Part shown: piece by piece, positions 1-64,000 of the stretch
Position numbering within the stretch: the stretch's first letter is position 1
Layout of the letters: each line of letters opens with the position of its first letter
Assembly (NCBI RefSeq): GCF_027947595.1
Contig: NZ_CP116257.1
Location: 3,534,001-3,598,000 of the forward strand
Origin: Streptomyces lienomycini
GTDB taxonomy: Bacteria; Actinomycetota; Actinomycetes; Streptomycetales; Streptomycetaceae
Reading direction: 5' to 3'
DNA: 64,000 bases
Notes under the pieces: model-generated
What the model was told of the DNA's origin: nothing
Database searches by the model: none
Seen by the model: only the letters and a program-made list of their open reading frames with translations
Program-made: the position numbers and the translations under genes

Positions 1-8
1 GGTCTGCC

Positions 9-1442
9 ATGTCGAGGACGTACCTGGAGCTGTCGCAGGACGACGGGAGCGCGCACAAGTTCTACGAAGTCACCGTCCAGGGACAGGTCGTGACGGTGCG
101 CTACGGCCGGATCGGCGCCGCCGGGCAGACCCAGACGTCGACCTTCCCCACCCTCCAGAAGGCCGAGGCCGCGGCGGCCAAGAAGATAGGCGAGAAGATC
201 CGCAAGGGCTACGCACCCGCCGTCCAGGGACAGCGCGCGCCCCGCGCGGTCACCCGGCGGCAGGTGGCCTCCGCGCCCTCCACGGCCCGCGCGGTCGCCC
301 CCGTCCTGTGGCGGTTCCGCACCGGCTCCGCGGCGTTCGGCATCCACATCGACGAGGACCGCTGCTGGGTGGGCAACCAGGCGGGTGACGTCTACACCCT
401 CGCCCACGGCGGCGAGGTCCTCGCCCGCTACCAGCTGCCGGACGGCGTCAAGTGCCTGGTCGCCGACGACTTCTGGATCTACGCCGGCTGCGACGACGGC
501 CGGGTGTACGACCTGTCGTCCAAACTGCCGTTCGCCGCCTACGACATCGCGTCCGACGTGGACATCTTCTGGCTCGACATCCACGAGGGCGTGCTGAACG
601 TCGCGGACCGCGCCGGACGCCTCACCGTCATCGACCACGAGGACGAGCACCAGTGGGCGCGCGGCGGGCGCGGCGAACACGCCTGGATGGTGCGCGCCGA
701 CGACCGCGCCGTCTACCACGGGCACACCCGCGGTGTGACGGCCCATGCCCCGGACGGCGGCGCCGAGTTGTGGCACACGCCCACCCAGGGCGCCGTGCTC
801 TTCGGCTGGCAGGAGGACGACGCCGTGTACGCCGGAACCGCGCGTCACACGGTCCAGCGGCTGTCCAAGGCCACCGGCGCCGTCGAGGCGACGTACCACT
901 GCGACAGTCCGGTGTACTCGTGCGCCACCTCACCCGGCGGCCGGTTCGTCTTCGCCGGGGACTCCGCCTCCTCGGTGTACTGCTTCGACCGGGACGGCAC
1001 CCGGCTGTGGAAGCTCGGCACGGGCGGCGGCTCCGCACTGTCCATGCAGTACCGCGACGACCGGCTCTTCCTCGTCACCACCGACGGCTCCCTGGTGTGC
1101 GTGGACGCGAGCGAGACGGCGGTCACGGCCGCGCAGCAGGGCTCGGTGCCCGTCGCCCGCGACGTCAAGCTCGCCGCCACCCTCCCGACGTACGCGCCCG
1201 CCACCGCGGTCGCCTCCGTGACGACCGTGACCGCCGCGCCCGCGGGCTCCGTCGTCGTCGAGTGCGTCCAGGAGCACGGCCGCACCCGGATCCACGTGGT
1301 GTCGCAGGGGTACGACCACTCGTGGAACGTCCAGTTCCCGAGGGCGATCCGGGAACCGGGCGCCCGCTACGTGGTCGACGCGCTGCACGCCGCGTCGGGC
1401 GGCTTCTACCGGGTGCGCGGCGACATCAGGCGCCTCCGGTGA
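9..1442 (+). CDS. WGR-domain protein with beta-propeller repeats
   Basis: 477 residues. Residues 1-75 form a WGR-type domain in which the signature reads Tyr-Gly-Arg (residues 32-34, VRYGRIG) instead of Trp-Gly-Arg. A short basic Ala-rich linker follows. From about residue 100 to 375, patterns such as VYAGxxDGxVY and CFDRDGTRLW recur, as in PQQ/WD40-like propeller blades. The last 70 residues are a separate beta-rich tail that I do not recognise. WGR domains occur in PARPs and in bacterial proteins linked to nucleic-acid binding or to MolR-like regulators, so a sensing or scaffold role is possible but unproven. Only eight bases lie upstream of the ATG, so the true start could be earlier. The gene converges on the DUF475 gene. 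Confidence 0.75.
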   Translation: MSRTYLELSQDDGSAHKFYEVTVQGQVVTVRYGRIGAAGQTQTSTFPTLQKAEAAAAKKIGEKIRKGYAPAVQGQRAPRAVTRRQVASAPSTARAVAPVLWRFRTGSAAFGIHIDEDRCWVGNQAGDVYTLAHGGEVLARYQLPDGVKCLVADDFWIYAGCDDGRVYDLSSKLPFAAYDIASDVDIFWLDIHEGVLNVADRAGRLTVIDHEDEHQWARGGRGEHAWMVRADDRAVYHGHTRGVTAHAPDGGAELWHTPTQGAVLFGWQEDDAVYAGTARHTVQRLSKATGAVEATYHCDSPVYSCATSPGGRFVFAGDSASSVYCFDRDGTRLWKLGTGGGSALSMQYRDDRLFLVTTDGSLVCVDASETAVTAAQQGSVPVARDVKLAATLPTYAPATAVASVTTVTAAPAGSVVVECVQEHGRTRIHVVSQGYDHSWNVQFPRAIREPGARYVVDALHAASGGFYRVRGDIRRLR

Positions 1443-1482
1443 CGGGGGAGCGGCGTCGGCGTCGGGCGGGGGAGACCGCGAC

Positions 1483-2583
1483 TCAGGAGGCGGTGCGCAG
1501 CGCCCGGTTGCGGCGCACGGAGGACCAGAAGGAGGCGCCGATCAGGACCACGCCGACCAGACCGGTGATGATCTCGTTGATCTCGTACCGGATGGTGACC
1601 AGCAGGATGACCGACAGGGCGCCGATGGCGTAGTGGGCGCCGTGCTCCAGGTAGACGTAGTCGTCGAGGGTGCCCTGGCGCACGAGGTACACGGTCAGGG
1701 AACGGACGTACATCGCGCCGATCCCGAGACCGAGGGCCATCAGGACGATGTCGTTGGTGATGGCGAACGCGCCGATGACACCGTCGAAGGAGAACGACGC
1801 GTCCAGGACCTCCAGGTAGAGGAACATGAAGAACGCGGCCTTGCCCGCCAGCACGACCGGGGAGTCCCGCCTCCCCGCGCGCTGCGCCGCCTCCTGAGCC
1901 TCGTGCTCCCGCTCCTCCTCGTCCTGGAGCCTCTGCTCGAAGAAACCGGAGAGACCGCCCACGACCAGATAGGTGATCAGACCGGCGACGCCCGCCAGCA
2001 GGACCGTCTCCGCCTTGTCCGCGTGCGTGCCGCCGTGCTGGTGGGCGTGGGCGCCGAACGTCATCGACGAGACGAGCAGCACGATCAGGGCGATGCAGAC
2101 CGACAGCATGTCCACGCTGCCGAGCTTCGCCAGCGGACGCTCCAGCCACCCCAGCCACTTGATCTCCCGGTCCTCGAAGACGAAGTCCAGGAAGATCATC
2201 AGCAGGAACATCCCACCGAAGGCGGCGATCGACGGGTGGGCGTCCGTCACCAGTTCCTGATAGCGGTCCTTGTCGGTGAGCGCGAGATGCACCGCGTTCC
2301 ACGGACTGAGCCGGGCACTGATCGCCACGATCACCACCGGGAAGACCAGCCGCATGCCGAACACCGCGATCACGATGCCGACGGTGAGGAAGATCTTCTG
2401 CCAGAAGGCGTTCATCTTCTTCAGGATCCCGGCGTTGATCACCGCGTTGTCGAAGGACAGCGAGATCTCCAGGACGGTGAGGATCGCCACGATGCCCAGA
2501 GCGGCCCAGCCGTCGTAGAGCACGCCCGCGGCCAGCCCGAGGGCGGTCACGGCGAAAGCCCAGCGGAACGTCTTCAGAAGCAC
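1483..2583 (-). CDS. DUF475 / TerC-like integral membrane protein
   Basis: 366 residues from a GTG at 2583, preceded by an AGGAA-type ribosome site. Translation upstream of this GTG is antisense to furA and lacks family similarity. About eight or nine hydrophobic helices are visible. Typical family segments are EISLSFDNAVINAGILKKMN near residue 40 and SFSFDGVIGAFAITND near residue 270, each with the conserved Asp of the TerC-like fold (FDN, FDG). A charged cytoplasmic loop rich in Glu sits near residue 230. Actinobacterial members are associated with tellurite or metal stress. The transported ion is not known, so I give no specific substrate. The gene is divergent from furA, with 133 bases between them that probably hold both promoters. 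Confidence 0.85.
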   Translation of the reverse strand: MLLKTFRWAFAVTALGLAAGVLYDGWAALGIVAILTVLEISLSFDNAVINAGILKKMNAFWQKIFLTVGIVIAVFGMRLVFPVVIVAISARLSPWNAVHLALTDKDRYQELVTDAHPSIAAFGGMFLLMIFLDFVFEDREIKWLGWLERPLAKLGSVDMLSVCIALIVLLVSSMTFGAHAHQHGGTHADKAETVLLAGVAGLITYLVVGGLSGFFEQRLQDEEEREHEAQEAAQRAGRRDSPVVLAGKAAFFMFLYLEVLDASFSFDGVIGAFAITNDIVLMALGLGIGAMYVRSLTVYLVRQGTLDDYVYLEHGAHYAIGALSVILLVTIRYEINEIITGLVGVVLIGASFWSSVRRNRALRTAS

Positions 2584-2716
2584 CGGCCACTCATTCCTGT
2601 CGTCGCGCTGTAAGGGGGCGGCATCCCATGCCAGTGCCCACCACGCACGTTGTCTACCACGCTGGAGTTGCTCGTTTCCTTGAGTCGTTCGTGTCCCGGG
2701 GAGTAGGTTCGCCGCC

Positions 2717-3172
2717 ATGACGGCATCCCGGCACTCCCGGAATCCGGCCACCGCCGGCGAGCTGCGCCGGGCGGGACTGCGGGTGACCGCCGCCCGCGTG
2801 GCACTGCTCGAGACCGTACGGGAGGGAGACCACCTCGACGCCGAGGCCCTCACGGCCGGAGTGCGCCGACGCGTCGGGCACGTCTCCCTCCAGGCCGTGT
2901 ACGACGCCCTGCACGCCCTCACCGCGGCACGCCTGGTGCGCCGTATCGAACCGCCCGGCAGCCCCGCACGGTTCGAGGGGCGGGTCGGTGACAACCACCA
3001 CCACGTCCTGTGCCGCTCCTGCGGCGCACTCGCCGACGTCGACTGCTCCGTCGGCGACGCGCCCTGCCTGACCGCCTCCGACGACCACGGCTTCGTGATA
3101 GACGAGGCCGAGGTCATCTACCGGGGCCTGTGCCCCGACTGCTCCACCCCCGGCAGTTCCCCAGCACCATGA
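2717..3172 (+). CDS. furA: Fur-family redox repressor FurA
   Basis: 151 residues with the Fur winged-helix N-terminus (GLRVTAARVALLETV, recognition region VSLQAVYDALHALTAARLV) and a metal-binding C-terminal half. Visible ligands are HHH at 94-96, the CxxC pair Cys99/Cys102 and the C-terminal CxxC pair Cys139/Cys142. The gene lies 24 bases upstream of katG in the same direction. This is the furA-catalase/peroxidase arrangement known from Streptomyces (FurA-CatC, FurS-CpeB) and mycobacteria, where the reduced metal-bound repressor shuts off both genes and peroxide relieves it. I saw no convincing operator palindrome in the 133 bases upstream, so autoregulation rests on family knowledge. Confidence 0.93.
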   Translation: MTASRHSRNPATAGELRRAGLRVTAARVALLETVREGDHLDAEALTAGVRRRVGHVSLQAVYDALHALTAARLVRRIEPPGSPARFEGRVGDNHHHVLCRSCGALADVDCSVGDAPCLTASDDHGFVIDEAEVIYRGLCPDCSTPGSSPAP

Positions 3173-5419
<2,247 letters not shown>

Positions 5420-5431
5420 CCGAGCCGCTCC

Positions 5432-5460
5432 GGGCCGGCCGGTCGCGCACCGGCCGGCCC
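5432..5460 (+). terminator. hairpin terminator after katG
   Basis: Perfect 12-bp stem GGGCCGGCCGGT / ACCGGCCGGCCC with a 5-base loop, starting 12 bases after the katG stop. It has no U-tract, as is usual for Streptomyces terminators. Confidence 0.8.
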
Positions 5461-5526
5461 GTACGGCCGGCGCGGGCCGGTCGGAAACCGGTGGCCGCCG
5501 ATGGCGCACGGTGCTGGGATGGCGTG

Positions 5527-6606
5527 ATGCACAGTGACGCGCCGACAGCCGTGGACCGGGGGCTGTACCAGGACGCCGTCACCCCCTGGGAGGAGCGGGC
5601 CTGGCGGGCGGAGGCACTCGGCTGGGCGAAGGCCGGGCTGGCCGCCCGTCACCTGCGTCCGACGGGGGAGTGGCGGGTGCGGCTGCGACCGTGGTCCGTC
5701 CTGCTGCGGCTGTCCGTCGAGGGAGGCGACCCGGTCTGGTTCAAGGCGAGTCCACCGGCCGGCGCCTTCGAGGGCGCGCTGACCGAGGCGCTGGCCCGCT
5801 GGGTCCCCGGGCACGTACTGGAGCCGCTGGCGGTGGACACCCGCCGAGGCTGGTCGCTGCTGCCCGACGGGGGACCGCTCCTGCGCGACGTACTCGCCCG
5901 CGAGCCGGTCGGTCCCGGCGAGTGGGAAGAACTCCTGCGCCAGTACGCGGCCGTGCAGTACGCCCTGGCCCCCCGCGTGCGGGACCTCCGGCGGCTCGGG
6001 GTGCCCGCCGCGCCCGCCACCGCGCTGCCCGCCGTGTTCGACCGGCTCGACGACACCCCGCTGCCGCCCCGGGACCGCGCGAGGCTGCGCCGGCTGCGCC
6101 CCCGCCTCGTCGACTGGTGCGCGGAACTCGACGCGCTCGGCGTCCCCGACTCCCTCGACCACGCCGACCTGCACGACGGCCAGCTGTTCCGCCCGGCGCC
6201 CGGCAGGTTCACGTTCTTCGACTGGGGCGACGCCGTCGTGGCCCACCCCTTCTCCAGCCTCACCGTCCCCGCCCGCCGGGCCCGCGAGCACCACGGGCCG
6301 GAGGTACTGCCACGCCTGCGCGACGCCTACCTGGAACCATGGACGGGCACCGGCCGGACGGCCGCGGAACTGCGTCGCGCGGTGAGCCTGGCCTGGCGGC
6401 TCGGCGCCCTGAGCAGGGCGAGCGCCTACGGCCGGCTCTTCCCCACCGCGTCGGGCCGGGCCGCCGCCGAGACGGCCGCGGCGGGCGCCCGCTGCCTGCT
6501 CGAACTGCTGGACGACCCACCCCTCTGGCGACGAGCCGGAGATCCGTCCCCCGCCGCGCGGGCCGCCGTTGTCAGTGGCGGATGCGAGGCTACGGGGCAT
6601 GGATGA
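5527..6606 (+). CDS. aminoglycoside phosphotransferase-like kinase
   Basis: 359 residues from the ATG at 5527; an in-frame GTG one codon earlier (5524) is also possible. The Brenner-type catalytic loop HADLHDGQ (His212, Asp214) and the metal-binding FFDWGDA (Asp232) mark an APH-fold phosphotransferase. The N-terminal nucleotide-binding lobe is present but lacks a textbook Gly-rich loop; the Lys in VWFKASP is a candidate for ATP binding. Such proteins in Streptomyces are usually of unknown substrate, so an antibiotic-resistance role should not be assumed. The gene follows the katG terminator and overlaps the next small ORF by 8 bases. Confidence 0.75.
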   Translation: MHSDAPTAVDRGLYQDAVTPWEERAWRAEALGWAKAGLAARHLRPTGEWRVRLRPWSVLLRLSVEGGDPVWFKASPPAGAFEGALTEALARWVPGHVLEPLAVDTRRGWSLLPDGGPLLRDVLAREPVGPGEWEELLRQYAAVQYALAPRVRDLRRLGVPAAPATALPAVFDRLDDTPLPPRDRARLRRLRPRLVDWCAELDALGVPDSLDHADLHDGQLFRPAPGRFTFFDWGDAVVAHPFSSLTVPARRAREHHGPEVLPRLRDAYLEPWTGTGRTAAELRRAVSLAWRLGALSRASAYGRLFPTASGRAAAETAAAGARCLLELLDDPPLWRRAGDPSPAARAAVVSGGCEATGHG

Positions 6607-6865
6607 GGTGGAGTTCATGCGGGGCAGGGTCTACGGCGCGGACCACGACAACCCCGGGCCGCGTGCCGGGCGCGTCTACGCGCACCTGGTGGGCGGCCCA
6701 CTGGACGGCCTGCTCCTGGACGTCACGGACCTCACGGAACAGGAGAGCGACCGGGGAGTGTCCCTGGCGACGGAGATAGGCCGCTACGGCCCGGGCGGCC
6801 GCGCCTCCTACGCCCCGAGGCCGGGCGACGCCCGCCGCTTCGACTGGCGGGGCGACATGCCCTGA
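6599..6865 (+). CDS. small conserved-type hypothetical protein
   Basis: 88 residues from an ATG that overlaps the stop of the kinase gene (ATGGATGA), which argues for translational coupling. The body has a charged N-terminus (MDEVEFMRGRVYGAD), a repeated Gly-Pro-Leu-Asp-Gly segment and a C-terminus rich in Tyr, Arg and Pro. There is no signal or membrane helix. I do not recognise a family. The last 58 bases overlap the 3-prime end of the convergent MerR gene. A longer reading from 6569 is possible but less likely. Confidence 0.55.
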   Translation: MDEVEFMRGRVYGADHDNPGPRAGRVYAHLVGGPLDGLLLDVTDLTEQESDRGVSLATEIGRYGPGGRASYAPRPGDARRFDWRGDMP

Positions 6866-7826
6866 TCCGGCACCGCCCCCGTCTCGGCGGACAGCGCCGT
6901 CAGCAGCCAGGCGTGCGCGGACCCCGGGGTGGGCTCGGGGCGCCCGCCCGGCGGGGTGGTCACCTCGGCCACCAGCTCCCAGTAGCCGTCCAGCCGAGGG
7001 TCGGCGGCCAGTTGCCCGGCCAACCGGTGCCGGAAGCCCGGGGTGTCCCGGACCCCGTACGCGCTCGTGTACGCGGTCACGAACCCCTCCAGGGCCTCAC
7101 CCGGGTGCGGCTCCCGGCCCCGGCGCAGCTGCGCCCCGGCCAGCTCGTACGCCTCCGCCAGCCCGGCGTACAGCACGGCGGCACCCCGGGCGCCGGCGGC
7201 CCGGTGCGCCTCGGGCTGCGGCCGCGCCGTGCCGGGGCAGGGGGCGAGCGTGAGGGCGTTGAGCCGGGCGAAGGCGAGGACCTGCGAGGGGCGGGATCGT
7301 CGGGCGGTTGCGGCACCGCCACGTCCAGGAACGCCGCGGCGGCCCCGGCCGGCATCCGGGCCGGCAGCCAGCCCCGCCAGAACCGGACCAGCGGGGCCGT
7401 ACTGGGCGGCAGCCGCACGGCACCGACGAGCCGCAGCCGGTCCGCCCGCTGTCCCGGCGGACACTCCTGCACCAGCCGCAGCGCGGCCTCCCGCCAGCGC
7501 AACGCCCTCAGCTCGGAGCCGACTTCGCGCAGCCGGCCCGCCACCGCCGACTCCAGCACGCCGCTCGCCCCGCCGGCGGGCCCGTCCGCGTCCTCCTCCG
7601 CGAGGATCCGCCGCACCTCGGGCACGGACACGTCCAGGGCACGCAGGGAACGGATCAGCCGCAGCCGGTCGAGCGCCCCGGGACCGTACCTCCGGTGCCC
7701 GCCGGCGCTGCGGGACACCTCCGGCAGCAGGCCGCGGTCGGAGTAGAAGCGGACGGTCTTGACGGTGACACCCGCCCGCTCGGCGAGTTCCCCGATGCCG
7801 CACAGACCGTCGTACGACGTGGACAC
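6808..7826 (-). pseudogene. MerR-family regulator with a single-base frameshift
   Basis: The first 180 residues from the ATG at 7826 are a normal MerR protein: winged helix GELAERAGVTVKTVRFYSDRGLL, then RRYGPGALDRLRLIRSLRAL and a coiled dimerisation helix. After VPQPPDDPA the frame turns into Arg/Pro/Ser nonsense and ends at 7077. In the next frame the sequence continues sensibly (SQVLAFARLNALTL, then GLAEAYELAGAQLRRG and GYWELVAEVTT) down to a stop at 6808. One missing C on the minus strand, in the short G run at 7288-7291 of the plus strand, explains it. The restored protein would be about 339 residues. The cause may be a real mutation or a sequencing error. The gene is divergent from the hydrolase gene and shares its control region. 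Confidence 0.8.
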
Positions 7827-7857
7827 TTGAACCTCCCTCAGGGGGAGTTCCTACCGT
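7827..7857 (+). promoter_or_regulatory. MerR-type promoter with 19-bp spacer
   Basis: TTGAAC at 7827-7832 and TACCGT at 7852-7857 are separated by exactly 19 bases, the stretched spacing typical of MerR-activated promoters. An imperfect inverted repeat fills the spacer: GAACCTCCC at 7829-7837 and GGGGGAGTTC at 7841-7850. It points toward the hydrolase gene and touches the MerR start codon. Confidence 0.65.
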
Positions 7858-7908
7858 ACCGGCGACAGCGGGCCGGCGACCGGCCGGGCCGCGGACGGAG
7901 GAGAGACC

Positions 7909-9537
7909 ATGACCGTGTTCATCCTGGTGTCGGGAATGTTCACCGGCAGCCACGTGTGGCAGGAGACGGCCGCGCGCCTGACCGCCGCCGGCGCCGAGGC
8001 ACACACCGTCGCCCTCACGGGACTCGAAGGCCCGCACGGGACCCCGAACGGGATCCAGAACGGGACTCCGCACGGGGCCGCGCGCGGGACGCGGGCGGCC
8101 GCCGTCGACCTGGAGACACACATCGCGGACGTCCTGGCGGTGATCGACTCGATCGACCCGGTGCCCGGCCGGGAGACGGTGCTGGTCGGCCACGACTACG
8201 GCATCCACCCGGCGGTCGGCGCCGCCGACCGGCGCGCGGGGCGGGTCGGCAGGATCGTCCACCTCGACTCGGGCCTGCCCCGGGACGGCGTCCCGGCCCT
8301 GGCCGCCGTCCCCGACCCGTCCGTGCGAGAGCGCTGCGCCGCCCGGGCCGCGGCCGGCGGGCACCCGGACGAGGCGGACGACGGCGCGGTCCCGCCCCCG
8401 GCCCGTGACGAGTGGCCGCGCTGGGGCAGCACCGCGGGCGTTCCCGGCCCGGCCCTGGACCGGCTCACCGCCCTCGCCGCCCCGCAGCCGCCGGGCACCC
8501 TGCTCCAGCCGCTGCGGCTCACCGGCGCGGTGGCCCGGGTCCCCACCACCGGCGTGCTGTGCACCGGGAACGGTTCGAGCATCGAGATGGTCCAGATGCT
8601 GGTCGGCTTCGGCGACCCCGCGCTGCAGGCCCTGCTGGACCCCCGGGTGACCTTCTTCGAACTGCCCACCGGACACTGGCCGATGCTGTCCCGCCCCGAC
8701 GAACTCACGGACGTACTGCTGCGGGCCGCGGCCGGTGAGGGGCACCGGCTGGAGCCGGCCGGGAAGGGCGCGACGCCCCCGCACCTGCGTCCGTTCCCGC
8801 TTCAGGTGCCCGAAGTCCCCAGGGAGCGGCACGGGAACGTCGACCTCCACCTGCCCGACGCCGAGGAGCCGCGCCCGGCGGTGGTCTTCGTGCACGGCGG
8901 TCCGGTCCCCGCCGACGCCCGCCCCACCCCGCGGGACTGGCCGGTCCTGACGGGGTACGCCCGGTACGCGGCCGATAAGGGAGCGGTGGGCGCGGTCCTG
9001 GACCACCGTCTGCACGACCTGGCCGACTACGGGCGCGCGGCCGACGACGTCGCCGCCGCCGTGGAACTGGTCCGGTCCGACCCCCGGGTGGACGCGGACC
9101 GGATCGCGCTGTGGTTCTTCTCCGGCGGCGGCCTGATCGCCGCCGACTGGCTGGACACGCCCCCCGCCTGGCTGCGCTGCCTGGCGGCGACCTACCCGGT
9201 CCTCGCGCCCCTGCCCAACTGGGGCCTGCCGGACAGCCGGTTCCAGCCGGTGCGCGCGGTGGCCGGTGCGGGCTCGCCGCCCGTCGTCCTCACCCGCGTG
9301 GGACGGGAGATGCCCGAGATCGCGGCCACCGTCGAGGAGTTCCTGGCCGCGGCCGAGAAGCACGGGGCCGACGTGGAGGTGATCGACGTGCCGCACGGCC
9401 ACCACTCCTTCGAGACGGTCGACCCGACCGACGAGTCCCGCGAGGCGGTGCGGCACGCGATGCGCTCGGTGCTGGGCCTCGTCGGCGGCGCGCACCAATC
9501 CGCGCGCCCCGCGGCCCCGGATTACCGGCGTGAGTGA
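7909..9537 (+). CDS. tandem alpha/beta-hydrolase fusion protein
   Basis: 542 residues with two hydrolase domains. Domain 1 (about 1-285) begins FILVSGMFTGSHVW like EstC/SABP2-type esterases, but its nucleophile elbow reads GHDYG with Asp96 where Ser is usual; Asp is the nucleophile in haloalkane dehalogenases and epoxide hydrolases. The histidine appears in TGHWPML near residue 260. Domain 2 (about 295-542) begins VVFVHGGP and carries FFSGGG (Ser405) and PHGHHSF (His499), as in prolyl-oligopeptidase/dienelactone-hydrolase-like enzymes. The start follows a GGAGG-like site (cggaggagagacc). The gene is divergent from the MerR gene and overlaps the next gene by 8 bases. Substrate unknown; coupling to the MerR sensor suggests an inducible detoxification or ester-cleavage role. 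Confidence 0.75.
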   Translation: MTVFILVSGMFTGSHVWQETAARLTAAGAEAHTVALTGLEGPHGTPNGIQNGTPHGAARGTRAAAVDLETHIADVLAVIDSIDPVPGRETVLVGHDYGIHPAVGAADRRAGRVGRIVHLDSGLPRDGVPALAAVPDPSVRERCAARAAAGGHPDEADDGAVPPPARDEWPRWGSTAGVPGPALDRLTALAAPQPPGTLLQPLRLTGAVARVPTTGVLCTGNGSSIEMVQMLVGFGDPALQALLDPRVTFFELPTGHWPMLSRPDELTDVLLRAAAGEGHRLEPAGKGATPPHLRPFPLQVPEVPRERHGNVDLHLPDAEEPRPAVVFVHGGPVPADARPTPRDWPVLTGYARYAADKGAVGAVLDHRLHDLADYGRAADDVAAAVELVRSDPRVDADRIALWFFSGGGLIAADWLDTPPAWLRCLAATYPVLAPLPNWGLPDSRFQPVRAVAGAGSPPVVLTRVGREMPEIAATVEEFLAAAEKHGADVEVIDVPHGHHSFETVDPTDESREAVRHAMRSVLGLVGGAHQSARPAAPDYRRE

Positions 9538-11131
9538 CGAGGACAAGACCCCACGGAAACCGTCGGCCCCGACATGGACCCGCTCCGGGCTGGGCGCGCT
9601 GAGCGGGCTCCTGGCGGGCGGCGCCGCGCTGGCCGTCGCCGAACTGGTGGCGGCGGCCGTACGCCCGGAGGCGGGCCCGGTCGTCGCGGTGGGCGGGGCC
9701 GCCATCGACCGCACGCCGATCGCCCTGAAGGACTGGGCGATCCGCACCTTCGGCACCAACGACAAGCTGGTGCTCCAACTCGGCATCCTCGCGGTCCTGA
9801 CGCTGCTGGCCCTGGCCCTCGGAGCGCTCGCCGCCCGCCACCGGCGCAGTGGTGCCGCCGGGGTCCTGGTCTTCGGCGTCGTCGGCGCGACGGCGGCGCT
9901 CGGCAGGCCCGACTCCACCGGTGTCACGGACGCCTTCCCCTCCGTCCTGGGGGCGGTCGCGGGCGCCGTCCTCCTGTACGTCCTCGTCGGGCTCCTCCCG
10001 CCGCCGCGCCGGGCGGAGCCGGGAGAGCGGGGCGAGGGCTGGGACCGCCGCCGTTTCGTCGTCGCGGCGACCGCCGCGGCCGCCGCCTCCGCGGGCGCCG
10101 GCGTCCTGGGCCGGGCCCTGAGCGGGGCCGGCGGCCGGGACGCGGTCGCCTCCCGCAAGAACGTCGCCCTCCCGGCGCCCGGCTCACCGGCCCCCGCGGT
10201 GCCCCGGCGGGCACAGGTCGGGGTGGAGGGGGTCAGCCCCTTCGTCACGCCCAACGGCGACTTCTACCGGGTCGACACCGCCCTGGTGGTCCCCAAGGTG
10301 GACGCCACCGCCTGGCGGCTGCGCATCCACGGCGACGGGGTCAGCAGGGAGAAGACGCTGACCTTCGACGACCTCCTGCGACGGCGGCTGATCGAGCGGG
10401 ACATCACCCTCACCTGCGTGTCCAACGAGGTGGGCGGCCCGTACGTGGGCAACGCCCGCTGGATCGGCGTCCGGCTCGCCGACCTGCTGGCGGAGTGCGG
10501 CGTCCGTCCGCCGTCGAAGGGCGGCCCGGCGGACCAGCTGGTGGCCCGCTCCGTGGACGGCATGACCATCGGCAGTCCCGTCGAGGACGTCATGGACGGC
10601 CGCGACGCCCTGCTCGCCGTCGGCATGAACGGCGAGCCCCTGCCGTTCGAGCACGGATTCCCCGTCCGCATGCTCGTGCCCGGCCTCTACGGCTACGTCT
10701 CGGCCTGCAAGTGGATCGAGGACATCGAGCTGACCACGTTCGACGCCTACGACTCGTACTGGGTCAAGCGCGACTGGGCCCCCGAGGCGCCGATCAAGAC
10801 CCAGTCCCGGATCGACACCCCGAAGCCCTTCGCCCGGCCGAAGGCGGGCACGGTGATGGTCGCCGGAGTCGCCTGGGCCCAGCACCGCGGCATCGACAAG
10901 GTCGAGATCCGCGTCGACGACGGCCCCTGGCAGGAGGCCACCCTGGCCGCCGAGGACTCGCGCGACACCTGGCGCCAGTGGTCGTACGCCTGGCAGGCCA
11001 CCAAGGGCGGCCACACCCTCACCGTGCGGGCCACCGACCGGACCGGCGAGGTGCAGACCGAGAAGCGCACCCGCACGGTGCCCGACGGTGCGAGCGGATG
11101 GCACTCGGTGGTGGTGACGGTCGACGCCTGA
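9530..11131 (+). CDS. membrane-anchored sulfite-oxidase-like molybdoenzyme
   Basis: 533 residues from a GTG inside the end of the hydrolase gene. Four hydrophobic segments fill residues 20-160, followed by a basic stretch and a second hydrophobic Ala-rich segment near 190. The catalytic part starts near 225 and has the Moco-domain Cys296 in ITLTCVSNEVGG, the motif GMNGEPLPFEHGFPVR near 370, and a C-terminal Ig-like dimerisation domain (VEIRVDDGPWQEA). This order matches actinobacterial sulfite-oxidase-like oxidoreductases with an N-terminal membrane region. The catalytic domain is probably outside the membrane; RRRF at residues 167-170 may be a remnant of a Tat-like signal. The natural substrate of this subgroup is not established. 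Confidence 0.85.
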   Translation: MSDEDKTPRKPSAPTWTRSGLGALSGLLAGGAALAVAELVAAAVRPEAGPVVAVGGAAIDRTPIALKDWAIRTFGTNDKLVLQLGILAVLTLLALALGALAARHRRSGAAGVLVFGVVGATAALGRPDSTGVTDAFPSVLGAVAGAVLLYVLVGLLPPPRRAEPGERGEGWDRRRFVVAATAAAAASAGAGVLGRALSGAGGRDAVASRKNVALPAPGSPAPAVPRRAQVGVEGVSPFVTPNGDFYRVDTALVVPKVDATAWRLRIHGDGVSREKTLTFDDLLRRRLIERDITLTCVSNEVGGPYVGNARWIGVRLADLLAECGVRPPSKGGPADQLVARSVDGMTIGSPVEDVMDGRDALLAVGMNGEPLPFEHGFPVRMLVPGLYGYVSACKWIEDIELTTFDAYDSYWVKRDWAPEAPIKTQSRIDTPKPFARPKAGTVMVAGVAWAQHRGIDKVEIRVDDGPWQEATLAAEDSRDTWRQWSYAWQATKGGHTLTVRATDRTGEVQTEKRTRTVPDGASGWHSVVVTVDA

Positions 11132-11173
11132 CCCGGTGGGCGAGTGACGCGTTGCGCACGGGCCTCCAGTGGT

Positions 11174-11205
11174 GCTGCGGCCGGCTCAGCCCCGGCCGCG
11201 GCAGC
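11174..11205 (+). terminator. imperfect hairpin after the molybdoenzyme gene
   Basis: GCTGCGGCCGG pairs with CCGGCCGCGGCAGC across a short loop with a 3-base bulge, 42 bases after the stop. Confidence 0.5.
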
Positions 11206-11266
11206 CCGCAACCGGGCAAGCGTTTTCTGTGCGGCGTCTTGACGTGTACGCGGCGTGATGAGTTCA

Positions 11267-11280
11267 TGGGAGCGCTCCCA
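11267..11280. promoter_or_regulatory. CebR-type operator
   Basis: TGGGAGCGCTCCCA is a perfect 14-bp palindrome identical to the published consensus of the LacI-family cello-oligosaccharide repressor CebR of Streptomyces. It ends 47 bases before the mannanase start. A TTGACG at 11239-11244 upstream could be the -35 element, which would place the operator over the -10 region. Confidence 0.8.
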
Positions 11281-11327
11281 CACCCTCATCGCCCATCGTG
11301 TCCGCCCTACTCAGTCCTGGAGTCGCC

Positions 11328-13040
11328 GTGCGCACAGCAAGACGCGACACATCCGCACCGAAACCACTCCTCGCCCGTCTGCTGACGGGTCTGGCCGCGC
11401 TGATCGGGCTGGTGGTCGTCGGGGCCCTCTTCCCCGGTGGGGCCGTGGCCCAGCCGCCCGGAGCCCGGACCGCCGACGCCCGGCCGGCCGGGGCGCGGGC
11501 GGCCGACGCGGCCGGGCTGCACATCAGCGGGGGCAGGCTGCTGGAGGGCAACGGCAACGACTTCGTCATGCGCGGGGTCAACCACGCCCACACCTGGTAC
11601 CCCGGCGAGACCCGGTCGCTGGCGGACGTCAAGGCGCTGGGCGCCAACAGCGTCCGGGTGGTCCTCTCCGACGGGTACCGCTGGAGCGAGAACAGCCCCG
11701 AGGACGTCGCCGCCGTCATCGGGCAGTGCAAGGCCAACCGGCTGATCTGCGTCCTGGAGGTCCACGACACCACCGGCTACGGCGAGGACGCGGCGGCCGG
11801 CACCCTCGACCACGCCGCCGACTACTGGATCGGCCTCAAGGACGTGCTGGCCGGCCAGGAGGACTACGTCGTCGTCAACATCGGCAACGAGCCCTGGGGC
11901 AACACCGACCCGGCCGGCTGGACCGAGCCCACCGTCGCGGCCGTCGAGAAGCTGCGCGCCGCCGGACTCCGGCACACGATCATGGTGGACGCGCCCAACT
12001 GGGGCCAGGACTGGCAGGGCGTCATGCGCGCCAACGCGCGAACCGTCTACGACGCCGACCCCACCGGCAACCTGATCTTCTCCATCCACATGTACAGCGT
12101 CTTCGACACCGCCCAGGAGATCACCGACTACCTGAACGCGTTCGTCGACGCGGAACTTCCCATCCTCATCGGCGAGTTCGGCGGACCCGCCGACCAGTAC
12201 GGCGACCCGGACGAGGACACCATGATGGCCACCGCCGAGCAGCTCGGCCTCGGCTACCTGGCCTGGTCGTGGAGCGGCAACACCGACCCGGTCCTCGACC
12301 TGGCGATCGACTTCGACCCGAACCGGCTCAGCGACTGGGGCGACCGGGTCTTCCACGGCGCCGACGGCATCGCCCAGACCTCGAAGGAAGCCACCGTGTA
12401 CGGCGGCGGCGCCCCGGACACCCAGGCCCCGACGGCTCCCGGCGCCCCGGCCGCCACCGCGGTCACGGACACCTCCGTCACGCTCGGCTGGTCCGCCGCC
12501 ACCGACGACACCGCGGTCACCGGCTACGACGTCGTCCGCGTCGTCGACGGTGCGGAGAGCGTGGTCGCCGCCCCGACGACCACCACCGCCACCGTGACCG
12601 GCCTCACCGCGGACACCGCCTACACCTTCGCCGTCCGCGCCCGCGACGCGGCCGGCAACCGGTCGGCCCGGTCCGCCACCGTGGTGGTCACCACCGACGA
12701 GGGCGGCGGCACCCCGGTCGGTTCCTGCTCCGTCGGCTACCGCGTCGTGGGGGAGTGGCCCGGCGGCTTCCAGGGCGAGATCGCCGTCCGCAACACCGGG
12801 AACACCGCCATCACCCCGTGGACGCTCGCCTTCGCCTTCGCGGACGGCCAGAGCATCACCCACATGTGGGGAGGAACCGCCGCCCAGAACGCGGGAGCGG
12901 TGCGCGTCACCCCGGCCTCCTACACCGCCACCATCCCGGCCGGCGGCACGGTCACCCTGGGCTTCACCGCCCGGAAGGGCGCCACCAACACCGCCCCGAC
13001 CGCGTTCAGCCTCGACGGGGCCTCCTGCGCCACGGCCTGA
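11328..13040 (+). CDS. secreted GH5 endo-beta-mannanase with FnIII and CBM2
   Basis: 570 residues from a GTG at 11328 with GGAG six bases upstream. An Arg-rich N-terminus and a hydrophobic core ending near AVAQPP form the signal peptide. The catalytic domain (about 60-360) shows GH5 subfamily 8 hallmarks: NIGNEPWG (acid/base Glu188) and ILIGEFGG (nucleophile Glu283), plus MRGVNHAHTWYP near the start. A fibronectin type III domain follows (about 370-455). A C-terminal cellulose-binding CBM2 ends the protein, with CSVGYRVVGEWPGGFQGEI and a closing Cys. It would hydrolyse mannan outside the cell. The CebR box suggests induction by cello-oligosaccharides along with cellulases. Confidence 0.88.
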   Translation: MRTARRDTSAPKPLLARLLTGLAALIGLVVVGALFPGGAVAQPPGARTADARPAGARAADAAGLHISGGRLLEGNGNDFVMRGVNHAHTWYPGETRSLADVKALGANSVRVVLSDGYRWSENSPEDVAAVIGQCKANRLICVLEVHDTTGYGEDAAAGTLDHAADYWIGLKDVLAGQEDYVVVNIGNEPWGNTDPAGWTEPTVAAVEKLRAAGLRHTIMVDAPNWGQDWQGVMRANARTVYDADPTGNLIFSIHMYSVFDTAQEITDYLNAFVDAELPILIGEFGGPADQYGDPDEDTMMATAEQLGLGYLAWSWSGNTDPVLDLAIDFDPNRLSDWGDRVFHGADGIAQTSKEATVYGGGAPDTQAPTAPGAPAATAVTDTSVTLGWSAATDDTAVTGYDVVRVVDGAESVVAAPTTTTATVTGLTADTAYTFAVRARDAAGNRSARSATVVVTTDEGGGTPVGSCSVGYRVVGEWPGGFQGEIAVRNTGNTAITPWTLAFAFADGQSITHMWGGTAAQNAGAVRVTPASYTATIPAGGTVTLGFTARKGATNTAPTAFSLDGASCATA

Positions 13041-13049
13041 CCCCGGGCC

Positions 13050-13088
13050 CCGGCCGGTGCGGTGGCGGGCGGCCGCCGCTCCGGCCGG
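13050..13088. terminator. bidirectional hairpin between mannanase gene and convergent gene
   Basis: A 17-bp stem (13050-13066 with 13072-13088, one mismatch and one G-T wobble) around a 5-base loop. It lies between two converging genes and can serve both. Confidence 0.65.
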
Positions 13089-13122
13089 CCGGTGACATGC
13101 GGCGGAGCAGGGGTGAGCGACG

Positions 13123-13698
13123 TCACCACGACACCTCGCGGACGTCGGCCCGGCTCTGCGGCTGCGTCGTCGCGGTGATCTCCGAACGGTGACGGCCCGC
13201 CGAGAACGTCACCTTCAGCGTCTGCGGCGCGCTCTGCTCCGTACTCGCCGTGAAGCCCTGGTTCGGCACCGCCGAGATCAGGCACACGGCACCGTCACCG
13301 AACCGCACGGTCGCCTTGCCGCCCTCGGACGGCACCGTGTACACGCCCGCCCCGCCCTCCTCGCAGCCCGGGGCGCCCCCGCCCGCCGGAGGCCGCGGGG
13401 CAGTGGTGTGCGGGCTCGGCGTCGGCGTGGGAGTCGGCGTCGGCGCGGGCGGCTCCTCGCGGGTGCGGGACGGCGCGGCGCTGGGCGGGCGGCTGGTGGG
13501 TGACGGGCTGGGAGTGGCCGTCACGGTCTTGGAGACGGTCGGCCGGGGAGAGGGCGGCGGCTCCTTCGGCGCCGTCTGCGCGACCGGCGCGGTCGGCCGG
13601 GTCGACCCCACCACGAAGTGGATCGTGATGATGACGGCCGTGACACTGGCCGCCGTGCAGGACAGCCAGATGATCAGGTAGCGCAGGAGGCGGGACAC
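13123..13698 (-). CDS. membrane-anchored Pro/Thr-rich extracytoplasmic protein
   Basis: 191 residues. One N-terminal membrane helix (RYLIIWLSCTAASVTAVIITI, about 6-26) is followed by a Pro/Ser/Thr-rich linker (about 35-105) and a compact C-terminal domain of about 80 residues with two Cys (APGCEEGG and GAVCLIS) that may form a disulfide. The C-terminal half has alternating beta-like residues (YTVPSEGGKATVRFGDGAVC). I do not recognise the family. Its start lies only 36 bases from that of the divergent response regulator gene, which suggests shared control by that system. The TM start and linker suggest a wall-spanning sensor or stalked domain. Confidence 0.65.
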   Translation of the reverse strand: MSRLLRYLIIWLSCTAASVTAVIITIHFVVGSTRPTAPVAQTAPKEPPPSPRPTVSKTVTATPSPSPTSRPPSAAPSRTREEPPAPTPTPTPTPSPHTTAPRPPAGGGAPGCEEGGAGVYTVPSEGGKATVRFGDGAVCLISAVPNQGFTASTEQSAPQTLKVTFSAGRHRSEITATTQPQSRADVREVSW

Positions 13699-13734
13699 GA
13701 CACCATAGTGACGGACCGGCTAACGTGCCTGCCC

Positions 13735-14424
13735 ATGGCCTCCGTACTTGTCGTCGAGGACGACCCCGTGATCCGGGCCGCGCTGATCGAGGTCCTGACC
13801 GGGCACGGCTACGCGGTCAAGACCGCGCACCAGGGTTTCGAGGCGCTGCGCGACATCACCCAGAGCCCGCCGGACATCGTCGTGCTCGACCTCGGGCTGC
13901 CCGACCTCGACGGCCTCGACGTGCTCCGGATGATCCGCGGCATATCCCGCGTCCCGGTGCTGGTCGCCACCGCCCGGGACGACGAGACCGAGATCATCCG
14001 GCTGCTGAACGCCGGCGCCGACGACTACATGGTCAAGCCGTTCTCCGGCGGCCAGCTCGCGGCCCGGCTCGCCGCCGTGCTGCGCCGCTCGGCGCCCGCC
14101 GACCTCGTGGCCGCCCGGCGCCCCGTCCTGCGGGTCGCCGACCTGCGCATCGACCCCACCGCGCGCACCGCCCACCTCGCCGACCGGGAACTGCCCCTCA
14201 CGCGACGTGAGTTCGACCTGCTCGCCTACCTGGCCGCCAACGCCGACCAGGTCATCTCGCGACAGCGGATACTCGCCGAGGTGTGGCAGCAGCCGTACGT
14301 GGAGGACCAGACGGTGGACGTCCACCTCTCCGCGCTCCGCCGCAAAATGGGCGAGAAGGCGCGAAAGCCCCGCTACCTCCACACCGTGCGCGGCATCGGC
14401 ATCAAGCTGGTCAGCGCGCCGTGA
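13735..14424 (+). CDS. OmpR/PhoB-family response regulator
   Basis: 229 residues starting at the ATG of MASVLVVEDD; frame upstream of this has no family similarity. The receiver domain has acidic residues EDD near the start, the phospho-acceptor Asp52 (VVLDLGLPD) and the conserved Lys in VKPFSG. A winged-helix trans_reg_C domain follows (LTRREFDLLAYLAAN, QTVDVHLSALRRKMG, YLHTVRGIGIKL). The stop overlaps the GTG start of the sensor kinase (GTGA), so the pair is translationally coupled. Likely targets are the flanking extracytoplasmic-protein genes, but no regulon evidence is visible. Confidence 0.92.
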   Translation: MASVLVVEDDPVIRAALIEVLTGHGYAVKTAHQGFEALRDITQSPPDIVVLDLGLPDLDGLDVLRMIRGISRVPVLVATARDDETEIIRLLNAGADDYMVKPFSGGQLAARLAAVLRRSAPADLVAARRPVLRVADLRIDPTARTAHLADRELPLTRREFDLLAYLAANADQVISRQRILAEVWQQPYVEDQTVDVHLSALRRKMGEKARKPRYLHTVRGIGIKLVSAP

Positions 14425-15761
14425 GACGAGCCCTCGCCGGGATCGCCCTGGCCGTCACCTCGATGGTGGCGCTGTCGTTCCTCATCCCGCTCGCCCTCCT
14501 CGTCCGCGAACAGGCCCGGGACCGGGTCACCACCGCCGCCGAGCAGCGCGCCTCCGCCCTCTCACCGGTGCTCGCCCTCACCACCCGGCGGGCCGACGTG
14601 CAGCAGGCGGTCGCGGAACTCGGCTCCGCGGACCAGTTGGTCGTGCGGCTGCCCGACGGAGGCTTCGTCGGCACCCCGCACGCGCCCGAGGAGGCCCTCG
14701 ACCGGGCCGTACGGGGACGCGAGACCCTCGCCGTGGACACCCCGGACGGCTGGGCGTACCTCCAGCCCGTCGTCCTGCGGGGCGAGCGGGTCGCGGTCGT
14801 CGAGGCCTACGTGCCCGCCGCGGACCTCACCCGGGGCGTCGCGGCCTCGTGGGGCGTGATGGCGCTGCTCGCCGTCGGACTGGTGGGTGGTTCGGTGCTG
14901 GTCGCCGACCGGCTCGGCGCCCGTGTGGTCCGCTCCTCCCGGAGCCTGAAACGCGCCTCGCTCGCCCTCGGCTCCGGCGACCTCGGCGTACGGGTGGAAC
15001 CGGACGGCCCGCCCGAGCTGCAGGAGGCCGGGGCGGCGTTCAACACCATGGCCGACCGGGTCGTCGACCTGCTCGCCGTCGAACGCGAACTGGTCGCGGA
15101 CCTCTCCCACCGGCTGCGCACCCCGCTGACCGCCCTCTACCTGGAGGCCGACCGGATGGGCGCGACGCCGAGCGCCCGGCGGGTCACGGAAGCGGCCGGC
15201 CAGCTCGAGAGCGAACTCGACTCGATCATCGCGGCGGCGCGCACACCCCTGGCGTCGGCACAGCTCGCCGGGGCCGGGGCGGGCACGGCGAAACCGTGCG
15301 ACGTGGCCGAGGTGGTCGCCATGCGCCTGGACTTCTGGTCGGTCCTCGCCACCCAGCAGGAACGGCCGTTCGAGCGCTCCCTCACCCCGCGGCCCACGCC
15401 CGTGGCCTTCCCCGAGGACGACCTCGCGGCCGTCGTCGACGCCCTCATCGGCAACGTCTTCCGGCACACCCCGCAGGGCACCCGTTTCGTCGTACGCGTG
15501 GAACGGCAGGACCGGCACGTGTACCTCACGGTCGACGACGCCGGACCGGGCGTCGCGGACCCCGGGGCGGCCCTCACCCGGGGCGTCAGCGTCGGCGGCT
15601 CCACCGGGCTCGGCCTGGACATCGTGGCCCGGGCGGCCCGCACGGCGGACGGCGAACTGACGATCACCCGCGCGCCGCTCGGGGGCGCCCGGGTGCGTGT
15701 GTCGTTCGTGCTGACCGGCGCGGACGCCGCTGGGGGCGCGAGTGGGGGCGGAGAGCGGTGA
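14421..15761 (+). CDS. membrane sensor histidine kinase
   Basis: 446 residues from a GTG overlapping the regulator stop. Two membrane helices (about 5-28 and 140-165) flank a periplasm-side sensor of about 110 residues, then a HAMP linker, a HisKA domain with His230 in DLSHRLRTPLTAL, and an HATPase domain with the N box (GNVFRHTPQGT), the G1 box (DDAGPGVAD) and the G2 box (STGLGLDIV). It is complete and apparently active. The C-terminus is Gly-rich and ends 6 bases short of the convergent CAP gene stop, leaving no room for a dedicated terminator. Confidence 0.92.
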   Translation: MRRALAGIALAVTSMVALSFLIPLALLVREQARDRVTTAAEQRASALSPVLALTTRRADVQQAVAELGSADQLVVRLPDGGFVGTPHAPEEALDRAVRGRETLAVDTPDGWAYLQPVVLRGERVAVVEAYVPAADLTRGVAASWGVMALLAVGLVGGSVLVADRLGARVVRSSRSLKRASLALGSGDLGVRVEPDGPPELQEAGAAFNTMADRVVDLLAVERELVADLSHRLRTPLTALYLEADRMGATPSARRVTEAAGQLESELDSIIAAARTPLASAQLAGAGAGTAKPCDVAEVVAMRLDFWSVLATQQERPFERSLTPRPTPVAFPEDDLAAVVDALIGNVFRHTPQGTRFVVRVERQDRHVYLTVDDAGPGVADPGAALTRGVSVGGSTGLGLDIVARAARTADGELTITRAPLGGARVRVSFVLTGADAAGGASGGGER

Positions 15762-15767
15762 CCGGCG

Positions 15768-16655
15768 TCAGCGGCCGGTGCCGAAGTCCTGGGTCCACCA
15801 GGGACCGCCGTCGCCGAAGTGGACGCCGACGCCCAGCTCCCTGAAGGAGCAGTTGAGTATGTTCGCGCGGTGGCCGGAGCTGTTCATCCAGGCGTCCATC
15901 ACCGAGGCGGCGTCCGCCTGCCCCTGGGCTATGTTCTCGCCCAGCGCGGACCACCGGTAGCCGGCGGCCTCGACCCGGCTCGCCATGGTGGAGCCGTCGG
16001 GGCCGGTGTGGGACATCACACCGCTGCTCGCCATGACGTCGCTGTAGTCGTCCGCGGCCCGGGTCAGCCTGTCGTTCGCGGTGACCGGCGAGCAGCCCGC
16101 CGCGGCCCGCTCCTCGTTCACCAGCGCGAGGACCCGCGCCTCGGTCCCACCCGTGGCACCGGGACCCGATCCCGAGCCTGATCCCGAACCGGAGCCGGAC
16201 CCCGCTCCTGATCCGCTGCCCGATCCCGACCCCGAGCCGCTGCCACCGCCGGATCCGTCTGCGCCGCTCTTCGTCGCGGCCTTGACCGGCGCCTTGGAGG
16301 ACGGCGCGGGGGCCTTGGCGGCGCTGGTCGACGGGCTCGCCGTCTTCCTCGCCGTCTCCTTCGGCTCGGCGCTCCCGCTCGGGGAGCCGCTCGCCGTGGC
16401 GCTCGGGCTCGCCGACACGGACGCGAGCGGCGACGCCCCGCCCGCCGCCGCCTCGGCGTTCGGGGCCTCGTCGGCGGCGTTCGCGGTGACCCGGTCCGAG
16501 GCCCCGCCGTCGTCCCCGTCGGTGACGGCCAGAGTGATCCCGACACCCGCCGTGAGGGTGACGGCGCCGAGTGCCAGCGCGGTACCGCGGGTCCGGAGCC
16601 CGCCGCGGGGGCGGGCATGGGAGCGGGACGGGCGAGCGGCTCGGCGGGAACCCAT
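15768..16655 (-). CDS. secreted CAP/SCP-domain protein with Gly-Ser stalk
   Basis: 295 residues starting MGSRRAARPSR, with an upstream GAGGTG. A basic N-terminus and a hydrophobic helix (about 25-45) act as signal or anchor. A long low-complexity region follows: Ser/Ala/Pro/Thr-rich (50-130), then a pure Gly-Ser run (about 133-168). The C-terminal 125 residues are a CAP (PR-1/SCP) domain with LALVNEERAAAGC, MSHTGPDG, GENIAQGQ, SGHRANILN and WWTQDFGTG. These bacterial CAP proteins (YkwD-like) are extracellular with unclear biochemistry. Two Cys residues in the domain may form a disulfide. It lies tail-to-tail with the sensor kinase gene and may belong to that envelope-stress system. Confidence 0.85.
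   Translation of the reverse strand: MGSRRAARPSRSHARPRGGLRTRGTALALGAVTLTAGVGITLAVTDGDDGGASDRVTANAADEAPNAEAAAGGASPLASVSASPSATASGSPSGSAEPKETARKTASPSTSAAKAPAPSSKAPVKAATKSGADGSGGGSGSGSGSGSGSGAGSGSGSGSGSGSGPGATGGTEARVLALVNEERAAAGCSPVTANDRLTRAADDYSDVMASSGVMSHTGPDGSTMASRVEAAGYRWSALGENIAQGQADAASVMDAWMNSSGHRANILNCSFRELGVGVHFGDGGPWWTQDFGTGR
16160..16256. repeat. DNA repeat encoding the Gly-Ser stalk
   Basis: Short degenerate units related to GATCCCGAGCCT repeat in tandem and encode alternating Gly-Ser on the minus strand. Such tracts can change length by slippage. Confidence 0.6.
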
Positions 16656-17132
16656 ACGCGGAACACCTCGGTTTGTCGGTCGGGCCGGCGGAACCCCGTA
16701 CCCGGTGGACGCGACCGCGCCCACCGGGACCGTGGGGGGTGTTCGAGAGCCTAGGACGCGTCCGGAGGGGAAACGGCCGTTCGAAGGTCATCTTCAGAAA
16801 GCCTTAAAGATGCCGCCAAAGTCCGTTGAGGAAGTGCGACACCACCGCCTCGTCGCCCCTCCCCCTACGCTCCCGCCGCCCGCCACCCTCGGTCCGCGGC
16901 GGGGCGCTTCACAGTGAAAGGCGGACACGGGGGTCCGCAGGATCCCCTGACGTGCCCCCGACGCTCCGCCGTCACCCCGGGCCCGGCGCTTACCCCGCCG
17001 GAGGGCCGGACAGTCTGTCGGCGTGCAACCGGCAGGTCGCCGGACACCGCCGGCGCGCGCCCGAGGAGACCGGGTCCTCCCGCCCCACCGCCCCCGGGCG
17101 CGCGCCGTGCACCGACGAAGGAGGAACCGGAC
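16656..17132. other. intergenic control region between CAP and ACP genes
   Basis: 477 bases without a supported gene. It contains the divergent promoters. Near the CAP side is an AT-richer stretch with the inverted repeat CATCTT (16789-16794) and AAGATG (16807-16812), a possible regulator site. Near the ACP side is the leader hairpin listed separately. Frames through the region are shadows. Confidence 0.5.
17052..17106 (+). promoter_or_regulatory. nested leader hairpin upstream of the ACP gene
   Basis: Perfect 12-bp inverted repeat GGCGCGCGCCCG (17052-17063) and CGGGCGCGCGCC (17095-17106), with an inner GAGGA/TCCTC hairpin (17063-17079). It ends 26 bases before the ACP start, just upstream of the AAGGAGG ribosome site. 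A regulatory leader or attenuator is possible. Confidence 0.5.
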
Positions 17133-17411
17133 ATGCCGTCCACCGCTGACGAACGACAGCTGCTCGACGAACTGCGGGACCTGCTGGCCGCCACGGTCGA
17201 GGACCTGTCCGTGGAGGAGATCGATCCGGACGCCTCCCTCCAGGACGACCTGGGCGTCGACTCGCTGGCCAGGCTGGAGCTGGTCGCCGCCATCGAGGAC
17301 CGCTGGCAGATCGAGGTGCCCCAGGAACAGGCGGAGAGCCTCACGACGGTGCGGCAGATCGCCGCGCACCTCGCCGAAGCGGTCGCCGCCCCCGCGGGCG
17401 GCACCGCGTGA
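17133..17411 (+). CDS. acyl carrier protein
   Basis: 92 residues starting after a strong AAGGAGG site. The phosphopantetheine site is Ser44 in LGVDSLARLEL, within a typical acidic four-helix ACP (pI clearly low, many Glu/Asp). Upstream, ASLQDDLGVDSL is the standard run into the attachment site. The last residues overlap the ketosynthase start by 4 bases (GTGA), so synthesis is coupled. The primary fatty-acid ACP in Streptomyces sits with fabD-fabH-fabF elsewhere, so this one is probably a dedicated secondary carrier for the adjacent KS and AT. Confidence 0.93.
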   Translation: MPSTADERQLLDELRDLLAATVEDLSVEEIDPDASLQDDLGVDSLARLELVAAIEDRWQIEVPQEQAESLTTVRQIAAHLAEAVAAPAGGTA

Positions 17412-18724
17412 GCCCACGGCACGCGGCCGACCCGGCCCCCGGGGACCGCGCCCCCGGGGACGGGGCCCCCGGCGCACGCAGCGCCGTCGTCACCGGGCTC
17501 GGACTGACGACCGCGCTGGGCGGCGACGTCCCCTCCACCTGGCGGGCCCTGCTGGGCGGCGTGTGCGGCGTCGAGCGCGTCGACTTCGGAGAGCCGGAGG
17601 GGCCCGAGCAGGTGTATCTCGCGGCCCCGGCCGCGGTCGACCCCAGGACGGTCCTGCCGTCCGCCAAGGCGGCGCACTGCGACCGCTCGGCGCAGTTCGC
17701 GCTCGTCGCCGCCCGGGAGGCCGTCCACGACGCGGGTTTCCCCGACGCGTCGTCGGTGGCCGCGGGCGGCTCGCGGGTGGCCGTGGTCGTCGGGGTGGGG
17801 CTCGGCGGGCTCACCAGCATCCTGGAGCAGAACACCCGCCTGCGGACCCAGGGCGCGGGCCGGGTGAGCCCGCGCACCATCCCGGTCATGCTGCCCAACC
17901 ACCCGGCCGCCGAAGTGGGTCTGATGGTGGGCGCCAAGGCCGGGGTCCACGCCCCGGTCAGTGCCTGCGCCTCCGGAGCCGAGGCCCTCGCGCAGGCCCT
18001 CGGCATGATCCGGGACGGCCGCGCCGACATCGTGGTCGCGGGCGGCACCGAGGCCGCGCTGCATCCCCTGGCCCTGGCCGGGTTCGCGCGGCTGCGGGCC
18101 CTCTCCCGGCGCCACGACGACCCCAAGGGGGCGTCCCGCCCCTTCGACGCCGACCGGGACGGCTTCGTGATGGGGGAGGGCGCCGGCATGCTCGTCCTGG
18201 AGAGCGCCCGGCACGCCGCCGCCCGCGGCGCCCGCGTCCACGGGCGGCTGACCGGCGCCGGCATCACCAACGACAGCCACCACGTGGCCCAGCCCGCGCC
18301 CGGCGGAACGGGCTGCGCGGCCGCCGTCGACGCCGCCCTGCGCGACGCCGCCCTGCTGCCGGAGCGGATCCAGCACATCAACGCCCACGCCACCTCCACA
18401 CCGCTGGGCGACCTGGGCGAGGCGCAGGCGCTGCACCGCGTCTTCGCCAAGGGCATCGACGACGTGGCCGTCAGCGCCACCAAGGGCGCCTTCGGGCACA
18501 CCCTCGGTGCCGCCGGAGCCATCGAGGCCGTACTCACCGTCCTCGCCCTGCGGGAGAGATGCGCACCGCCCGCCTGCTCGCTCGAACGCGTGGACCCCGA
18601 GATCCGCCTGAACGTCGTCGGGCGCACTCCCGCGGCCCTGCCCTCCGGCCCCCTCGCGGCCGTCACCACGAGCATGGGCTTCGGCGGGCACAACGTCGCC
18701 CTCGCCTTCGCCGACGCCTCATGA
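17408..18724 (+). CDS. FabF-like beta-ketoacyl-ACP synthase
   Basis: 438 residues. The full Cys-His-His triad is present: Cys187 (VSACASGAEAL), His327 (NAHATSTPLGD) and His364 (GAFGHTLGAAGA). The spacings 140 and 37 are the same as in E. coli FabF, so this is a condensing enzyme and not a chain-length factor. It has a disordered Pro/Gly-rich N-terminal 25 residues. No partner CLF, ketoreductase or dehydratase gene is near. The gene is coupled at both ends to ACP and AT by 4-base overlaps. The product is unknown: it could extend a primer from primary metabolism or load a specialised acyl-ACP. Confidence 0.92.
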   Translation: MSPRHAADPAPGDRAPGDGAPGARSAVVTGLGLTTALGGDVPSTWRALLGGVCGVERVDFGEPEGPEQVYLAAPAAVDPRTVLPSAKAAHCDRSAQFALVAAREAVHDAGFPDASSVAAGGSRVAVVVGVGLGGLTSILEQNTRLRTQGAGRVSPRTIPVMLPNHPAAEVGLMVGAKAGVHAPVSACASGAEALAQALGMIRDGRADIVVAGGTEAALHPLALAGFARLRALSRRHDDPKGASRPFDADRDGFVMGEGAGMLVLESARHAAARGARVHGRLTGAGITNDSHHVAQPAPGGTGCAAAVDAALRDAALLPERIQHINAHATSTPLGDLGEAQALHRVFAKGIDDVAVSATKGAFGHTLGAAGAIEAVLTVLALRERCAPPACSLERVDPEIRLNVVGRTPAALPSGPLAAVTTSMGFGGHNVALAFADAS

Positions 18725-19722
18725 GGAACGATCCGACGGCCCCCACCGGCGGCACACCGCGCACCGTGCTGATGTGCCCCGGCCAGGGGGCCTACCTCCC
18801 CGGCGCCCTGCGTCACCTGAGCGACGTCCCGTCCGTCGCACGGGTGCTGCGGACGGTCGACGCCCGCAGTGGCGCACTCGGCGGCACCGGGCCTCCCGTC
18901 GGCCACCTCCTCACCGACGCCGCGGCACCCGACCCCGAACGACTCGTCCGCACCGACCCCCTGGCCTTCGACCTGGCCACCTACGCCGCGGTGGTCGCCT
19001 GCGCCACTCTCCTGCTCGACCTCGCGGCCCCGTCCGTCCACGCGGTCCTCGGCCACAGTGTGGGCGACCTCGCGGCGCTCACCGTGGCCGGAGCGATCAC
19101 CCTGGAGCAGGGGGTGCGGCTGCTGCACGTGCGCGACGGGCTGCTGCGCGACGCCGCGCTCCCCGCGGCGGGCCTGCTGGCCACCGACCTGAGCCCCGAA
19201 CTGGCGGCCGATCTCCTGCGTGCCGAGGAACTGCCCCAGGTACGGATCGCCGCCCGCAACGCCCCCCAGCAGACGGTCCTGGCCGGACCCGACGACCAGT
19301 TGGCCGCCGTCCGGCGCTCGGTGCGGGCGCTCGGCCGCCGCGCCACCCCGCTGACCAGCCGCACCGCCTACCACCACCCCCTGCTCACCGACGTCCACCG
19401 GGCCTTCAGACGCCTCCTGCGCGCACAGCACGTAGCCCCGCCCACGCTCACCGTCCACACGGCCAGTGCGGCGGGCCCCGCGCGCACCCCGGCCCAACTG
19501 CGCACCGCGGCAGCCGCCCACCTCACCGAACCCCTGGCCTTCCAGCGAACCCTGCACGCGATGCGCCGGGCCGGATTCACCACCTACCTCGACAGCGGAC
19601 CCAGAGCGCTGCTGAGCACCCTGGCCAGGACCGGCCTGCCCGGCTGCACCACCGCCGCCCCCTTCCGCACCCCGGTCGGCGTCGACCGCGTCCGCCACCG
19701 CCTCACCGCCGCCCCGCGGTGA
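18721..19722 (+). CDS. malonyl-CoA:ACP acyltransferase-like protein
   Basis: 333 residues, FabD fold. The nucleophile is Ser113 in GHSVGD, where FabD has GHSLGE. The carboxylate-binding Arg is kept in LLHVRDGLLRD, and the catalytic His is probably His218 in AYHHPLL. The N-terminal MCPGQGAYLPG loop is standard. The retained Arg points to a dicarboxylic (malonyl or related) CoA substrate. It completes the ACP-KS-AT trio. A stand-alone AT beside a single KS is unusual, since type II clusters usually borrow FabD from primary metabolism. Confidence 0.88.
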   Translation: MRNDPTAPTGGTPRTVLMCPGQGAYLPGALRHLSDVPSVARVLRTVDARSGALGGTGPPVGHLLTDAAAPDPERLVRTDPLAFDLATYAAVVACATLLLDLAAPSVHAVLGHSVGDLAALTVAGAITLEQGVRLLHVRDGLLRDAALPAAGLLATDLSPELAADLLRAEELPQVRIAARNAPQQTVLAGPDDQLAAVRRSVRALGRRATPLTSRTAYHHPLLTDVHRAFRRLLRAQHVAPPTLTVHTASAAGPARTPAQLRTAAAAHLTEPLAFQRTLHAMRRAGFTTYLDSGPRALLSTLARTGLPGCTTAAPFRTPVGVDRVRHRLTAAPR

Positions 19723-19758
19723 GGCGGGCCCCTCACCCGACCGGCGCGGCCCGGGTAC

Positions 19759-19764
19759 TTGACA
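19759..19764 (+). promoter_or_regulatory. candidate -35 element of the pyc promoter
   Basis: A consensus TTGACA lies 93 bases upstream of pyc in the 129-base gap after the AT gene. No convincing -10 box follows at normal spacing, so the call is weak. Confidence 0.3.
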
Positions 19765-19851
19765 GTGCCGGGAGTGGTCCGGCTCACATGGCGTACCGAG
19801 GGCGGCGCCGACACCATGGTCTCGTCACCCGGCAGGCTGAAGGGATCAAGA

Positions 19852-22800
19852 ATGTTCCGCAAGGTGCTGGTCGCCAACCGCGGTGAGATCGCGATCCGTG
19901 CGTTTCGGGCGGGCTACGAGCTCGGCGCGCGCACCGTCGCCGTCTTCCCGCACGAGGACCGCAACTCGCTGCACCGGCTGAAGGCCGACGAGGCCTACGA
20001 GATCGGGGAGCAGGGGCATCCGGTGCGCGCGTACCTCTCCGTGGAGGAGATCGTCCGCGCCGCCCGCCGAGCGGGGGCCGACGCCGTCTACCCGGGATAC
20101 GGATTCCTGTCCGAGAACCCCGAACTCGCCCGGGCCTGCGAAGAGGCCGGGATCACCTTCGTCGGACCCGGCACGCAGATCCTGGAACTGACCGGCAACA
20201 AGGCCCGCGCGGTGGCCGCCGCCCGCGAGGCCGGTGTCCCCGTGCTCGGCTCCTCCGCGCCCTCCACCGACGTGGACGAACTCGTGCGCGCCGCCGACGA
20301 CGTCGGCTTCCCCGTGTTCGTCAAGGCGGTCGCGGGCGGCGGCGGGCGCGGCATGCGCCGGGTCGAGGAACCCGCCCAGTTGCGCGAGGCCATCGAGGCC
20401 GCCTCCCGCGAGGCCGCCTCCGCCTTCGGCGACTCCACCGTCTTCCTGGAGAAGGCGGTCGTCGAACCCTGCCACATCGAGGTGCAGATCCTCGCCGACG
20501 GCGAGGGCAACGTCATCCACCTCTTCGAACGGGACTGCTCGGTGCAGCGCCGCCACCAGAAGGTGATCGAGCTGGCACCCGCGCCGAACCTCGACCCGGC
20601 CCTGCGGGAGCGGATCTGCGCCGACGCCGTGAACTTCGCCCGGCAGATCGGCTACCGCAACGCCGGAACCGTGGAGTTCCTCGTCGACCGGGACGGCAAC
20701 CACGTCTTCATCGAGATGAACCCGCGCATCCAGGTCGAGCACACCGTCACCGAGGAGGTCACCGACGTCGACCTCGTCCAGTCCCAGCTGCGCATCGCCG
20801 CCGGGGAAACGCTGGCCGACCTCGGACTCGCCCAGGAGAACATCACCCTGCGCGGCGCCGCACTCCAGTGCCGCATCACCACCGAGGACCCGGCCAACGG
20901 CTTCCGCCCGGACACCGGCCGGATCAGCGCGTACCGCTCACCGGGCGGCTCCGGCATCCGCCTCGACGGCGGCACCACCCACGCCGGTACGGAGATCAGC
21001 GCCCACTTCGACTCGATGCTGGTCAAGCTCTCCTGCCGGGGACGGGACTTCACCACCGCGGTGAACCGGGCCCGGCGCGCGGTCGCCGAGTTCCGCATCC
21101 GCGGCGTCGCCACCAACATCCCGTTCCTCCAGGCGGTCCTGGACGACCCCGACTTCCAGGCGGGCCGGGTCACCACCTCGTTCATCGAGCAGCGCCCCCA
21201 TCTGCTCACCGCCCGGCACTCCGCCGACCGCGGCACCAAACTGCTCACCTACCTCGCCGACGTCACGGTGAACAAGCCGCACGGCGAACGCCCCGAGCTG
21301 ATCGACCCGCTGACCAAGCTGCCGGCGGTGCCCGCCGGTGAACCCCCGGCCGGGTCCCGGCAGTTGCTCGCCGAACTGGGCCCGGAGGGCTTCGCCCGCC
21401 GGCTGCGCGAGTCGTCCACCATCGGTGTCACCGACACCACCTTCCGCGACGCCCACCAGTCGCTGCTCGCCACCCGGGTACGCACCAAGGACATGCTCGC
21501 CGTGGCGCCCGTCGTCGCCCACACCCTGCCCGGGCTGCTGTCCCTGGAGTGCTGGGGCGGTGCCACCTACGACGTCGCCCTGCGCTTCCTCGCCGAGGAC
21601 CCGTGGGAGCGGCTGGCCGCCCTGCGCGAGGCGGTGCCCAACCTCTGCCTCCAAATGCTCCTGCGGGGCCGCAACACCGTGGGGTACACCCCGTACCCGA
21701 CCGAGGTGACCGACGCCTTCGTGCAGGAGGCCGCCGCCACCGGCATCGACATCTTCCGCATCTTCGACGCCCTCAACGACGTCGAGCAGATGCGGCCCGC
21801 CATCGAGGCCGTCCGGCAGACCGGCACCGCCGTCGCCGAGGTCGCGCTCTGCTACACCGCCGACCTGTCCGACCCCTCCGAGCGGCTCTACACCCTCGAC
21901 TACTACCTGCGGCTCGCCGAGCAGATCGTGAACGCCGGCGCCCATGTGCTGGCGGTCAAGGACATGGCGGGTCTGCTGCGCGCCCCGGCCGCCGCGACCC
22001 TGGTCTCCGCGCTGCGCCGGGAGTTCGACCTGCCCGTGCACCTGCACACCCACGACACCACCGGCGGCCAGCTCGCCACCTACCTGGCCGCGATCCAGGC
22101 CGGCGCCGACGCCGTCGACGGAGCCGTGGCGTCCATGGCCGGGACGACCTCGCAGCCGTCGCTGTCGGCCATCGTGGCCGCCACCGACCACACCGAGCGC
22201 CCCACCGGCCTCGACCTCCAGGCGGTCGGCGACCTGGAGCCGTACTGGGAGAGCGTCCGCAAGGTCTACGCCCCCTTCGAAGCGGGCCTCGCCTCCCCGA
22301 CCGGCCGCGTCTACCACCACGAGATCCCCGGCGGCCAGCTCTCCAACCTGCGCACCCAGGCCATCGCGCTCGGCCTCGGCGACCGCTTCGAGGACATCGA
22401 GGCGATGTACGCCGCCGCCGACCGGATGCTGGGCCGCCTGGTGAAGGTCACCCCGTCGTCCAAGGTGGTCGGCGACCTGGCCCTGCACCTGGTGGGCGCC
22501 GGTGTCTCCCCGGCCGACTTCGAGCAGGACCCCGACCGGTTCGACATCCCGGACTCCGTCGTCGGCTTCCTCCGCGGTGAACTGGGCACCCCGCCCGGCG
22601 GCTGGCCCGAGCCGTTCCGCACCAAGGCGCTGCGGGGCCGCGCCGAGGCGAGGCCCGTCGCGGAACTGGCGGCCGAGGACCGCACCGGACTGGAGAAGGA
22701 CCGCCGGGCGACACTCAACCGGCTGCTGTTCCCGGGCCCGGCCCGGGAGTTCGGCACCCACCGCGCCTCGTTCGGCGACACCAGCGTCCTGGACAGCAAG

Positions 22801-23226
22801 GACTTCTTCTACGGGCTGCGCCCGGGCAAGGAGTACACGGTCGACCTCGACCCGGGCGTCCGGCTGCTGATCGAACTGCAGGCGGTCGGCGACGCCGACG
22901 AGCGGGGCATGCGGACCGTGATGTCCTCCCTGAACGGCCAGATCCGCCCGATCCAGGTTCGCGACCGGTCGGCGGCCTCCGACGTGCCCGCGACGGAGAA
23001 GGCCGACCGGGCGAACCCCGGCCATGTCGCCGCGCCCTTCGCCGGGGTGGTGACCCTCGCCGTCGCCGAGGGCGACGCGGTGGAGGCCGGGGCCACCGTG
23101 GCCACCATCGAGGCGATGAAGATGGAGGCCTCCATCACCGCGACCACGTCCGGCACGGTGACCAGGCTCGCCATCAACCGCATCCAGCAGGTCGAGGGCG
23201 GCGACCTCCTCGTCCAACTCGCCTGA
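19852..23226 (+). CDS. pyc: pyruvate carboxylase
   Basis: 1124 residues, full length for the single-chain enzyme. The order is a biotin carboxylase domain (1-450, start FRKVLVANRGEIAIR, ATP loop AGGGGRGMRR), a carboxyltransferase TIM barrel (about 525-820, opening TDTTFRDAHQSLLATR), an allosteric/PC-specific linker, and a biotinyl domain with Lys1090 in EAMKMEA. The ATG is chosen at the family start; the longer frame upstream has no similarity. It converts pyruvate, bicarbonate and ATP to oxaloacetate, replenishing the TCA cycle and the aspartate family. It sits 129 bases after the ACP-KS-AT operon on the same strand, but probably has its own promoter. Confidence 0.97.
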   Translation: MFRKVLVANRGEIAIRAFRAGYELGARTVAVFPHEDRNSLHRLKADEAYEIGEQGHPVRAYLSVEEIVRAARRAGADAVYPGYGFLSENPELARACEEAGITFVGPGTQILELTGNKARAVAAAREAGVPVLGSSAPSTDVDELVRAADDVGFPVFVKAVAGGGGRGMRRVEEPAQLREAIEAASREAASAFGDSTVFLEKAVVEPCHIEVQILADGEGNVIHLFERDCSVQRRHQKVIELAPAPNLDPALRERICADAVNFARQIGYRNAGTVEFLVDRDGNHVFIEMNPRIQVEHTVTEEVTDVDLVQSQLRIAAGETLADLGLAQENITLRGAALQCRITTEDPANGFRPDTGRISAYRSPGGSGIRLDGGTTHAGTEISAHFDSMLVKLSCRGRDFTTAVNRARRAVAEFRIRGVATNIPFLQAVLDDPDFQAGRVTTSFIEQRPHLLTARHSADRGTKLLTYLADVTVNKPHGERPELIDPLTKLPAVPAGEPPAGSRQLLAELGPEGFARRLRESSTIGVTDTTFRDAHQSLLATRVRTKDMLAVAPVVAHTLPGLLSLECWGGATYDVALRFLAEDPWERLAALREAVPNLCLQMLLRGRNTVGYTPYPTEVTDAFVQEAAATGIDIFRIFDALNDVEQMRPAIEAVRQTGTAVAEVALCYTADLSDPSERLYTLDYYLRLAEQIVNAGAHVLAVKDMAGLLRAPAAATLVSALRREFDLPVHLHTHDTTGGQLATYLAAIQAGADAVDGAVASMAGTTSQPSLSAIVAATDHTERPTGLDLQAVGDLEPYWESVRKVYAPFEAGLASPTGRVYHHEIPGGQLSNLRTQAIALGLGDRFEDIEAMYAAADRMLGRLVKVTPSSKVVGDLALHLVGAGVSPADFEQDPDRFDIPDSVVGFLRGELGTPPGGWPEPFRTKALRGRAEARPVAELAAEDRTGLEKDRRATLNRLLFPGPAREFGTHRASFGDTSVLDSKDFFYGLRPGKEYTVDLDPGVRLLIELQAVGDADERGMRTVMSSLNGQIRPIQVRDRSAASDVPATEKADRANPGHVAAPFAGVVTLAVAEGDAVEAGATVATIEAMKMEASITATTSGTVTRLAINRIQQVEGGDLLVQLA

Positions 23227-23254
23227 TCACCGGGGTTTCCGGACCCCGCGGGTG

Positions 23255-23282
23255 ACGCGCCCCGCAGCGCTGCGGGGCGCGT
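23255..23282. terminator. bidirectional terminator between pyc and the beta-helix gene
   Basis: A 28-base perfect palindrome (14-bp arms, ACGCGCCCCGCAGC and its complement) that ends 6 bases before the convergent stop codon. It can serve both genes. Confidence 0.8.
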
Positions 23283-23288
23283 CGTCGC

Positions 23289-25835
23289 TCACGGGAACTG
23301 CACGACCTTGGACGGCACGGTGTCCGTCCCCGACGTTCCGGCGCCGGTGTCGTTGACGACATGGCGGTACTGGCCCATGCCGCCCAGCGAGATCACCTGG
23401 AGGTTGCGCATCCTGACCCCCGGCTTGACCGGCACCTGGAACCCGTGCTGCTGGACGATGCCCGGGTCGGCCGTGAAGTTGCAGTAACTGCCCAGCGCCA
23501 CCGCGTCGTGCACGTTCACCGAGTCGGCGACCTTGTAGGCCGCGTAGCCGACGATGCCGTCGTGGGTGATGGCGGCCTCGTTCGGGGCGTCGTAGGCCTT
23601 CTCGTTCTGGAAGAAGACGGTCCGGCCGCGCTCACCGTTCCAGTAGACGTCGTACTTGTTGAAGTGCTCGACGAACAGTCCCGTCGCGAGGACGTCGTCG
23701 CCGTTGACCCGGAGGCCGTAGTCGGCGCGGTTGGTCTCCCAGCCGACGCCCTCGCCGTGGTCGGCCCGCCAGATCCAGGTGTGGTCGATGACGACGTCGT
23801 CGCTCTCGACCACGACGGAGTCGGTCGCCTTGCCCGGTCCCGCGCCGCCGACGCGGATGAACACGTCCTGCATGGTCGTCGGGTTGGCGGAGTGGTCGGC
23901 GTTCCCGCCCGGGGTGCCGATGCGCAGCAGCGTGTCGGAGTTCACCGGACCGGCGTCGATGAGGAAGCCCGCGAGCCGCACGCCGTCGACGTCGGCCACG
24001 TGCATGGCGTCCACGCCGCCGTCCGGGACGATCGTGGCCAGACCGAGCCCCAGCACCACGGTGTTCGCCCGGTCGACCTCGATGGTCTGGTCGATGTGGT
24101 GGACACCCGGCGTGAACAGCAGGTTGAGCCCCTGGTCGAGGGCGGCGTTGATGGTCGCCGCGGTCGCGCCGGGCTTGACGACGTAGAACTGGCTGAGCGG
24201 CAGCGAGGTGCCCCCGGCGTTCGCCGGCCAGGAGACGCCGCGCGCGTTGGTGCGCTTGGCGGGCACGCGCACCTTGTACTCGTCGCCGTCCAGGTAGAGG
24301 AAGGGCTTCTCGCGCGAGATCGGCGTGGTGTCGAGCGTCGTGTACGGGCCGGTCTCGAAGTTGCTCGCGGGGGCGCCTTCGACGCCGGTGAACGTCATGT
24401 TCCAGACGCCGTTGGTCCAGCCGCCGACCGAGCTGTCCCGGGTGTACCACTGCTGCTGGGAGTAGGGGCCGACGGTCCCGTCGATCTTCGAGTCGGCGAT
24501 GTAGCCGCCGGAGGCCCAGCCGTAGCCGTTGGGCGCGAGGTTGAGACCGCCCTTGACGTGTATGCGCCGGAACGGGGCGGCCTGGGCGACGGCCCAGCGG
24601 TCGGTGCCGTTGGACGGCGTGATGGCGAGGTTCTCGGCCGAACGCCAGAAGTTCTGTGTCGCGTTGCCGTTGAACCAGCCCGCGTCCACGGTGATGTCAC
24701 CGTTGATCTGCGTGTCGTCCGGGTTGAGGCCGAGACCGGAGATCGAGGTGTAGAAGCCCAGTTGGGCGTTGATCCCGTTGTAGGTGCCCGGCTTCAGCAG
24801 GAACTGGTAGCGCCCGCTGCCGAACTGGTTGGACTCCTGCTGGGCGAAGACCTGGTCGAACCTCTGCTGGAGGTTCGGCGTGGAGGGGTCCACGACGATG
24901 ACGTTCGGCCCCAGGTCGCCGCCGCCTTCCACCGGGGGAGTGCCGGTGGTGCCGGTGTGCACGGCGACCTCCCACAGCGAGTAGCCGTAGCCGGTGGCAC
25001 GGGCCGTGCCGTGGACGCGGACGTAGCGGCCGGAACCGCTGACGTCGTAGGAGGACTTGCCCCCGGTGGCGCCCGTGACGCTCTTCAGCGTCTGCCAGTT
25101 CTGCCCGTCAAAGGACGCCTCGATCCGGAAGTCCTTGGCGTAGGCGGCCTCCCAGTTCAGGTCCACCTCGCACAGGTCCTTCACGGAGCCCAGGTCGACC
25201 CGCACCCACTGCGGGTCGGCGGCCTGGCTGGACCAGCGGGTGCCGGGGTCGCCGTCGAAGGCCGCGGCGGCCGGTGTACCGGCGTTCTCGACGGAGGAGG
25301 CCGAAGCGGGCCTGCCCTGCGCGGCGTCGGCGGTGTCGCAGGAGCCGCCCGGCGTGGCGCCGCCGGCGGTGCCGAAGACCTGGAACTCCCAGAGGGAGTA
25401 GCCCCACGGGGTGGCCCGGTGGACGCCCTGCATCCGGACGTAGCGGCCCTGGCCCGAGACGTCGAGCGAGTCGGTGCCGCCGTCGCCGCCGGTGACGGTC
25501 TTCGCGTCGCTCCAGGTGCTCCCGTCCGGGGAGAGCTGGATCTTGTAGTCCTTGCCGTAGGCCGCCTCCCAGTCGAGCACGACCCGGGTGACGGTGGCGG
25601 TGGCGCCGAGGTCGACCTGGAGCCACTGGTCGTCGCTCGCGGCGGACGACCACCGGGTGTTCGTGTCGCCGTCGACGGCGTTGCCGGACGGGGTTCCGGC
25701 GTTCTCGGCCGACGACGACGTGGCCGTCCGGCCCTGGGAGAGGGGGGTGTCGGCCGCGGTGGCCGTCATCGGGGCGGGGAGGGTGACGAGTGCCGCCGTG
25801 GCGACGAGCGCGACACCCAAGGATCTCAGTCTCAT
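23289..25835 (-). CDS. secreted two-F5/8C-module beta-helix protein
   Basis: 848 residues with a clear signal peptide (MRLRSLGVALVATAALVTLPAPMTATAAD). Two F5/8-type C modules follow (about 35-160 and 180-310). Both carry NAGTPSGNAVDGDTNTRWSS-like openings and YSLWEFQVFG or YSLWEVAVHT endings, typical of CBM32-like galactose-binding folds. The remaining 530 residues have the Asn/Asp/Gly ladders of a right-handed parallel beta-helix (for example TVVLGLGLATIVPDGGVDAMHVADVDG). Related Streptomyces proteins have been labelled adenylyl cyclase or coagulation-factor-like; I would not use those names. It is probably a polysaccharide-active enzyme. The catalytic family is not certain. Confidence 0.75.
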   Translation of the reverse strand: MRLRSLGVALVATAALVTLPAPMTATAADTPLSQGRTATSSSAENAGTPSGNAVDGDTNTRWSSAASDDQWLQVDLGATATVTRVVLDWEAAYGKDYKIQLSPDGSTWSDAKTVTGGDGGTDSLDVSGQGRYVRMQGVHRATPWGYSLWEFQVFGTAGGATPGGSCDTADAAQGRPASASSVENAGTPAAAAFDGDPGTRWSSQAADPQWVRVDLGSVKDLCEVDLNWEAAYAKDFRIEASFDGQNWQTLKSVTGATGGKSSYDVSGSGRYVRVHGTARATGYGYSLWEVAVHTGTTGTPPVEGGGDLGPNVIVVDPSTPNLQQRFDQVFAQQESNQFGSGRYQFLLKPGTYNGINAQLGFYTSISGLGLNPDDTQINGDITVDAGWFNGNATQNFWRSAENLAITPSNGTDRWAVAQAAPFRRIHVKGGLNLAPNGYGWASGGYIADSKIDGTVGPYSQQQWYTRDSSVGGWTNGVWNMTFTGVEGAPASNFETGPYTTLDTTPISREKPFLYLDGDEYKVRVPAKRTNARGVSWPANAGGTSLPLSQFYVVKPGATAATINAALDQGLNLLFTPGVHHIDQTIEVDRANTVVLGLGLATIVPDGGVDAMHVADVDGVRLAGFLIDAGPVNSDTLLRIGTPGGNADHSANPTTMQDVFIRVGGAGPGKATDSVVVESDDVVIDHTWIWRADHGEGVGWETNRADYGLRVNGDDVLATGLFVEHFNKYDVYWNGERGRTVFFQNEKAYDAPNEAAITHDGIVGYAAYKVADSVNVHDAVALGSYCNFTADPGIVQQHGFQVPVKPGVRMRNLQVISLGGMGQYRHVVNDTGAGTSGTDTVPSKVVQFP

Positions 25836-26045
25836 GCGTGGGCTTTCTGCGGTAGCGGACAGGACCGGGCAACCGCCGGACACAGCGGCTTAGTTCAAGG
25901 TGTGATTTAAGTGGTGAGGCATGAATCCGGCAAGACTTCGGGCACGACTTGTCAGTGCCGTACTGAAGAATGCGGTCCATCGAGATCAACTCCGGCCGGA
26001 CCGGGTAGGCGTTCTCGAGTCACTGACCTGGAAAGGCCACAGCCG

Positions 26046-26408
26046 ATGCCGCTCACCGCCCGCCCGCTCACCGCCCGCCCCCGTGGGACCCGGCGCCACG
26101 CACAGCTCGGGGCCGCCGAGGCCGAAGTCCTGCGCATCGTCGCCGACGCGCGCACACCCGTCTTCGTCACCGTGCGGGCGGACGGGCGGCGCAGATACAG
26201 CTACTGGCGCCCCCTGGACTCCGCCACCGGCCGCGGAGGCTGCTATGTCGCGCTGCCGACCGGTGAGTGCGACGCGTTGCACGCCGCGGGGCGCATAACC
26301 CTCGGCGAGCCGCTCGCCGACCCGAACCGCATCACCTACCGGGTCAGCGCCGCCCGCACTCCGGCGGCACCCCTGCGCGCGCTGCCGGACCGGGCACGCG
26401 CGGCGTGA
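26046..26408 (+). CDS. small cytoplasmic hypothetical protein
   Basis: 120 residues from the ATG at 26046; upstream frame is low quality. The N-terminal PLTARPLTARPRGTRR is repetitive and basic. The middle contains AEVLRIVADARTPVFVTVRADGRRRYSYWRP, and the last part is Ala/Pro/Arg-rich. There is no signal or membrane helix. The family is not recognised; small proteins like this are frequent in Streptomyces. It is divergent from the beta-helix gene, with 210 bases between them. Confidence 0.55.
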   Translation: MPLTARPLTARPRGTRRHAQLGAAEAEVLRIVADARTPVFVTVRADGRRRYSYWRPLDSATGRGGCYVALPTGECDALHAAGRITLGEPLADPNRITYRVSAARTPAAPLRALPDRARAA

Positions 26409-26486
26409 TCCGGGACCGGGCGCGGGCGGGCTGAGCCGGGGCCGGGGGCACGCGAGGCCGGAGCGGCCTGTCCCGCGCGCCGTCCT

Positions 26487-28013
26487 TCAGTGCGCGAGGG
26501 GCGCCCGCAGCGCGGGATCCGACGCCGCCCGCCACACCTCGGGCAGCGCCTCCCGCCGCCTGCCGGCGACCGCCCGCTCCAGGCCGTGCAGCAGCCCCCA
26601 GGTGAACGCCGGCTCGCCCGCCCCGTGGGCGGCCACCGCCAGCTCCCGCAGGGTGCCCTGGGCGACCACGGCGTCCTGGTGCTCGCCGAGCAGCCGCTGC
26701 ACCCCCTTGGCGCGTTTGCCGAGCCGGGCGACGGGCTTGCCCAGCGCCGGACGCGCGACCTCGGCCGCGTAGCGCAGCTTCTTGGCCGCCTTGCGCGCCT
26801 CGTGCAGCCCCGCCTCGCGCTCCCGGCCTGCCGGAAGCGCGAGCGCGTGGTCCATGCGCCCGGCGAGACGGCCGTACTCCTTGAGCACCGCCCGGCCCAT
26901 CGTCCGAGTCGGCTTCCGACCGGCCCCGGCGCGCAGGGGCGGCTGCCGGACCAGCGCGTCCAGCGCGTCCAGGAGGCGCAGCCAGCGGGGCGAGTCCAGG
27001 GCCTGCCGCGTCCGGGAACGCCCGTCCTCGCCCCGCGACACGTCCCAGATCCGCAGCCGCGCGGCGACGGGACCGAGGACGAGCTCGTCCGGCAGCTCCG
27101 CCAGCGCCGCATCGATCCGCTCGCTCAGCACCTCCTGGTCACGGGCCGCCCCCAACTCGCCCGCCAGCCACTTCAGCTCCGCACGCAGGGGATCGGTGAC
27201 CCGCCGGTCGAGGACCGACCGGTACGAGCGCAGACAGCCGCGCAGCCGTCGGCACGCGACGCGCATCCGGTGCACGGCGTCGGGCAGGTCACGGCGGACC
27301 GCGGGATCCAGCGCCACCAGGTCGCCGACCTGCTCACGCACGTACGCGAGCACGAACGCACCCGGAGACCCGGCGACCACCCCCGACGGGCGCCCCCGTG
27401 CCACCGCCGATTTTGTTTCCCGCAGCGCCCGCGCGAGCTTGGACGGGCTGTCGGCGCGGACGACGCCCTTCTTGCGGAGCCTCTTCTCGACGGCGTCCAG
27501 CACTCCGGCGTCGGCACCGTCGGCGAGTTCCACCTCCAGCTCACCCCACTCGGCACGGCCGCCGCCGGGCGCCAGGGACTGCGCACGCACCTCGTCGAGG
27601 CTCAGCTCGGCCAGCACACCGCCCTCGGCGTCGCACAGCCGCCGTACCGTCCGGGTGGACCGGATCCGTACGACCGGACGCAGCTCCGCGCCCCGCGTGC
27701 GGGACAGGACCAGCTCGCGCAACGCCTGCGGCACGTCGTCCGACAGCGGCGCCCACACCTCCTCCCGGGTGTCCCCGCCGAGCGGCAGCTTCAGGTGCCA
27801 GCCCGCGTCCGGGCCGCCCGTACGGCGGCGCAGCGTGGCCGAGCTCCCGGCGAGCCGCAGATCCACGGTGTCGTGGTACACCGCGTCCAGCTCCTCGGGC
27901 CCGGCCGCGGCGACCGAGGCGACGGGCCCGGCACCGGTGAGGTCGGGCAGCCCGGCGACGCCGCCGGACGGCGGTTCGTACTTTCGCTCTGTCTCGCGCT
28001 TCGACTGGGTCAT
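26487..28013 (-). CDS. CYTH-CHAD domain protein
   Basis: 508 residues. The N-terminal CYTH domain (about 1-200) shows the ExExK signature as ETERKYE at residues 7-13, plus charged strands LRRRTGGPDAGWHLKLP. This is the metal-triphosphate tunnel fold. The C-terminal CHAD domain (about 215-505) is all-helical and His/Arg/Lys-rich, with VHRMRVACRRLRGCLRSY and LHEARKAAKKLRYAAE. CHAD domains bind polyphosphate, so the protein probably acts on or docks to polyphosphate or inorganic triphosphate. It follows the M23 peptidase gene on the same strand with a 66-base gap. No lesions are seen. Confidence 0.9.
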   Translation of the reverse strand: MTQSKRETERKYEPPSGGVAGLPDLTGAGPVASVAAAGPEELDAVYHDTVDLRLAGSSATLRRRTGGPDAGWHLKLPLGGDTREEVWAPLSDDVPQALRELVLSRTRGAELRPVVRIRSTRTVRRLCDAEGGVLAELSLDEVRAQSLAPGGGRAEWGELEVELADGADAGVLDAVEKRLRKKGVVRADSPSKLARALRETKSAVARGRPSGVVAGSPGAFVLAYVREQVGDLVALDPAVRRDLPDAVHRMRVACRRLRGCLRSYRSVLDRRVTDPLRAELKWLAGELGAARDQEVLSERIDAALAELPDELVLGPVAARLRIWDVSRGEDGRSRTRQALDSPRWLRLLDALDALVRQPPLRAGAGRKPTRTMGRAVLKEYGRLAGRMDHALALPAGREREAGLHEARKAAKKLRYAAEVARPALGKPVARLGKRAKGVQRLLGEHQDAVVAQGTLRELAVAAHGAGEPAFTWGLLHGLERAVAGRRREALPEVWRAASDPALRAPLAH

Positions 28014-28079
28014 GTTGAGTCCTTCGACCCGATCCGCCGGATCAAACCCCCTCGCGCCCGGCCGTCCGCCGCGCGGCGG

Positions 28080-29222
28080 CTATCCGCCGTTCGGGACCAG
28101 CCAGGGCCGCGGGTCGTTGTAGTACCCGTCCAGGATCACTTCGAAGTGCAGATGCGGACCGGTGGACAGGCCGGTGGAGCCGACGTGTCCGATCGGGGCG
28201 CCGGCCTCCACGGTCTGTCCCACGGCCACCCCCAGGGACGACAGGTGGCTGTAGGTCGTCTCCAGCCGCTTGCCCTGGATCGTCCCGTGGTCGATCACGA
28301 TGCGGTTGCCGTAAGCGCTGGTCAGCGCGGCGAACACGACACGGCCCTTGCGTGCGGCCACGACCTGTGCGCCCTGCGGCGCGGCGAAGTCCACACCGGT
28401 GTGCAGCTTGGTCACCCCGGTCAGCGGGTGCTCCCGCGATCCGTAGGGCGAGGTGATGGTGAGCGGCGTCACCGGCGCGGTCAGGAGGGCGCCCGCCGAC
28501 CCGCCCGCGCCGGAGTCGTCCCGGTCCAGTGCCTCGTAGCGGGGGATCAGGGCCTGGACCTCGTCGAGGTACGCCTTGGCCTCCGTGGGCACCCGCCCCG
28601 CCTCCGTCACCGCGTCCGGTCCCGCGGCGTAGGCGGCGAGGGTCAGCTCCACGAGGTCGCCGTTGACCCTGCCCTCGGTGCGCAGCTCGGTCACCTTCCC
28701 GGCCAGGGAGCAGTCCCGCCGGCCCAGCGCCATGATGGCGTCCGCCGGGTCGCGGGGCGAGGAACCGCCGTTGCCGTCGTCGTCCTTGCCCCAGGTCCGC
28801 CACTCGCTGTCCGTGAAGGCGGCGATCCCCTTCTGGCCCGACAGTTCGTCCGAGTCGTCGCTCCAGCCGGACAGCTGGTCGATCTGCGCGGCCAGTACGG
28901 ACGGTTCCAGGACGGTGCAGGCCGACGCCGCCTTGCGCAGCCACGGGACGTAGGAGGGGTCGATGTCCACGGCCGTGGACGGCTTCGCGTCGGGATCGTC
29001 GGGCCACGGGTTCGGCAGACCGCCCAGCGCGAGGAAGGCGGCCACGCCGGTGACGGTCACCAGGGCCGGCAGCACCAGCAGGGTGAAGGGGCCCGGCCCG
29101 CGGCGCTTTCGCCCGGGGGGCCGCTCCTGTGGCGCCGGTTGTTCCGGTTGTTCCAGGGGGTTTGGTTCCGGCCGTGTTTCGTCCGTGTCGTCGGCCGCCT
29201 GCGCCAGCCGCTCGTCGTTCAC
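28080..29222 (-). CDS. M23 peptidase with degenerate lytic-transglycosylase domain
   Basis: About 380 residues from a GTG at 29222; the frame is open to 29408, and the start is uncertain because the ribosome site is weak. The layout is: acidic cytoplasmic tail, membrane helix (about 46-67), goose-lysozyme/SLT-like domain (about 90-220) and C-terminal LytM/M23 domain. The M23 ligands are present: HTGVDFAAP and HLHFEV. In the SLT-like part the usual AAQIEAESxW catalytic segment reads AAQIDQLSGW, so the catalytic Glu is Leu117 and this domain should be inactive. It is probably anchored outside the membrane to cut stem peptides or to act as a regulator of cell-wall cleavage. Confidence 0.85.
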   Translation of the reverse strand: MNDERLAQAADDTDETRPEPNPLEQPEQPAPQERPPGRKRRGPGPFTLLVLPALVTVTGVAAFLALGGLPNPWPDDPDAKPSTAVDIDPSYVPWLRKAASACTVLEPSVLAAQIDQLSGWSDDSDELSGQKGIAAFTDSEWRTWGKDDDGNGGSSPRDPADAIMALGRRDCSLAGKVTELRTEGRVNGDLVELTLAAYAAGPDAVTEAGRVPTEAKAYLDEVQALIPRYEALDRDDSGAGGSAGALLTAPVTPLTITSPYGSREHPLTGVTKLHTGVDFAAPQGAQVVAARKGRVVFAALTSAYGNRIVIDHGTIQGKRLETTYSHLSSLGVAVGQTVEAGAPIGHVGSTGLSTGPHLHFEVILDGYYNDPRPWLVPNGG

Positions 29223-29657
29223 CTGGCCGCTCGCCGGGACGTGATGCTCACGCGGAGACGCTATCGCCGCCCCCGCGCCGGTGTCAGGAGCCGTGGAGGC
29301 AGAAGGAGCTGCCCGAACGGGCACGGCGGGCGGCGCGGGACGGACCGCGGGCCGGGGCGGGACGGACCGCGGGCCGGCAGCCCATGGGCCTCGGTACACG
29401 CCCCGCACGGCCCGTCCCCCGGGGCGCGCGCCGTCCCGGCGCCCCCCACTCCCGGGAATGCTCCCGTCCGCCGACCGGGCGACGGCACCGGGCGAGACTC
29501 GGGGGCCGGATGTCCCCCGGCGGGGCGTGGGTGAAAGGTTCGCGCCGGTCGGCGCGCGCCGGGTCTGGCAGGCGGCCGGTTACTCCGATAGCTTGCTGGT
29601 GCGGCCCCGCGTTCTCCCCCGTACGCGGGGCCGCACCAGCGCGGCCGGGTGCCCGGC
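29223..29657. other. intergenic region upstream of the M23 gene
   Basis: 435 bases. Apart from the strong terminator at 29595-29640, it holds Gly/Pro/Arg-coding shadow frames and presumably the M23 promoter, which I could not place. If the M23 start is earlier than 29222, up to 186 bases here would be coding. Confidence 0.4.
29595..29640. terminator. strong terminator after the GH4 operon
   Basis: A perfect 17-bp stem (29595-29611 with 29624-29640) around a 12-base loop, 17 bases beyond the GH4 stop codon. It closes the sugar operon. Confidence 0.85.
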
Positions 29658-30983
29658 TCAGAGAGCGAGTTCGGTGCGCAGCGCCGGTTGCAGCAGGTCC
29701 CCGTGGGCGCGGACCATGTCGTCGCACAGCTGCCAGATCTCTTCGACCCTGAGCGTCGCCGCCGTCGCCGGGTCGGCCATCGCGGCGTGCCTGACGTGCC
29801 GCGGTTCGTCCTGAGTGGCCGCCCGCACCACCAGGTCGGTGGTGCTCAGGTAGGCCCGGTTGAGGGCCGCCAACTGCGGGGGCAGCGCGCCGACACGGGT
29901 GGGCTGGACGCCCGACGCGTCGACCAGGCACGGCACTTCGACGGTGCCCCGGTCGGGAAGGTTCTCGATCAGACCGTGGTTGGGCACGTTGCCGTAGACC
30001 GTGCGGGGCGTGCCGGTCACGATGCTGTGGATGATCTGCGGCGCGTACTCCATGGTGCCCTCGACGGTGAGCGGTGCCCCGCAGGCCAGCGCGTCGCGGG
30101 TCCGCTCGTACTCGGCCACGTTCTCGTCCACGATGCCCAGGTAGGCGCCGACCGGAAGCCGCAGCCGGTCGATCTCGCTGTCGTGGTGCAGGTACCAGGG
30201 GACGTACTCGGAGGAGTGCTCGCTGGTCTCCGTCGGGTAGTGGCCCAGGCGCCGGTACATGTCCATGCGGACCCGGCGGCGCAGTTGCGGGTCCTCGGCG
30301 ATCAGGGCGTCGAGGCGGGGGTGGAGGTCCTCGCCCCCGTGCTCCAGGCGCAGTACCCACGCCTGGTGGTTGACACCGGCCGCCTGGTAGGTGACCTCCT
30401 CGTAGGGGACCTTCAGCAGCTCGCACAGGTCCTGGATCGTCCAGTAGACGGAGTGGCACAGTCCCACCACCCGCGTCAGACCGGTCGCCTCCGCGAGGTA
30501 CTGGACGTTCATCGCCATCGGGTTGGTGTAGTTGAGCAACCAGGCGTCCGGGCAGACCTCCGCGATGTCCCGCCCGAGCGCTTCGAGCAGCGGGAAGGTG
30601 CGCAGCGCGCGGAAGATGCCGCCGACGCCGAGGGTGTCGCCGATGGTCTGGCGCAGCCCGTACCGGGCGGGCACGTCGAAGTCGGTACGGGTCGCCTCGC
30701 CCATGCCGACCTGCACGATGTTGATGACGAAGTCCGCGCCGGCCAGGGCCTCGCGGCGGTCGGCGTGCGCGGTGACGCGCGGTCGGGCGCCGCGTTCGGC
30801 GGCGATGTACTCGGCGGCGGCCCGCGCGGTGGCCAGCCGCTCGGCGTCGATGTCGTGCAGCGCGATGTGCGCGGACTTCAGCTCGTCGAACGCGAAGAGG
30901 TCGGCGAGCAGGCCCTGGGTGAAGACGACGCTGCCTGCTCCGACGAAGGTGATCTTGGGCGCGGTCGGGTGGGCGGTGCTCAT
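29658..30983 (-). CDS. GH4 family glycosidase (alpha-galactosidase/glucosidase type)
   Basis: 441 residues, full length. The N-terminal Rossmann fold reads KITFVGAGSVVFTQGLLADL, followed by LNYTNPMAMN (substrate and NAD region). Mn(II) ligands are probably the Cys in GLCHSVYW and the His in GVNHQAW. The family cleaves alpha- or beta-glycosides through NAD-dependent oxidation/elimination. The ALHDID and TNPMAMN variants fit the alpha-galactosidase/alpha-glucosidase branch. There is no signal, so it acts on imported sugar. Its start overlaps the PfkB stop by 4 bases; it is the last gene of the GH114-ABC-kinase operon. Confidence 0.9.
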   Translation of the reverse strand: MSTAHPTAPKITFVGAGSVVFTQGLLADLFAFDELKSAHIALHDIDAERLATARAAAEYIAAERGARPRVTAHADRREALAGADFVINIVQVGMGEATRTDFDVPARYGLRQTIGDTLGVGGIFRALRTFPLLEALGRDIAEVCPDAWLLNYTNPMAMNVQYLAEATGLTRVVGLCHSVYWTIQDLCELLKVPYEEVTYQAAGVNHQAWVLRLEHGGEDLHPRLDALIAEDPQLRRRVRMDMYRRLGHYPTETSEHSSEYVPWYLHHDSEIDRLRLPVGAYLGIVDENVAEYERTRDALACGAPLTVEGTMEYAPQIIHSIVTGTPRTVYGNVPNHGLIENLPDRGTVEVPCLVDASGVQPTRVGALPPQLAALNRAYLSTTDLVVRAATQDEPRHVRHAAMADPATAATLRVEEIWQLCDDMVRAHGDLLQPALRTELAL

Positions 30984-31936
30984 GCGGGGTTCTTTCCGTT
31001 GCGGGTGACCTGGGCGAACGCTTCGTCCCAGGTGGGCTGGGCGGTGGTGCCGCCGTGCGCGCGGGTGGACAGCGCGCCGCAGACGGCGGCGAGTTCGAGG
31101 GCCTCGGGAAGGGCGAGCCCGGCGAGGAGCGCGGCGACGAAACCGGCGTCGAAACTGTCACCGGCCCCCACCGTGTCGACGGACCGGGCCGGGATGCCGG
31201 GCGTGCTGAGCAGGGTGCGCCCGTCGTGGCACAGGGCGCCCTCGGCGCCGTTCTTGACGACGACCGTCGGCCCCCGGTCGGCGAGCGCGGCGGCCGACTT
31301 CCCGAGGTCCGGGGTGTCGAGTCCGGCGAGCCGCCGGGCCTCGGCCGCGTTGGGCAGCAGGTAGTCGGTGTGCGGGAGCACGGCGTCCAGGCCCGCCGGG
31401 TCCCAGCGGCCGGACGGGTCGTCGTTGGTGTCCAGGGACGTCGTCGCGCCGTGGGAACGGGCGGTGCGCAGCAGCTCGGGCAGCGAGGCGGCGAGTGCGG
31501 GCAGCAGGAAGTACGACGCGGCGTGCACGTGCCGGACGCCGCTCAGCAGCTCGGCCGGGACGTCCGCCGCCGTGGTGGCCGGCAGCGTGCCAGGCGCCGT
31601 GACGATGGCGCGGTCCTCCCCCTGGGTCAGGACGACGGTGAGGGGCGTGGGCAGCCCCGGATCGGTGTGCAGGGCGCGGGTGTCCACGCCGCGGGAGTCG
31701 AGGGCGGCGCGGATGTAGCGGCCGGCGTCGTCGTCGCCGACGCGGCCGGCGAAGGCGACCCGCAGGCCGAGGCGGGCCGCGCCGCACGCCATGATGGCCG
31801 CGGAGCCGCCGAGGGTGAGGGCACCGTCGGACACGAGCTGTTCGCGCTGGCCGAAGGCGAGCGGCGCGTCGAGCGGTCCGAGGACGACGTCGGGATTGGC
31901 GTCCCCGACGACGAGCAGGTCGAAACTGTGCGACAT
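30980..31936 (-). CDS. PfkB-family sugar kinase
   Basis: 318 residues. Motif 1 is LTLGGSAAIMACGAARLG with the GG hinge near residue 43. The catalytic motif 2 is DTVGAGDSFDAGF with the base Asp in GAGDSF. The N-terminal VVGDANPDVVLG fits ribokinase-like sugar kinases. It is probably cytoplasmic and would phosphorylate the sugar released by the GH4 enzyme, perhaps galactosamine, tagatose or a related hexose; the sequence does not decide this. It lies 55 bases after the second permease gene and overlaps GH4 by 4 bases. Confidence 0.9.
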   Translation of the reverse strand: MSHSFDLLVVGDANPDVVLGPLDAPLAFGQREQLVSDGALTLGGSAAIMACGAARLGLRVAFAGRVGDDDAGRYIRAALDSRGVDTRALHTDPGLPTPLTVVLTQGEDRAIVTAPGTLPATTAADVPAELLSGVRHVHAASYFLLPALAASLPELLRTARSHGATTSLDTNDDPSGRWDPAGLDAVLPHTDYLLPNAAEARRLAGLDTPDLGKSAAALADRGPTVVVKNGAEGALCHDGRTLLSTPGIPARSVDTVGAGDSFDAGFVAALLAGLALPEALELAAVCGALSTRAHGGTTAQPTWDEAFAQVTRNGKNPA

Positions 31937-31991
31937 GGGTCTTCCCTGAGGTGACAGCGGAGGAGGCGAAGGCCGGCGTCAGCCGCGGGCG

Positions 31992-32882
31992 TCAGCCCTT
32001 GAGTCCGCTGGAGGTGATCGACTGGATGAAGGTCTTCTGCGCGCCGAGGAAGGCGAGCAGCACCGGAAGCACGGTGATGACGTTGCCGGCCATCACGGCG
32101 GCCCACTGCGTGTGGTGCTGCCCCTGGAAGGTGGTCAGGCCCAACTGCAGCGTGTACTGCGTGTCGTGGTTGATGGCGATCAGCGGCCAGGTCAGGTCGT
32201 TCCACGTGGTCAGGAAGGTCAGGACGGCCACCGTGCTCAGCGCCGGGCGGGACAGCGGCAGCACGATGCGCCACAGCACCCGCAGCCGGGAACAGCCGTC
32301 GATCCAGGCGGCCTCCTCCAGCTCCCTGGGCAGCGAGAGGAAGAACTGCCGCAGCAGGAACACCGCGAACGGCGTCACCAGCGAGGGCACGATCAGCGCG
32401 CCCAGGGTGTCGATGAGGCCGAGCTTCTTCATCACCAGGAACGTCGGGATCATCGTCAGCTGGAACGGCACGGCCATGGTGGCCAGCATCAGCCCCATCA
32501 GCACCCGGGAGCCAGCGAAGCGCATCCTGGCGAAGGCGTACCCGGCCAGCGAGCCGAAGACGAGGTTCGCGGCGACCGTGACGGCGGAGACGATCAGCGA
32601 GTTGACGAACCAGCGGGGGAACATCGCGTTGCCCAGCACGTACCGGTAGCCGCCCAGGTCGATGCCGGACGGCCACAGGGCCGGCGGGAACCGGTTGATC
32701 TCCGCGTTGCTCATCACCGAGCTGAGCAGCAGCCAGACAAGCGGTACGGCGAACACGAGGGCGAGCGGCGCGAGCAGCAGGTGCCAGGGGCTGAACGGGA
32801 GCCGCGGGCGGCGCCGTTCGACGGCGGCCGGCTCCGAGGCCGAAGCGCTCGCCGTACCCGGTCGGGTGGTGGTCGCCGTCAT
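31992..32882 (-). CDS. ABC sugar permease, MalG type
   Basis: 296 residues starting MTATTTRPG, overlapping the first permease stop. About six membrane helices are present. The EAA loop reads EEAAWIDGCSRLRVLWRIVLP near residue 200, the contact site for an MsiK-like ATPase, and the ending FIQSITSSGLKG is standard for the MalG side. The operon has no ATPase gene, as is typical in Streptomyces, where one shared MsiK energises many sugar importers. It imports an oligosaccharide together with the upstream permease and lipoprotein. Confidence 0.93.
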   Translation of the reverse strand: MTATTTRPGTASASASEPAAVERRRPRLPFSPWHLLLAPLALVFAVPLVWLLLSSVMSNAEINRFPPALWPSGIDLGGYRYVLGNAMFPRWFVNSLIVSAVTVAANLVFGSLAGYAFARMRFAGSRVLMGLMLATMAVPFQLTMIPTFLVMKKLGLIDTLGALIVPSLVTPFAVFLLRQFFLSLPRELEEAAWIDGCSRLRVLWRIVLPLSRPALSTVAVLTFLTTWNDLTWPLIAINHDTQYTLQLGLTTFQGQHHTQWAAVMAGNVITVLPVLLAFLGAQKTFIQSITSSGLKG

Positions 32883-33829
32883 GATCGGGCCCCTTCGAGA
32901 CGGTGGCGTCCCCGACGCCGGACGATGCGGACGGCCCCGGCGACCACACCGAGGGCGACGGCCAGGACGTACGCGGCCGAGGCCCCGTATCCGGCGGTGG
33001 CGTTCTTGAACGCCTGCTCCCAGATGAAGTAGACGATCACCGTGGTGGAGCCGAGCGGACCGCCCTTGGTGGTGACGTACACGAGGTCGAAGACCTGCAG
33101 GGACTGGATGGCCTGCCACAGCACCAGGAAGACCGTGACCGGCGTGAGCGTGGGCAGGGTGACGTGGCGCAGCAGGTGCCTGCGCCCGGCGCCGTCGAGG
33201 CGGGCCGCCTCGATCAGGGACTGCGGCACGTCCTGGAGAGCGGCGAGGTAGACGACGACGCAGAACCCGGTGCCGCTCCACAGGGTGATCGCCACCAGCA
33301 CGAGGAGCGCCTGGGACGGATCGGACAGGAAGCCCTGCGACGAGACGCCCAGGCGGTGCAGCACCGAGTTGGCGGCGCCGAACTCCGGGTCCAGGATGAA
33401 GGAGAACAGCACGCCCTGCGCGGTCGCCGACAGCACGAACGGCACGAAGATCAGGGTGCGGTAGAGGCCGACCAGGCGGATGCGCCGGTTCAGCACCAGG
33501 GCGAGGGCCAGGCCGAACAGCAGGCTCAGCGGCACGTACAGCACCGTGTAGAGCAGGGTGTTGCGGACCGCCTGGCTGAAGTTCGGGTCCTGGGCGAGGG
33601 CACGGTAGTTGTCCAGGCCGACCCAGCGGCTGGGCGTCACCAGGTCACTGGCCTGGAAGGACAGCAGCAGCGACCAGATCACCGGGACGATGCTCAGCCC
33701 GAGGACGATCAGGACCGCCGGTGAGACGAACGCCCAGGCCGTGCCGGTCTCGCGCCGGCGCTTGCGGCGCAGGGCGCGCGGGTCGGGCGGCGGGCCGTCG
33801 ACGGTGATGGGGCGGGGGAGGCGCGGCAT
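32879..33829 (-). CDS. ABC sugar permease, MalF type
   Basis: 316 residues starting MPRLPRPIT; the open frame extends far upstream, antisense to the binding-protein gene. The first helix follows a basic tail (RRKRRRETGTAWAFVSPAVL). The EAA loop reads IEAARLDGAGRRHLLRHVTLP. Six helices are visible. The 14-base gap to the binding protein gene and the 4-base overlap with the second permease gene tie the three import genes together. Confidence 0.93.
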   Translation of the reverse strand: MPRLPRPITVDGPPPDPRALRRKRRRETGTAWAFVSPAVLIVLGLSIVPVIWSLLLSFQASDLVTPSRWVGLDNYRALAQDPNFSQAVRNTLLYTVLYVPLSLLFGLALALVLNRRIRLVGLYRTLIFVPFVLSATAQGVLFSFILDPEFGAANSVLHRLGVSSQGFLSDPSQALLVLVAITLWSGTGFCVVVYLAALQDVPQSLIEAARLDGAGRRHLLRHVTLPTLTPVTVFLVLWQAIQSLQVFDLVYVTTKGGPLGSTTVIVYFIWEQAFKNATAGYGASAAYVLAVALGVVAGAVRIVRRRGRHRLEGARS

Positions 33830-33843
33830 GGCGGTGTGGCTCC

Positions 33844-35172
33844 TCAACGCGGAATGAGCAGGGCGGCGTTGGCTTCGTCGGCGCAGGCACGCAGCGCCTT
33901 CTCGGGCGTGCTGCGCCCCAGGAGCACGGCGACGATCGCCTGCCCGAGCGCCTGCGAGACCTCCGGGTACGCCGGGTGGACGGGGCGCACACGCGCCGTC
34001 TCCAGCGCGGTGGTGAACACGGCCAGGCCCTCCGTGCGGGCGACCTTGTCCTGCCACTGGGGCAGGCCCTCGGTGCGGCGGCTGAGCGGGAGGCTGCCGG
34101 CCTCGATGTCCCAGCGCACGTCCTGCTCCGGCCGGGCCAGCCAGGTCAGGAAGGTGCGGGCGGCCTCGGACCGGGCCTCGCCGTTGTCGAACACCGTCCA
34201 GGTGTCCGGCCCCGAGATGGTGACCGGGCGGCCGCTGAAGGAGGGCAGGGGAGCGACGTGGTAGTCGATTCCGGCGGTCTCGATGTCGGGCAGCTGCCAC
34301 GGCCCGGTGACCACCATGCCCATGCGGCCGGACTGGAACACCTGGTACATCTGCTCGCTGCCGGGCTTGGGATCGACGTACACGCTCTCGTCGCGGGCCA
34401 GGTCGGACACCACCTCCAGCGCCCGGGCGCCGGTGTCGGCGAAGCCGATGCCCTTGCCGCTGTCGTCGACGACGTCGCCGCCCAGGTCCCAGATCAGCGG
34501 CCACAGCCGCCACACGGTGTCCTCGTCGCCCGTGCCCGGCCAGCCGGTGCCGAACCGGCCCCGGCCCGACTCGGTGAGCGTGCGCGCCGAGGAGACGAAG
34601 TCCTCCCAGGTCCAGCCGGCCTCCGGCAGCGCCAGCCCGGCCTCGCGGAACAGCTTCCTGTTGCAGACCACGGCGAGCGAGTCGAGCACCGCCGGGGCGG
34701 CCCTGACCCTGCCGTTGAGCGTGACGGCGTCCCTGGAGGCCGCCCAGTAGTTCTTCCACGGAACGGGTCCCGAGCCGACCATGTCGGTGAGGTCCACGAC
34801 CTGCGGACTGCGGGCGACCCGGGCCAGGTCCGACCCGAAGATGTAGGCGATGTCGGGGTAGGAGCCGGCGGCGAGGGCGGCGGTCACCTTCTGCAGCATC
34901 ACGTCCGACAGCACCCCGCCGCCCAGCTTCACCCTGATCTTCGGGTGGGCCCGCTCGAAGTCGGCGACGAGCCCCTCCAGGACCTTCTTCGCCGTGTCCG
35001 CCTGGCCGTGCCACATCTCGACGGTGACCGTGCCGTCGGCCGCGACGCCGTCGTCCGTACCGGCCCCGCAGCCGGACACCGCGGTGCCCGCGACCGCGGC
35101 GAGGGCGGCACCCCCGCCGGCCCGCAGCACACCCCTGCGCGAGGGACGCGCGGCACGTCGGACCGCAACCAT
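33844..35172 (-). CDS. sugar-binding lipoprotein of the ABC importer
   Basis: 442 residues from the ATG of MVAVRRAARP with a strong GGAGGTGGAG site. It has a twin-arginine lipoprotein signal (SRRGVLRAGG) ending in VSGC, so Cys35 would be lipidated. The mature part is a family 1 solute-binding protein (TVTVEMWHGQADTAKK, DFERAHPKIRVKLGGG, SYPDIAYIFGSD). It captures the sugar at the outer membrane face. It follows the GH114 gene by 37 bases. The sugar cannot be read from the sequence; the context argues for galactosamine- or galactose-containing oligosaccharides. Confidence 0.93.
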   Translation of the reverse strand: MVAVRRAARPSRRGVLRAGGGAALAAVAGTAVSGCGAGTDDGVAADGTVTVEMWHGQADTAKKVLEGLVADFERAHPKIRVKLGGGVLSDVMLQKVTAALAAGSYPDIAYIFGSDLARVARSPQVVDLTDMVGSGPVPWKNYWAASRDAVTLNGRVRAAPAVLDSLAVVCNRKLFREAGLALPEAGWTWEDFVSSARTLTESGRGRFGTGWPGTGDEDTVWRLWPLIWDLGGDVVDDSGKGIGFADTGARALEVVSDLARDESVYVDPKPGSEQMYQVFQSGRMGMVVTGPWQLPDIETAGIDYHVAPLPSFSGRPVTISGPDTWTVFDNGEARSEAARTFLTWLARPEQDVRWDIEAGSLPLSRRTEGLPQWQDKVARTEGLAVFTTALETARVRPVHPAYPEVSQALGQAIVAVLLGRSTPEKALRACADEANAALLIPR

Positions 35173-35209
35173 CTCCACCTCCAAGGACTTCACTTGCCGT
35201 CGGGCGGGA

Positions 35210-36037
35210 TCAGCAGGTCTCACGTACGTAGCCGCTGCTGCCCTTCGGCGACACGTCCAGGTCGCGCCGGACGATGCTCAGCTCGTCGCCGAATCCCGCG
35301 CACGCCTTCGACAGGCCCTTGGCGGTGTACTCGACGACGATCACGCGGTCGCCGAACTCGGCCGTGTAGTCGCCGCACTCGTCCCACTCGCCGCACTCCT
35401 CGGCGACCGCGAAGTCCAGCCCGTTCTCCTCGCGGTTCGGGGCCAGTTCGACGGTGTTCTTCTGCCCGATGGCCAGGCCGTCGGAGTGCGCGCGCTCCGC
35501 CAGCAGCCTGATCAGCCCCTGGGCGTCGGCGGAGTCCAGCAGGTCGCCCGCGCGGGTGTAGCTGTCGTAGTTGTCCGGTTCGACGGCCTGGAAGCCCTTG
35601 TCCGCACAGCCGTCGATCCACGTGCCGACCTTCTCGGCGATCCGCTCGCGCTTGTCGGCGGTGCGGATGTCGAGGAAGGCCTCGCCCCAGTCGGTGTCGT
35701 AGACGACGTCGCCGTTCGCGTCGCGCAGCAGCAGGTCGTCGTCCCAGTCGCCCTCGGCGCCGGGCTGCGCCTGGTAGGCGTTGACGTAGCAGATGTTGTA
35801 CAGGCCCTGCGCGGGGGAGGCCGAGTGGTCGCGGCTGACCACCTGCACACCGGCCGGCGGGGTGTAGGCGCCGCCGATCTGGTAGTCGAAGCCCGCGTGC
35901 GCGGGAGGCGGGGTGTAGGTGGCCGCCTCGGCCGGGGTGCTGCCCGGGACGAGCGCGGCGGCGGTGACGAGGACCGCGGTGGCGCATACGCCGGCCAGCA
36001 CCGGCTTCTTGGGGGTGTACCCCTGGACACGGCTCAT
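35210..36037 (-). CDS. secreted GH114 endo-alpha-1,4-polygalactosaminidase-like enzyme
   Basis: 275 residues with a signal peptide (VLAGVCATAVLVTAAAL, cleavage near AEAATY, residue 38). The mature part matches the GH114 TIM barrel: FDYQIGGAYTP, ICYVNAYQAQPG, FLDIRTADKRERI, EPDNYDSYTR and GLDFAVAEECGEWDEC. GH114 hydrolyses alpha-1,4-linked polygalactosamine, including de-N-acetylated galactosaminogalactan of Aspergillus. Six Cys in the domain suggest three disulfides. As first gene of the operon behind a good promoter, it would make the oligosaccharides that the following ABC importer takes up. This is the key clue to the operon function. Confidence 0.85.
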   Translation of the reverse strand: MSRVQGYTPKKPVLAGVCATAVLVTAAALVPGSTPAEAATYTPPPAHAGFDYQIGGAYTPPAGVQVVSRDHSASPAQGLYNICYVNAYQAQPGAEGDWDDDLLLRDANGDVVYDTDWGEAFLDIRTADKRERIAEKVGTWIDGCADKGFQAVEPDNYDSYTRAGDLLDSADAQGLIRLLAERAHSDGLAIGQKNTVELAPNREENGLDFAVAEECGEWDECGDYTAEFGDRVIVVEYTAKGLSKACAGFGDELSIVRRDLDVSPKGSSGYVRETC

Positions 36038-36409
36038 GGTTCGAGCTCCGGAGGGTGGTGGGCACGTCCCCGCCTCGGACGCGCGTGGCGGGTCCTGGCG
36101 ACTCAGTCCGGGCTCCTGGCGCGAAGCCAGCTACCGGCTGGGCGTACCTCTGCCGCCGATCACGGGCATCGGCGTTGATCGGGAGTAAATCGACCGGGTC
36201 CGTCCCCTGTCAAGAGTTCGAAACGAGAGAGCTGGTGCACGAACTTGATCGAAGGTGGCCTATTCGATGCAGAATCAATCATGATGCGTCGGCCCCAGGA
36301 CGCCCGGGAAAGATGGATACGGGCCGGGTGGGAGCCGTGATCACCGAGCTTCCACCGGGCTGGTAGCGTCGCGTGGTCGCGGCGGGCGGCGCGAGAGAGG
36401 TGTCGGTGC
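36038..36409. other. promoter region of the GH114 operon
   Basis: 372 bases. Besides the promoter listed next, it is locally AT-richer (36180-36300) with several TTCGA/GATCGA words that may form a repressor site (for example GTTCG near 36216 and CGAAC near 36240 in inverted orientation). No regulator gene is adjacent. No coding frame is supported. Confidence 0.45.
36184..36214 (-). promoter_or_regulatory. sigma-70-like promoter of the GH114 operon
   Basis: On the minus strand, a consensus TTGACA (36209-36214) is followed by an 18-base spacer and TTTACT (36184-36189), about 150 bases before the GH114 start. Confidence 0.6.
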
Positions 36410-36631
36410 GTGGGAGAGCGGCAGGACCGTGAGTGGGTGGCGATGACGCCGGGCGACTTCGACCGGGACGCCCCGCTGGTCCTCAACGTGGGCACCGGAC
36501 CCGCCACCGTCCCCGCCGAGCCCGACGAGTACGGCACCGCCCCGCTGTTCGGCGAGACGGCGCCGGAGCCCAGTGCCCGGCCGCGCAACCGGCGAGGACG
36601 GCCCGCGCCCGGTCAGGAGCGGCTGTTCTGA
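36410..36631 (+). CDS. small acidic hypothetical protein
   Basis: 73 residues from a GTG with GAGAGG nine bases upstream; an ATG at 36443 is an alternative. The N-terminal part is acidic (MTPGDFDRDAPLVLNVGTG) and the C-terminal part basic and Pro/Arg-rich, ending GQERLF. There is no membrane segment. The family is not recognised. It is divergent from the GH114 operon, with about 370 bases between. Confidence 0.5.
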   Translation: MGERQDREWVAMTPGDFDRDAPLVLNVGTGPATVPAEPDEYGTAPLFGETAPEPSARPRNRRGRPAPGQERLF

Positions 36632-36649
36632 CCGTCCCCGCCGGGCATC

Positions 36650-37010
36650 ACGGGCCGGACACCTCGTCCACGAACCCGTTACCAGGCGGCGCGGTACCCG
36701 GCGACCCCGGCCGCGACCCCGGCCGTTCGGGCAGGTACCGCGCGCCATGCGTGCCGAACGGCCGCCCGTCCGCGGTGTAGGTGATGGCGCTGTCGTCGAT
36801 CGCCGCCACCAGCGGGTAGTCGTCGCTCTGCCGCAGCGTCTGTCAGTCGCTCGGGTGGAAGCGCGGTTGCGGGTCGCCGGTGTCCGCGCCGGGCGCCGAG
36901 GTGAAGCCGGTCCCCAGGTGGCGGTCGGCCGTCGCCGTCGGGCTGCCCGGGGGCTTCACCACCAAGGATCCGGTCACCCTCTCGACGTGCGGGGTGGTGC
37001 GGGGCGGAAT
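36650..37010 (-). pseudogene. decayed 3-prime gene fragment with internal TGA
   Basis: On the minus strand one frame keeps strong Streptomyces codon bias (almost every third base G or C) on both sides of a TGA at 36843-36845. Upstream it reads VTGSLVVKPPGSPTATADRH and then GDPQPRFHPSD; downstream it reads QTLRQSDDYPLVAAIDDSAI and then ADGRPFGTHGARYLPERPG before a stop at 36650. A Trp codon mutated to TGA is the simplest explanation. No start or upstream domain is visible, so it looks like the tail of a lost gene. The family is not recognised. Confidence 0.4.
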
Positions 37011-37058
37011 ACGGCGGCACCTTCGGGATCTTCGGCACCTTCCACCCTTGCGGGTGCG

Positions 37059-37142
37059 CGGAAGTGCTCGGAAGTGCTTCGCATCGAGCACGTATTGACA
37101 TGTCACGGCTGACCCCGCAGAGTCATGCCCCGACAGTGCTCG
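37059..37142. repeat. repeat cluster upstream of the GH109 gene
   Basis: Tandem direct repeat CGGAAGTGCT twice (37059-37078). GTGCTCG at 37064-37070 and 37136-37142, with its complement CGAGCAC at 37085-37091. These flank the TTGACA at 37095 and could be operators. Confidence 0.4.
37095..37123 (+). promoter_or_regulatory. candidate promoter of the GH109 gene
   Basis: TTGACA (37095-37100), 17-base spacer, CAGAGT (37118-37123), 78 bases before the start. The -35 box overlaps the palindrome TGACATGTCA (37096-37105). Confidence 0.45.
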
Positions 37143-37200
37143 ACAACGCCCGACCGTGCCCCGACCGTGCTGCCCGAAGCCCACGAGGAGTGTTGCCGTC

Positions 37201-38622
37201 ATGTCCGAACCCCCCGCTGTCTCACGCCGTCTGCTCCTGGGCTCGGCCGCCGCCACCGGCGCGCTCGCGACCGGGATGGGCGCCGCCGCACCGTCCGCGT
37301 CGGCGGCCGGGCGGGCGCCCCGCCGCAAGCCCGGCCAGAAGTCGATGATCGGCGTCCCCTTCGACGTCCACGGAACCGTCCGCGTCGGCGTCATCGGCCT
37401 CGGCAACCGGGGCGGCGGCATGATCACCGGCTGGGCCGCCGTGCCCGGCTGCACCGTGACCGCCGTCTGCGACATCCGCGCCGACCGGGCCAGGAGCGCC
37501 GCCGACCGCCTGGAGAGCAAGGGCAACCCGCGCCCCGCCGAGTACGGCGGCTCCGCCGACTCCTACGCCCGCATGCTGCGACGCGACGACATCGACCTCG
37601 TCTACGTCGCCACCCCCTGGGAGTTCCACTACGAGCACGGCCGGGCCGCCCTGCTCAGCGGCAGGCACGCCGTCGTCGAACTCCCCGTCGCGACCGAACT
37701 GCGCCAACTGTGGGACCTCGTCGACACCTCCGAGCGCACCCGCAGGCACCTGCTCCTGTCCGAGAACTGCAGCTACGGCCGCAACGAACTGGCCATGCTG
37801 AACGCGGCGCACGACGGCCTGTTCGGAGAGATCACCAACGGCCACGGCGGCTACCTCCACGACCTGCGCGAACTCCTGTTCTCCGACACCTACTACACCG
37901 ACTCCTGGCGCCGGCTCTGGCACACCCGCAGCACCGCGTCCTTCTACCCCATGCACGGGCTCGCCCCGATCGCGGCCGCCATGGACGTCAACCGCGGCGA
38001 CCGCATGACGACCCTGAGCGCCACCGCCACCGCCCCGAAGGGACTGGCCGACTACCGCGCCCGCTTCGTCCCCCGGGACCATCCGTCCTGGAAGGAGACC
38101 TACGTCAACGGCGACCTGGTCACCTGCATGATCGAAACGGCCAGGGGACGGACGATCCGCGCGGAGCACGACGTCAGTTCGCCCCGGCCCTACAGCCGCA
38201 TCAACACCCTCGCCGGCAGCCGCGGCATCGTCGAGGACTACGCCGGTCCGGCACCGACGGGCGCCCGCGTCTACGTGGAGCCGGACCACAGCGGCCACAC
38301 CTGGCGCGACTTCGAGGGCTACCGCAAGGAGTACGACCACTGGCTGTGGCGGAAGGTGGGCGACGACGCCGCGAACAACGGCGGCCACGGCGGCATGGAC
38401 TACGTCCTGCAGTGGCGCACCGTCCAGTCGATGCGGGCGGGCCTCGTGCCGGACATCGACGTCTACGACTCGGCCGCCTGGTGCTCGGCCGTCCCCCTCA
38501 GCGTCACGTCCCTGGCCCGCGGCGGCCGCCCCGTCGAGATCCCCGACTTCACCCGCGGCGCCTGGCGCGAGCGCAGGCCCGGCCTCGACTCGGCGCCCAC
38601 CGACATGCCGCCGCTGGGCTGA
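37201..38622 (+). CDS. Tat-exported GH109 alpha-N-acetylgalactosaminidase-like protein
   Basis: 473 residues, ATG after a GAGGAG site. The Tat signal is SRRLLLGSAAATGALATG with Arg9-Arg10. The Rossmann fold reads VGVIGLGNRGGG (62-73), then VTAVCDIRADRA. The downstream blocks match GH109: DIDLVYVATPWEFHYEH, LSENCSYGRNELAMLN, GGYLHDLRELLFSD and YPMHGLAPIAAAMDVNRGDR. The family removes alpha-linked GalNAc using a tightly bound NAD, which explains folding before Tat export. It stands 1.1 kb from the GH114 operon, on the other strand. The pairing of an endo-polygalactosaminidase with an exo-GalNAcase supports a shared target polymer. Confidence 0.88.
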   Translation: MSEPPAVSRRLLLGSAAATGALATGMGAAAPSASAAGRAPRRKPGQKSMIGVPFDVHGTVRVGVIGLGNRGGGMITGWAAVPGCTVTAVCDIRADRARSAADRLESKGNPRPAEYGGSADSYARMLRRDDIDLVYVATPWEFHYEHGRAALLSGRHAVVELPVATELRQLWDLVDTSERTRRHLLLSENCSYGRNELAMLNAAHDGLFGEITNGHGGYLHDLRELLFSDTYYTDSWRRLWHTRSTASFYPMHGLAPIAAAMDVNRGDRMTTLSATATAPKGLADYRARFVPRDHPSWKETYVNGDLVTCMIETARGRTIRAEHDVSSPRPYSRINTLAGSRGIVEDYAGPAPTGARVYVEPDHSGHTWRDFEGYRKEYDHWLWRKVGDDAANNGGHGGMDYVLQWRTVQSMRAGLVPDIDVYDSAAWCSAVPLSVTSLARGGRPVEIPDFTRGAWRERRPGLDSAPTDMPPLG

Positions 38623-38651
38623 ACACGGACGCCAGGGCGCCACGGCGCCAC

Positions 38652-38684
38652 GGGGGCCGGGCTCGTGCGAGCCGCCCGGCCCCC
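38652..38684. terminator. terminator between GH109 and the YkuD gene
   Basis: An 11-bp stem GGGGGCCGGGC / GCCCGGCCCCC with an 11-base loop, between convergent genes. A second inverted repeat pairs 38708-38718 with 38750-38760, inside the end of the YkuD gene. Confidence 0.65.
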
Positions 38685-38737
38685 GCGCCGCCGGCGATGC
38701 CCGCCCGGAAGAGGCCCGGGCGCCCGCCCCGGGCGCT

Positions 38738-39502
38738 CTAACGCGCCAGGGCCTCTTCCGGCCCCATGACGACGACCGGCTCCTTGTCCGGGTCCAGGGC
38801 GGTCAGCAACGCGCGCATGTGCTCCTCGCTCAGGGACACGCAGGCGTTGGTCGGACCGTCGTGGTCCACATGGATCCAGACCCCGCCGCCCTTGTCCTCA
38901 CCGAGCGGCCTGGTCCGGTCGAGCGGTGTCGTACCGGGCACCCGGTTGTAGTCGATGGCGACCACGTAGTCGAACGACCCCTCCAGCGGCTCGCCCAGAT
39001 ACCCGGTGCCCGACACGGCGAATCCCGGATCCTGGTCGTACGGGAGCAGGGTGCCCGGGTCCGGCAGCCGGCCCCCCGCGTCGCTGAGGCCGAAGACGCC
39101 GACGGGCGTGTGCAGGTCGCCCGCCTCATGGTCGTCGGTCCAGCCGCGCAGGCCGTTGTGGGCGGGCCAGGGCCCGCCCACCGCCCGCCAGCCCTCGGCC
39201 GGATACCGCTCGTACAGCACCACCCGCGCCTGCGACGAACTCTCGGTCTCGCCGGTGACCACCAGGGCCTGCCGGGTGCCGGCCGGGAGACGCGCCCGCA
39301 TGGCCGGCCCGATCCCGGGAAGCGGGTCGGGAAAGGAACGCGGGGGAGCGGGGCGCGGCGACGCGGACCGCGCCGCGGAACTGCCGGGCGCCTGTGCGGC
39401 CTGCGAGGAGGCGCCCGCGTGCTCCCGGGCGCAGCCGGTTCCCAGCACGCCGGTGCACATGACAGCGCCGATCACCAGGGCCAGCGCTTTCCTGACGGTC
39501 AT
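38738..39502 (-). CDS. L,D-transpeptidase-like (YkuD) lipoprotein
   Basis: 254 residues from the ATG of MTVRKALALV. The signal ends LGTGC, so Cys24 is the likely lipid attachment site. A Ser/Ala/Pro-rich linker (to about 55) leads to a YkuD-like domain with LHTPVGVFGLSDAGG and the active site HVDHDGPTNACVSL (His211, Cys221). The usual SxGC is changed to TNAC, so the fold is clear but the peptidoglycan-crosslinking activity is less so. It is probably on the outer face of the membrane. It is monocistronic and divergent from the cold-shock gene. Confidence 0.78.
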   Translation of the reverse strand: MTVRKALALVIGAVMCTGVLGTGCAREHAGASSQAAQAPGSSAARSASPRPAPPRSFPDPLPGIGPAMRARLPAGTRQALVVTGETESSSQARVVLYERYPAEGWRAVGGPWPAHNGLRGWTDDHEAGDLHTPVGVFGLSDAGGRLPDPGTLLPYDQDPGFAVSGTGYLGEPLEGSFDYVVAIDYNRVPGTTPLDRTRPLGEDKGGGVWIHVDHDGPTNACVSLSEEHMRALLTALDPDKEPVVVMGPEEALAR

Positions 39503-39723
39503 ATCGATCTCCGACTCCGTGTGTGGACTACTCATAGCTAGACCACATACGGAACCGGGGTGTGCGGCCGCCTCGCCCTCTCCCCCGGATGGCGCAGAGG
39601 GCACCCGCACGGCGGTCGGCGAGGGCCCCGGTCGGCAACATGGTTCCTGCTCACACCCCTTACTCACTGGTGAGGCTCGGACATGCCGTGTAGCGTCAGC
39701 AGCAGATGTCGTGGTTCGCCCAG

Positions 39724-39749
39724 ACCGCCCGCCTTGGAGTGCGGGCGGT
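39724..39749 (+). promoter_or_regulatory. first leader hairpin of the cold-shock gene
   Basis: Perfect 9-bp stem ACCGCCCGC / GCGGGCGGT with an 8-base loop, followed by TTG. It could act as an attenuator or temperature-sensitive leader element. Confidence 0.6.
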
Positions 39750-39762
39750 TTGCTGTGCAATG

Positions 39763-39789
39763 CCGGAGGACCAGGACGACCACCTCCGG
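39763..39789 (+). promoter_or_regulatory. second leader hairpin of the cold-shock gene
   Basis: 7-bp stem CCGGAGG / CCTCCGG with a 13-base loop, 13 bases after the first hairpin and 43 bases before the start. One arm contains a GGAGG sequence that the fold would hide. Confidence 0.5.
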
Positions 39790-39820
39790 GTTCGCGCGGT
39801 GCGAATCCGATAACGGCTGA

Positions 39821-40036
<216 letters not shown>

Positions 40037-40051
40037 CCGGGAGACCGCCGA

Positions 40052-40097
40052 ACGGGGCAGGTGCCCGGGGAACTCGTTTCCCGGGCACCTGCCCCGT
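40052..40097. terminator. strong terminator after the cold-shock gene
   Basis: Perfect 18-bp stem (40052-40069 with 40080-40097) around a 10-base loop, shared by the convergent hydrolase gene. Confidence 0.88.
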
Positions 40098-40136
40098 GGC
40101 GTGCCGCCCGCGTGGCGGCCTTGCGGTGCGCGGTCC

Positions 40137-40970
40137 TCAGGAGACCCGGCCAAGGAAGTCGAGCAGTGCGGCCGTCAACTCGGCGGGCGCGTCCTCCTGG
40201 ACCAGATGACCGGCATGGGCGATCGGCTCCCAGCGGGCACCGGGGACCAGACCCGCGAGTTCGCGTCCCTTCGCCACGGGAATCCAGGCGTCGTCCTCGC
40301 CCCAGCAGATCAGCGTCGGGACACTGATGCCGGAGTACCGGTCCTGGATCTCGTCCGTGTACCGCTGGTCCGCCTGGGCGATCTGCCGGTAGAAGGCGGG
40401 CTGTCCCGACTCTCCGAGCCAGGGCTCGACCAGCCGGTCCACAACCGTCGGGCGCAGTCCCGGCCCACCGGTGGAAGCGATGTACTCGCCCACGAGCGCC
40501 CGGTGGAGCGCCGGCGGCAGCTTCTCGAAGACCTCGGCGTGATCGCGCACCAGCCGGAAGAACGGCGACCCCCAGGGGGCCAGCGCCACCGGATCGACCA
40601 GGGCGAGCGCCCGGTAACCCGCGCCGTGCAGGAGATGGGCGCGCAGGGCGACCGCGCCGCCGAAGTCGTGGGCGACGACGAGCGGCTCCGCCAGACCCCA
40701 ATGGCCCAGCAACTCGTGGAAGACCCGGCCCTGCGCGGCCAGGGACACATCCTGCCCCGCGTACTTCTCCGACCGCCCGTAGCCGGGCATGTCCCAGACG
40801 AACACCCGGTGGTCGCGCGCCAGCGAACGGGCCACCGCACGCCACACGTACGACGAGAACGGCGTGCCGTGCAGCAGGACCAGCGGGCGCCCGTCCGCCG
40901 GACCCAGCCGGTTCCAGCGCACCGTGCCCGAACTGCTCGGGAACGACTCGGTCAACGGCCACTCGGACAT
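40137..40970 (-). CDS. haloalkane dehalogenase/epoxide hydrolase-like enzyme
   Basis: 277 residues. The oxyanion loop is HGTPFSSYVW (34-43). The nucleophile is Asp102 in VVAHDFGGA, and the base is probably His255 in HAGHLVQED. The charge-relay acid lies in CWGEDDAWIP. An Asp nucleophile excludes ordinary esterases. The HGTP loop and lack of an obvious halide Trp pair leave dehalogenase, epoxide hydrolase and related C-X hydrolases open. No signal. It sits 39 bases upstream of the methyltransferase stop, on the same strand. Confidence 0.8.
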   Translation of the reverse strand: MSEWPLTESFPSSSGTVRWNRLGPADGRPLVLLHGTPFSSYVWRAVARSLARDHRVFVWDMPGYGRSEKYAGQDVSLAAQGRVFHELLGHWGLAEPLVVAHDFGGAVALRAHLLHGAGYRALALVDPVALAPWGSPFFRLVRDHAEVFEKLPPALHRALVGEYIASTGGPGLRPTVVDRLVEPWLGESGQPAFYRQIAQADQRYTDEIQDRYSGISVPTLICWGEDDAWIPVAKGRELAGLVPGARWEPIAHAGHLVQEDAPAELTAALLDFLGRVS

Positions 40971-41009
40971 ACGGTGATTCCTTCCGGTCGGATCGGTAGG
41001 GGCGTCGCG

Positions 41010-41825
41010 TCACGGCTTGCGGGCGAGCCCGCCGTGCTCACCGATCGGTTCGGGCGCGGGCGAGCCGGGCTCCGGACGCCACCGGTTCACCGGGACGACG
41101 CCCGGCTCCACCAGCTCCAGGCCGTCGAAGAACGACGTGATCCGGTCGACGGTGCGCAGGACGTACGGAGCCGCACCGCTCTCGTTGTAGGCGTCCTGGG
41201 CCCGCTCGAAGCCCGGATCGGTCCCGCGGGAACCGTCGTTGACGGAGAGGTAGCTGCCCGACGGCAGAGCGGCCAGCAACCGGGTGACGACGGAACGCGC
41301 CTGGTCGTAGTCGGCGATGTGGCCCAGGATGTTGCTGAGAACCAGGGCGACCGGCCGGTCGAAGTCCAGCGTCTCGGCGGCGGCCGCGAGGACGGCGTCG
41401 GGGTCGAGTACGTCGGAGTCGATGTAGGCGGTCGCCCCCTCGGGGGTGGAGCAGAGCAGCGCGCGGGCGTGGGCGAGGACCATCGGGTCGTTGTCCACGT
41501 ACACGATCCGCGCCTCGGGCGCGATCCGCTGCGCGACCTCATGGGTGTTGTCGGCGGTCGGCAGGCCCGTCCCGATGTCGAGGAACTGCCGGATGCCCGC
41601 CTCGGCGACCAGATGGGTGATGTTGCGGCGCAGGAAGGCGCGGCTGCTGCGGGCGATGGTGACGATGCCGGGGAAGACGGCGGTGTACGCGTCGCCGGCC
41701 TCCTCGTCGACCGGGTAGTTGTCCTTCCCTCCCAGCCAGTAGTTCCAGATCCGGGCCGAGTGCGGCACCGAGGTGTCGATCTTCTGCTGCGCGGCGGGGC
41801 CCGGGGTCGCCGAGGGGTCGCTCAT
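41010..41825 (-). CDS. SAM-dependent methyltransferase, actinobacterial DUF574 type
   Basis: 271 residues from the ATG of MSDPSATPGP. The family opening is IDTSVPHSARIWNYWLGGKD, then FLRRNITHLVAEAGIRQFLD and the SAM motif DIGTGLPTADNTHE; YVDNDPMVLAHARAL forms motif II. This family is very numerous in Streptomyces. Members have no known substrate and are sometimes involved in development or antibiotic regions. The GxGLP motif here is intact, so binding of SAM is expected. It could form a unit with the downstream hydrolase gene, 39 bases away. Confidence 0.92.
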   Translation of the reverse strand: MSDPSATPGPAAQQKIDTSVPHSARIWNYWLGGKDNYPVDEEAGDAYTAVFPGIVTIARSSRAFLRRNITHLVAEAGIRQFLDIGTGLPTADNTHEVAQRIAPEARIVYVDNDPMVLAHARALLCSTPEGATAYIDSDVLDPDAVLAAAAETLDFDRPVALVLSNILGHIADYDQARSVVTRLLAALPSGSYLSVNDGSRGTDPGFERAQDAYNESGAAPYVLRTVDRITSFFDGLELVEPGVVPVNRWRPEPGSPAPEPIGEHGGLARKP

Positions 41826-41946
41826 GGGTGCGGTCCGTCTTTCAGCCGAGGCATGGGTGCTTGACCACAACCTACGTCGCAACGCCCCCCACGCGTACAC
41901 CGGTTGCCCGACGGACCGCAGACCTCCCGGACAACCGCCCGGACGC

Positions 41947-42681
41947 CTACTGCGCGCCGGCGGCCGGGCGCACCACGATCTCGTTCACGTCCACCTCGGC
42001 GGGCCGGGAGACGGCGAAGGCGATGGCGTCGGCGATCGCGGAGGCCGGGACGGCCACCGAGCGGTACGTCCTCATGTCCTCACGCGCTCGCGGGTCGGAG
42101 ATGGAGTCGGCCAGCTCCGACTCGGTGACGCCCGGGGACACCACAGTGACCCGGACGTCCCCGGCCGACTCCTGGCGCAGCCCTTCCGACAGGGCGCGCA
42201 CGGCGAACTTGGTGGCGCAGTACACCGCGGCGGTCGGTACCACCTCGTACGCGCCGACCGAAGCGATGTTCACGACATGCCCGCCGCCCTGTTCCCGCAT
42301 GACCGGCAGAGCGGCCGCGATGCCGTACAGCACCCCGCGGACGTTCACGTCGAGCATCCGGTCCCACTCGTCCACCCTCAACTCCGACAGCGGCGAGAGC
42401 GGCATCACGCCCGCGTTGTTGACCATCACGTCCACCCTTCCCCAGCGCTCGACCGCCGCCGACACGAAGTCCCGTACGTCGGCGGCGTCGGTGACGTCGA
42501 GCCGCCGGAAGCCGACGGTGCCCCCGCCGGCGGTGATCCGCCCGGCCAGCTTCTCCAGCCGCTCGGTGCGGCGCGCGCCCAGGAGCACCCGGTGGCCGTC
42601 GGCCGCCAGGCGCAGGGCCGTCGCCTCACCGATCCCGCTGCTCGCGCCGGTCACCAGGACGACCTTGCCGGTCCGCGTCAT
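41947..42681 (-). CDS. short-chain dehydrogenase/reductase
   Basis: 244 residues starting MTRTGKVVLVTGASSGIGEA. Cofactor motif TGASSGIG, structural NNAG (VMVNNAGVMP) and catalytic YxxxK (VYCATKF) are all present. The Arg in GARRTERLE suggests NADP(H). It resembles the second SDR in this window (about half of residues look shared, by eye), with the same LxxLRVxxWxRMxDVNxxGVLYGIA block. The divergent XRE regulator 146 bases away probably controls it. Confidence 0.92.
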   Translation of the reverse strand: MTRTGKVVLVTGASSGIGEATALRLAADGHRVLLGARRTERLEKLAGRITAGGGTVGFRRLDVTDAADVRDFVSAAVERWGRVDVMVNNAGVMPLSPLSELRVDEWDRMLDVNVRGVLYGIAAALPVMREQGGGHVVNIASVGAYEVVPTAAVYCATKFAVRALSEGLRQESAGDVRVTVVSPGVTESELADSISDPRAREDMRTYRSVAVPASAIADAIAFAVSRPAEVDVNEIVVRPAAGAQ

Positions 42682-42827
42682 GACGATGTCCTCTCGTGGG
42701 GCGGATGTCTCCGCGACTGACTGCGCCACCGAGTCTGTGCGGGTCGGCGTACCCGAACCAGGACGGTCCCTGCCCGGGTGCGGCACACCCAGGCAGCGCG
42801 GCCCGGCGGCCGCCTAGCCTGTACGGC

Positions 42828-43673
42828 ATGGACGAGAACCACCTGGGCGCCTTCCTTCGCGCCCGCCGGGCCGGCCTCCTGCCGCGGGACGTCGGCATGG
42901 TCAGCCACGGGACGCGCAGGGTCGCCGGACTGCGCCGCGAGGAGGTCGCCGTCCTCGCCGGGGTGAACGCCGACTACTACACCCGCCTGGAGCAGGGCCG
43001 CGAACGCAACCCCTCACCCCAGGTGCTGGACGCCCTCTCCCGCGCCCTGCGCCTGGACGGCGACGCGCGGACCCACCTGTTCCGGCTGGCCGGCGCCGCA
43101 CCCGGCGGGGAACGCTCCGTGCACACGGCGGCAGGGGTGAGTCCGGAGCTGCGCCGGCTGATGGACGGGTACCCGCACACCCCGGCGTTCGTCCTGGGCC
43201 GCGCCCTGGACGTCCTCGCCGCCAACGCCCTGGCCGAGGCCCTCTTCGCCCCGTTCGACCCGGCGGACAACCTGGCCCGCATGATCTTCCTCGACCCCGC
43301 GGGCCGGCACTTCTACGCGGACTGGGACAGAGCGGCCCAGGCCGCCGTGGCCAACCTGCGCGAGGGCGCCGGCCACGACCCGGACAGCCCGGAGCTGCGT
43401 CGGCTGGTCGCCCAACTCACCGCGCACAGCGCGGAATTCGACCGCCTGTGGGCGGCCCACGGCGTACGGGGCAAGGCCCGGGACGCCAAGAACCTGCAGC
43501 ACCCGGAGGTCGGCGCCCTCGCCCTCACCTACCAGGCGTTCGACGTGCGCGACGCCCCCGGCCAGCAGCTCGTCATCTACCACGCCGAACCGGGCAGTCC
43601 GAGCGCCCAGGCCCTGGACCTCCTCGGCTCCCTGCACGCCACCCGGCGCGGCACCGCCGGGCCGCGCGGTTAG
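42828..43673 (+). CDS. XRE-family regulator with MmyB-like ligand domain
   Basis: 281 residues from the ATG of MDENHLGAFLRARR. The HTH covers about 1-75: RRVAGLRREEVAVLAGVNADYYTRLEQGRE. The MmyB-like domain runs from about 100 to 270, with VLGRALDVLAANALAEALFAPF and VYHAEPGSPSAQALDLL-type ends. The class typically sits divergent to an SDR gene that it represses, exactly the arrangement seen here. The 3-prime end overlaps the convergent TetR gene by 4 bases. Confidence 0.93.
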   Translation: MDENHLGAFLRARRAGLLPRDVGMVSHGTRRVAGLRREEVAVLAGVNADYYTRLEQGRERNPSPQVLDALSRALRLDGDARTHLFRLAGAAPGGERSVHTAAGVSPELRRLMDGYPHTPAFVLGRALDVLAANALAEALFAPFDPADNLARMIFLDPAGRHFYADWDRAAQAAVANLREGAGHDPDSPELRRLVAQLTAHSAEFDRLWAAHGVRGKARDAKNLQHPEVGALALTYQAFDVRDAPGQQLVIYHAEPGSPSAQALDLLGSLHATRRGTAGPRG

Positions 43674-44251
43674 GGGGTGCCCGCCGCACCCCGCGCCGAC
43701 AGCGAGCGGAGCACGTCGAAGCACTCGGCGAGCAGGGACCGCAGCGGCTTCTCCCGGCCCCCGTCGATCCAGCGCCGGAAGGCCACCTTGAGCACGGCGA
43801 TCGCGGTCTCGGCGGTCAGCTGCGCCGTCATCGCGTCCACGCCCCGACGGTCCAGGGCGTCGGCGAGCGCGCCCGCGAGGGACGCGAGCTTGATCAGTTC
43901 CCGTTCCCGCAGTTCGGCGTTGGCGTCGATGACGCCCTGCCGCTGCAGGACCAGGTCGCCGCGCTCCTCGAAGACACCCGCCGCGGCGTCGAGCGCGGCG
44001 GCCACCGCCTCCATCGGCGTCGCGGCCGGGGGCGCCGCCGCGACGGCACCCACGCACAGCTCCTCCAGCCCGCCGGAGCCGGCGAAGAGAACCTCCCGCT
44101 TGTCGGCGAAGTGCCGGAAGAACGTCCGCTCCGTCAGCCCCGCACGCCTGGTGATCTCGGCCACCGGGGTCTGCTCGTAGCCGCGCTCCACGTACAGCTC
44201 CAGCGCCGCCCGCTCCAGGCGGCCTCGCGCGTTCGGCTCCCATCGACCCAT
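43670..44251 (-). CDS. TetR-family regulator
   Basis: 193 residues. The N-terminal HTH reads YEQTPVAEITRRAGLTERTFFRHFADKREVLF, the acyl-type TetR head with FFRHF. The C-terminal helical ligand domain is Ala-rich. It starts 30 bases after the stop of the other TetR gene (44282) and may be read through with it. The target is not evident; there is no divergent partner, so it may act elsewhere or on its own promoter. Confidence 0.9.
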   Translation of the reverse strand: MGRWEPNARGRLERAALELYVERGYEQTPVAEITRRAGLTERTFFRHFADKREVLFAGSGGLEELCVGAVAAAPPAATPMEAVAAALDAAAGVFEERGDLVLQRQGVIDANAELRERELIKLASLAGALADALDRRGVDAMTAQLTAETAIAVLKVAFRRWIDGGREKPLRSLLAECFDVLRSLSARGAAGTP

Positions 44252-44281
44252 GCCGCGGAGTCTACGTGAGGGCAGGCACTG

Positions 44282-44866
44282 TCATGCCGGGCGCGGCGCC
44301 CCGGGGCGCAGCCCGACCAGGACGAGGTCGAGGAGGCGTTCGGCCTGCTCGCGCTGGTCGGGACGGGCCGAGGTGAGGGCGATGCCCGCGAGGGCGGCGA
44401 ACATGTCGGTGGGCCCGATGTCGGACCGGATCTCCCCGGCGTCCGCGCCGGCGTCCATGAGGGCCGTCAGGGCGGCCTGGATCAGTTCGTGGCTGTCGCC
44501 GTACGGATCGCCGCCCGAGGCGACGACGGCCCGCAGGGCGTCCGCCATGCCGAACTTCGCGGTGGCGTAGTCGATGAAGCGGCGGGTCCACGCGCGCAGG
44601 GCCTCGGCCGGGGGCAGTTCCGCCAGCAGGACGGGCACGGAGTCGCACAGCCGCGCCACCTCGTTGCGGTACGCCGCCTCGATCAGGGCCTCTCGGGTGG
44701 GGAAGTTCCGGTAGAGAGTGCCGCTGCCGACGCCCGCCTCCTTGGCGACGCGCTCCAGGTGCGCGTCCAGCCCCTCCTCGCTGAACACCCGCACGGCGGC
44801 GGCCAGGATCTTGTCCCGGTTGCGCTGCGCATCGGCCCGCAGCGGGCGTTTCGTGGCATCGGACAT
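44282..44866 (-). CDS. TetR-family repressor divergent from SDR
   Basis: 194 residues. HTH: LDAHLERVAKEAGVGSGTLYRNFPTREALIEA. The C-terminal domain has RRFIDYATAKFGMADALRAVV, common to the TetR_C class that pairs with SDR or MFS genes in Streptomyces. It is divergent from the SDR gene at 45002. Two palindromic sites lie in the 135-base gap, which makes it the likely repressor of both. Confidence 0.93.
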   Translation of the reverse strand: MSDATKRPLRADAQRNRDKILAAAVRVFSEEGLDAHLERVAKEAGVGSGTLYRNFPTREALIEAAYRNEVARLCDSVPVLLAELPPAEALRAWTRRFIDYATAKFGMADALRAVVASGGDPYGDSHELIQAALTALMDAGADAGEIRSDIGPTDMFAALAGIALTSARPDQREQAERLLDLVLVGLRPGAPRPA

Positions 44867-44893
44867 GGGCGGCGGCTCCTCGTCGCAGGTTGC

Positions 44894-44945
44894 TAAGTGG
44901 AGGCGCCCCCGCTTACTGTGGATCGAAGTGGCGGCGCCCCCACTT
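44894..44945. promoter_or_regulatory. tandem TetR operators
   Basis: Two related palindromes: 44894-44915 (arms TAAGTGGAGGCG and CCCCCGCTTA) and 44926-44945 (AAGTGGCGGCGCCCCCACTT). Their centres are 31 bases apart, close to three helical turns, so two dimers would bind the same DNA face between the TetR and SDR genes. Confidence 0.75.
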
Positions 44946-45001
44946 TCACTCTAGGGCATGACACAGCTCTGTCCCCGTCCCCGTTCGGAAGGAACCCCAG
45001 C

Positions 45002-45739
45002 ATGTCGGGAATCGAAGGCAAGGTCGTGGCGATCACGGGCGCAGGCGGCGGCATCGGCGAGGCGAGCGCCCTCCTGCTCGCCGAGCGCGGAGCCAAGGTC
45101 GTGCTCGGTGCGCGCCGTCCGGAGCGTCTCGAGGACCTGGCCCTGCGCATCGAGAAGAACGGAGGGGAGGCGGCCTGGGTCCGCACGGATGTGACACGCC
45201 GCGAGGACGTCGCCGGGCTCGTCGCCCTGGCACGCGAACGCTTCGGCAGGCTCGACGTCCTCGTGAGCAACGCCGGCGTCGGCCTGATCTCGCCCCTGGA
45301 CGAACTCCGCGTCGCGGACTGGGAGCGGATGATCGACGTCAACCTGAAGGGCGTCCTCTACGGCATCGCCGAGGCCCTGCCCGTCTTCCGGGAACAGGGC
45401 TCGGGCCACTTCGTCAACATCGTGTCCACCGCCGGACTGCGCATCAGCCCGCTCATGTCGGTCTACGCCGGCACGAAGAACGCGGTGCGCACCGTGTCGG
45501 AGGGCCTGCGCCAGGAGGCCGGCGACAGCCTGCGCGTCACCGTGGTCTCGCCCGGGTTCGTCCGCACGGACTTCGCGGACGGCATCCCGGACCCCGGGGC
45601 CAGGGCCCGGACCCTGGAGACCAGGGACCGGATCGCGATCCCGCCGCGAGCCGTGGCCCGCGCGGTCGCCTTCGCCGTCGAGCAGCCCGACGGCGTCGAC
45701 GTGGGCGACATCGTGGTCCGCCCCACCGCGCAGGACTAG
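45002..45739 (+). CDS. short-chain dehydrogenase/reductase under TetR control
   Basis: 245 residues starting MSGIEGKVVAITGAGGGIGEA, preceded by GGAAGGAACCCCAGC. TGAGGGIG cofactor motif, VLVSNAGVG and YAGTK catalytic motif are intact. GARRPERLE suggests NADP(H) preference. It is a close relative of the SDR at 41947. The substrate is unknown; TetR control suggests induction by a small xenobiotic or ketone. The stop codon TAG is directly followed by the CTA of the narI stop, leaving no gap. Confidence 0.92.
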   Translation: MSGIEGKVVAITGAGGGIGEASALLLAERGAKVVLGARRPERLEDLALRIEKNGGEAAWVRTDVTRREDVAGLVALARERFGRLDVLVSNAGVGLISPLDELRVADWERMIDVNLKGVLYGIAEALPVFREQGSGHFVNIVSTAGLRISPLMSVYAGTKNAVRTVSEGLRQEAGDSLRVTVVSPGFVRTDFADGIPDPGARARTLETRDRIAIPPRAVARAVAFAVEQPDGVDVGDIVVRPTAQD

Positions 45740-46522
45740 CTAGACCCTGGTCCTGGTCCCGGCCCTCGTCCTCGTCCTCGGCCGGTCGGGGGAGGCCGGT
45801 GCCGGGGTGCCGCGCCGCCGGTAGACCAGGTAGGGCCGGACCAGGTAGCCGACCGGTGCGCTCCAGACGTGCACCAGCCGGGTGAACGGCCAGGCGGCGA
45901 AGAGCAGACAGGCGCTCAGCGCGTGCAACTGGAAGAGCAGCGGTGCGTCGGCGATCGCCTCCGGTCGGGGCCGGAGCGTGAACAGGCCGCGGAACCAGAC
46001 CGACACCGTGCCCCGGTAGTCGTACCCGTCGCCGAACACGTTGTGCGCGGCGGTGGCGGTGATGCCCACCAGCACGGTCAGGGACAGCAACGGGAACAGC
46101 ACCTTGTCGCTGCGGTCGGTGCCCAGCCGGATCCGCCGGGTCAGCAGCCGCCGGGCGCACAGCATGCCCAGCCCCGCGACCATGGCCACGCCCGCCACCG
46201 AACCCGCCCACACCGCACCCGTGTGGTACATGTGCTCGTCGACGCCCAGGGCCTCGGTCCACGAGGCGGGCACGGCCAGCCCCACCACATGCCCGGCGAT
46301 CACCATGAACGCGCCCAGGTGGAACAGGGGGCTGCCCCAGCGCAGCCACCGGTGTTCCAGCAGCTGGCTGGTGCGCGACGTCCAGCCGAACTGGTCCTGC
46401 CGGTAGCGCCACACGTGTCCGGCCAGGAACACGGCGAGGCAGACATAGGGGACGGCGACCCACAGCAGCAGATCGGCGCCGTTCGCCGACGCGGCGGCGA
46501 GGGGAGCGGACGCGGTGTTCAT
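45740..46522 (-). CDS. narI: respiratory nitrate reductase gamma subunit NarI
   Basis: 260 residues, five membrane helices. The bis-heme b ligands appear in LFHLGAFMVIAGHVVGL, TAAHNVFGDGYDYR and FQLHALSACLLFAAWPFTRL, matching the family His positions. It receives electrons from menaquinol and passes them to NarH. The C-terminus is a hydrophilic Arg/Thr-rich repeat (RTRTRAGTRTR) not typical of the enzyme core. The start overlaps narJ by 4 bases. Confidence 0.95.
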   Translation of the reverse strand: MNTASAPLAAASANGADLLLWVAVPYVCLAVFLAGHVWRYRQDQFGWTSRTSQLLEHRWLRWGSPLFHLGAFMVIAGHVVGLAVPASWTEALGVDEHMYHTGAVWAGSVAGVAMVAGLGMLCARRLLTRRIRLGTDRSDKVLFPLLSLTVLVGITATAAHNVFGDGYDYRGTVSVWFRGLFTLRPRPEAIADAPLLFQLHALSACLLFAAWPFTRLVHVWSAPVGYLVRPYLVYRRRGTPAPASPDRPRTRTRAGTRTRV

Positions 46523-47327
46523 GAGTGGCCTTCCGTGCGGGGGCCGGCCGCCGTGCGCGGGGCCCGGGTCGGCGGGGCGGCCATCGGTGGGACGAACGCG
46601 GACGGCGGGGCGAACTCGCCCTCCCCGTACGGCCCGTGCCCGGGGCCGGCACCGTAGGGGTCGAGCCCGACCTCCTCGTCGGGCGGCCCCTCCGCGGCGA
46701 GCCTCGCCACGGCCGCCCGGTCCGCCTCGGTCGCCGGGGGCAGCAGACCGAGCAGCGCCGACAGCACATGCCGGTACGGCGAGCCGCACTCCGCCAGCGC
46801 GTGCCGGATCAGCTCCAGCCCGCGCCGGTGCAGACGCAGCGGCGCCTCGCCCGCCCCGGGGCCCGCCAGTGCCGCGAACTCCAGCACGACCGGCAGGTGG
46901 TCGGGCAGCTCCCCGCCGTCGGTGTCCCACCCGGCGGCCCGGTAGCGCCGGGCCAGGGTGAGCAGGGCCATGCCCCGGCGCCGGGTGTCGCCGTGCAGGT
47001 AGTACGTGAGGTACAGGCCGCTCCTGCGGCGCAGGTCGAACGTCTCGACGTAGTGGCGGGCGAGCGCGTCGGGGTCCCGGGCGGCGAACCAGTCCATGAA
47101 CGCGCTCAGTTCACGCGCGGCCGGTGACCCCGGCAGAGCCGCGACGGCGGACGCCAGCCGCGGCCGATGCGCGCACAGTTCCTCGTCCGGGTACTGCGAC
47201 AGCAGCGACAGCAGGCGCAGCAGCAGCGCACGTTCCTCCGCCTCCTGGGGGGACATCGGCGGTTGGCGCCGGACGGCCGCGCGGACGCGGGTGCGGACGA
47301 TGGCGGGCAGGGTGGCGGGCAGCGGGC

Positions 47328-47331
<4 letters not shown>
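46519..47331 (-). CDS. narJ: nitrate reductase assembly chaperone NarJ
   Basis: 270 residues from MSPLPATLPAIV; a start at MSPQEAEERALL, 25 codons on, is also possible. The core LLRLLSLLSQYPDEELCAHR and YVETFDLRRRSGLYLTYYLHGDTRRRG is the NarJ/TorD signature. The C-terminal 60 residues are Pro/Gly-rich and probably disordered. It escorts NarG for molybdenum cofactor insertion and is not part of the final enzyme. Overlaps on both sides give the compact narGHJI order. Confidence 0.93.
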
Positions 47332-48851
<1,520 letters not shown>

Positions 48852-48852
48852 G

Positions 48853-51800
48853 TCAGTACTCCACTCGCTGGTCGCGGCGGCGGATGACGGTGACCTCGTC
48901 GCGCTGGTTGCCGGTCGGTCCGTAGTAGTTGAAGGCGTAGGTGAGCTGCGCGTGGCCGCCCGCGAGATGGGTCGGTTTGACCAGCAGCCGGGTCAGCGAG
49001 TTGTGCATGCCGCCGCGCGCGCCGCCGACCTCGGTCTTCGGCACGTTCACGGTCCGGTCCTGGGCGTGGTACATGTACACCGTGCCCTCCGGCATCCGGT
49101 GGGTGACCACGGCACGGGCCGCCACCACACCGTTGCGGTTGTAGGCCTCGATCCACTCGTTGTCCCGGACGCCGATCTTGTCGGCGTCCGCGGTGGACAT
49201 CCAGATCGCCGGACCGCCCCGGGACAGGTCCAGCATGTACTTGTTGTCCTGGTAGTTCGAGTGGATGGACCACTTCGAGTGCGGGGTCAGGTAGCGGACC
49301 GTGACCTCGGCCCGGCCGCTCTCGTGGAGATGCTCGTCGCCGTAGTGCCGGATCGCGTTCAACGGCGGCCGGTACACGGGAAGTTGCTCACCCAGTTCGG
49401 CCACCCAGTCGTGCTCGACGAAGAAGTGCTGGCGACCGGTGAGGGTGTGCCAGGGCTTCTTGTGCTCGACGTTGATGACGAACGGGGAGTAACGGCGCCC
49501 GCCGGTCTCCGAGCCCGACCACTCGTACGACGTGATCACCGACCGGGGCTGGGCGCGGGTGTCGGCGAAGGTGATCCGCTCGGCCTCGCGCTCGGCGGAC
49601 AGCTCCACCAGGCCCCCGCTGCCGGTCTGCCGCTCCAGCTCCCGGAAGCCCTCGGTCGCCAGGCGCCCGTTGGTGGTACCGGACAGCGCGAGGATCGCCT
49701 CGCACATGTCGGAGGCCGTGGCCAGCGACGGGCGGCCGGCGCCGACGCCTTCGCGCACGGTGCCGCAGCGGTGCCGCAACTCCTCGACCTCCCGGTCGGG
49801 GTGGACGGTGACGCCCTTCGTCGTCGTGCCGAGGGTGTCCAGGAGCGGGCCGACGGCGCGGATCTTCTGTGCCACGGCCGCGTAGTCCCGCTCGACGACG
49901 ACCAGTCTCGGCATCGTCCGCCCCGGCACCGGCTCGCACTCGCCGGCCCTCCAGTCCCGCACCACGCCGCCCGGCTGCGCGAGTTCGTCCGGAGTGTCGT
50001 GCTGCAAGGGCACCGCGAGCACGTCGGTGCGGGTGCCCAGGTGCTCCGCCGCCAGCTCGCTGAACCGGTCGGCGATCCCCAGGAACGTGTCGTAGTCGGT
50101 GCGCGACTGCCAGGGCGGGGCGATGGCCGGGGTGAAGGCGTGCACGAAGGGGTGCATGTCCGTACTGGACAGGTCGTCCTTCTCGTACCAGGTCGCCGCC
50201 GGCAGGACCACGTCGGACAGCAGCCCCGTCGAGGTCATCCGGAAGTCCATGGTGACCAGCAGGTCGAGCTTTCCCTCCGGTGCCTCCTCGTGCCACACCA
50301 CCTCCTCGGGCCGCTGCCGGGGCGGGGTCTCGGCCGAGCGGACGGCCGCGTCGGTGCCCAGCAGGTGCCGCAGGAAGTACTCGTTGCCCTTGCCCGACGA
50401 ACCCAGCAGGTTGGCCCGCCACACGGTCAGCACCCGCGGGAAGTTGGCCGGGTCGTCCGGGTCCTCGACAGCGAACCGCAGCCGTCCGGCCTTCAGCTCG
50501 TCCACCACGTACTCGGCCACCGGGCGGTCCGCGGCGGCCGCCTCGTCGGCCAGGTCCAGCGGATTGCGGTCGAAGCCCGGGTGCCCCGGCGTCCAGCCCA
50601 GCCGGACGGCCTGCGCCAGGCAGTCCGCGAACGCCTTGCCCCTGAACCGGCCCGCACCGAGCGGAGAGGCCAACTCGTCGGGTCCGAACGCCTCGTAGCG
50701 CCACTGGTCGGTGTTGAGGTACCAGTACGAGGTGCCCGCCATGTGCCGCGTCGGCCGCTGCCAGTCGAAGGCGAACGCCAGATGCTGGAAGCCGGTCAGC
50801 GGGCGGACCTTCTCCTGCCCGACGTAGTGGGCCCAGCCGCCGCCGTTCACACCCTGGCAGCCGGTCATGGTGGTCAGCGCCAGAAACGCCCGGTAGATGG
50901 TGTCGGAGTGGAACCAGTGGTTGGTGCCCGCGCCCATCGCGATCATCGAACGTCCGTTGGTCCGCTCGGCGTTGCGGGCGAACTCCCGGGCGATCCGCGC
51001 CGCCTGGGCGGCCGGCACCGAGGTCATCGTCTCCTGCCAGGCCGGCGTGTACGGCTGGTCCGCGTCGTCGTACGAGGCGGGCCAGCTGCCCGGCAGACCG
51101 GGCCGGGCCACCCCGTACTGGGCCAGCATCAGGTCGAAGACCGTGGTGACCGTACGGCCGCCGATCCGCCGCACGGGCACCCCGCGCACCATGACCGAAC
51201 CGCCCTCGGTGGCGCCTTCGTCGAAGCGGGGCAGCGCCACCTCCACCATGTTCTCGGCCGTCTCCAGGAGGCTCAACTCGGGCTCGACGCCCTCCAGGTC
51301 GAGGTTCCAGCGGCCCCGCCCGGCCTCCCCCCACCGGAAGCCGAGCGAGCCACCGGGGACCACCGTCTCGCCGGTGGCCCCGTCCAGCAGCACCGTCTTG
51401 GACCGCGCGTGCTCCTCCTCGCCGCCGAGATCGGCCGCGGTGAGGAAGCCGTCCGGGACGAGCCCGTGACCGCTCTCGCGCAGGGTCACCAGGAACGGTG
51501 CGTCCGTGTACGTGCTCAGGTAGTCCCAGAAGTACGGCACCTCGCGGTCGACGAGGAACTCGCGCAGGATCACGTGCCCCATGGCCATCGCCAGCGCCCC
51601 GTCGGTGCCCGGATGGGGGGACAGCCACTCGTCGGCGAACTTCACGTTGTCCGCGTAGTCCGGCGAGACCGCGACGACCTTGGTGCCGTTGTAGCGGGTC
51701 TCGGTGAGGAAGTGCGCGTCCGGGGTGCGGGTCACGGGGATGTTGGAGCCCCACATCACCAGATAGCCCGCGTTCCACCAGTCCGCCGCCTCCGGCACGT

Positions 51801-52551
51801 CCGTCTGGTCGCCGAAGACCTGCGGGGAGGCGGGCGGAAGGTCCGCGTACCAGTCGTAGAACGACAGCAGCGTGCCCCCGATCAGCGACATGAAGCGCGA
51901 GCCGGCCGCGTACGACGCCATCGACATCGCCGGGATGGGCGAGAAGCCCGCCACCCGGTCCGGGCCGTACGCCTTGACGGTGTGCACATGGGCGGCGGCG
52001 ATCAGCTCGTTCACCTCGTCCCAGTCCGCGCGCACCAGACCGCCCTTGCCGCGGGCCCGCTTGTACGCCCGGGCCTTCGCCGGGTCGCCGGTGATCTCCG
52101 CCCAGGCCGCCACCGGGTCGCCCAGGCGCCGCCGCGCCTCGCGCCACAGCTTCAGCAGCACGCCCCGGACATACGGGTAACGGACCCGGCTCGGCGAGTA
52201 GGTGTACCAGGAGAACGACGCCCCGCGCGGACAGCCGCGCGGCTCGTACTCGGGGCAGTCGGCGCCGATCGAGGGGTAGTCCGTGGCCTGGTGCTCCCAG
52301 GTGATGATGCCGTCCTTGACATACACCATCCACGAGCAGGACCCGGTGCAGTTGACGCCGTGCGTGGAGCGCACCACCTTGTCGTGCGACCAGCGGTCGC
52401 GGTAGAAGCCCTCCCAGCGCCCGTCGCCCTCGCCGAACACGGCGCGGCCGTCGGCCGACACCTCCCGGCGGGTCAGCAGCCTGCGGGCGGCCAGCGGCCA
52501 GTTCTCCGCGGCGCCCGACTGCCGGCGCCGCCCCTCGCGATCGTTCTCCAT
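48853..52551 (-). CDS. narG: respiratory nitrate reductase alpha subunit NarG
   Basis: 1232 residues from the ATG of MENDREGRRR. The FS0 cluster ligands are His64, Cys68, Cys72 and Cys107 (THGVNCTGSC, then RGCPRG), with the same 35-residue gap as E. coli NarG. The molybdenum Asp is in the SFYDWYADLPPASP block. The signature QTDVPEAADWWN and the closing WIEAYNRNGVVAARAV are standard. No Tat signal of the archaeal type is present, so it is the cytoplasm-facing enzyme. Expression is probably driven by the DevR-like box 93 bases upstream. Confidence 0.97.
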   Translation of the reverse strand: MENDREGRRRQSGAAENWPLAARRLLTRREVSADGRAVFGEGDGRWEGFYRDRWSHDKVVRSTHGVNCTGSCSWMVYVKDGIITWEHQATDYPSIGADCPEYEPRGCPRGASFSWYTYSPSRVRYPYVRGVLLKLWREARRRLGDPVAAWAEITGDPAKARAYKRARGKGGLVRADWDEVNELIAAAHVHTVKAYGPDRVAGFSPIPAMSMASYAAGSRFMSLIGGTLLSFYDWYADLPPASPQVFGDQTDVPEAADWWNAGYLVMWGSNIPVTRTPDAHFLTETRYNGTKVVAVSPDYADNVKFADEWLSPHPGTDGALAMAMGHVILREFLVDREVPYFWDYLSTYTDAPFLVTLRESGHGLVPDGFLTAADLGGEEEHARSKTVLLDGATGETVVPGGSLGFRWGEAGRGRWNLDLEGVEPELSLLETAENMVEVALPRFDEGATEGGSVMVRGVPVRRIGGRTVTTVFDLMLAQYGVARPGLPGSWPASYDDADQPYTPAWQETMTSVPAAQAARIAREFARNAERTNGRSMIAMGAGTNHWFHSDTIYRAFLALTTMTGCQGVNGGGWAHYVGQEKVRPLTGFQHLAFAFDWQRPTRHMAGTSYWYLNTDQWRYEAFGPDELASPLGAGRFRGKAFADCLAQAVRLGWTPGHPGFDRNPLDLADEAAAADRPVAEYVVDELKAGRLRFAVEDPDDPANFPRVLTVWRANLLGSSGKGNEYFLRHLLGTDAAVRSAETPPRQRPEEVVWHEEAPEGKLDLLVTMDFRMTSTGLLSDVVLPAATWYEKDDLSSTDMHPFVHAFTPAIAPPWQSRTDYDTFLGIADRFSELAAEHLGTRTDVLAVPLQHDTPDELAQPGGVVRDWRAGECEPVPGRTMPRLVVVERDYAAVAQKIRAVGPLLDTLGTTTKGVTVHPDREVEELRHRCGTVREGVGAGRPSLATASDMCEAILALSGTTNGRLATEGFRELERQTGSGGLVELSAEREAERITFADTRAQPRSVITSYEWSGSETGGRRYSPFVINVEHKKPWHTLTGRQHFFVEHDWVAELGEQLPVYRPPLNAIRHYGDEHLHESGRAEVTVRYLTPHSKWSIHSNYQDNKYMLDLSRGGPAIWMSTADADKIGVRDNEWIEAYNRNGVVAARAVVTHRMPEGTVYMYHAQDRTVNVPKTEVGGARGGMHNSLTRLLVKPTHLAGGHAQLTYAFNYYGPTGNQRDEVTVIRRRDQRVEY

Positions 52552-52934
52552 GACTCGAAACGCTAGGCCGCGCCGGCCCGGCACACCCGGGGTCGCGCGG
52601 CCCCCGCCCGCCGGGCGACCGGCCCCCTTCCCGCGCCCCGCACAGGGACCAACGGCCCTGCGATCAGGGTCGGTCGGCGCCGAGCCGGGCACGCCCCGGG
52701 GTGCATGCTGGCGGTGATCGAACGAGCGGCGCCCATCGGTCCGACGCGACCCACCGCCGCAGGCCGCTGAATCCCCCGTCCCCGGCCCGCGGCGAGGGGC
52801 ACGTCGGGGCACCCGCCCGTACGGTCACGCGTCCGGCCGTCCACCACGGCCGGACGCGACCCCCACGACGGGAGCACCGACCGAGCACCCGACCGAGCAC
52901 CCGCGACCAAGCACCCGACCAGGAGAGGCGCGCG
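52552..52934. other. divergent control region narG / radical-SAM gene
   Basis: 383 bases without a supported gene. It contains the DevR-like box near narG and, near the radical-SAM start, a Cys/Arg-coding shadow plus repeated GAGCACC/GACCGAGCACCCGACC words (52875-52920) whose meaning is unclear. Confidence 0.5.
52644..52660. promoter_or_regulatory. DevR/OsdR-like box upstream of narG
   Basis: AGGGACCAACGGCCCTG, a near-palindrome like mycobacterial DosR boxes. The same GGGACCAACGG core recurs upstream of the flavohemoglobin gene. Confidence 0.7.
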
Positions 52935-54176
52935 ATGAGCACCGCCCGTGCGATCCGCCACCAACGGCACGATGCGGCTCAGCGGCCGTTCATCGTCATC
53001 TGGGAGTCCACCCGGGCCTGCCCGCTGGCCTGCCGCCACTGCCGTGCCGAGGCCGTGCCCGACCGCGACCCCGGGGAGCTGGACACGACCGCCGCGCGGG
53101 AACTGCTGCGTCAGGTCGCCGGGTTCGGGCAGCCCGCGCCCCTGTTCGTCATCACCGGCGGGGACCCCTTCCAGCGGCCCGACCTGACGGACCTCGTCGC
53201 ATACGGCGGGGAGGCCGGAGTCCGCGTCGCCGTGTCGCCGTCCGGCACCCCCACCCTCACCGGCGAACGGCTGCGGGCCCTGCACGCCGCGGGCGCGGTG
53301 GGCCTGTCGCTCAGCCTGGACGGGTCCACCCCCGCCCTGCACGACGCCTTCCGCGGCGTCCCCGGCGTGTACGACTGGACGCTCGACGCCTGGGACACGG
53401 CGCGGGCCCTCGGCATGAAGGTCCAGATCAACACCACCGTCGCCCGGCACAACCTGCACGACCTGCCGGACATCGTCCGCCGGGTCGCCGACCACGGGGC
53501 GATGCTGTGGAGCGCCTTCTTCCTCGTCCCCACCGGCCGCGGACGCGACCTCGGCCCGCTCACCCCCGGCGAGACCGAGGACGTACTCAACTTCGTGTAC
53601 GACATGGGCCGCACCGTGCCCGCCAAGACCACGGAGGCCCACCACTTCCGCCGGGTCGCCCTGCAACGGCGGATCCTCGCACGCACCGGCGAAGACCCCG
53701 CGACCGCGCTCGGACTCGGGCCGCTGTACCGGGAGTTGAGCGAACGCGCGGCGGAGCTGGGTCTGGCCGACGGCGATCGCCGCGTGCGCCGCCCCCCGCT
53801 GGACGTCAACGCCGGCCGGGGATTCGTCTTCGTCTCCCACACCGGCACCGTCCACCCCAGCGGATTCCTGCCGCTGGGCGCCGGGAACGTCCGCCGGACA
53901 CCGCTGACCGAGATCTACCGCACCTCCGCACTCTTCACCGGGCTGCGCGACCCCGACCGGCTGGGCGGTCGCTGCGGGCGGTGCGAGTTCCGCCGGGTCT
54001 GCGGCGGCTCCCGCTCCCGTGCCTACGGCGCGACCGGCGACCCGTACGCCGAGGAGCCGTGGTGCGGCTACGTCCCCGGGTCCTTTCCCCACCAGCGGGA
54101 ACTCGCCGAACTGCTGGCCGGAGCGGGAGCCGCAGACGCCGCGCGCCGCGAGGAGCACCGTGCCGCACACTCCTGA
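52935..54176 (+). CDS. radical SAM/SPASM protein next to nitrate/nitrite genes
   Basis: 413 residues. The radical SAM cluster is Cys29-x3-Cys33-x2-Cys36 (CPLACRHC), followed by the SAM-binding TGGDPFQRPDL. The C-terminal SPASM-type region has CGRCEFRRVCGGSRSRAY and a final WCGYVP, enough Cys for extra Fe-S clusters. It resembles the heme-maturation or TIGR04053-like branch (compare AhbC/NirJ), but the substrate is not established. ATG follows AGGAGAGG. It overlaps the NirK-fusion gene by 17 bases, so it may modify that protein, its cofactor or a small peptide. Confidence 0.82.
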   Translation: MSTARAIRHQRHDAAQRPFIVIWESTRACPLACRHCRAEAVPDRDPGELDTTAARELLRQVAGFGQPAPLFVITGGDPFQRPDLTDLVAYGGEAGVRVAVSPSGTPTLTGERLRALHAAGAVGLSLSLDGSTPALHDAFRGVPGVYDWTLDAWDTARALGMKVQINTTVARHNLHDLPDIVRRVADHGAMLWSAFFLVPTGRGRDLGPLTPGETEDVLNFVYDMGRTVPAKTTEAHHFRRVALQRRILARTGEDPATALGLGPLYRELSERAAELGLADGDRRVRRPPLDVNAGRGFVFVSHTGTVHPSGFLPLGAGNVRRTPLTEIYRTSALFTGLRDPDRLGGRCGRCEFRRVCGGSRSRAYGATGDPYAEEPWCGYVPGSFPHQRELAELLAGAGAADAARREEHRAAHS

Positions 54177-56883
54177 CGAGCCCGTGCCCGAGCCCCTACC
54201 CGAGCCCGCCCCGGCGCCCGCGCCTGTGCCCACGCCCGCGCCCCTCCGCGCCCCCACCCCCGTCCCCGCTCCCGTCCGGATGTCCGGCAGGTTCCGGGCG
54301 TCCCGGCCGCGCGGCCGCCGCCTGGCCGCCCACGCCCTGGTCGCGGCCTGGCTGCTCCTGGCCGTGGTGGCCGCCGCCGTCCAGCACGACCTGCCGGTGG
54401 CGCGCTGGCTGGCCGTCCACCTCCTCCTGCTGGGCGCCGCCACCACCGCGATCGTCGTCTGGAGCGAGCACTTCGCCGTCGCCCTGCTGCACGCCCGTCC
54501 CCCCGGAGGGCGGGGCAGCGCCGTACGCCTGGCCGGTGTCAACATCGCCGCCGCCGGGATCCTGACCGGGGTGTGGGCGGACCGGCCCCTGCTGACCGGC
54601 GCCGCGTGCGTACTGCTCGTCACGGCGATCGGAGCGCACCTGGTCACCCTGGTCGCGCTGGGACGGGGCGCCCTCGGCGGACGGCTCGCCCCTGTCGTCG
54701 GCTTCTACCGCGCGGCCGCCCCGGCACTGACCGCGGGCGCGGTACTGGGCCTGCTGCTCGTCGACGGCGCGGCGGGACCCCAGTGGTACACCGGGCTGCG
54801 GCTGGCCCACGTGCACGTCACCCTGCTCGGCTGGATCGCACTGCCCGTGCTGGGCACGCTGTTCATGCTCTGGCCCACCGTGCTCGGCGTACGCATGCCC
54901 GAGCACACCACCCGCGCGGCCCGCAGGGTGCTGGCGCTGACCGGGTCGGGCCTGCTCGTCGCGGTCGCGGCACTGGTGGCGGGCCTGCGGCCGGCCGCCG
55001 TCGCCGGCGTCGCCGTGTACGGCGCCGGGGTGGCCGTCGCCGTCGCGCTGTTCGCCCGGACGGTACGGGCCCGGCCACCGGTCTCGTCGGCGGCCGCGTG
55101 GATGCTCGCCGCCGCCCTGGGCTGGCTCTGCGCCGCCGTCGCGGCCGACCTCGTCCTGCTCGCCGTACGGCCGCTCGACGAGGTGAGGGACGACGTGGCG
55201 GCCCTGACGCCGGTGCTGCTCGTCGGGTTCGTGGCCCAGGTCCTCATCGGTGCGCTGACGTACCTGCTGCCGGTCGTGCTGGCCACCGGGCCCGCCGAAC
55301 GCGGCACACTGCGCGCCCGGTTGGAGTCGGGCCGGCTGTGGCGGCCGGTGCTGCTCAACTCGGGAGTGGCGGTGTGGGCCCTCCCGCTGCCCGCCCCGCT
55401 GCGCCTGGCGGGCGCGATCGCGGTCGCCGCCGCGGGCATCGCCTTCCTCGCCGTCCTCGTACCGGTACTCGTCCACGCGGGCCGCGCCGAACACCGGGCC
55501 CGGGACACGGAACACCGGGAACGGGCGGCCGCGCGCCGGCCTGTTCTGTGGGGCACCGCGGCGGGGACGGCCCTCGTGCTGCTGGGCGTCCTCGCGGCCA
55601 ACAGCGGGGGAGGACCGGGCCCGCAGGACACCGCCGCCGGGGACGGCCCGGCGGGCACCGCCGTCACCCGCACCGTCGCAGTGACCCTGGAGGACATGAA
55701 CGTCAGCCCCGCCCGGATCGAGGTCGCCGCGGGCACCGCCCTGCGGCTGGAGGTGACCAACACCGACAGCCGGCGCCACGACCTGAAGGTGGACGGCGGC
55801 CCGGCCACGCCCATGCTCGGCACCGGGCAGAGCCACACCCTCGACGTCGGCAGGATCAGCGAGGACCGCACGGCCTACTGCACCCTGCCGGGGCACAGGG
55901 CCGCCGGAATGACCCTGGACATCGACGTCGGCGAGCGCACCGGCGCGGAACACGGCGACGAGACCACCGTGGAGGCCGACGCGCACGACGGCCACATCGC
56001 GGGCTCGGCGGGCGGCCTCGACCTGTCCGCCGGATTCTCCGCGGACTGGCGTCCCCGCACCGCCGACCTGGCCCCGGCCCCCGGCGGCACGGTCCACCGG
56101 GCCGAACTGCGCGCGGGGCGCACCCGGGTGGAGGTGGCGCCCGGTGTCACCCAGGAGATGTGGACCTTCGGCGGCAGCGCGCCCGGCCCCACCCTGCGCG
56201 GCAGGGTCGGCGACGTCTTCGACATCACCCTCGTCAACGACGACACCATGGGCCACGGCATCGACTTCCACGCCGGCTCCCTCGCGCCCGACCGAGCCAT
56301 GCGCACCCTCGAACCCGGCGAACGCCTGCGGTACCGCTTCCGTGCCGAGCGGGCCGGGGCCTGGCTCTACCACTGCAGCACCGCGCCGATGCTCCAGCAC
56401 ATGGCCAACGGCATGTACGGCGCGGTCGTCGTGGACCCGCCCGGCCTGGCGCGGGTCGACCACGAGTACGTCCTGGTCTCCTCCGAGCTGTACCTCGGCA
56501 CGCCCGGCAGCGCGGCACAGGTAGCCAAGCTGCGCCGGCACGAACCGGACGCCTGGGTGTTCAACGGCATCGCCGGCCAGTACACCGAGCGGCCCCTGCG
56601 CGTCCGGGCCGGCGACCGGGCCCGGTTCTGGGTGATCGCCGCCGGGCCCGGCGACACAGTCGCCTTCCACATCGTCGGCACCGTCTTCGACACCGTGTAC
56701 AAGGAGGGCGTCCGGTTGCTGAAGCCCGGCGACCCGGGCGGCGCCCAGGTGCTCGACCTGGCCCCGGCGCAGGGCGGTTACGTCGAGACCGTGTTCCCCG
56801 AGGCGGGGCACTACTCCTTCCTCGACCACGACATGCGGCACGCCGAGGCCGGAGCCCTGGGCACGATCGAGGTGAGCGAGTAG
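54160..56883 (+). CDS. membrane-cupredoxin-copper nitrite reductase fusion
   Basis: 907 residues from a GTG with GAGGAG, inside the end of the radical SAM gene. Residues 1-45 are Pro-rich. Residues 45-480 form about a dozen membrane helices, with His217/His219 in RLAHVHVTLLGW. Residues 500-590 are a cupredoxin with a type 1 copper set His540, Cys574, His579, Met584. Residues 620-907 match copper nitrite reductase: type 1 His699/Cys739/His747/Met752, type 2 His704/His738/His890, catalytic Asp702 and His837. Spacing His-x2-Asp-x-His equals NirK. It would reduce nitrite to NO outside the membrane, fed by the fused cupredoxin and perhaps quinol through the membrane part. Confidence 0.85.
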   Translation: MPHTPDEPVPEPLPEPAPAPAPVPTPAPLRAPTPVPAPVRMSGRFRASRPRGRRLAAHALVAAWLLLAVVAAAVQHDLPVARWLAVHLLLLGAATTAIVVWSEHFAVALLHARPPGGRGSAVRLAGVNIAAAGILTGVWADRPLLTGAACVLLVTAIGAHLVTLVALGRGALGGRLAPVVGFYRAAAPALTAGAVLGLLLVDGAAGPQWYTGLRLAHVHVTLLGWIALPVLGTLFMLWPTVLGVRMPEHTTRAARRVLALTGSGLLVAVAALVAGLRPAAVAGVAVYGAGVAVAVALFARTVRARPPVSSAAAWMLAAALGWLCAAVAADLVLLAVRPLDEVRDDVAALTPVLLVGFVAQVLIGALTYLLPVVLATGPAERGTLRARLESGRLWRPVLLNSGVAVWALPLPAPLRLAGAIAVAAAGIAFLAVLVPVLVHAGRAEHRARDTEHRERAAARRPVLWGTAAGTALVLLGVLAANSGGGPGPQDTAAGDGPAGTAVTRTVAVTLEDMNVSPARIEVAAGTALRLEVTNTDSRRHDLKVDGGPATPMLGTGQSHTLDVGRISEDRTAYCTLPGHRAAGMTLDIDVGERTGAEHGDETTVEADAHDGHIAGSAGGLDLSAGFSADWRPRTADLAPAPGGTVHRAELRAGRTRVEVAPGVTQEMWTFGGSAPGPTLRGRVGDVFDITLVNDDTMGHGIDFHAGSLAPDRAMRTLEPGERLRYRFRAERAGAWLYHCSTAPMLQHMANGMYGAVVVDPPGLARVDHEYVLVSSELYLGTPGSAAQVAKLRRHEPDAWVFNGIAGQYTERPLRVRAGDRARFWVIAAGPGDTVAFHIVGTVFDTVYKEGVRLLKPGDPGGAQVLDLAPAQGGYVETVFPEAGHYSFLDHDMRHAEAGALGTIEVSE

Positions 56884-57329
56884 TGGACCTCGTCGGCTGG
56901 TGGTCCGTGGTGCGGTTCGTGCACGTCGCCGGAGCCGCCCTGTGGGTCGGCGGCCAGCTGGCCCTGACGCTCGTCGTCCTGCCGCTGGCCCGCCACCTGC
57001 TCGCACCGGAGGCCAAGGACCGCTTCGGCGCACAGGTCGGCCGCCGCTTCGGACTGCTCACCGGGGCGATGTTCCTGCCCGCCCAGGTGGGCACCGGCTG
57101 GGCCATCGCCTGGCACAAGGGAGTCACCTGGGCCTCCCTCGCGGAGCCCGGCTACGGGCGTGTCCTGGCGGCCAAACTGTGCCTGTTCGCCCTGGTGATG
57201 CTGGCCGCGGCCGGGCACGGCGTCGCCCACGCCAAGGGCCGCGCCGCACTGGCCCGCGCGTTGGCCGTGGTCTCCCTCGTCGCCTCGCTCGGAGTCGTCC
57301 TGCTGGCCACCGCCCTGCCCGCGACCTGA
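56883..57329 (+). CDS. small four-helix membrane protein, CopD-like
   Basis: 148 residues from a GTG that overlaps the TAG stop of the NirK fusion by one base. Four membrane helices are visible. The start WSVVRFVHVAGAALWVGGQL resembles the CopD/DUF2269 family, with His in helix 1 (RFVHVAG) and further His in IAWHKG and GHGVAHAKG as potential copper or heme ligands. Tight coupling suggests it helps the copper enzyme, for example copper delivery or electron transfer. It is followed by a short hairpin. Confidence 0.7.
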   Translation: MDLVGWWSVVRFVHVAGAALWVGGQLALTLVVLPLARHLLAPEAKDRFGAQVGRRFGLLTGAMFLPAQVGTGWAIAWHKGVTWASLAEPGYGRVLAAKLCLFALVMLAAAGHGVAHAKGRAALARALAVVSLVASLGVVLLATALPAT

Positions 57330-57352
57330 GCCGGCACCGGAACGCGCCGCGC

Positions 57353-57369
57353 GGCCCCGGTGCGGGGCC
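57353..57369 (+). terminator. short hairpin after the NirK operon
   Basis: 7-bp stem GGCCCCG / CGGGGCC with a 3-base loop, 23 bases after the stop. Confidence 0.5.
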
Positions 57370-57385
57370 ACCCGGCCCGCCACCG

Positions 57386-57402
57386 AGGGGCCGTTCAACC
57401 CT
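57386..57402. promoter_or_regulatory. DevR-like box upstream of the nitroreductase gene
   Basis: AGGGGCCGTTCAACCCT fits the imperfect GGGNC-N-GNCCC pattern, 66 bases before the start. It is weaker than the narG box. Confidence 0.45.
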
Positions 57403-57467
57403 CCCCCCGGACAGGACGACGACGCAGGCTTGAGGCGAACAGGCAGAGCTTTCGCGAAGGAGCCGCC

Positions 57468-58514
57468 ATGCAGACCCGGGAAGTCGACGCCACCGCCGTC
57501 CAGACGCTGCTCGCCGCGGCCGTGGCGGCGCCGTCCGTGCACAACACCCAGCCCTGGCGGTTCGGCCTGCGGGCGGACAGCCGGACCGTCGAGGTACGCG
57601 CCGACCACGCACGGTGGCTGACGGCAGCCGACCCCGAACGGCGCGCACAGCACCTGTCGGTGGGCGCGGCCGTCCTCAACCTCCGGGTGGCCGCCGACCA
57701 CCTGGGCTGGACCCCGGTCGTCGAACTGCTCCCGCCCGCCGGCGACCCGAGCCTGCTGGCCACCGTACGGCTGTCCGGGCCGCCGCGGACCGGCGAGCCG
57801 CGGCCCCTCGCCGACCTGTACGAAGCCGTCGAGCGCCGCCACACCAGCCGGATGCCCTTCACCGGCCGCCCGGTGCCCGATCCCGTCGTGGCGGACATGA
57901 CCGGCGCGGCCCGCGCCGAGGGGGCCTACCTGGAAGTCCCCGACATCGTCGCCGGCCGCCGGCTGCTGCGGCTGACCGCGGCCGCCGAGGCCCGCAACGC
58001 CGCCAGCGCCGAGCGCACCGCGGAGACCCGTGCCTGGCTCACCGCACCCGGAACCGGCACCCCCTTCGGCATCCCCGCGACCGCCCTGGGCCCCCGGGAC
58101 AGCTCCGGGCACGTACCGATGCGGGACTTCGCCGCCCCACTGCCCACGCTGGGCCGGCCGACCCTGCGGTTCGAACGCCACGTCCAGGTGGGCCTGTTGT
58201 GGACCTCTCACGACCGGCGGCAGGACTGGCTGCGCGCCGGTCAGGCCCTGCAACGCGTGCTGCTCACCGCGACCGCGCACGGGGTGCGCACCTCGATGCT
58301 GCACCAGGCGATGGAGTGGCCCGATCTGCGGGCGGCGATGAGCGGCCCCCGGCGGCGCCACTGCCCGCACCTGCTGATCCGGTTCGGCTACGGGCCGGAG
58401 GGCGGCCGCACCCCGCGCGCCGCCGGGACCCCCGGCCCTCTTCCCGGGGACCCTCCGGCCGGTGCCCGGGACCCCCGGCCCATCCCGCCGGGACGCCGGC
58501 CGACGCGAAAGTGA
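57468..58514 (+). CDS. Acg-family FMN nitroreductase-like protein
   Basis: 348 residues. The opening AAVAAPSVHNTQPWRFGLR and RRHTSRMPFTGRPV are typical of the Acg/Rv3131 family, a tandem nitroreductase fold in which the second domain lost its flavin site. RFERHVQVGLLWTSHDRRQDW is also conserved. These proteins are hallmark members of DosR/OsdR regulons in mycobacteria and Streptomyces and are thought to sequester flavin or act in dormancy. ATG after GCGAAGGAG. A disordered Pro/Arg tail ends the protein. Confidence 0.9.
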   Translation: MQTREVDATAVQTLLAAAVAAPSVHNTQPWRFGLRADSRTVEVRADHARWLTAADPERRAQHLSVGAAVLNLRVAADHLGWTPVVELLPPAGDPSLLATVRLSGPPRTGEPRPLADLYEAVERRHTSRMPFTGRPVPDPVVADMTGAARAEGAYLEVPDIVAGRRLLRLTAAAEARNAASAERTAETRAWLTAPGTGTPFGIPATALGPRDSSGHVPMRDFAAPLPTLGRPTLRFERHVQVGLLWTSHDRRQDWLRAGQALQRVLLTATAHGVRTSMLHQAMEWPDLRAAMSGPRRRHCPHLLIRFGYGPEGGRTPRAAGTPGPLPGDPPAGARDPRPIPPGRRPTRK

Positions 58515-58613
58515 TCAAGAGAGTCCGGCGCACGGCCGACAGGGCCCGCGGACGCCCGCGTCGAGACGCGCCGGTCACATGACCGATCACCGTGACGGAA
58601 GAGGACGGACACC

Positions 58614-59870
58614 ATGGTCCACCAGTTGAGCGAGCAGCGGGACACTCCACCGCCGGCCCCCGCGGGCGCGTCCGTGCCCGGCCGGGCCTGGCTGATGCTG
58701 GCTCTGGCCACGGCCGGCTTCGCCGTGAACTTCTGGGCGTGGGCGCTGCTGAGCCCGCTCGGCCCCCGCTTCAAGGACAGTCTGGGACTGACCTCGTTCG
58801 AGCAGTCGCTGCTGGTGGCGGTGCCCGTGGTGGTCGGCTCCCTCGGCCGGATCCCGGTCGGCGCGCTCACGGACCGCTTCGGCGGGCGGGTCATGTTCCC
58901 GCTCGTGTCGGCGGCCACCGTCGTGCCGGTGCTCTACCTCGGCCTGGCCGGGCACTCCTCGCTGACCGCGCTGCTGGCGGGCGGGTTCCTCCTCGGCGTC
59001 GGCGGCACGTCGTTCGCGGTCGGCGTGCCCCTCGTCAACGCCTGGTTCCCGCCCGAGCGCCGCGGCCTGGCCATCGGCGTCTTCGGCATGGGCATGGGCG
59101 GTACGGCGATCAGCGCCCTGACCACGGTGAGGCTCGTGGACGCGCACGGCATGGCCACCCCGTTCCTCATCACGGCGGCGGTCCTGGCGGCCTACGCGGT
59201 CCTGGCGGCACTCCTGCTCAGGGACGCCCCCGGGCACGCCGTGCCCACCGAGCCGCTCGCCCGCAGGCTGGGCGCGACCCTGCGCCTCGGCACGACCTGG
59301 CAGGCGTCCGCGCTGTACGCGGTGGCCTTCGGCGGCTACGTCGCCTTCTCCGTCTACCTGCCCACCTACCTCAAGACCGGCTACGGGCTCACCCAGGCCG
59401 ACGCCGCGAACCGCATGGCGGGGTTCGTCCTGCTCGCGGTCGCGATGCGCCCCGTCGGCGGCTGGCTGTCCGACCGCGTCGGACCGGTCCGGGTGGTCAC
59501 CGGCACGCTCGTGGTGGTGCTGGCGGCGGCGCTCGTCCAGTCCTCGGCACCGGCCCTGACACCGGTCGGCACCGCCGCGTTCCTGTCGCTGGCCGGGGCA
59601 CTCGGCGCGGGCAGCGGCGCGGTGTTCGCCCTGGTGGCCCTGCTCGCCCCCGCGAACAGACTCGGGTCGGTCACCGGCGTGGTGGGCGCCGCCGGCGGCC
59701 TCGGCGGATTCGTGCCACCCCTGGTGATGGGTTCCCTCTACGGGACGTACGGCTCGTACGCGCTCGGCCTGGTCCTCCTCGGCGCGGTCGCGGCGGCGGC
59801 GCTGGCCTACACCGCCACCAGCCTGCGCCGGACCGTCACGGACGAGCCCACGGCCGCGCCCGCCGACTGA
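58614..59870 (+). CDS. narK: nitrate/nitrite transporter NarK
   Basis: 418 residues, twelve membrane helices, MFS fold. The nitrate-porter signatures are AVNFWAWALLSPLGPRFKD, VGSLGRIPVGALTDRFGGR (with the conserved Arg in helix 2), and Gly-rich GAAGGLGGFVPPLVMG. The last is the nitrate signature motif of NarK2-type nitrate/nitrite exchangers. It supplies nitrate to NarG and exports nitrite, which would also feed the outward-facing NirK domain. The ATG follows a GAAGAGGACGGACACC site. Confidence 0.92.
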   Translation: MVHQLSEQRDTPPPAPAGASVPGRAWLMLALATAGFAVNFWAWALLSPLGPRFKDSLGLTSFEQSLLVAVPVVVGSLGRIPVGALTDRFGGRVMFPLVSAATVVPVLYLGLAGHSSLTALLAGGFLLGVGGTSFAVGVPLVNAWFPPERRGLAIGVFGMGMGGTAISALTTVRLVDAHGMATPFLITAAVLAAYAVLAALLLRDAPGHAVPTEPLARRLGATLRLGTTWQASALYAVAFGGYVAFSVYLPTYLKTGYGLTQADAANRMAGFVLLAVAMRPVGGWLSDRVGPVRVVTGTLVVVLAAALVQSSAPALTPVGTAAFLSLAGALGAGSGAVFALVALLAPANRLGSVTGVVGAAGGLGGFVPPLVMGSLYGTYGSYALGLVLLGAVAAAALAYTATSLRRTVTDEPTAAPAD

Positions 59871-59875
59871 GGCGC

Positions 59876-59897
59876 CCGGGCCCTTCACCGGGCCCGG
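59876..59897 (+). terminator. short hairpin after narK
   Basis: 8-bp stem CCGGGCCC / GGGCCCGG with a 6-base loop, five bases after the stop. It may be a partial terminator before the hemerythrin gene. Confidence 0.5.
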
Positions 59898-59933
59898 CAC
59901 CCGTCCCGCCCCCGACCTCCTCCGGAGACCCTC

Positions 59934-60407
59934 ATGTGCGAGTACTGCGGCTGCCAGTCGCTGACGTCGATCGACGAACTCACCCGCGAACACGAGGCGG
60001 TGGTGGCCCTCATCAGCCGGGTCAGGACGGCCCGCGACCAGGGCGACACCGTCGCCGCCGCCGGTCTCGCCCGACGCATCGCCGCCGTCCTGGCGCCCCA
60101 CACCCAGGTGGAGGAGCACGGCCTGTTCCCCGCGATGGCCGACGAGTTCCCCGACCAGATCGCCGCCCTGGAGGCCGAACACCGCCGGATCGAGGCGGTA
60201 CTGGCCGAGGCGGCCCACGGAGTGCCGACCGACCCGGCCTGGCCGGACCGGCTGCTGGACGTCCTCGCCCAACTGCGCGACCACATCCTCAGGGAACAGG
60301 ACGGCGTGTTCCCGGCCGCCCTGGCGACCCTGACCACCGAGCAGTGGGAGGCCGTCGAGGCCGTACGGGCGCGGACGGGCAGCGCCCTGCCCCCGTCGGC
60401 CGCGTGA
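59934..60407 (+). CDS. hemerythrin-like protein
   Basis: 157 residues. After the Cys-rich N-terminus MCEYCGCQ, the HHE ligands appear in order: REHEAVV, PHTQVEEHGLF, AEHRRIEAV and DHILREQDGVF. These fit a di-iron four-helix bundle. The CEYCGC head differs from the usual YtfE/RIC start and could bind an extra metal. In this NO/hypoxia setting it probably binds NO or O2, or repairs Fe-S clusters. The start has GGAG eight bases upstream. Confidence 0.9.
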   Translation: MCEYCGCQSLTSIDELTREHEAVVALISRVRTARDQGDTVAAAGLARRIAAVLAPHTQVEEHGLFPAMADEFPDQIAALEAEHRRIEAVLAEAAHGVPTDPAWPDRLLDVLAQLRDHILREQDGVFPAALATLTTEQWEAVEAVRARTGSALPPSAA

Positions 60408-60420
60408 CCGGGGGCAGGGC
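60384..60420. terminator. bidirectional terminator at the hemerythrin/flavohemoglobin junction
   Basis: Perfect 12-bp stem GCCCTGCCCCCG / CGGGGGCAGGGC around a 13-base loop. It spans the hemerythrin stop codon and ends 12 bases before the convergent stop. Confidence 0.75.
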
Positions 60421-60432
60421 ACCGCCTCCCCG

Positions 60433-61680
60433 TCAGGCAGCCGAGTCCGCCGTGTCTTCCCGGCCTGCCCGGTCCGTCTTGTCCGCCAGCCACAGGTCGG
60501 GGCCGAACACCTCGTAGCGGATGCGGCGGGCCGGGACACCCGCGGCGATCAGCCGGGCGCGCACATCCCGCATGAACGGCAGCGACCCGCACATGAACAC
60601 CGCTGCCCCCGCGGGCAGTTCGACGCCGGACAGGTCCATCAGGCCGCTGCGCGCCTCCGGCTCCTGCGGGCCCGGGCGCTCGTACCAGAACACGGCACGG
60701 GCGTCCGGCAGCCGATCGACCAGCTGACGCGTCTCGGCACGCAGGGCGTGCTCGGCCGGAGACCGGTCGGCGTGCAGCACCAGCACCGGACGGGTGGACT
60801 CCAGCGCGGCGAGGTGGGCCAGCATTCCGGTGAGGGGAGTACAGCCGATGCCCGCCGAGACCAGCACGAGCGGAGCGGCCGCCTCCGCGTCGTCCAGGAC
60901 GATGTCGCCGGCCGGCGTCGACAGGGTCAGTTCGTCACCGCGGCACACGTCGCCGAACAGCAGGTTGGAGACCTCGCCGTCCGGCGACCCGTCCGCGCCG
61001 GCGACCCGTTTGACGGTGATCCGGCGCAGGTCGCCGCCGGGGTCCGCGGACAGGCTGTACTGGCGCAACTGCCGCACGCCGTCGGACATCGCCACCCGCA
61101 CACTCACGTACTGCCCGGCCCGGGCCCGCGGCGCCGGCCCGCCGTCGGACGGACGCAACACGAAGGACACCACGTCCGGGGTCTCCGTGCGGCGCTCGAC
61201 CACCGTCCACGGGCGCCAGACGTGGCCGGGCCGCAGTCCCGCCTCGTGGTAGAGGCGTGCCTCCATGCCGATCAGCGCACCCGCCATCAGCCAGTACACC
61301 TCGTCCCAGGCGGCCGCCACCTCCGCGGTGACCGCGTCGCCCAGGACGTCGGCTATCGCCGCGAAGAGGTACTTGTGGACGATCGTGTACTGGTCGTCGG
61401 TGATGCCGACGGAGACGTGCTTGTGCGCGATGCGCTCCAGCAGGGTGTCCGGACGGGTGTCCGGGTGGTCGAGCAGCGCGCCGGCGAACGCGGCGATCGA
61501 ACCGGCCAGCGCCCTGCGCTGGGCGCCGCTCGCCTGGTTGCCCCGGTTGAACAGCCCGTCGAGCAGTTCCGGCCGGTCGTGGAACATCGTGCCGTAGAAG
61601 CGCGAGGCGATCTCGTCGAGCGCTCCGGTCACGGCGGGCAGCGTGGCCCGGACCACGGACGCGGACTCTGCGGACAGCAT
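60433..61680 (-). CDS. hmp: flavohemoglobin nitric oxide dioxygenase
   Basis: 415 residues from the ATG of MLSAESASVV. The globin domain (1-140) has a B10-type Tyr in SRFYGTMF and the proximal His88 in HKHVSVGI. The FAD domain reads RQYSLSADPG and the NAD domain reads LVLVSAGIGCTPLTGMLAHL and VFMCGSLPFMRDV. All three domains are intact. It oxidises NO to nitrate with O2 and NAD(P)H. Here it would close a loop in which nitrate and nitrite reduction make NO. DevR-like boxes lie 119 to 156 bases upstream. Confidence 0.95.
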   Translation of the reverse strand: MLSAESASVVRATLPAVTGALDEIASRFYGTMFHDRPELLDGLFNRGNQASGAQRRALAGSIAAFAGALLDHPDTRPDTLLERIAHKHVSVGITDDQYTIVHKYLFAAIADVLGDAVTAEVAAAWDEVYWLMAGALIGMEARLYHEAGLRPGHVWRPWTVVERRTETPDVVSFVLRPSDGGPAPRARAGQYVSVRVAMSDGVRQLRQYSLSADPGGDLRRITVKRVAGADGSPDGEVSNLLFGDVCRGDELTLSTPAGDIVLDDAEAAAPLVLVSAGIGCTPLTGMLAHLAALESTRPVLVLHADRSPAEHALRAETRQLVDRLPDARAVFWYERPGPQEPEARSGLMDLSGVELPAGAAVFMCGSLPFMRDVRARLIAAGVPARRIRYEVFGPDLWLADKTDRAGREDTADSAA

Positions 61681-61798
61681 GGGACCTCCCGTAAGGGGAT
61701 GGGGGAGTTGGTGACCGCGGCACTGGATGCGGCGGTGAGTCCCTGTGTACCAGGGGGCGGCCCGCGTTTCGGCCCCGTCGCGCCCTCGGCGCCCCACC

Positions 61799-61836
61799 GG
61801 GGACCAACGGACGGGCGAACAGGGCCGTTGGTCCCC
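61799..61836. promoter_or_regulatory. paired DevR-like boxes upstream of hmp
   Basis: GGGGACCAACGGACGGG (61799-61815, one good half) and AGGGCCGTTGGTCCCC (61821-61836, near-perfect). Their centres are about 22 bases apart, two helical turns. The second is the reverse complement of the narG box core. Confidence 0.75.
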
Positions 61837-61915
61837 ATCAGGGCCTTGCGGGCCGGGGCTCAAGGTCCCCGGGAGAGGACTCCCCCCGGCCCTGCCCCCG
61901 CGACGCGAAGACGTC

Positions 61916-62380
61916 TCACACGACGGTGGAGCGCCGAGCCTCGGTGAGCCGGACGCCGGTGATCAGGTCGGGAACGATCCGGATCGCGTAGTCCATGGAC
62001 CGGTCGACCCAGGGACGCAACAGCGCCCGGTATCGGGCCAGTTGCGCGGGATCGGTCACCGGTTGGGCGTAGCCCGTCACCACGACGCTCCACCCCAGGT
62101 GTGTGTCCGGGTCGATCGAGTCGGCCTCGTAGGCGACCACCACACCCGGATCGCCGGCCTTCTGCGTACGGGAGGTCAGGGCCGCGCCCTCGTGGGTGCG
62201 GATGATGATGTCCCCGTCGTCCAGGACGTGGTTGACCGGCCGGATCGTCGGCAGCGCCTGCCTGGTGAAGACGACCCGCCCCAGGGAGACACTGCCCAGC
62301 AGCGCGAGGGCCTCCTCGCCGCCCAGCTCGGTGCTGCGGCGAGGGGCCACCGGAGGCGAGGGGACGTACTCGGAGGTCAT
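61916..62380 (-). CDS. pyridoxamine 5-phosphate oxidase-like flavoprotein
   Basis: 154 residues, split beta-barrel of the PNPOx-like type. [20 protein letters not shown] starts it; [20 protein letters not shown] is the conserved FMN/F420 strand, followed by [12 protein letters not shown]. The class is frequent in DosR-like regulons (Rv3129-type). The cofactor is probably FMN or F420 and the reaction is unknown. It is divergent from devR, with a box-rich 243-base region between, and upstream of hmp on the same strand. Confidence 0.88.
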
Positions 62381-62448
62381 GGCATGCTTTCGTCGGAGTC
62401 CACAGATTTCGGTCGCTTCATTGGAGCCCCGCCGACGAGCCGTGTGCT

Positions 62449-62540
62449 AGGGCCGTTCGGCCCCCAGAACGCGTCCGCCCGGCTCGGCTCCGGCCGCCCG
62501 CGGAAGACTGGGCCGACCGGCCCTGGCCCTTCGGCCCCGG
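62449..62540. promoter_or_regulatory. cluster of DevR-like boxes before devR
   Basis: AGGGCCGTTCGGCCCCC (62449-62465), GGGCCGACCGGCCCT (62510-62524) and TGGCCCTTCGGCCCCGG (62524-62540) in the divergent gap. This suggests autoregulation and control of the PNPOx-like gene. Confidence 0.6.
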
Positions 62541-62623
62541 GCACTGGAGGATCTCCGCAGGAGGAGCCGTCGTCCCCGCGGGGGCAGCGGCTCGCCACGA
62601 GAGCGCAGACGAGGAGTACTGGC

Positions 62624-63316
62624 ATGGCGGACACCGAGCAGCCCGGCCCCGGGGACCCGATCCGGGTCTTCCTGCTGGACGACCACGAGGTCGTACGGCG
62701 CGGCGTGCGCGACCTGCTCGACGACGAGCCCGGCATCACGGTGGTCGGCGAGGCGGGCACGGTCGAGCAGGCCCTGGTCCGGGTGCCCGCCCTGCGCCCC
62801 CACGTGGCGGTGCTCGACGTACGGCTGCCCGACGGCGACGGCGTGGGCGTCTGCCGCGAGCTGCGGTCCCGCATGCCGGAGCTGGCCTGCCTGATGCTGA
62901 CCTCGTTCGACGACGAGGAGGCCCTGCTGGACTCGATCATGGCGGGCGCGGCCGGGTACGTGCTCAAGCAGATCCAGGGCTCGGACCTCGTCAACGCGGT
63001 GCGCACGGTCTCCGCCGGGCAGTCGCTGCTCGACCCGAGCGCGGCGACCAAGCTGATGGCGCGGCTGCGCGGCGAACAGACGCGGGAGGAGGTGCCGGAC
63101 GCCCTGCCGGGCCTCACCGACCGCGAACGGGAGATCCTCGCCCTCATCGGCGAGGGCCTGACCAACCGGCAGATCGGACAGCGGCTCTACCTCGCCGAGA
63201 AGACGGTGAAGAACCACATCTCCCGGCTGCTGGCCAAACTCGGCGTCGAGCGCCGCATCCAGGCCGCCGTCATCGCCACCCAGGCGCAGGACCGGCTGCG
63301 GCAGGACCGGCACTGA
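62624..63316 (+). CDS. devR: DevR/DosR/OsdR-type response regulator
   Basis: 230 residues from the ATG of [10 protein letters not shown]; the frame upstream is shadow. The NarL/LuxR-class receiver starts [20 protein letters not shown], with the phospho-acceptor Asp65 in [13 protein letters not shown]. The C-terminal HTH reads [20 protein letters not shown] and [20 protein letters not shown], very close to DevR/DosR. It would bind the boxes listed in this region. It is 110 bases upstream of the sensor kinase gene and probably forms a two-component system that senses hypoxia and NO. Confidence 0.95.
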
Positions 63317-63426
63317 GCCGGCCGCCCGAACCCCTCCCGAGCCCCGTCCGAGCGGGGACCGCTACCGTTGGTGGGTGACCGGGGCGGCCGGCTGCCGGCG
63401 CGTCCCAGGGACCTGGAGGATCACCC

Positions 63427-64000
63427 GTGGAGAGCCCTGACCAGGCGGAAGCCCGGGTACGCCTGCCGCAGCTGCGGCTGGACGAGCTGCTGGAGGAACT
63501 CCAGGCCCGGCTCGACGCCGCCCGCGGCACCCGCGACCGGGTCCACAGCCTGCTCGAGGCGGTGCTCTCGGTGGGCCGGGAGCTGGACCTCGAGCATGTG
63601 CTGCACAGCATCGTGGAGGCGGCGGCGGCCCTCGTCGACGCCCGGTACGCCGCTCTCGGCGTGATCGGACCGGACGGCAAACGGCTCTCGGCGTTCCACA
63701 CCGTCGGGGTCGGCGAGGAGCAGATCGCCCGCATCGGCGCCTACCCCGAGGGCCACGGCATCCTGGGCGAGCTGATCCGCCACCCCGAGCCCCTGCGGCT
63801 GCCCGACCTCTCCGAGCACGCGGCGTCGTACGGCTTCCCGCCGCACCACCCGCCGATGAACACGTTCCTCGGTGTCCCCATCCGGGTCCGCGACCAGGTC
63901 TTCGGCAACCTGTACCTGACCGAGAAGCGGGGCGGGGCGCAGTTCGACGAGGAGGACGAGTCGGTCCTGTCGACACTGGCCGTCGCGGCCGGCGTCGCGA
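63427..64000 (+). CDS. devS: DevS/OsdK-type GAF sensor kinase, cut by the window end
   Basis: Only the first 191 codons are present; the frame is open to the last base. GTG start with GGAGG six bases before. A coiled segment (LDELLEELQARLDAARGTRD) leads into GAF-A (about 50-190): LEAVLSVGRELDLEHVLHSI, then FPPHHPPMNTFLGVPIRVRD and VFGNLYLTEKRGG. This matches DosS/DevS closely. His140/His141 lie in the segment that, from memory, supplies the heme ligand in DosS. The heme GAF would bind O2, NO or CO. GAF-B and the kinase domain lie beyond the window. Confidence 0.9.
   Translation, partial: MESPDQAEARVRLPQLRLDELLEELQARLDAARGTRDRVHSLLEAVLSVGRELDLEHVLHSIVEAAAALVDARYAALGVIGPDGKRLSAFHTVGVGEEQIARIGAYPEGHGILGELIRHPEPLRLPDLSEHAASYGFPPHHPPMNTFLGVPIRVRDQVFGNLYLTEKRGGAQFDEEDESVLSTLAVAAGVA

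Follow-up and report, generated by a model that had tools for sequence, protein, structure and literature searches.

Alpha-linked galactosamine chains are a building material of biofilms in some fungi and bacteria, and GH114 enzymes are known from polymer synthesis. Two GH114 enzymes that PMC12054363 lists as characterised in its introduction, Ega3 and a Pseudomonas enzyme, act on galactosamine polymers, and the same paper reports that the bacterial GH114 proteins it had chosen for study failed to yield usable soluble protein (section 3.1). Streptomyces itself has an endo-galactosaminidase, that of Streptomyces griseus (Reissig 1975), which is known as an activity only and for which no sequence exists (PMC12054363). 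GH114 genes also stand beside carbohydrate enzymes in the bacterial Agd3/GH114 exopolysaccharide operons, which in the available part of PMC7229062 comprise a glycosyltransferase, a membrane protein and a CE18 deacetylase and are biosynthetic. The aga loci for GalNAc and GalN in other bacteria carry a DeoR-type AgaR and proceed through a SIS deaminase (AgaS), a tagatose-6-phosphate kinase and an aldolase, with PTS uptake prominent in the accessible text (PMC5583593). Among the matches listed in our literature search, which covered open-access journal articles, no paper described a catabolic locus with GH114 or a GalN pathway in Streptomyces.

Here we analysed 64 kb of the Streptomyces lienomycini chromosome (hereafter the window), in which a GH114 gene likewise neighbours carbohydrate enzymes, but these are an importer, a GH4 enzyme and a kinase. 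The predicted system resembles the aga loci in its AgaR-like regulator and its proposed route, and differs from them by oligosaccharide ABC import, GH4, secreted GH114 and GH109, and SIS proteins that fall outside the AgaS model. The gene set and its conserved linkage, the residues of the active site, the match in fold and the conservation of a motif argue for a galactosamine-polymer utilisation operon, at a probability of roughly three in four.

Organization of the operon

Six genes on the reverse strand make up one tight operon (29658-36037), each found where the original prediction had placed it. The GH114 gene (35210-36037; PF03537, 185 bits against a cut-off of 27) encodes a B-type protein, a candidate secreted endo-alpha-galactosaminidase. 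It is followed by a lipoprotein with a visible lipobox, the extracellular solute-binding component of a sugar ABC importer (SBP, 33844-35175), a MalF-type permease (32879-33829), a MalG-type permease (31992-32882), a PfkB-family kinase (30980-31936), proposed to act on galactosamine or tagatose-6-phosphate, and an NAD-dependent GH4 alpha-glycosidase of the alpha-galactosidase subgroup (29658-30983). The successive gaps from GH114 to GH4 are 34, 14, -4, 55 and -4 bp, and the six genes are therefore assigned to a single operon. Read from the sequence 3' of GH4, a perfect inverted repeat of 16 bp (29596-29611 and 29624-29639, reverse strand) is a possible terminator; a consensus promoter and terminator scan called none, this repeat included.

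The GH4 protein scores 585 bits with the alpha-galactosidase model PRK15076 (cut-off 486), and its CHSV motif, which we take to be the mark of the alpha-galactosidase subgroup, is invariant in 12 of 12 sequences. It scores as an alpha-galactosidase and not as a galactosaminidase, which counts against the galactosamine reading. By profile count, GH114 was present in 24 of 80 loci (18 B-type and 6 A-type).

Active site and fold of the GH114 protein

The nucleophile D155, the acid/base E213 and the loop residue W117 of the window GH114 align with D189, E247 and W154 of Ega3, so the concern that the candidate might lack the active-site residues of its family falls away. The catalytic Asp and Glu are kept in all 36 aligned rows. 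The best matches of the structure model are endo-alpha-galactosaminidases, and the model has the Ega3 fold, at 23-27% identity between the B-type protein and solved members. We know of no biochemically characterised B-type GH114. Family, fold and catalytic Asp/Glu are shared with both fungal endo-alpha-1,4-galactosaminidases, Ega3 and FsGH114, and the loop Trp is that of Ega3, whereas FsGH114 has Tyr there (PMC12054363). Ega3 acts in GAG maturation in a fungus; the window protein is bacterial and belongs to a putative catabolic operon that also encodes an importer.

Conservation of the operon and its candidate catabolic companions

The original prediction proposed that conserved linkage be sought around GH114, and such linkage exists in a subset of genomes. 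The operon gene set recurs in 16 of the 80 fetched Streptomyces loci with a B-type GH114, which is more than chance, and is also found in other actinobacterial families, including several soil actinobacteria. The 64 loci without it count against the galactosamine reading. In relatives, the operon is frequently accompanied by genes for a DeoR regulator resembling AgaR, a SIS protein of the aminosugar-phosphate type, a LacC-like kinase and a class II aldolase, types that would fit galactosamine catabolism via tagatose-6-phosphate. The absence of SIS, aldolase and DeoR genes beside the window operon counts against this reading; genes of all four types occur elsewhere in the same genome.

The companions score below the specific models, a further point against the galactosamine reading. 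Five DeoR proteins reach 181-212 bits with AgaR (NF040755, cut-off 260) as their best or second match; five SIS proteins reach 25-35 bits with AgaS (TIGR02815, cut-off 529) and are nearer to the GlmS/GlmD models; and five LacC-like kinases reach 136-175 bits with LacC (TIGR01231, cut-off 410), all passing the broader TIGR03168. Three aldolases score 189-217 bits with the catalytic subunit of tagatose-bisphosphate aldolase (TIGR01858, cut-off 443.55), two of them passing the general ketose-bisphosphate model only and one passing no NCBIfam cut-off. By these scores a fructose route is therefore possible as well. A GatZ/KbaZ protein, present at one locus only, lies just under TIGR02810 (557 bits against 568.8) and well above PF08013 (546 against 26.7). 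The Streptomyces NagS is described, in the part of PMC12680351 at hand, as MurQ-related and encoded beside dmdR1, and on that description we take the SIS protein here to be a different one.

An operator-like motif upstream of GH114

Nine SIS promoters were realigned by eye to give seven distinct 20-base seeds, drawn from eight of the ten SIS loci retrieved (two of operon type were left out) and from the site of the genome itself, whose seed word is identical to two others. The best match of the whole window lies upstream of GH114 (36262-36281, reverse strand, 20.4 bits), next to a second site (36236-36255, forward strand, 13.9 bits). A score of 20.4 bits was reached by 6 of 3000 random 383-bp windows, a scanned set that includes true sites. 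A weak site (37055-37074, forward strand, 13.5 bits) lies 146 bp upstream of GH109; its position is roughly conserved in orthologues, and 26 of 30 GH109 loci carry the motif at 13 bits or more.

At this threshold of at least 13 bits, the motif is missing upstream of GH114 in 12 of 17 operon loci (window included), namely all six with their own adjacent DeoR gene and 6 of the 11 without one. These absences count against the galactosamine reading, as do the weakness of the GH109 site in the window and the lack of a strong motif at the NagA-LacC locus (10.8 bits). Two of nine strong matches in galactosamine stretches fall inside coding regions (L062 at 11142 and L127 at 11490). Across the chromosome, a pattern found four matches, and its reversed control found two. 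Of the four, two correspond to the GH109 and DeoR-SIS sites, and the remaining two are in or close to seemingly unrelated genes. The pattern was drawn with knowledge of the GH109 and DeoR-SIS sites, and the result therefore counts only as a sign that few other sites exist. An AgaR-like motif modelled on E. coli (CGTTTCG and similar) was discarded: apart from the window, CGTTTCG occurs only in L062, a close relative, and in L102, and it is absent from the SIS promoter of the genome itself.

GH109 as a probable member of the regulon

The GH109 gene (37201-38622, forward strand), a candidate alpha-N-acetylgalactosaminidase, starts 1,163 bp away from the operon. Its product has the GH109 C-terminal domain (PF21252, 180 bits) and, among solved structures, is closest to 6t2b, a GH109 enzyme, and 2ixa, an alpha-N-acetylgalactosaminidase; an RR (Tat-type) leader, read by eye, suggests export. 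The original prediction drew GH109 into the system by its proximity. This argument was dropped, as only 3 of 80 loci with a B-type GH114 have GH109 nearby, two of these being from close relatives, and GH109 lies near PfkB in 1 of 80 other loci. Membership is argued instead, indirectly, from the promoter motif that GH109 shares with GH114, and from certain other Streptomyces in which GH109 clusters with genes for DeoR, SIS and aldolase. Because of the common motif, GH109 probably shares the GH114 regulon, though its linkage to GH114 is confined to close relatives.

Proposed pathway and alternative explanations

The predicted utilisation of an alpha-galactosamine polymer, with GH114 secreted, an importer, and GH4 and a kinase inside the cell, is supported by the active-site residues, by linkage in part of the genomes and by galactosamine-type catabolic genes at the loci of relatives. 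The best reading appears to be the use of alpha-1,4-galactosamine-rich oligosaccharides. Secreted GH114 would cut alpha-1,4-linked galactosamine-rich chains into oligosaccharides, and GH109 would take off alpha-GalNAc ends outside the cell. The fragments would enter through the binding lipoprotein and the MalF/MalG permeases, powered by an ATPase encoded elsewhere, presumably the shared MsiK of Streptomyces. Inside, GH4 may free the alpha-linked Gal or GalN at the non-reducing end and the operon PfkB may phosphorylate GalN; GalNAc could be handled by a ROK kinase encoded elsewhere and deacetylated by NagA. The SIS-domain protein would then yield tagatose-6-phosphate, which the LacC-like kinase would phosphorylate and the class II aldolase split; candidate genes for all the enzymes from PfkB onwards are present in the same genome. 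From the conserved motif, a repressor of the DeoR/AgaR-like type, whose gene adjoins those for SIS and aldolase, may control these two, the GH114 operon and GH109.

The chief competitor is an ordinary alpha-galactoside operon (raffinose, melibiose or a galactomannan fragment), in which GH4 splits the imports, PfkB phosphorylates the product and GH114 is a passenger. The MelA-type match of GH4 above cut-off speaks for it, as do the only ~30% identity between the operon GH4 and the genome's remaining two GH4 genes and the 5 of 21 PfkB genomes without an adjoining GH114. However, GH114 adjoins PfkB in the other 16, Nonomuraea and Chloroflexota have PfkB-GH4 linked to another type of GH114, and plain galactose would not predict an aminosugar-type SIS, an AgaR-like DeoR or a promoter motif shared with GH109, so that we consider this explanation unlikely. 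The operon could also serve the turnover of a Pel- or GAG-like polymer made by Streptomyces itself, given that the available part of PMC7229062 reports both galactosamine-containing polysaccharides for Streptomyces and GH114 genes in exopolysaccharide operons. Yet the operon holds no glycosyltransferase, and the CE18 Agd3 is unmatched in this genome and weakly matched in only 3 of 199 genomes (one over cut-off), two of these matches lying ~4.4 kb from an A-type and not a B-type GH114; such recycling seems quite improbable. Import of other GalNAc/GalN glycans (cell-wall polymers, O-glycans), in which the substrate of GH114 would be some unrecognised alpha-galactosaminide, would suit GH109 and the DeoR-SIS-LacC-aldolase cluster, which point to GalNAc in general, and the low identity of B-type GH114 to solved members. 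It is very improbable against the kept key residues and the shared polymer specificity of both characterised enzymes.

As for the source of the galactosamine polymer, sequence does not separate fungal galactosaminogalactan from bacterial Pel or a self-made polymer, and the latter two would fit as well. A wider picture is offered tentatively, at somewhat under even odds: a widespread actinobacterial regulon, chloroflexotal too with the second GH114 type, that eats the alpha-galactosamine biofilm polymers of neighbours by secreted GH114 and GH109, a dedicated importer, GH4 as exo-alpha-galactosaminidase, PfkB as galactosamine kinase, a non-AgaS SIS deaminase and one AgaR-like repressor. If true, GH114 would have its first catabolic role here; the locus would account for the presence of GH114 genes in many Streptomyces, and would give soil bacteria a way to strip fungal GAG or bacterial Pel and provide a source of GAG/Pel-degrading enzymes. 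The predicted new activities would be a galactosamine kinase, an exo-alpha-galactosaminidase GH4 and a new SIS deaminase, together with a regulator and its operator, and the A- and B-type GH114 would be two candidate gene types for the orphan S. griseus endogalactosaminidase.

The neighbouring CBM32 protein

A nearby CBM32-like protein (23289-25835) had been suggested to add binding or debranching, and was rejected as a part of the system. It is a homologue of the solved secreted protein 4pew, which we take to be a GH55 laminarinase, and hence a GH55 beta-1,3-glucanase homologue. Its CBM32 modules are similar to modules in solved chains named 'Glucanase/chitosanase', and such a GH55/CBM32 protein lies near a B-type GH114 in 1 of 80 loci.

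Operon organization and linkage across Streptomyces

The six-gene operon on the minus strand at 29658-36037 is read here as an alpha-galactosamine-polymer utilization operon, with a probability of roughly three in four. It lies within one 7.86-Mb chromosome (window at 3,534,001-3,598,000) and encodes, in order, GH114, a solute-binding lipoprotein, MalF-type and MalG-type permeases, a PfkB kinase and GH4, with intergenic gaps of 34, 14, -4, 55 and -4 bp. The GH109 gene (37201-38622) is on the opposite, plus strand, its start 1,163 bp away from that of GH114. No ATPase gene is found within the operon; the ATPase MsiK is usually shared among Streptomyces importers. The nearest named homologues of the window GH114, hereafter B-type, are from Streptomyces.

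The original prediction had asked for conserved GH114 linkage across Streptomyces, and this was borne out at a subset of loci. Stretches of up to 20 kb were fetched around 80 of about 120 listed B-type places, omitting several near contig ends and the lowest-identity rows; operon genes were found at 16 of these 80 loci (L-numbers) and were absent from the other 64. Fourteen of the 16 are complete and colinear (the incomplete L066 stretch being completed by L175). L062, a close relative of the window, lacks PfkB and has GH4 directly after MalG, and in L127 the operon is split with a divergent GH114. The block seems to move as one unit, because GH114 identity among operon loci falls to 54% and the flanking genes vary. 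Furthermore, PfkB was detected at E 1e-75 in 21 of 199 Streptomyces genomes (G-numbers) and adjoins a B-type GH114 in 16 of them, own genome included; the five without this neighbor are G096, G109, G036, G048 and G168, the last at a contig end. L064 carries a second GH114 3' of GH4 in one operon. A Gfo/Idh/MocA oxidoreductase, not GH109 and possibly another NAD-dependent glycosidase, recurs beside the operon (L175 4960-6201; L212, L214, L216, L220, L271). A second type of GH114, A-type, is present in the own genome in an unrelated context (L174 9719-10531; 6.056 Mb).

Candidate galactosamine catabolic genes at the operons

Several Streptomyces operons adjoin candidate genes for galactosamine catabolism via tagatose-6-phosphate. 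In G021 (L069) the operon is extended by SIS-domain and class II aldolase genes and in G100 by a SIS gene, SIS and aldolase genes lie divergently upstream in G084, and a DeoR-type regulator is next to 6 of the 16 operons. Against the NCBIfam models, the SIS proteins score far below AgaS and come closest to the aminosugar-phosphate models GlmS/GlmD; AgaR is the best match of four DeoR proteins and the second-best of a fifth, all five below its cut-off; and three aldolases match fructose/tagatose-bisphosphate models, two passing the general TIGR00167 only and one passing none.

GTDB genomes were scanned with a PfkB alignment and the best 80 loci were examined, partners being counted at E 1e-8 with weak matches included and some contigs short. 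GH114 occurs in 24 of them (18 B-type, 6 A-type), GH4 in 45, SIS in 43, DeoR in 37, aldolase in 23 and a second, LacC-like kinase in 20. In Lentzea (L270, L274, L278), GH114 is divergent from SBP-MalF-MalG-SIS-LacC-aldolase-GH4-PfkB-DeoR; since both kinases co-occur there, we infer that the LacC-like protein is the tagatose-6-phosphate kinase and PfkB the galactosamine kinase. Mycolicibacterium L254 carries GatZ/KbaZ, a tagatose-bisphosphate aldolase subunit. A-type GH114 shares a stretch with PfkB in Nonomuraea (L223, L224) and Chloroflexota (L232, L238, L243, L251), with GH4 also present except in the short L232; two GH114 types are thus joined to the same partner genes. Six acidobacterial loci (L268, L272, L273, L275, L281, L282) contain a PfkB-family gene and matches to SIS, DeoR or both, some of them weak; neither GH4 nor GH114 was found in them, and they are perhaps other aminosugar loci. 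A 541-aa protein with no Pfam match lies in a galactosamine locus (L266 17064-18689), with a similar-looking 549-aa one at L277, and two DUF4832 proteins adjoin GH4-PfkB in Actinoplanes (L225 5442-8698), one with a sub-threshold CBM6 match.

In the own genome, a SIS gene (4,889,077) adjoins an aldolase gene (4,888,205) and a DeoR gene; of 199 Streptomyces, 186 have a SIS homologue and 190 an aldolase homologue, counted singly and not as a trio. The region at 7.435-7.440 Mb encodes NagA (266 bits, cut-off 226) together with a sugar-binding protein, a ROK kinase and a LacC-like kinase, and GalNAc-6-phosphate is listed as a substrate of S. coelicolor NagA (PMC12680351, in Table 1). There is thus a candidate gene for every pathway step.

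A promoter motif common to GH114 and GH109

The SIS promoters of nine genomes, aligned by eye, have TGCTTGAnnnTGCTCGAAAG-like words in common, with two half-sites 10 bp apart. A weight matrix built from seven such words gave its best match in the 64-kb window upstream of GH114 (36262, 20.4 bits), followed by 36236 (13.9 bits) and 37055 upstream of GH109 (13.5 bits). None of 1000 column-permuted matrices reached 20.4 bits in the GH114 promoter. Only 10 matches of at least 17 bits occur in 3.39 million positions; nine fall within stretches of galactosamine loci, seven of these being intergenic and one being the own genome's DeoR-SIS site.

Matches of at least 13 bits lie upstream of GH114 in 5 of 19 operon-locus rows versus 0 of 58 others. 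They are absent from all six operons that have a DeoR gene of their own alongside and from 6 of the 11 that do not; since 12 of 17 operon loci lack such a match, the motif is present at only some of the operons, which slightly lowered our confidence in the general reading. For GH109, among the 30 loci nearest the window protein (of 92 places, window counted), 26 have at least 13 bits at -106 to -170, and the best match has the same orientation in all 30; of 350-bp windows drawn at random from these loci, true sites among them, 7% score 13 bits. Within the 20-kb stretches of 14 GH109 loci, six of them picked by coordinates for a nearby SIS or aldolase, DeoR occurs in nine and SIS in seven. Among 210 gene upstreams, 25 have at least 13 bits, and 23 of these belong to GH109 or DeoR/SIS clusters. 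These motif and cluster data make it probable that a single AgaR-like repressor controls both GH109 and GH114, and we infer DeoR to be the protein binding the motif. Next to GH109 in ten loci (L322-L327, L331, L332, L334, L335) is a protein of roughly 290-333 aa that looks secreted; the one scanned, from L326, has no NCBIfam match.

Substrate and alternative readings

Fungal galactosaminogalactan (GAG) as the main substrate is a tentative proposal, which we hold at rather less than even odds. PMC12054363 gives galactose as a component of GAG and not of Pel, a bacterial galactosamine polymer, so GAG would be favored if GH4 is a true alpha-galactosidase, and Pel would fit equally if GH4 is an alpha-galactosaminidase. 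A plain alpha-galactoside operon is improbable, as it leaves the ties to SIS, DeoR and GH109 unexplained. Turnover of a self-made polymer appears slightly more improbable still, weakened by the lack of a match to the CE18 deacetylase Agd3 in this genome. Bacterial GH114 genes are described in biosynthetic operons in PMC7229062. Weak CE18 Agd3-like matches lie about 4.4 kb from A-type GH114 in L285 and L287 (Streptomyces G083 and G012), a pairing like the published biosynthetic operons.

Returning to polymer utilization, no catabolic GH114 locus was found in the literature searched. The aga-type pathway is already known elsewhere; what appears new, going by that literature, is its combination with GH114, GH4 and an importer of oligosaccharides.

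The CBM32-like protein, initially suggested as a helper of the locus, was rejected as a part of the system, being a homologue of a GH55 laminarinase and unlinked to GH114. This beta-1,3-glucanase homologue (23289-25883) carries two F5/8-C (CBM32-like) modules akin to those in solved 'Glucanase/chitosanase' chains.
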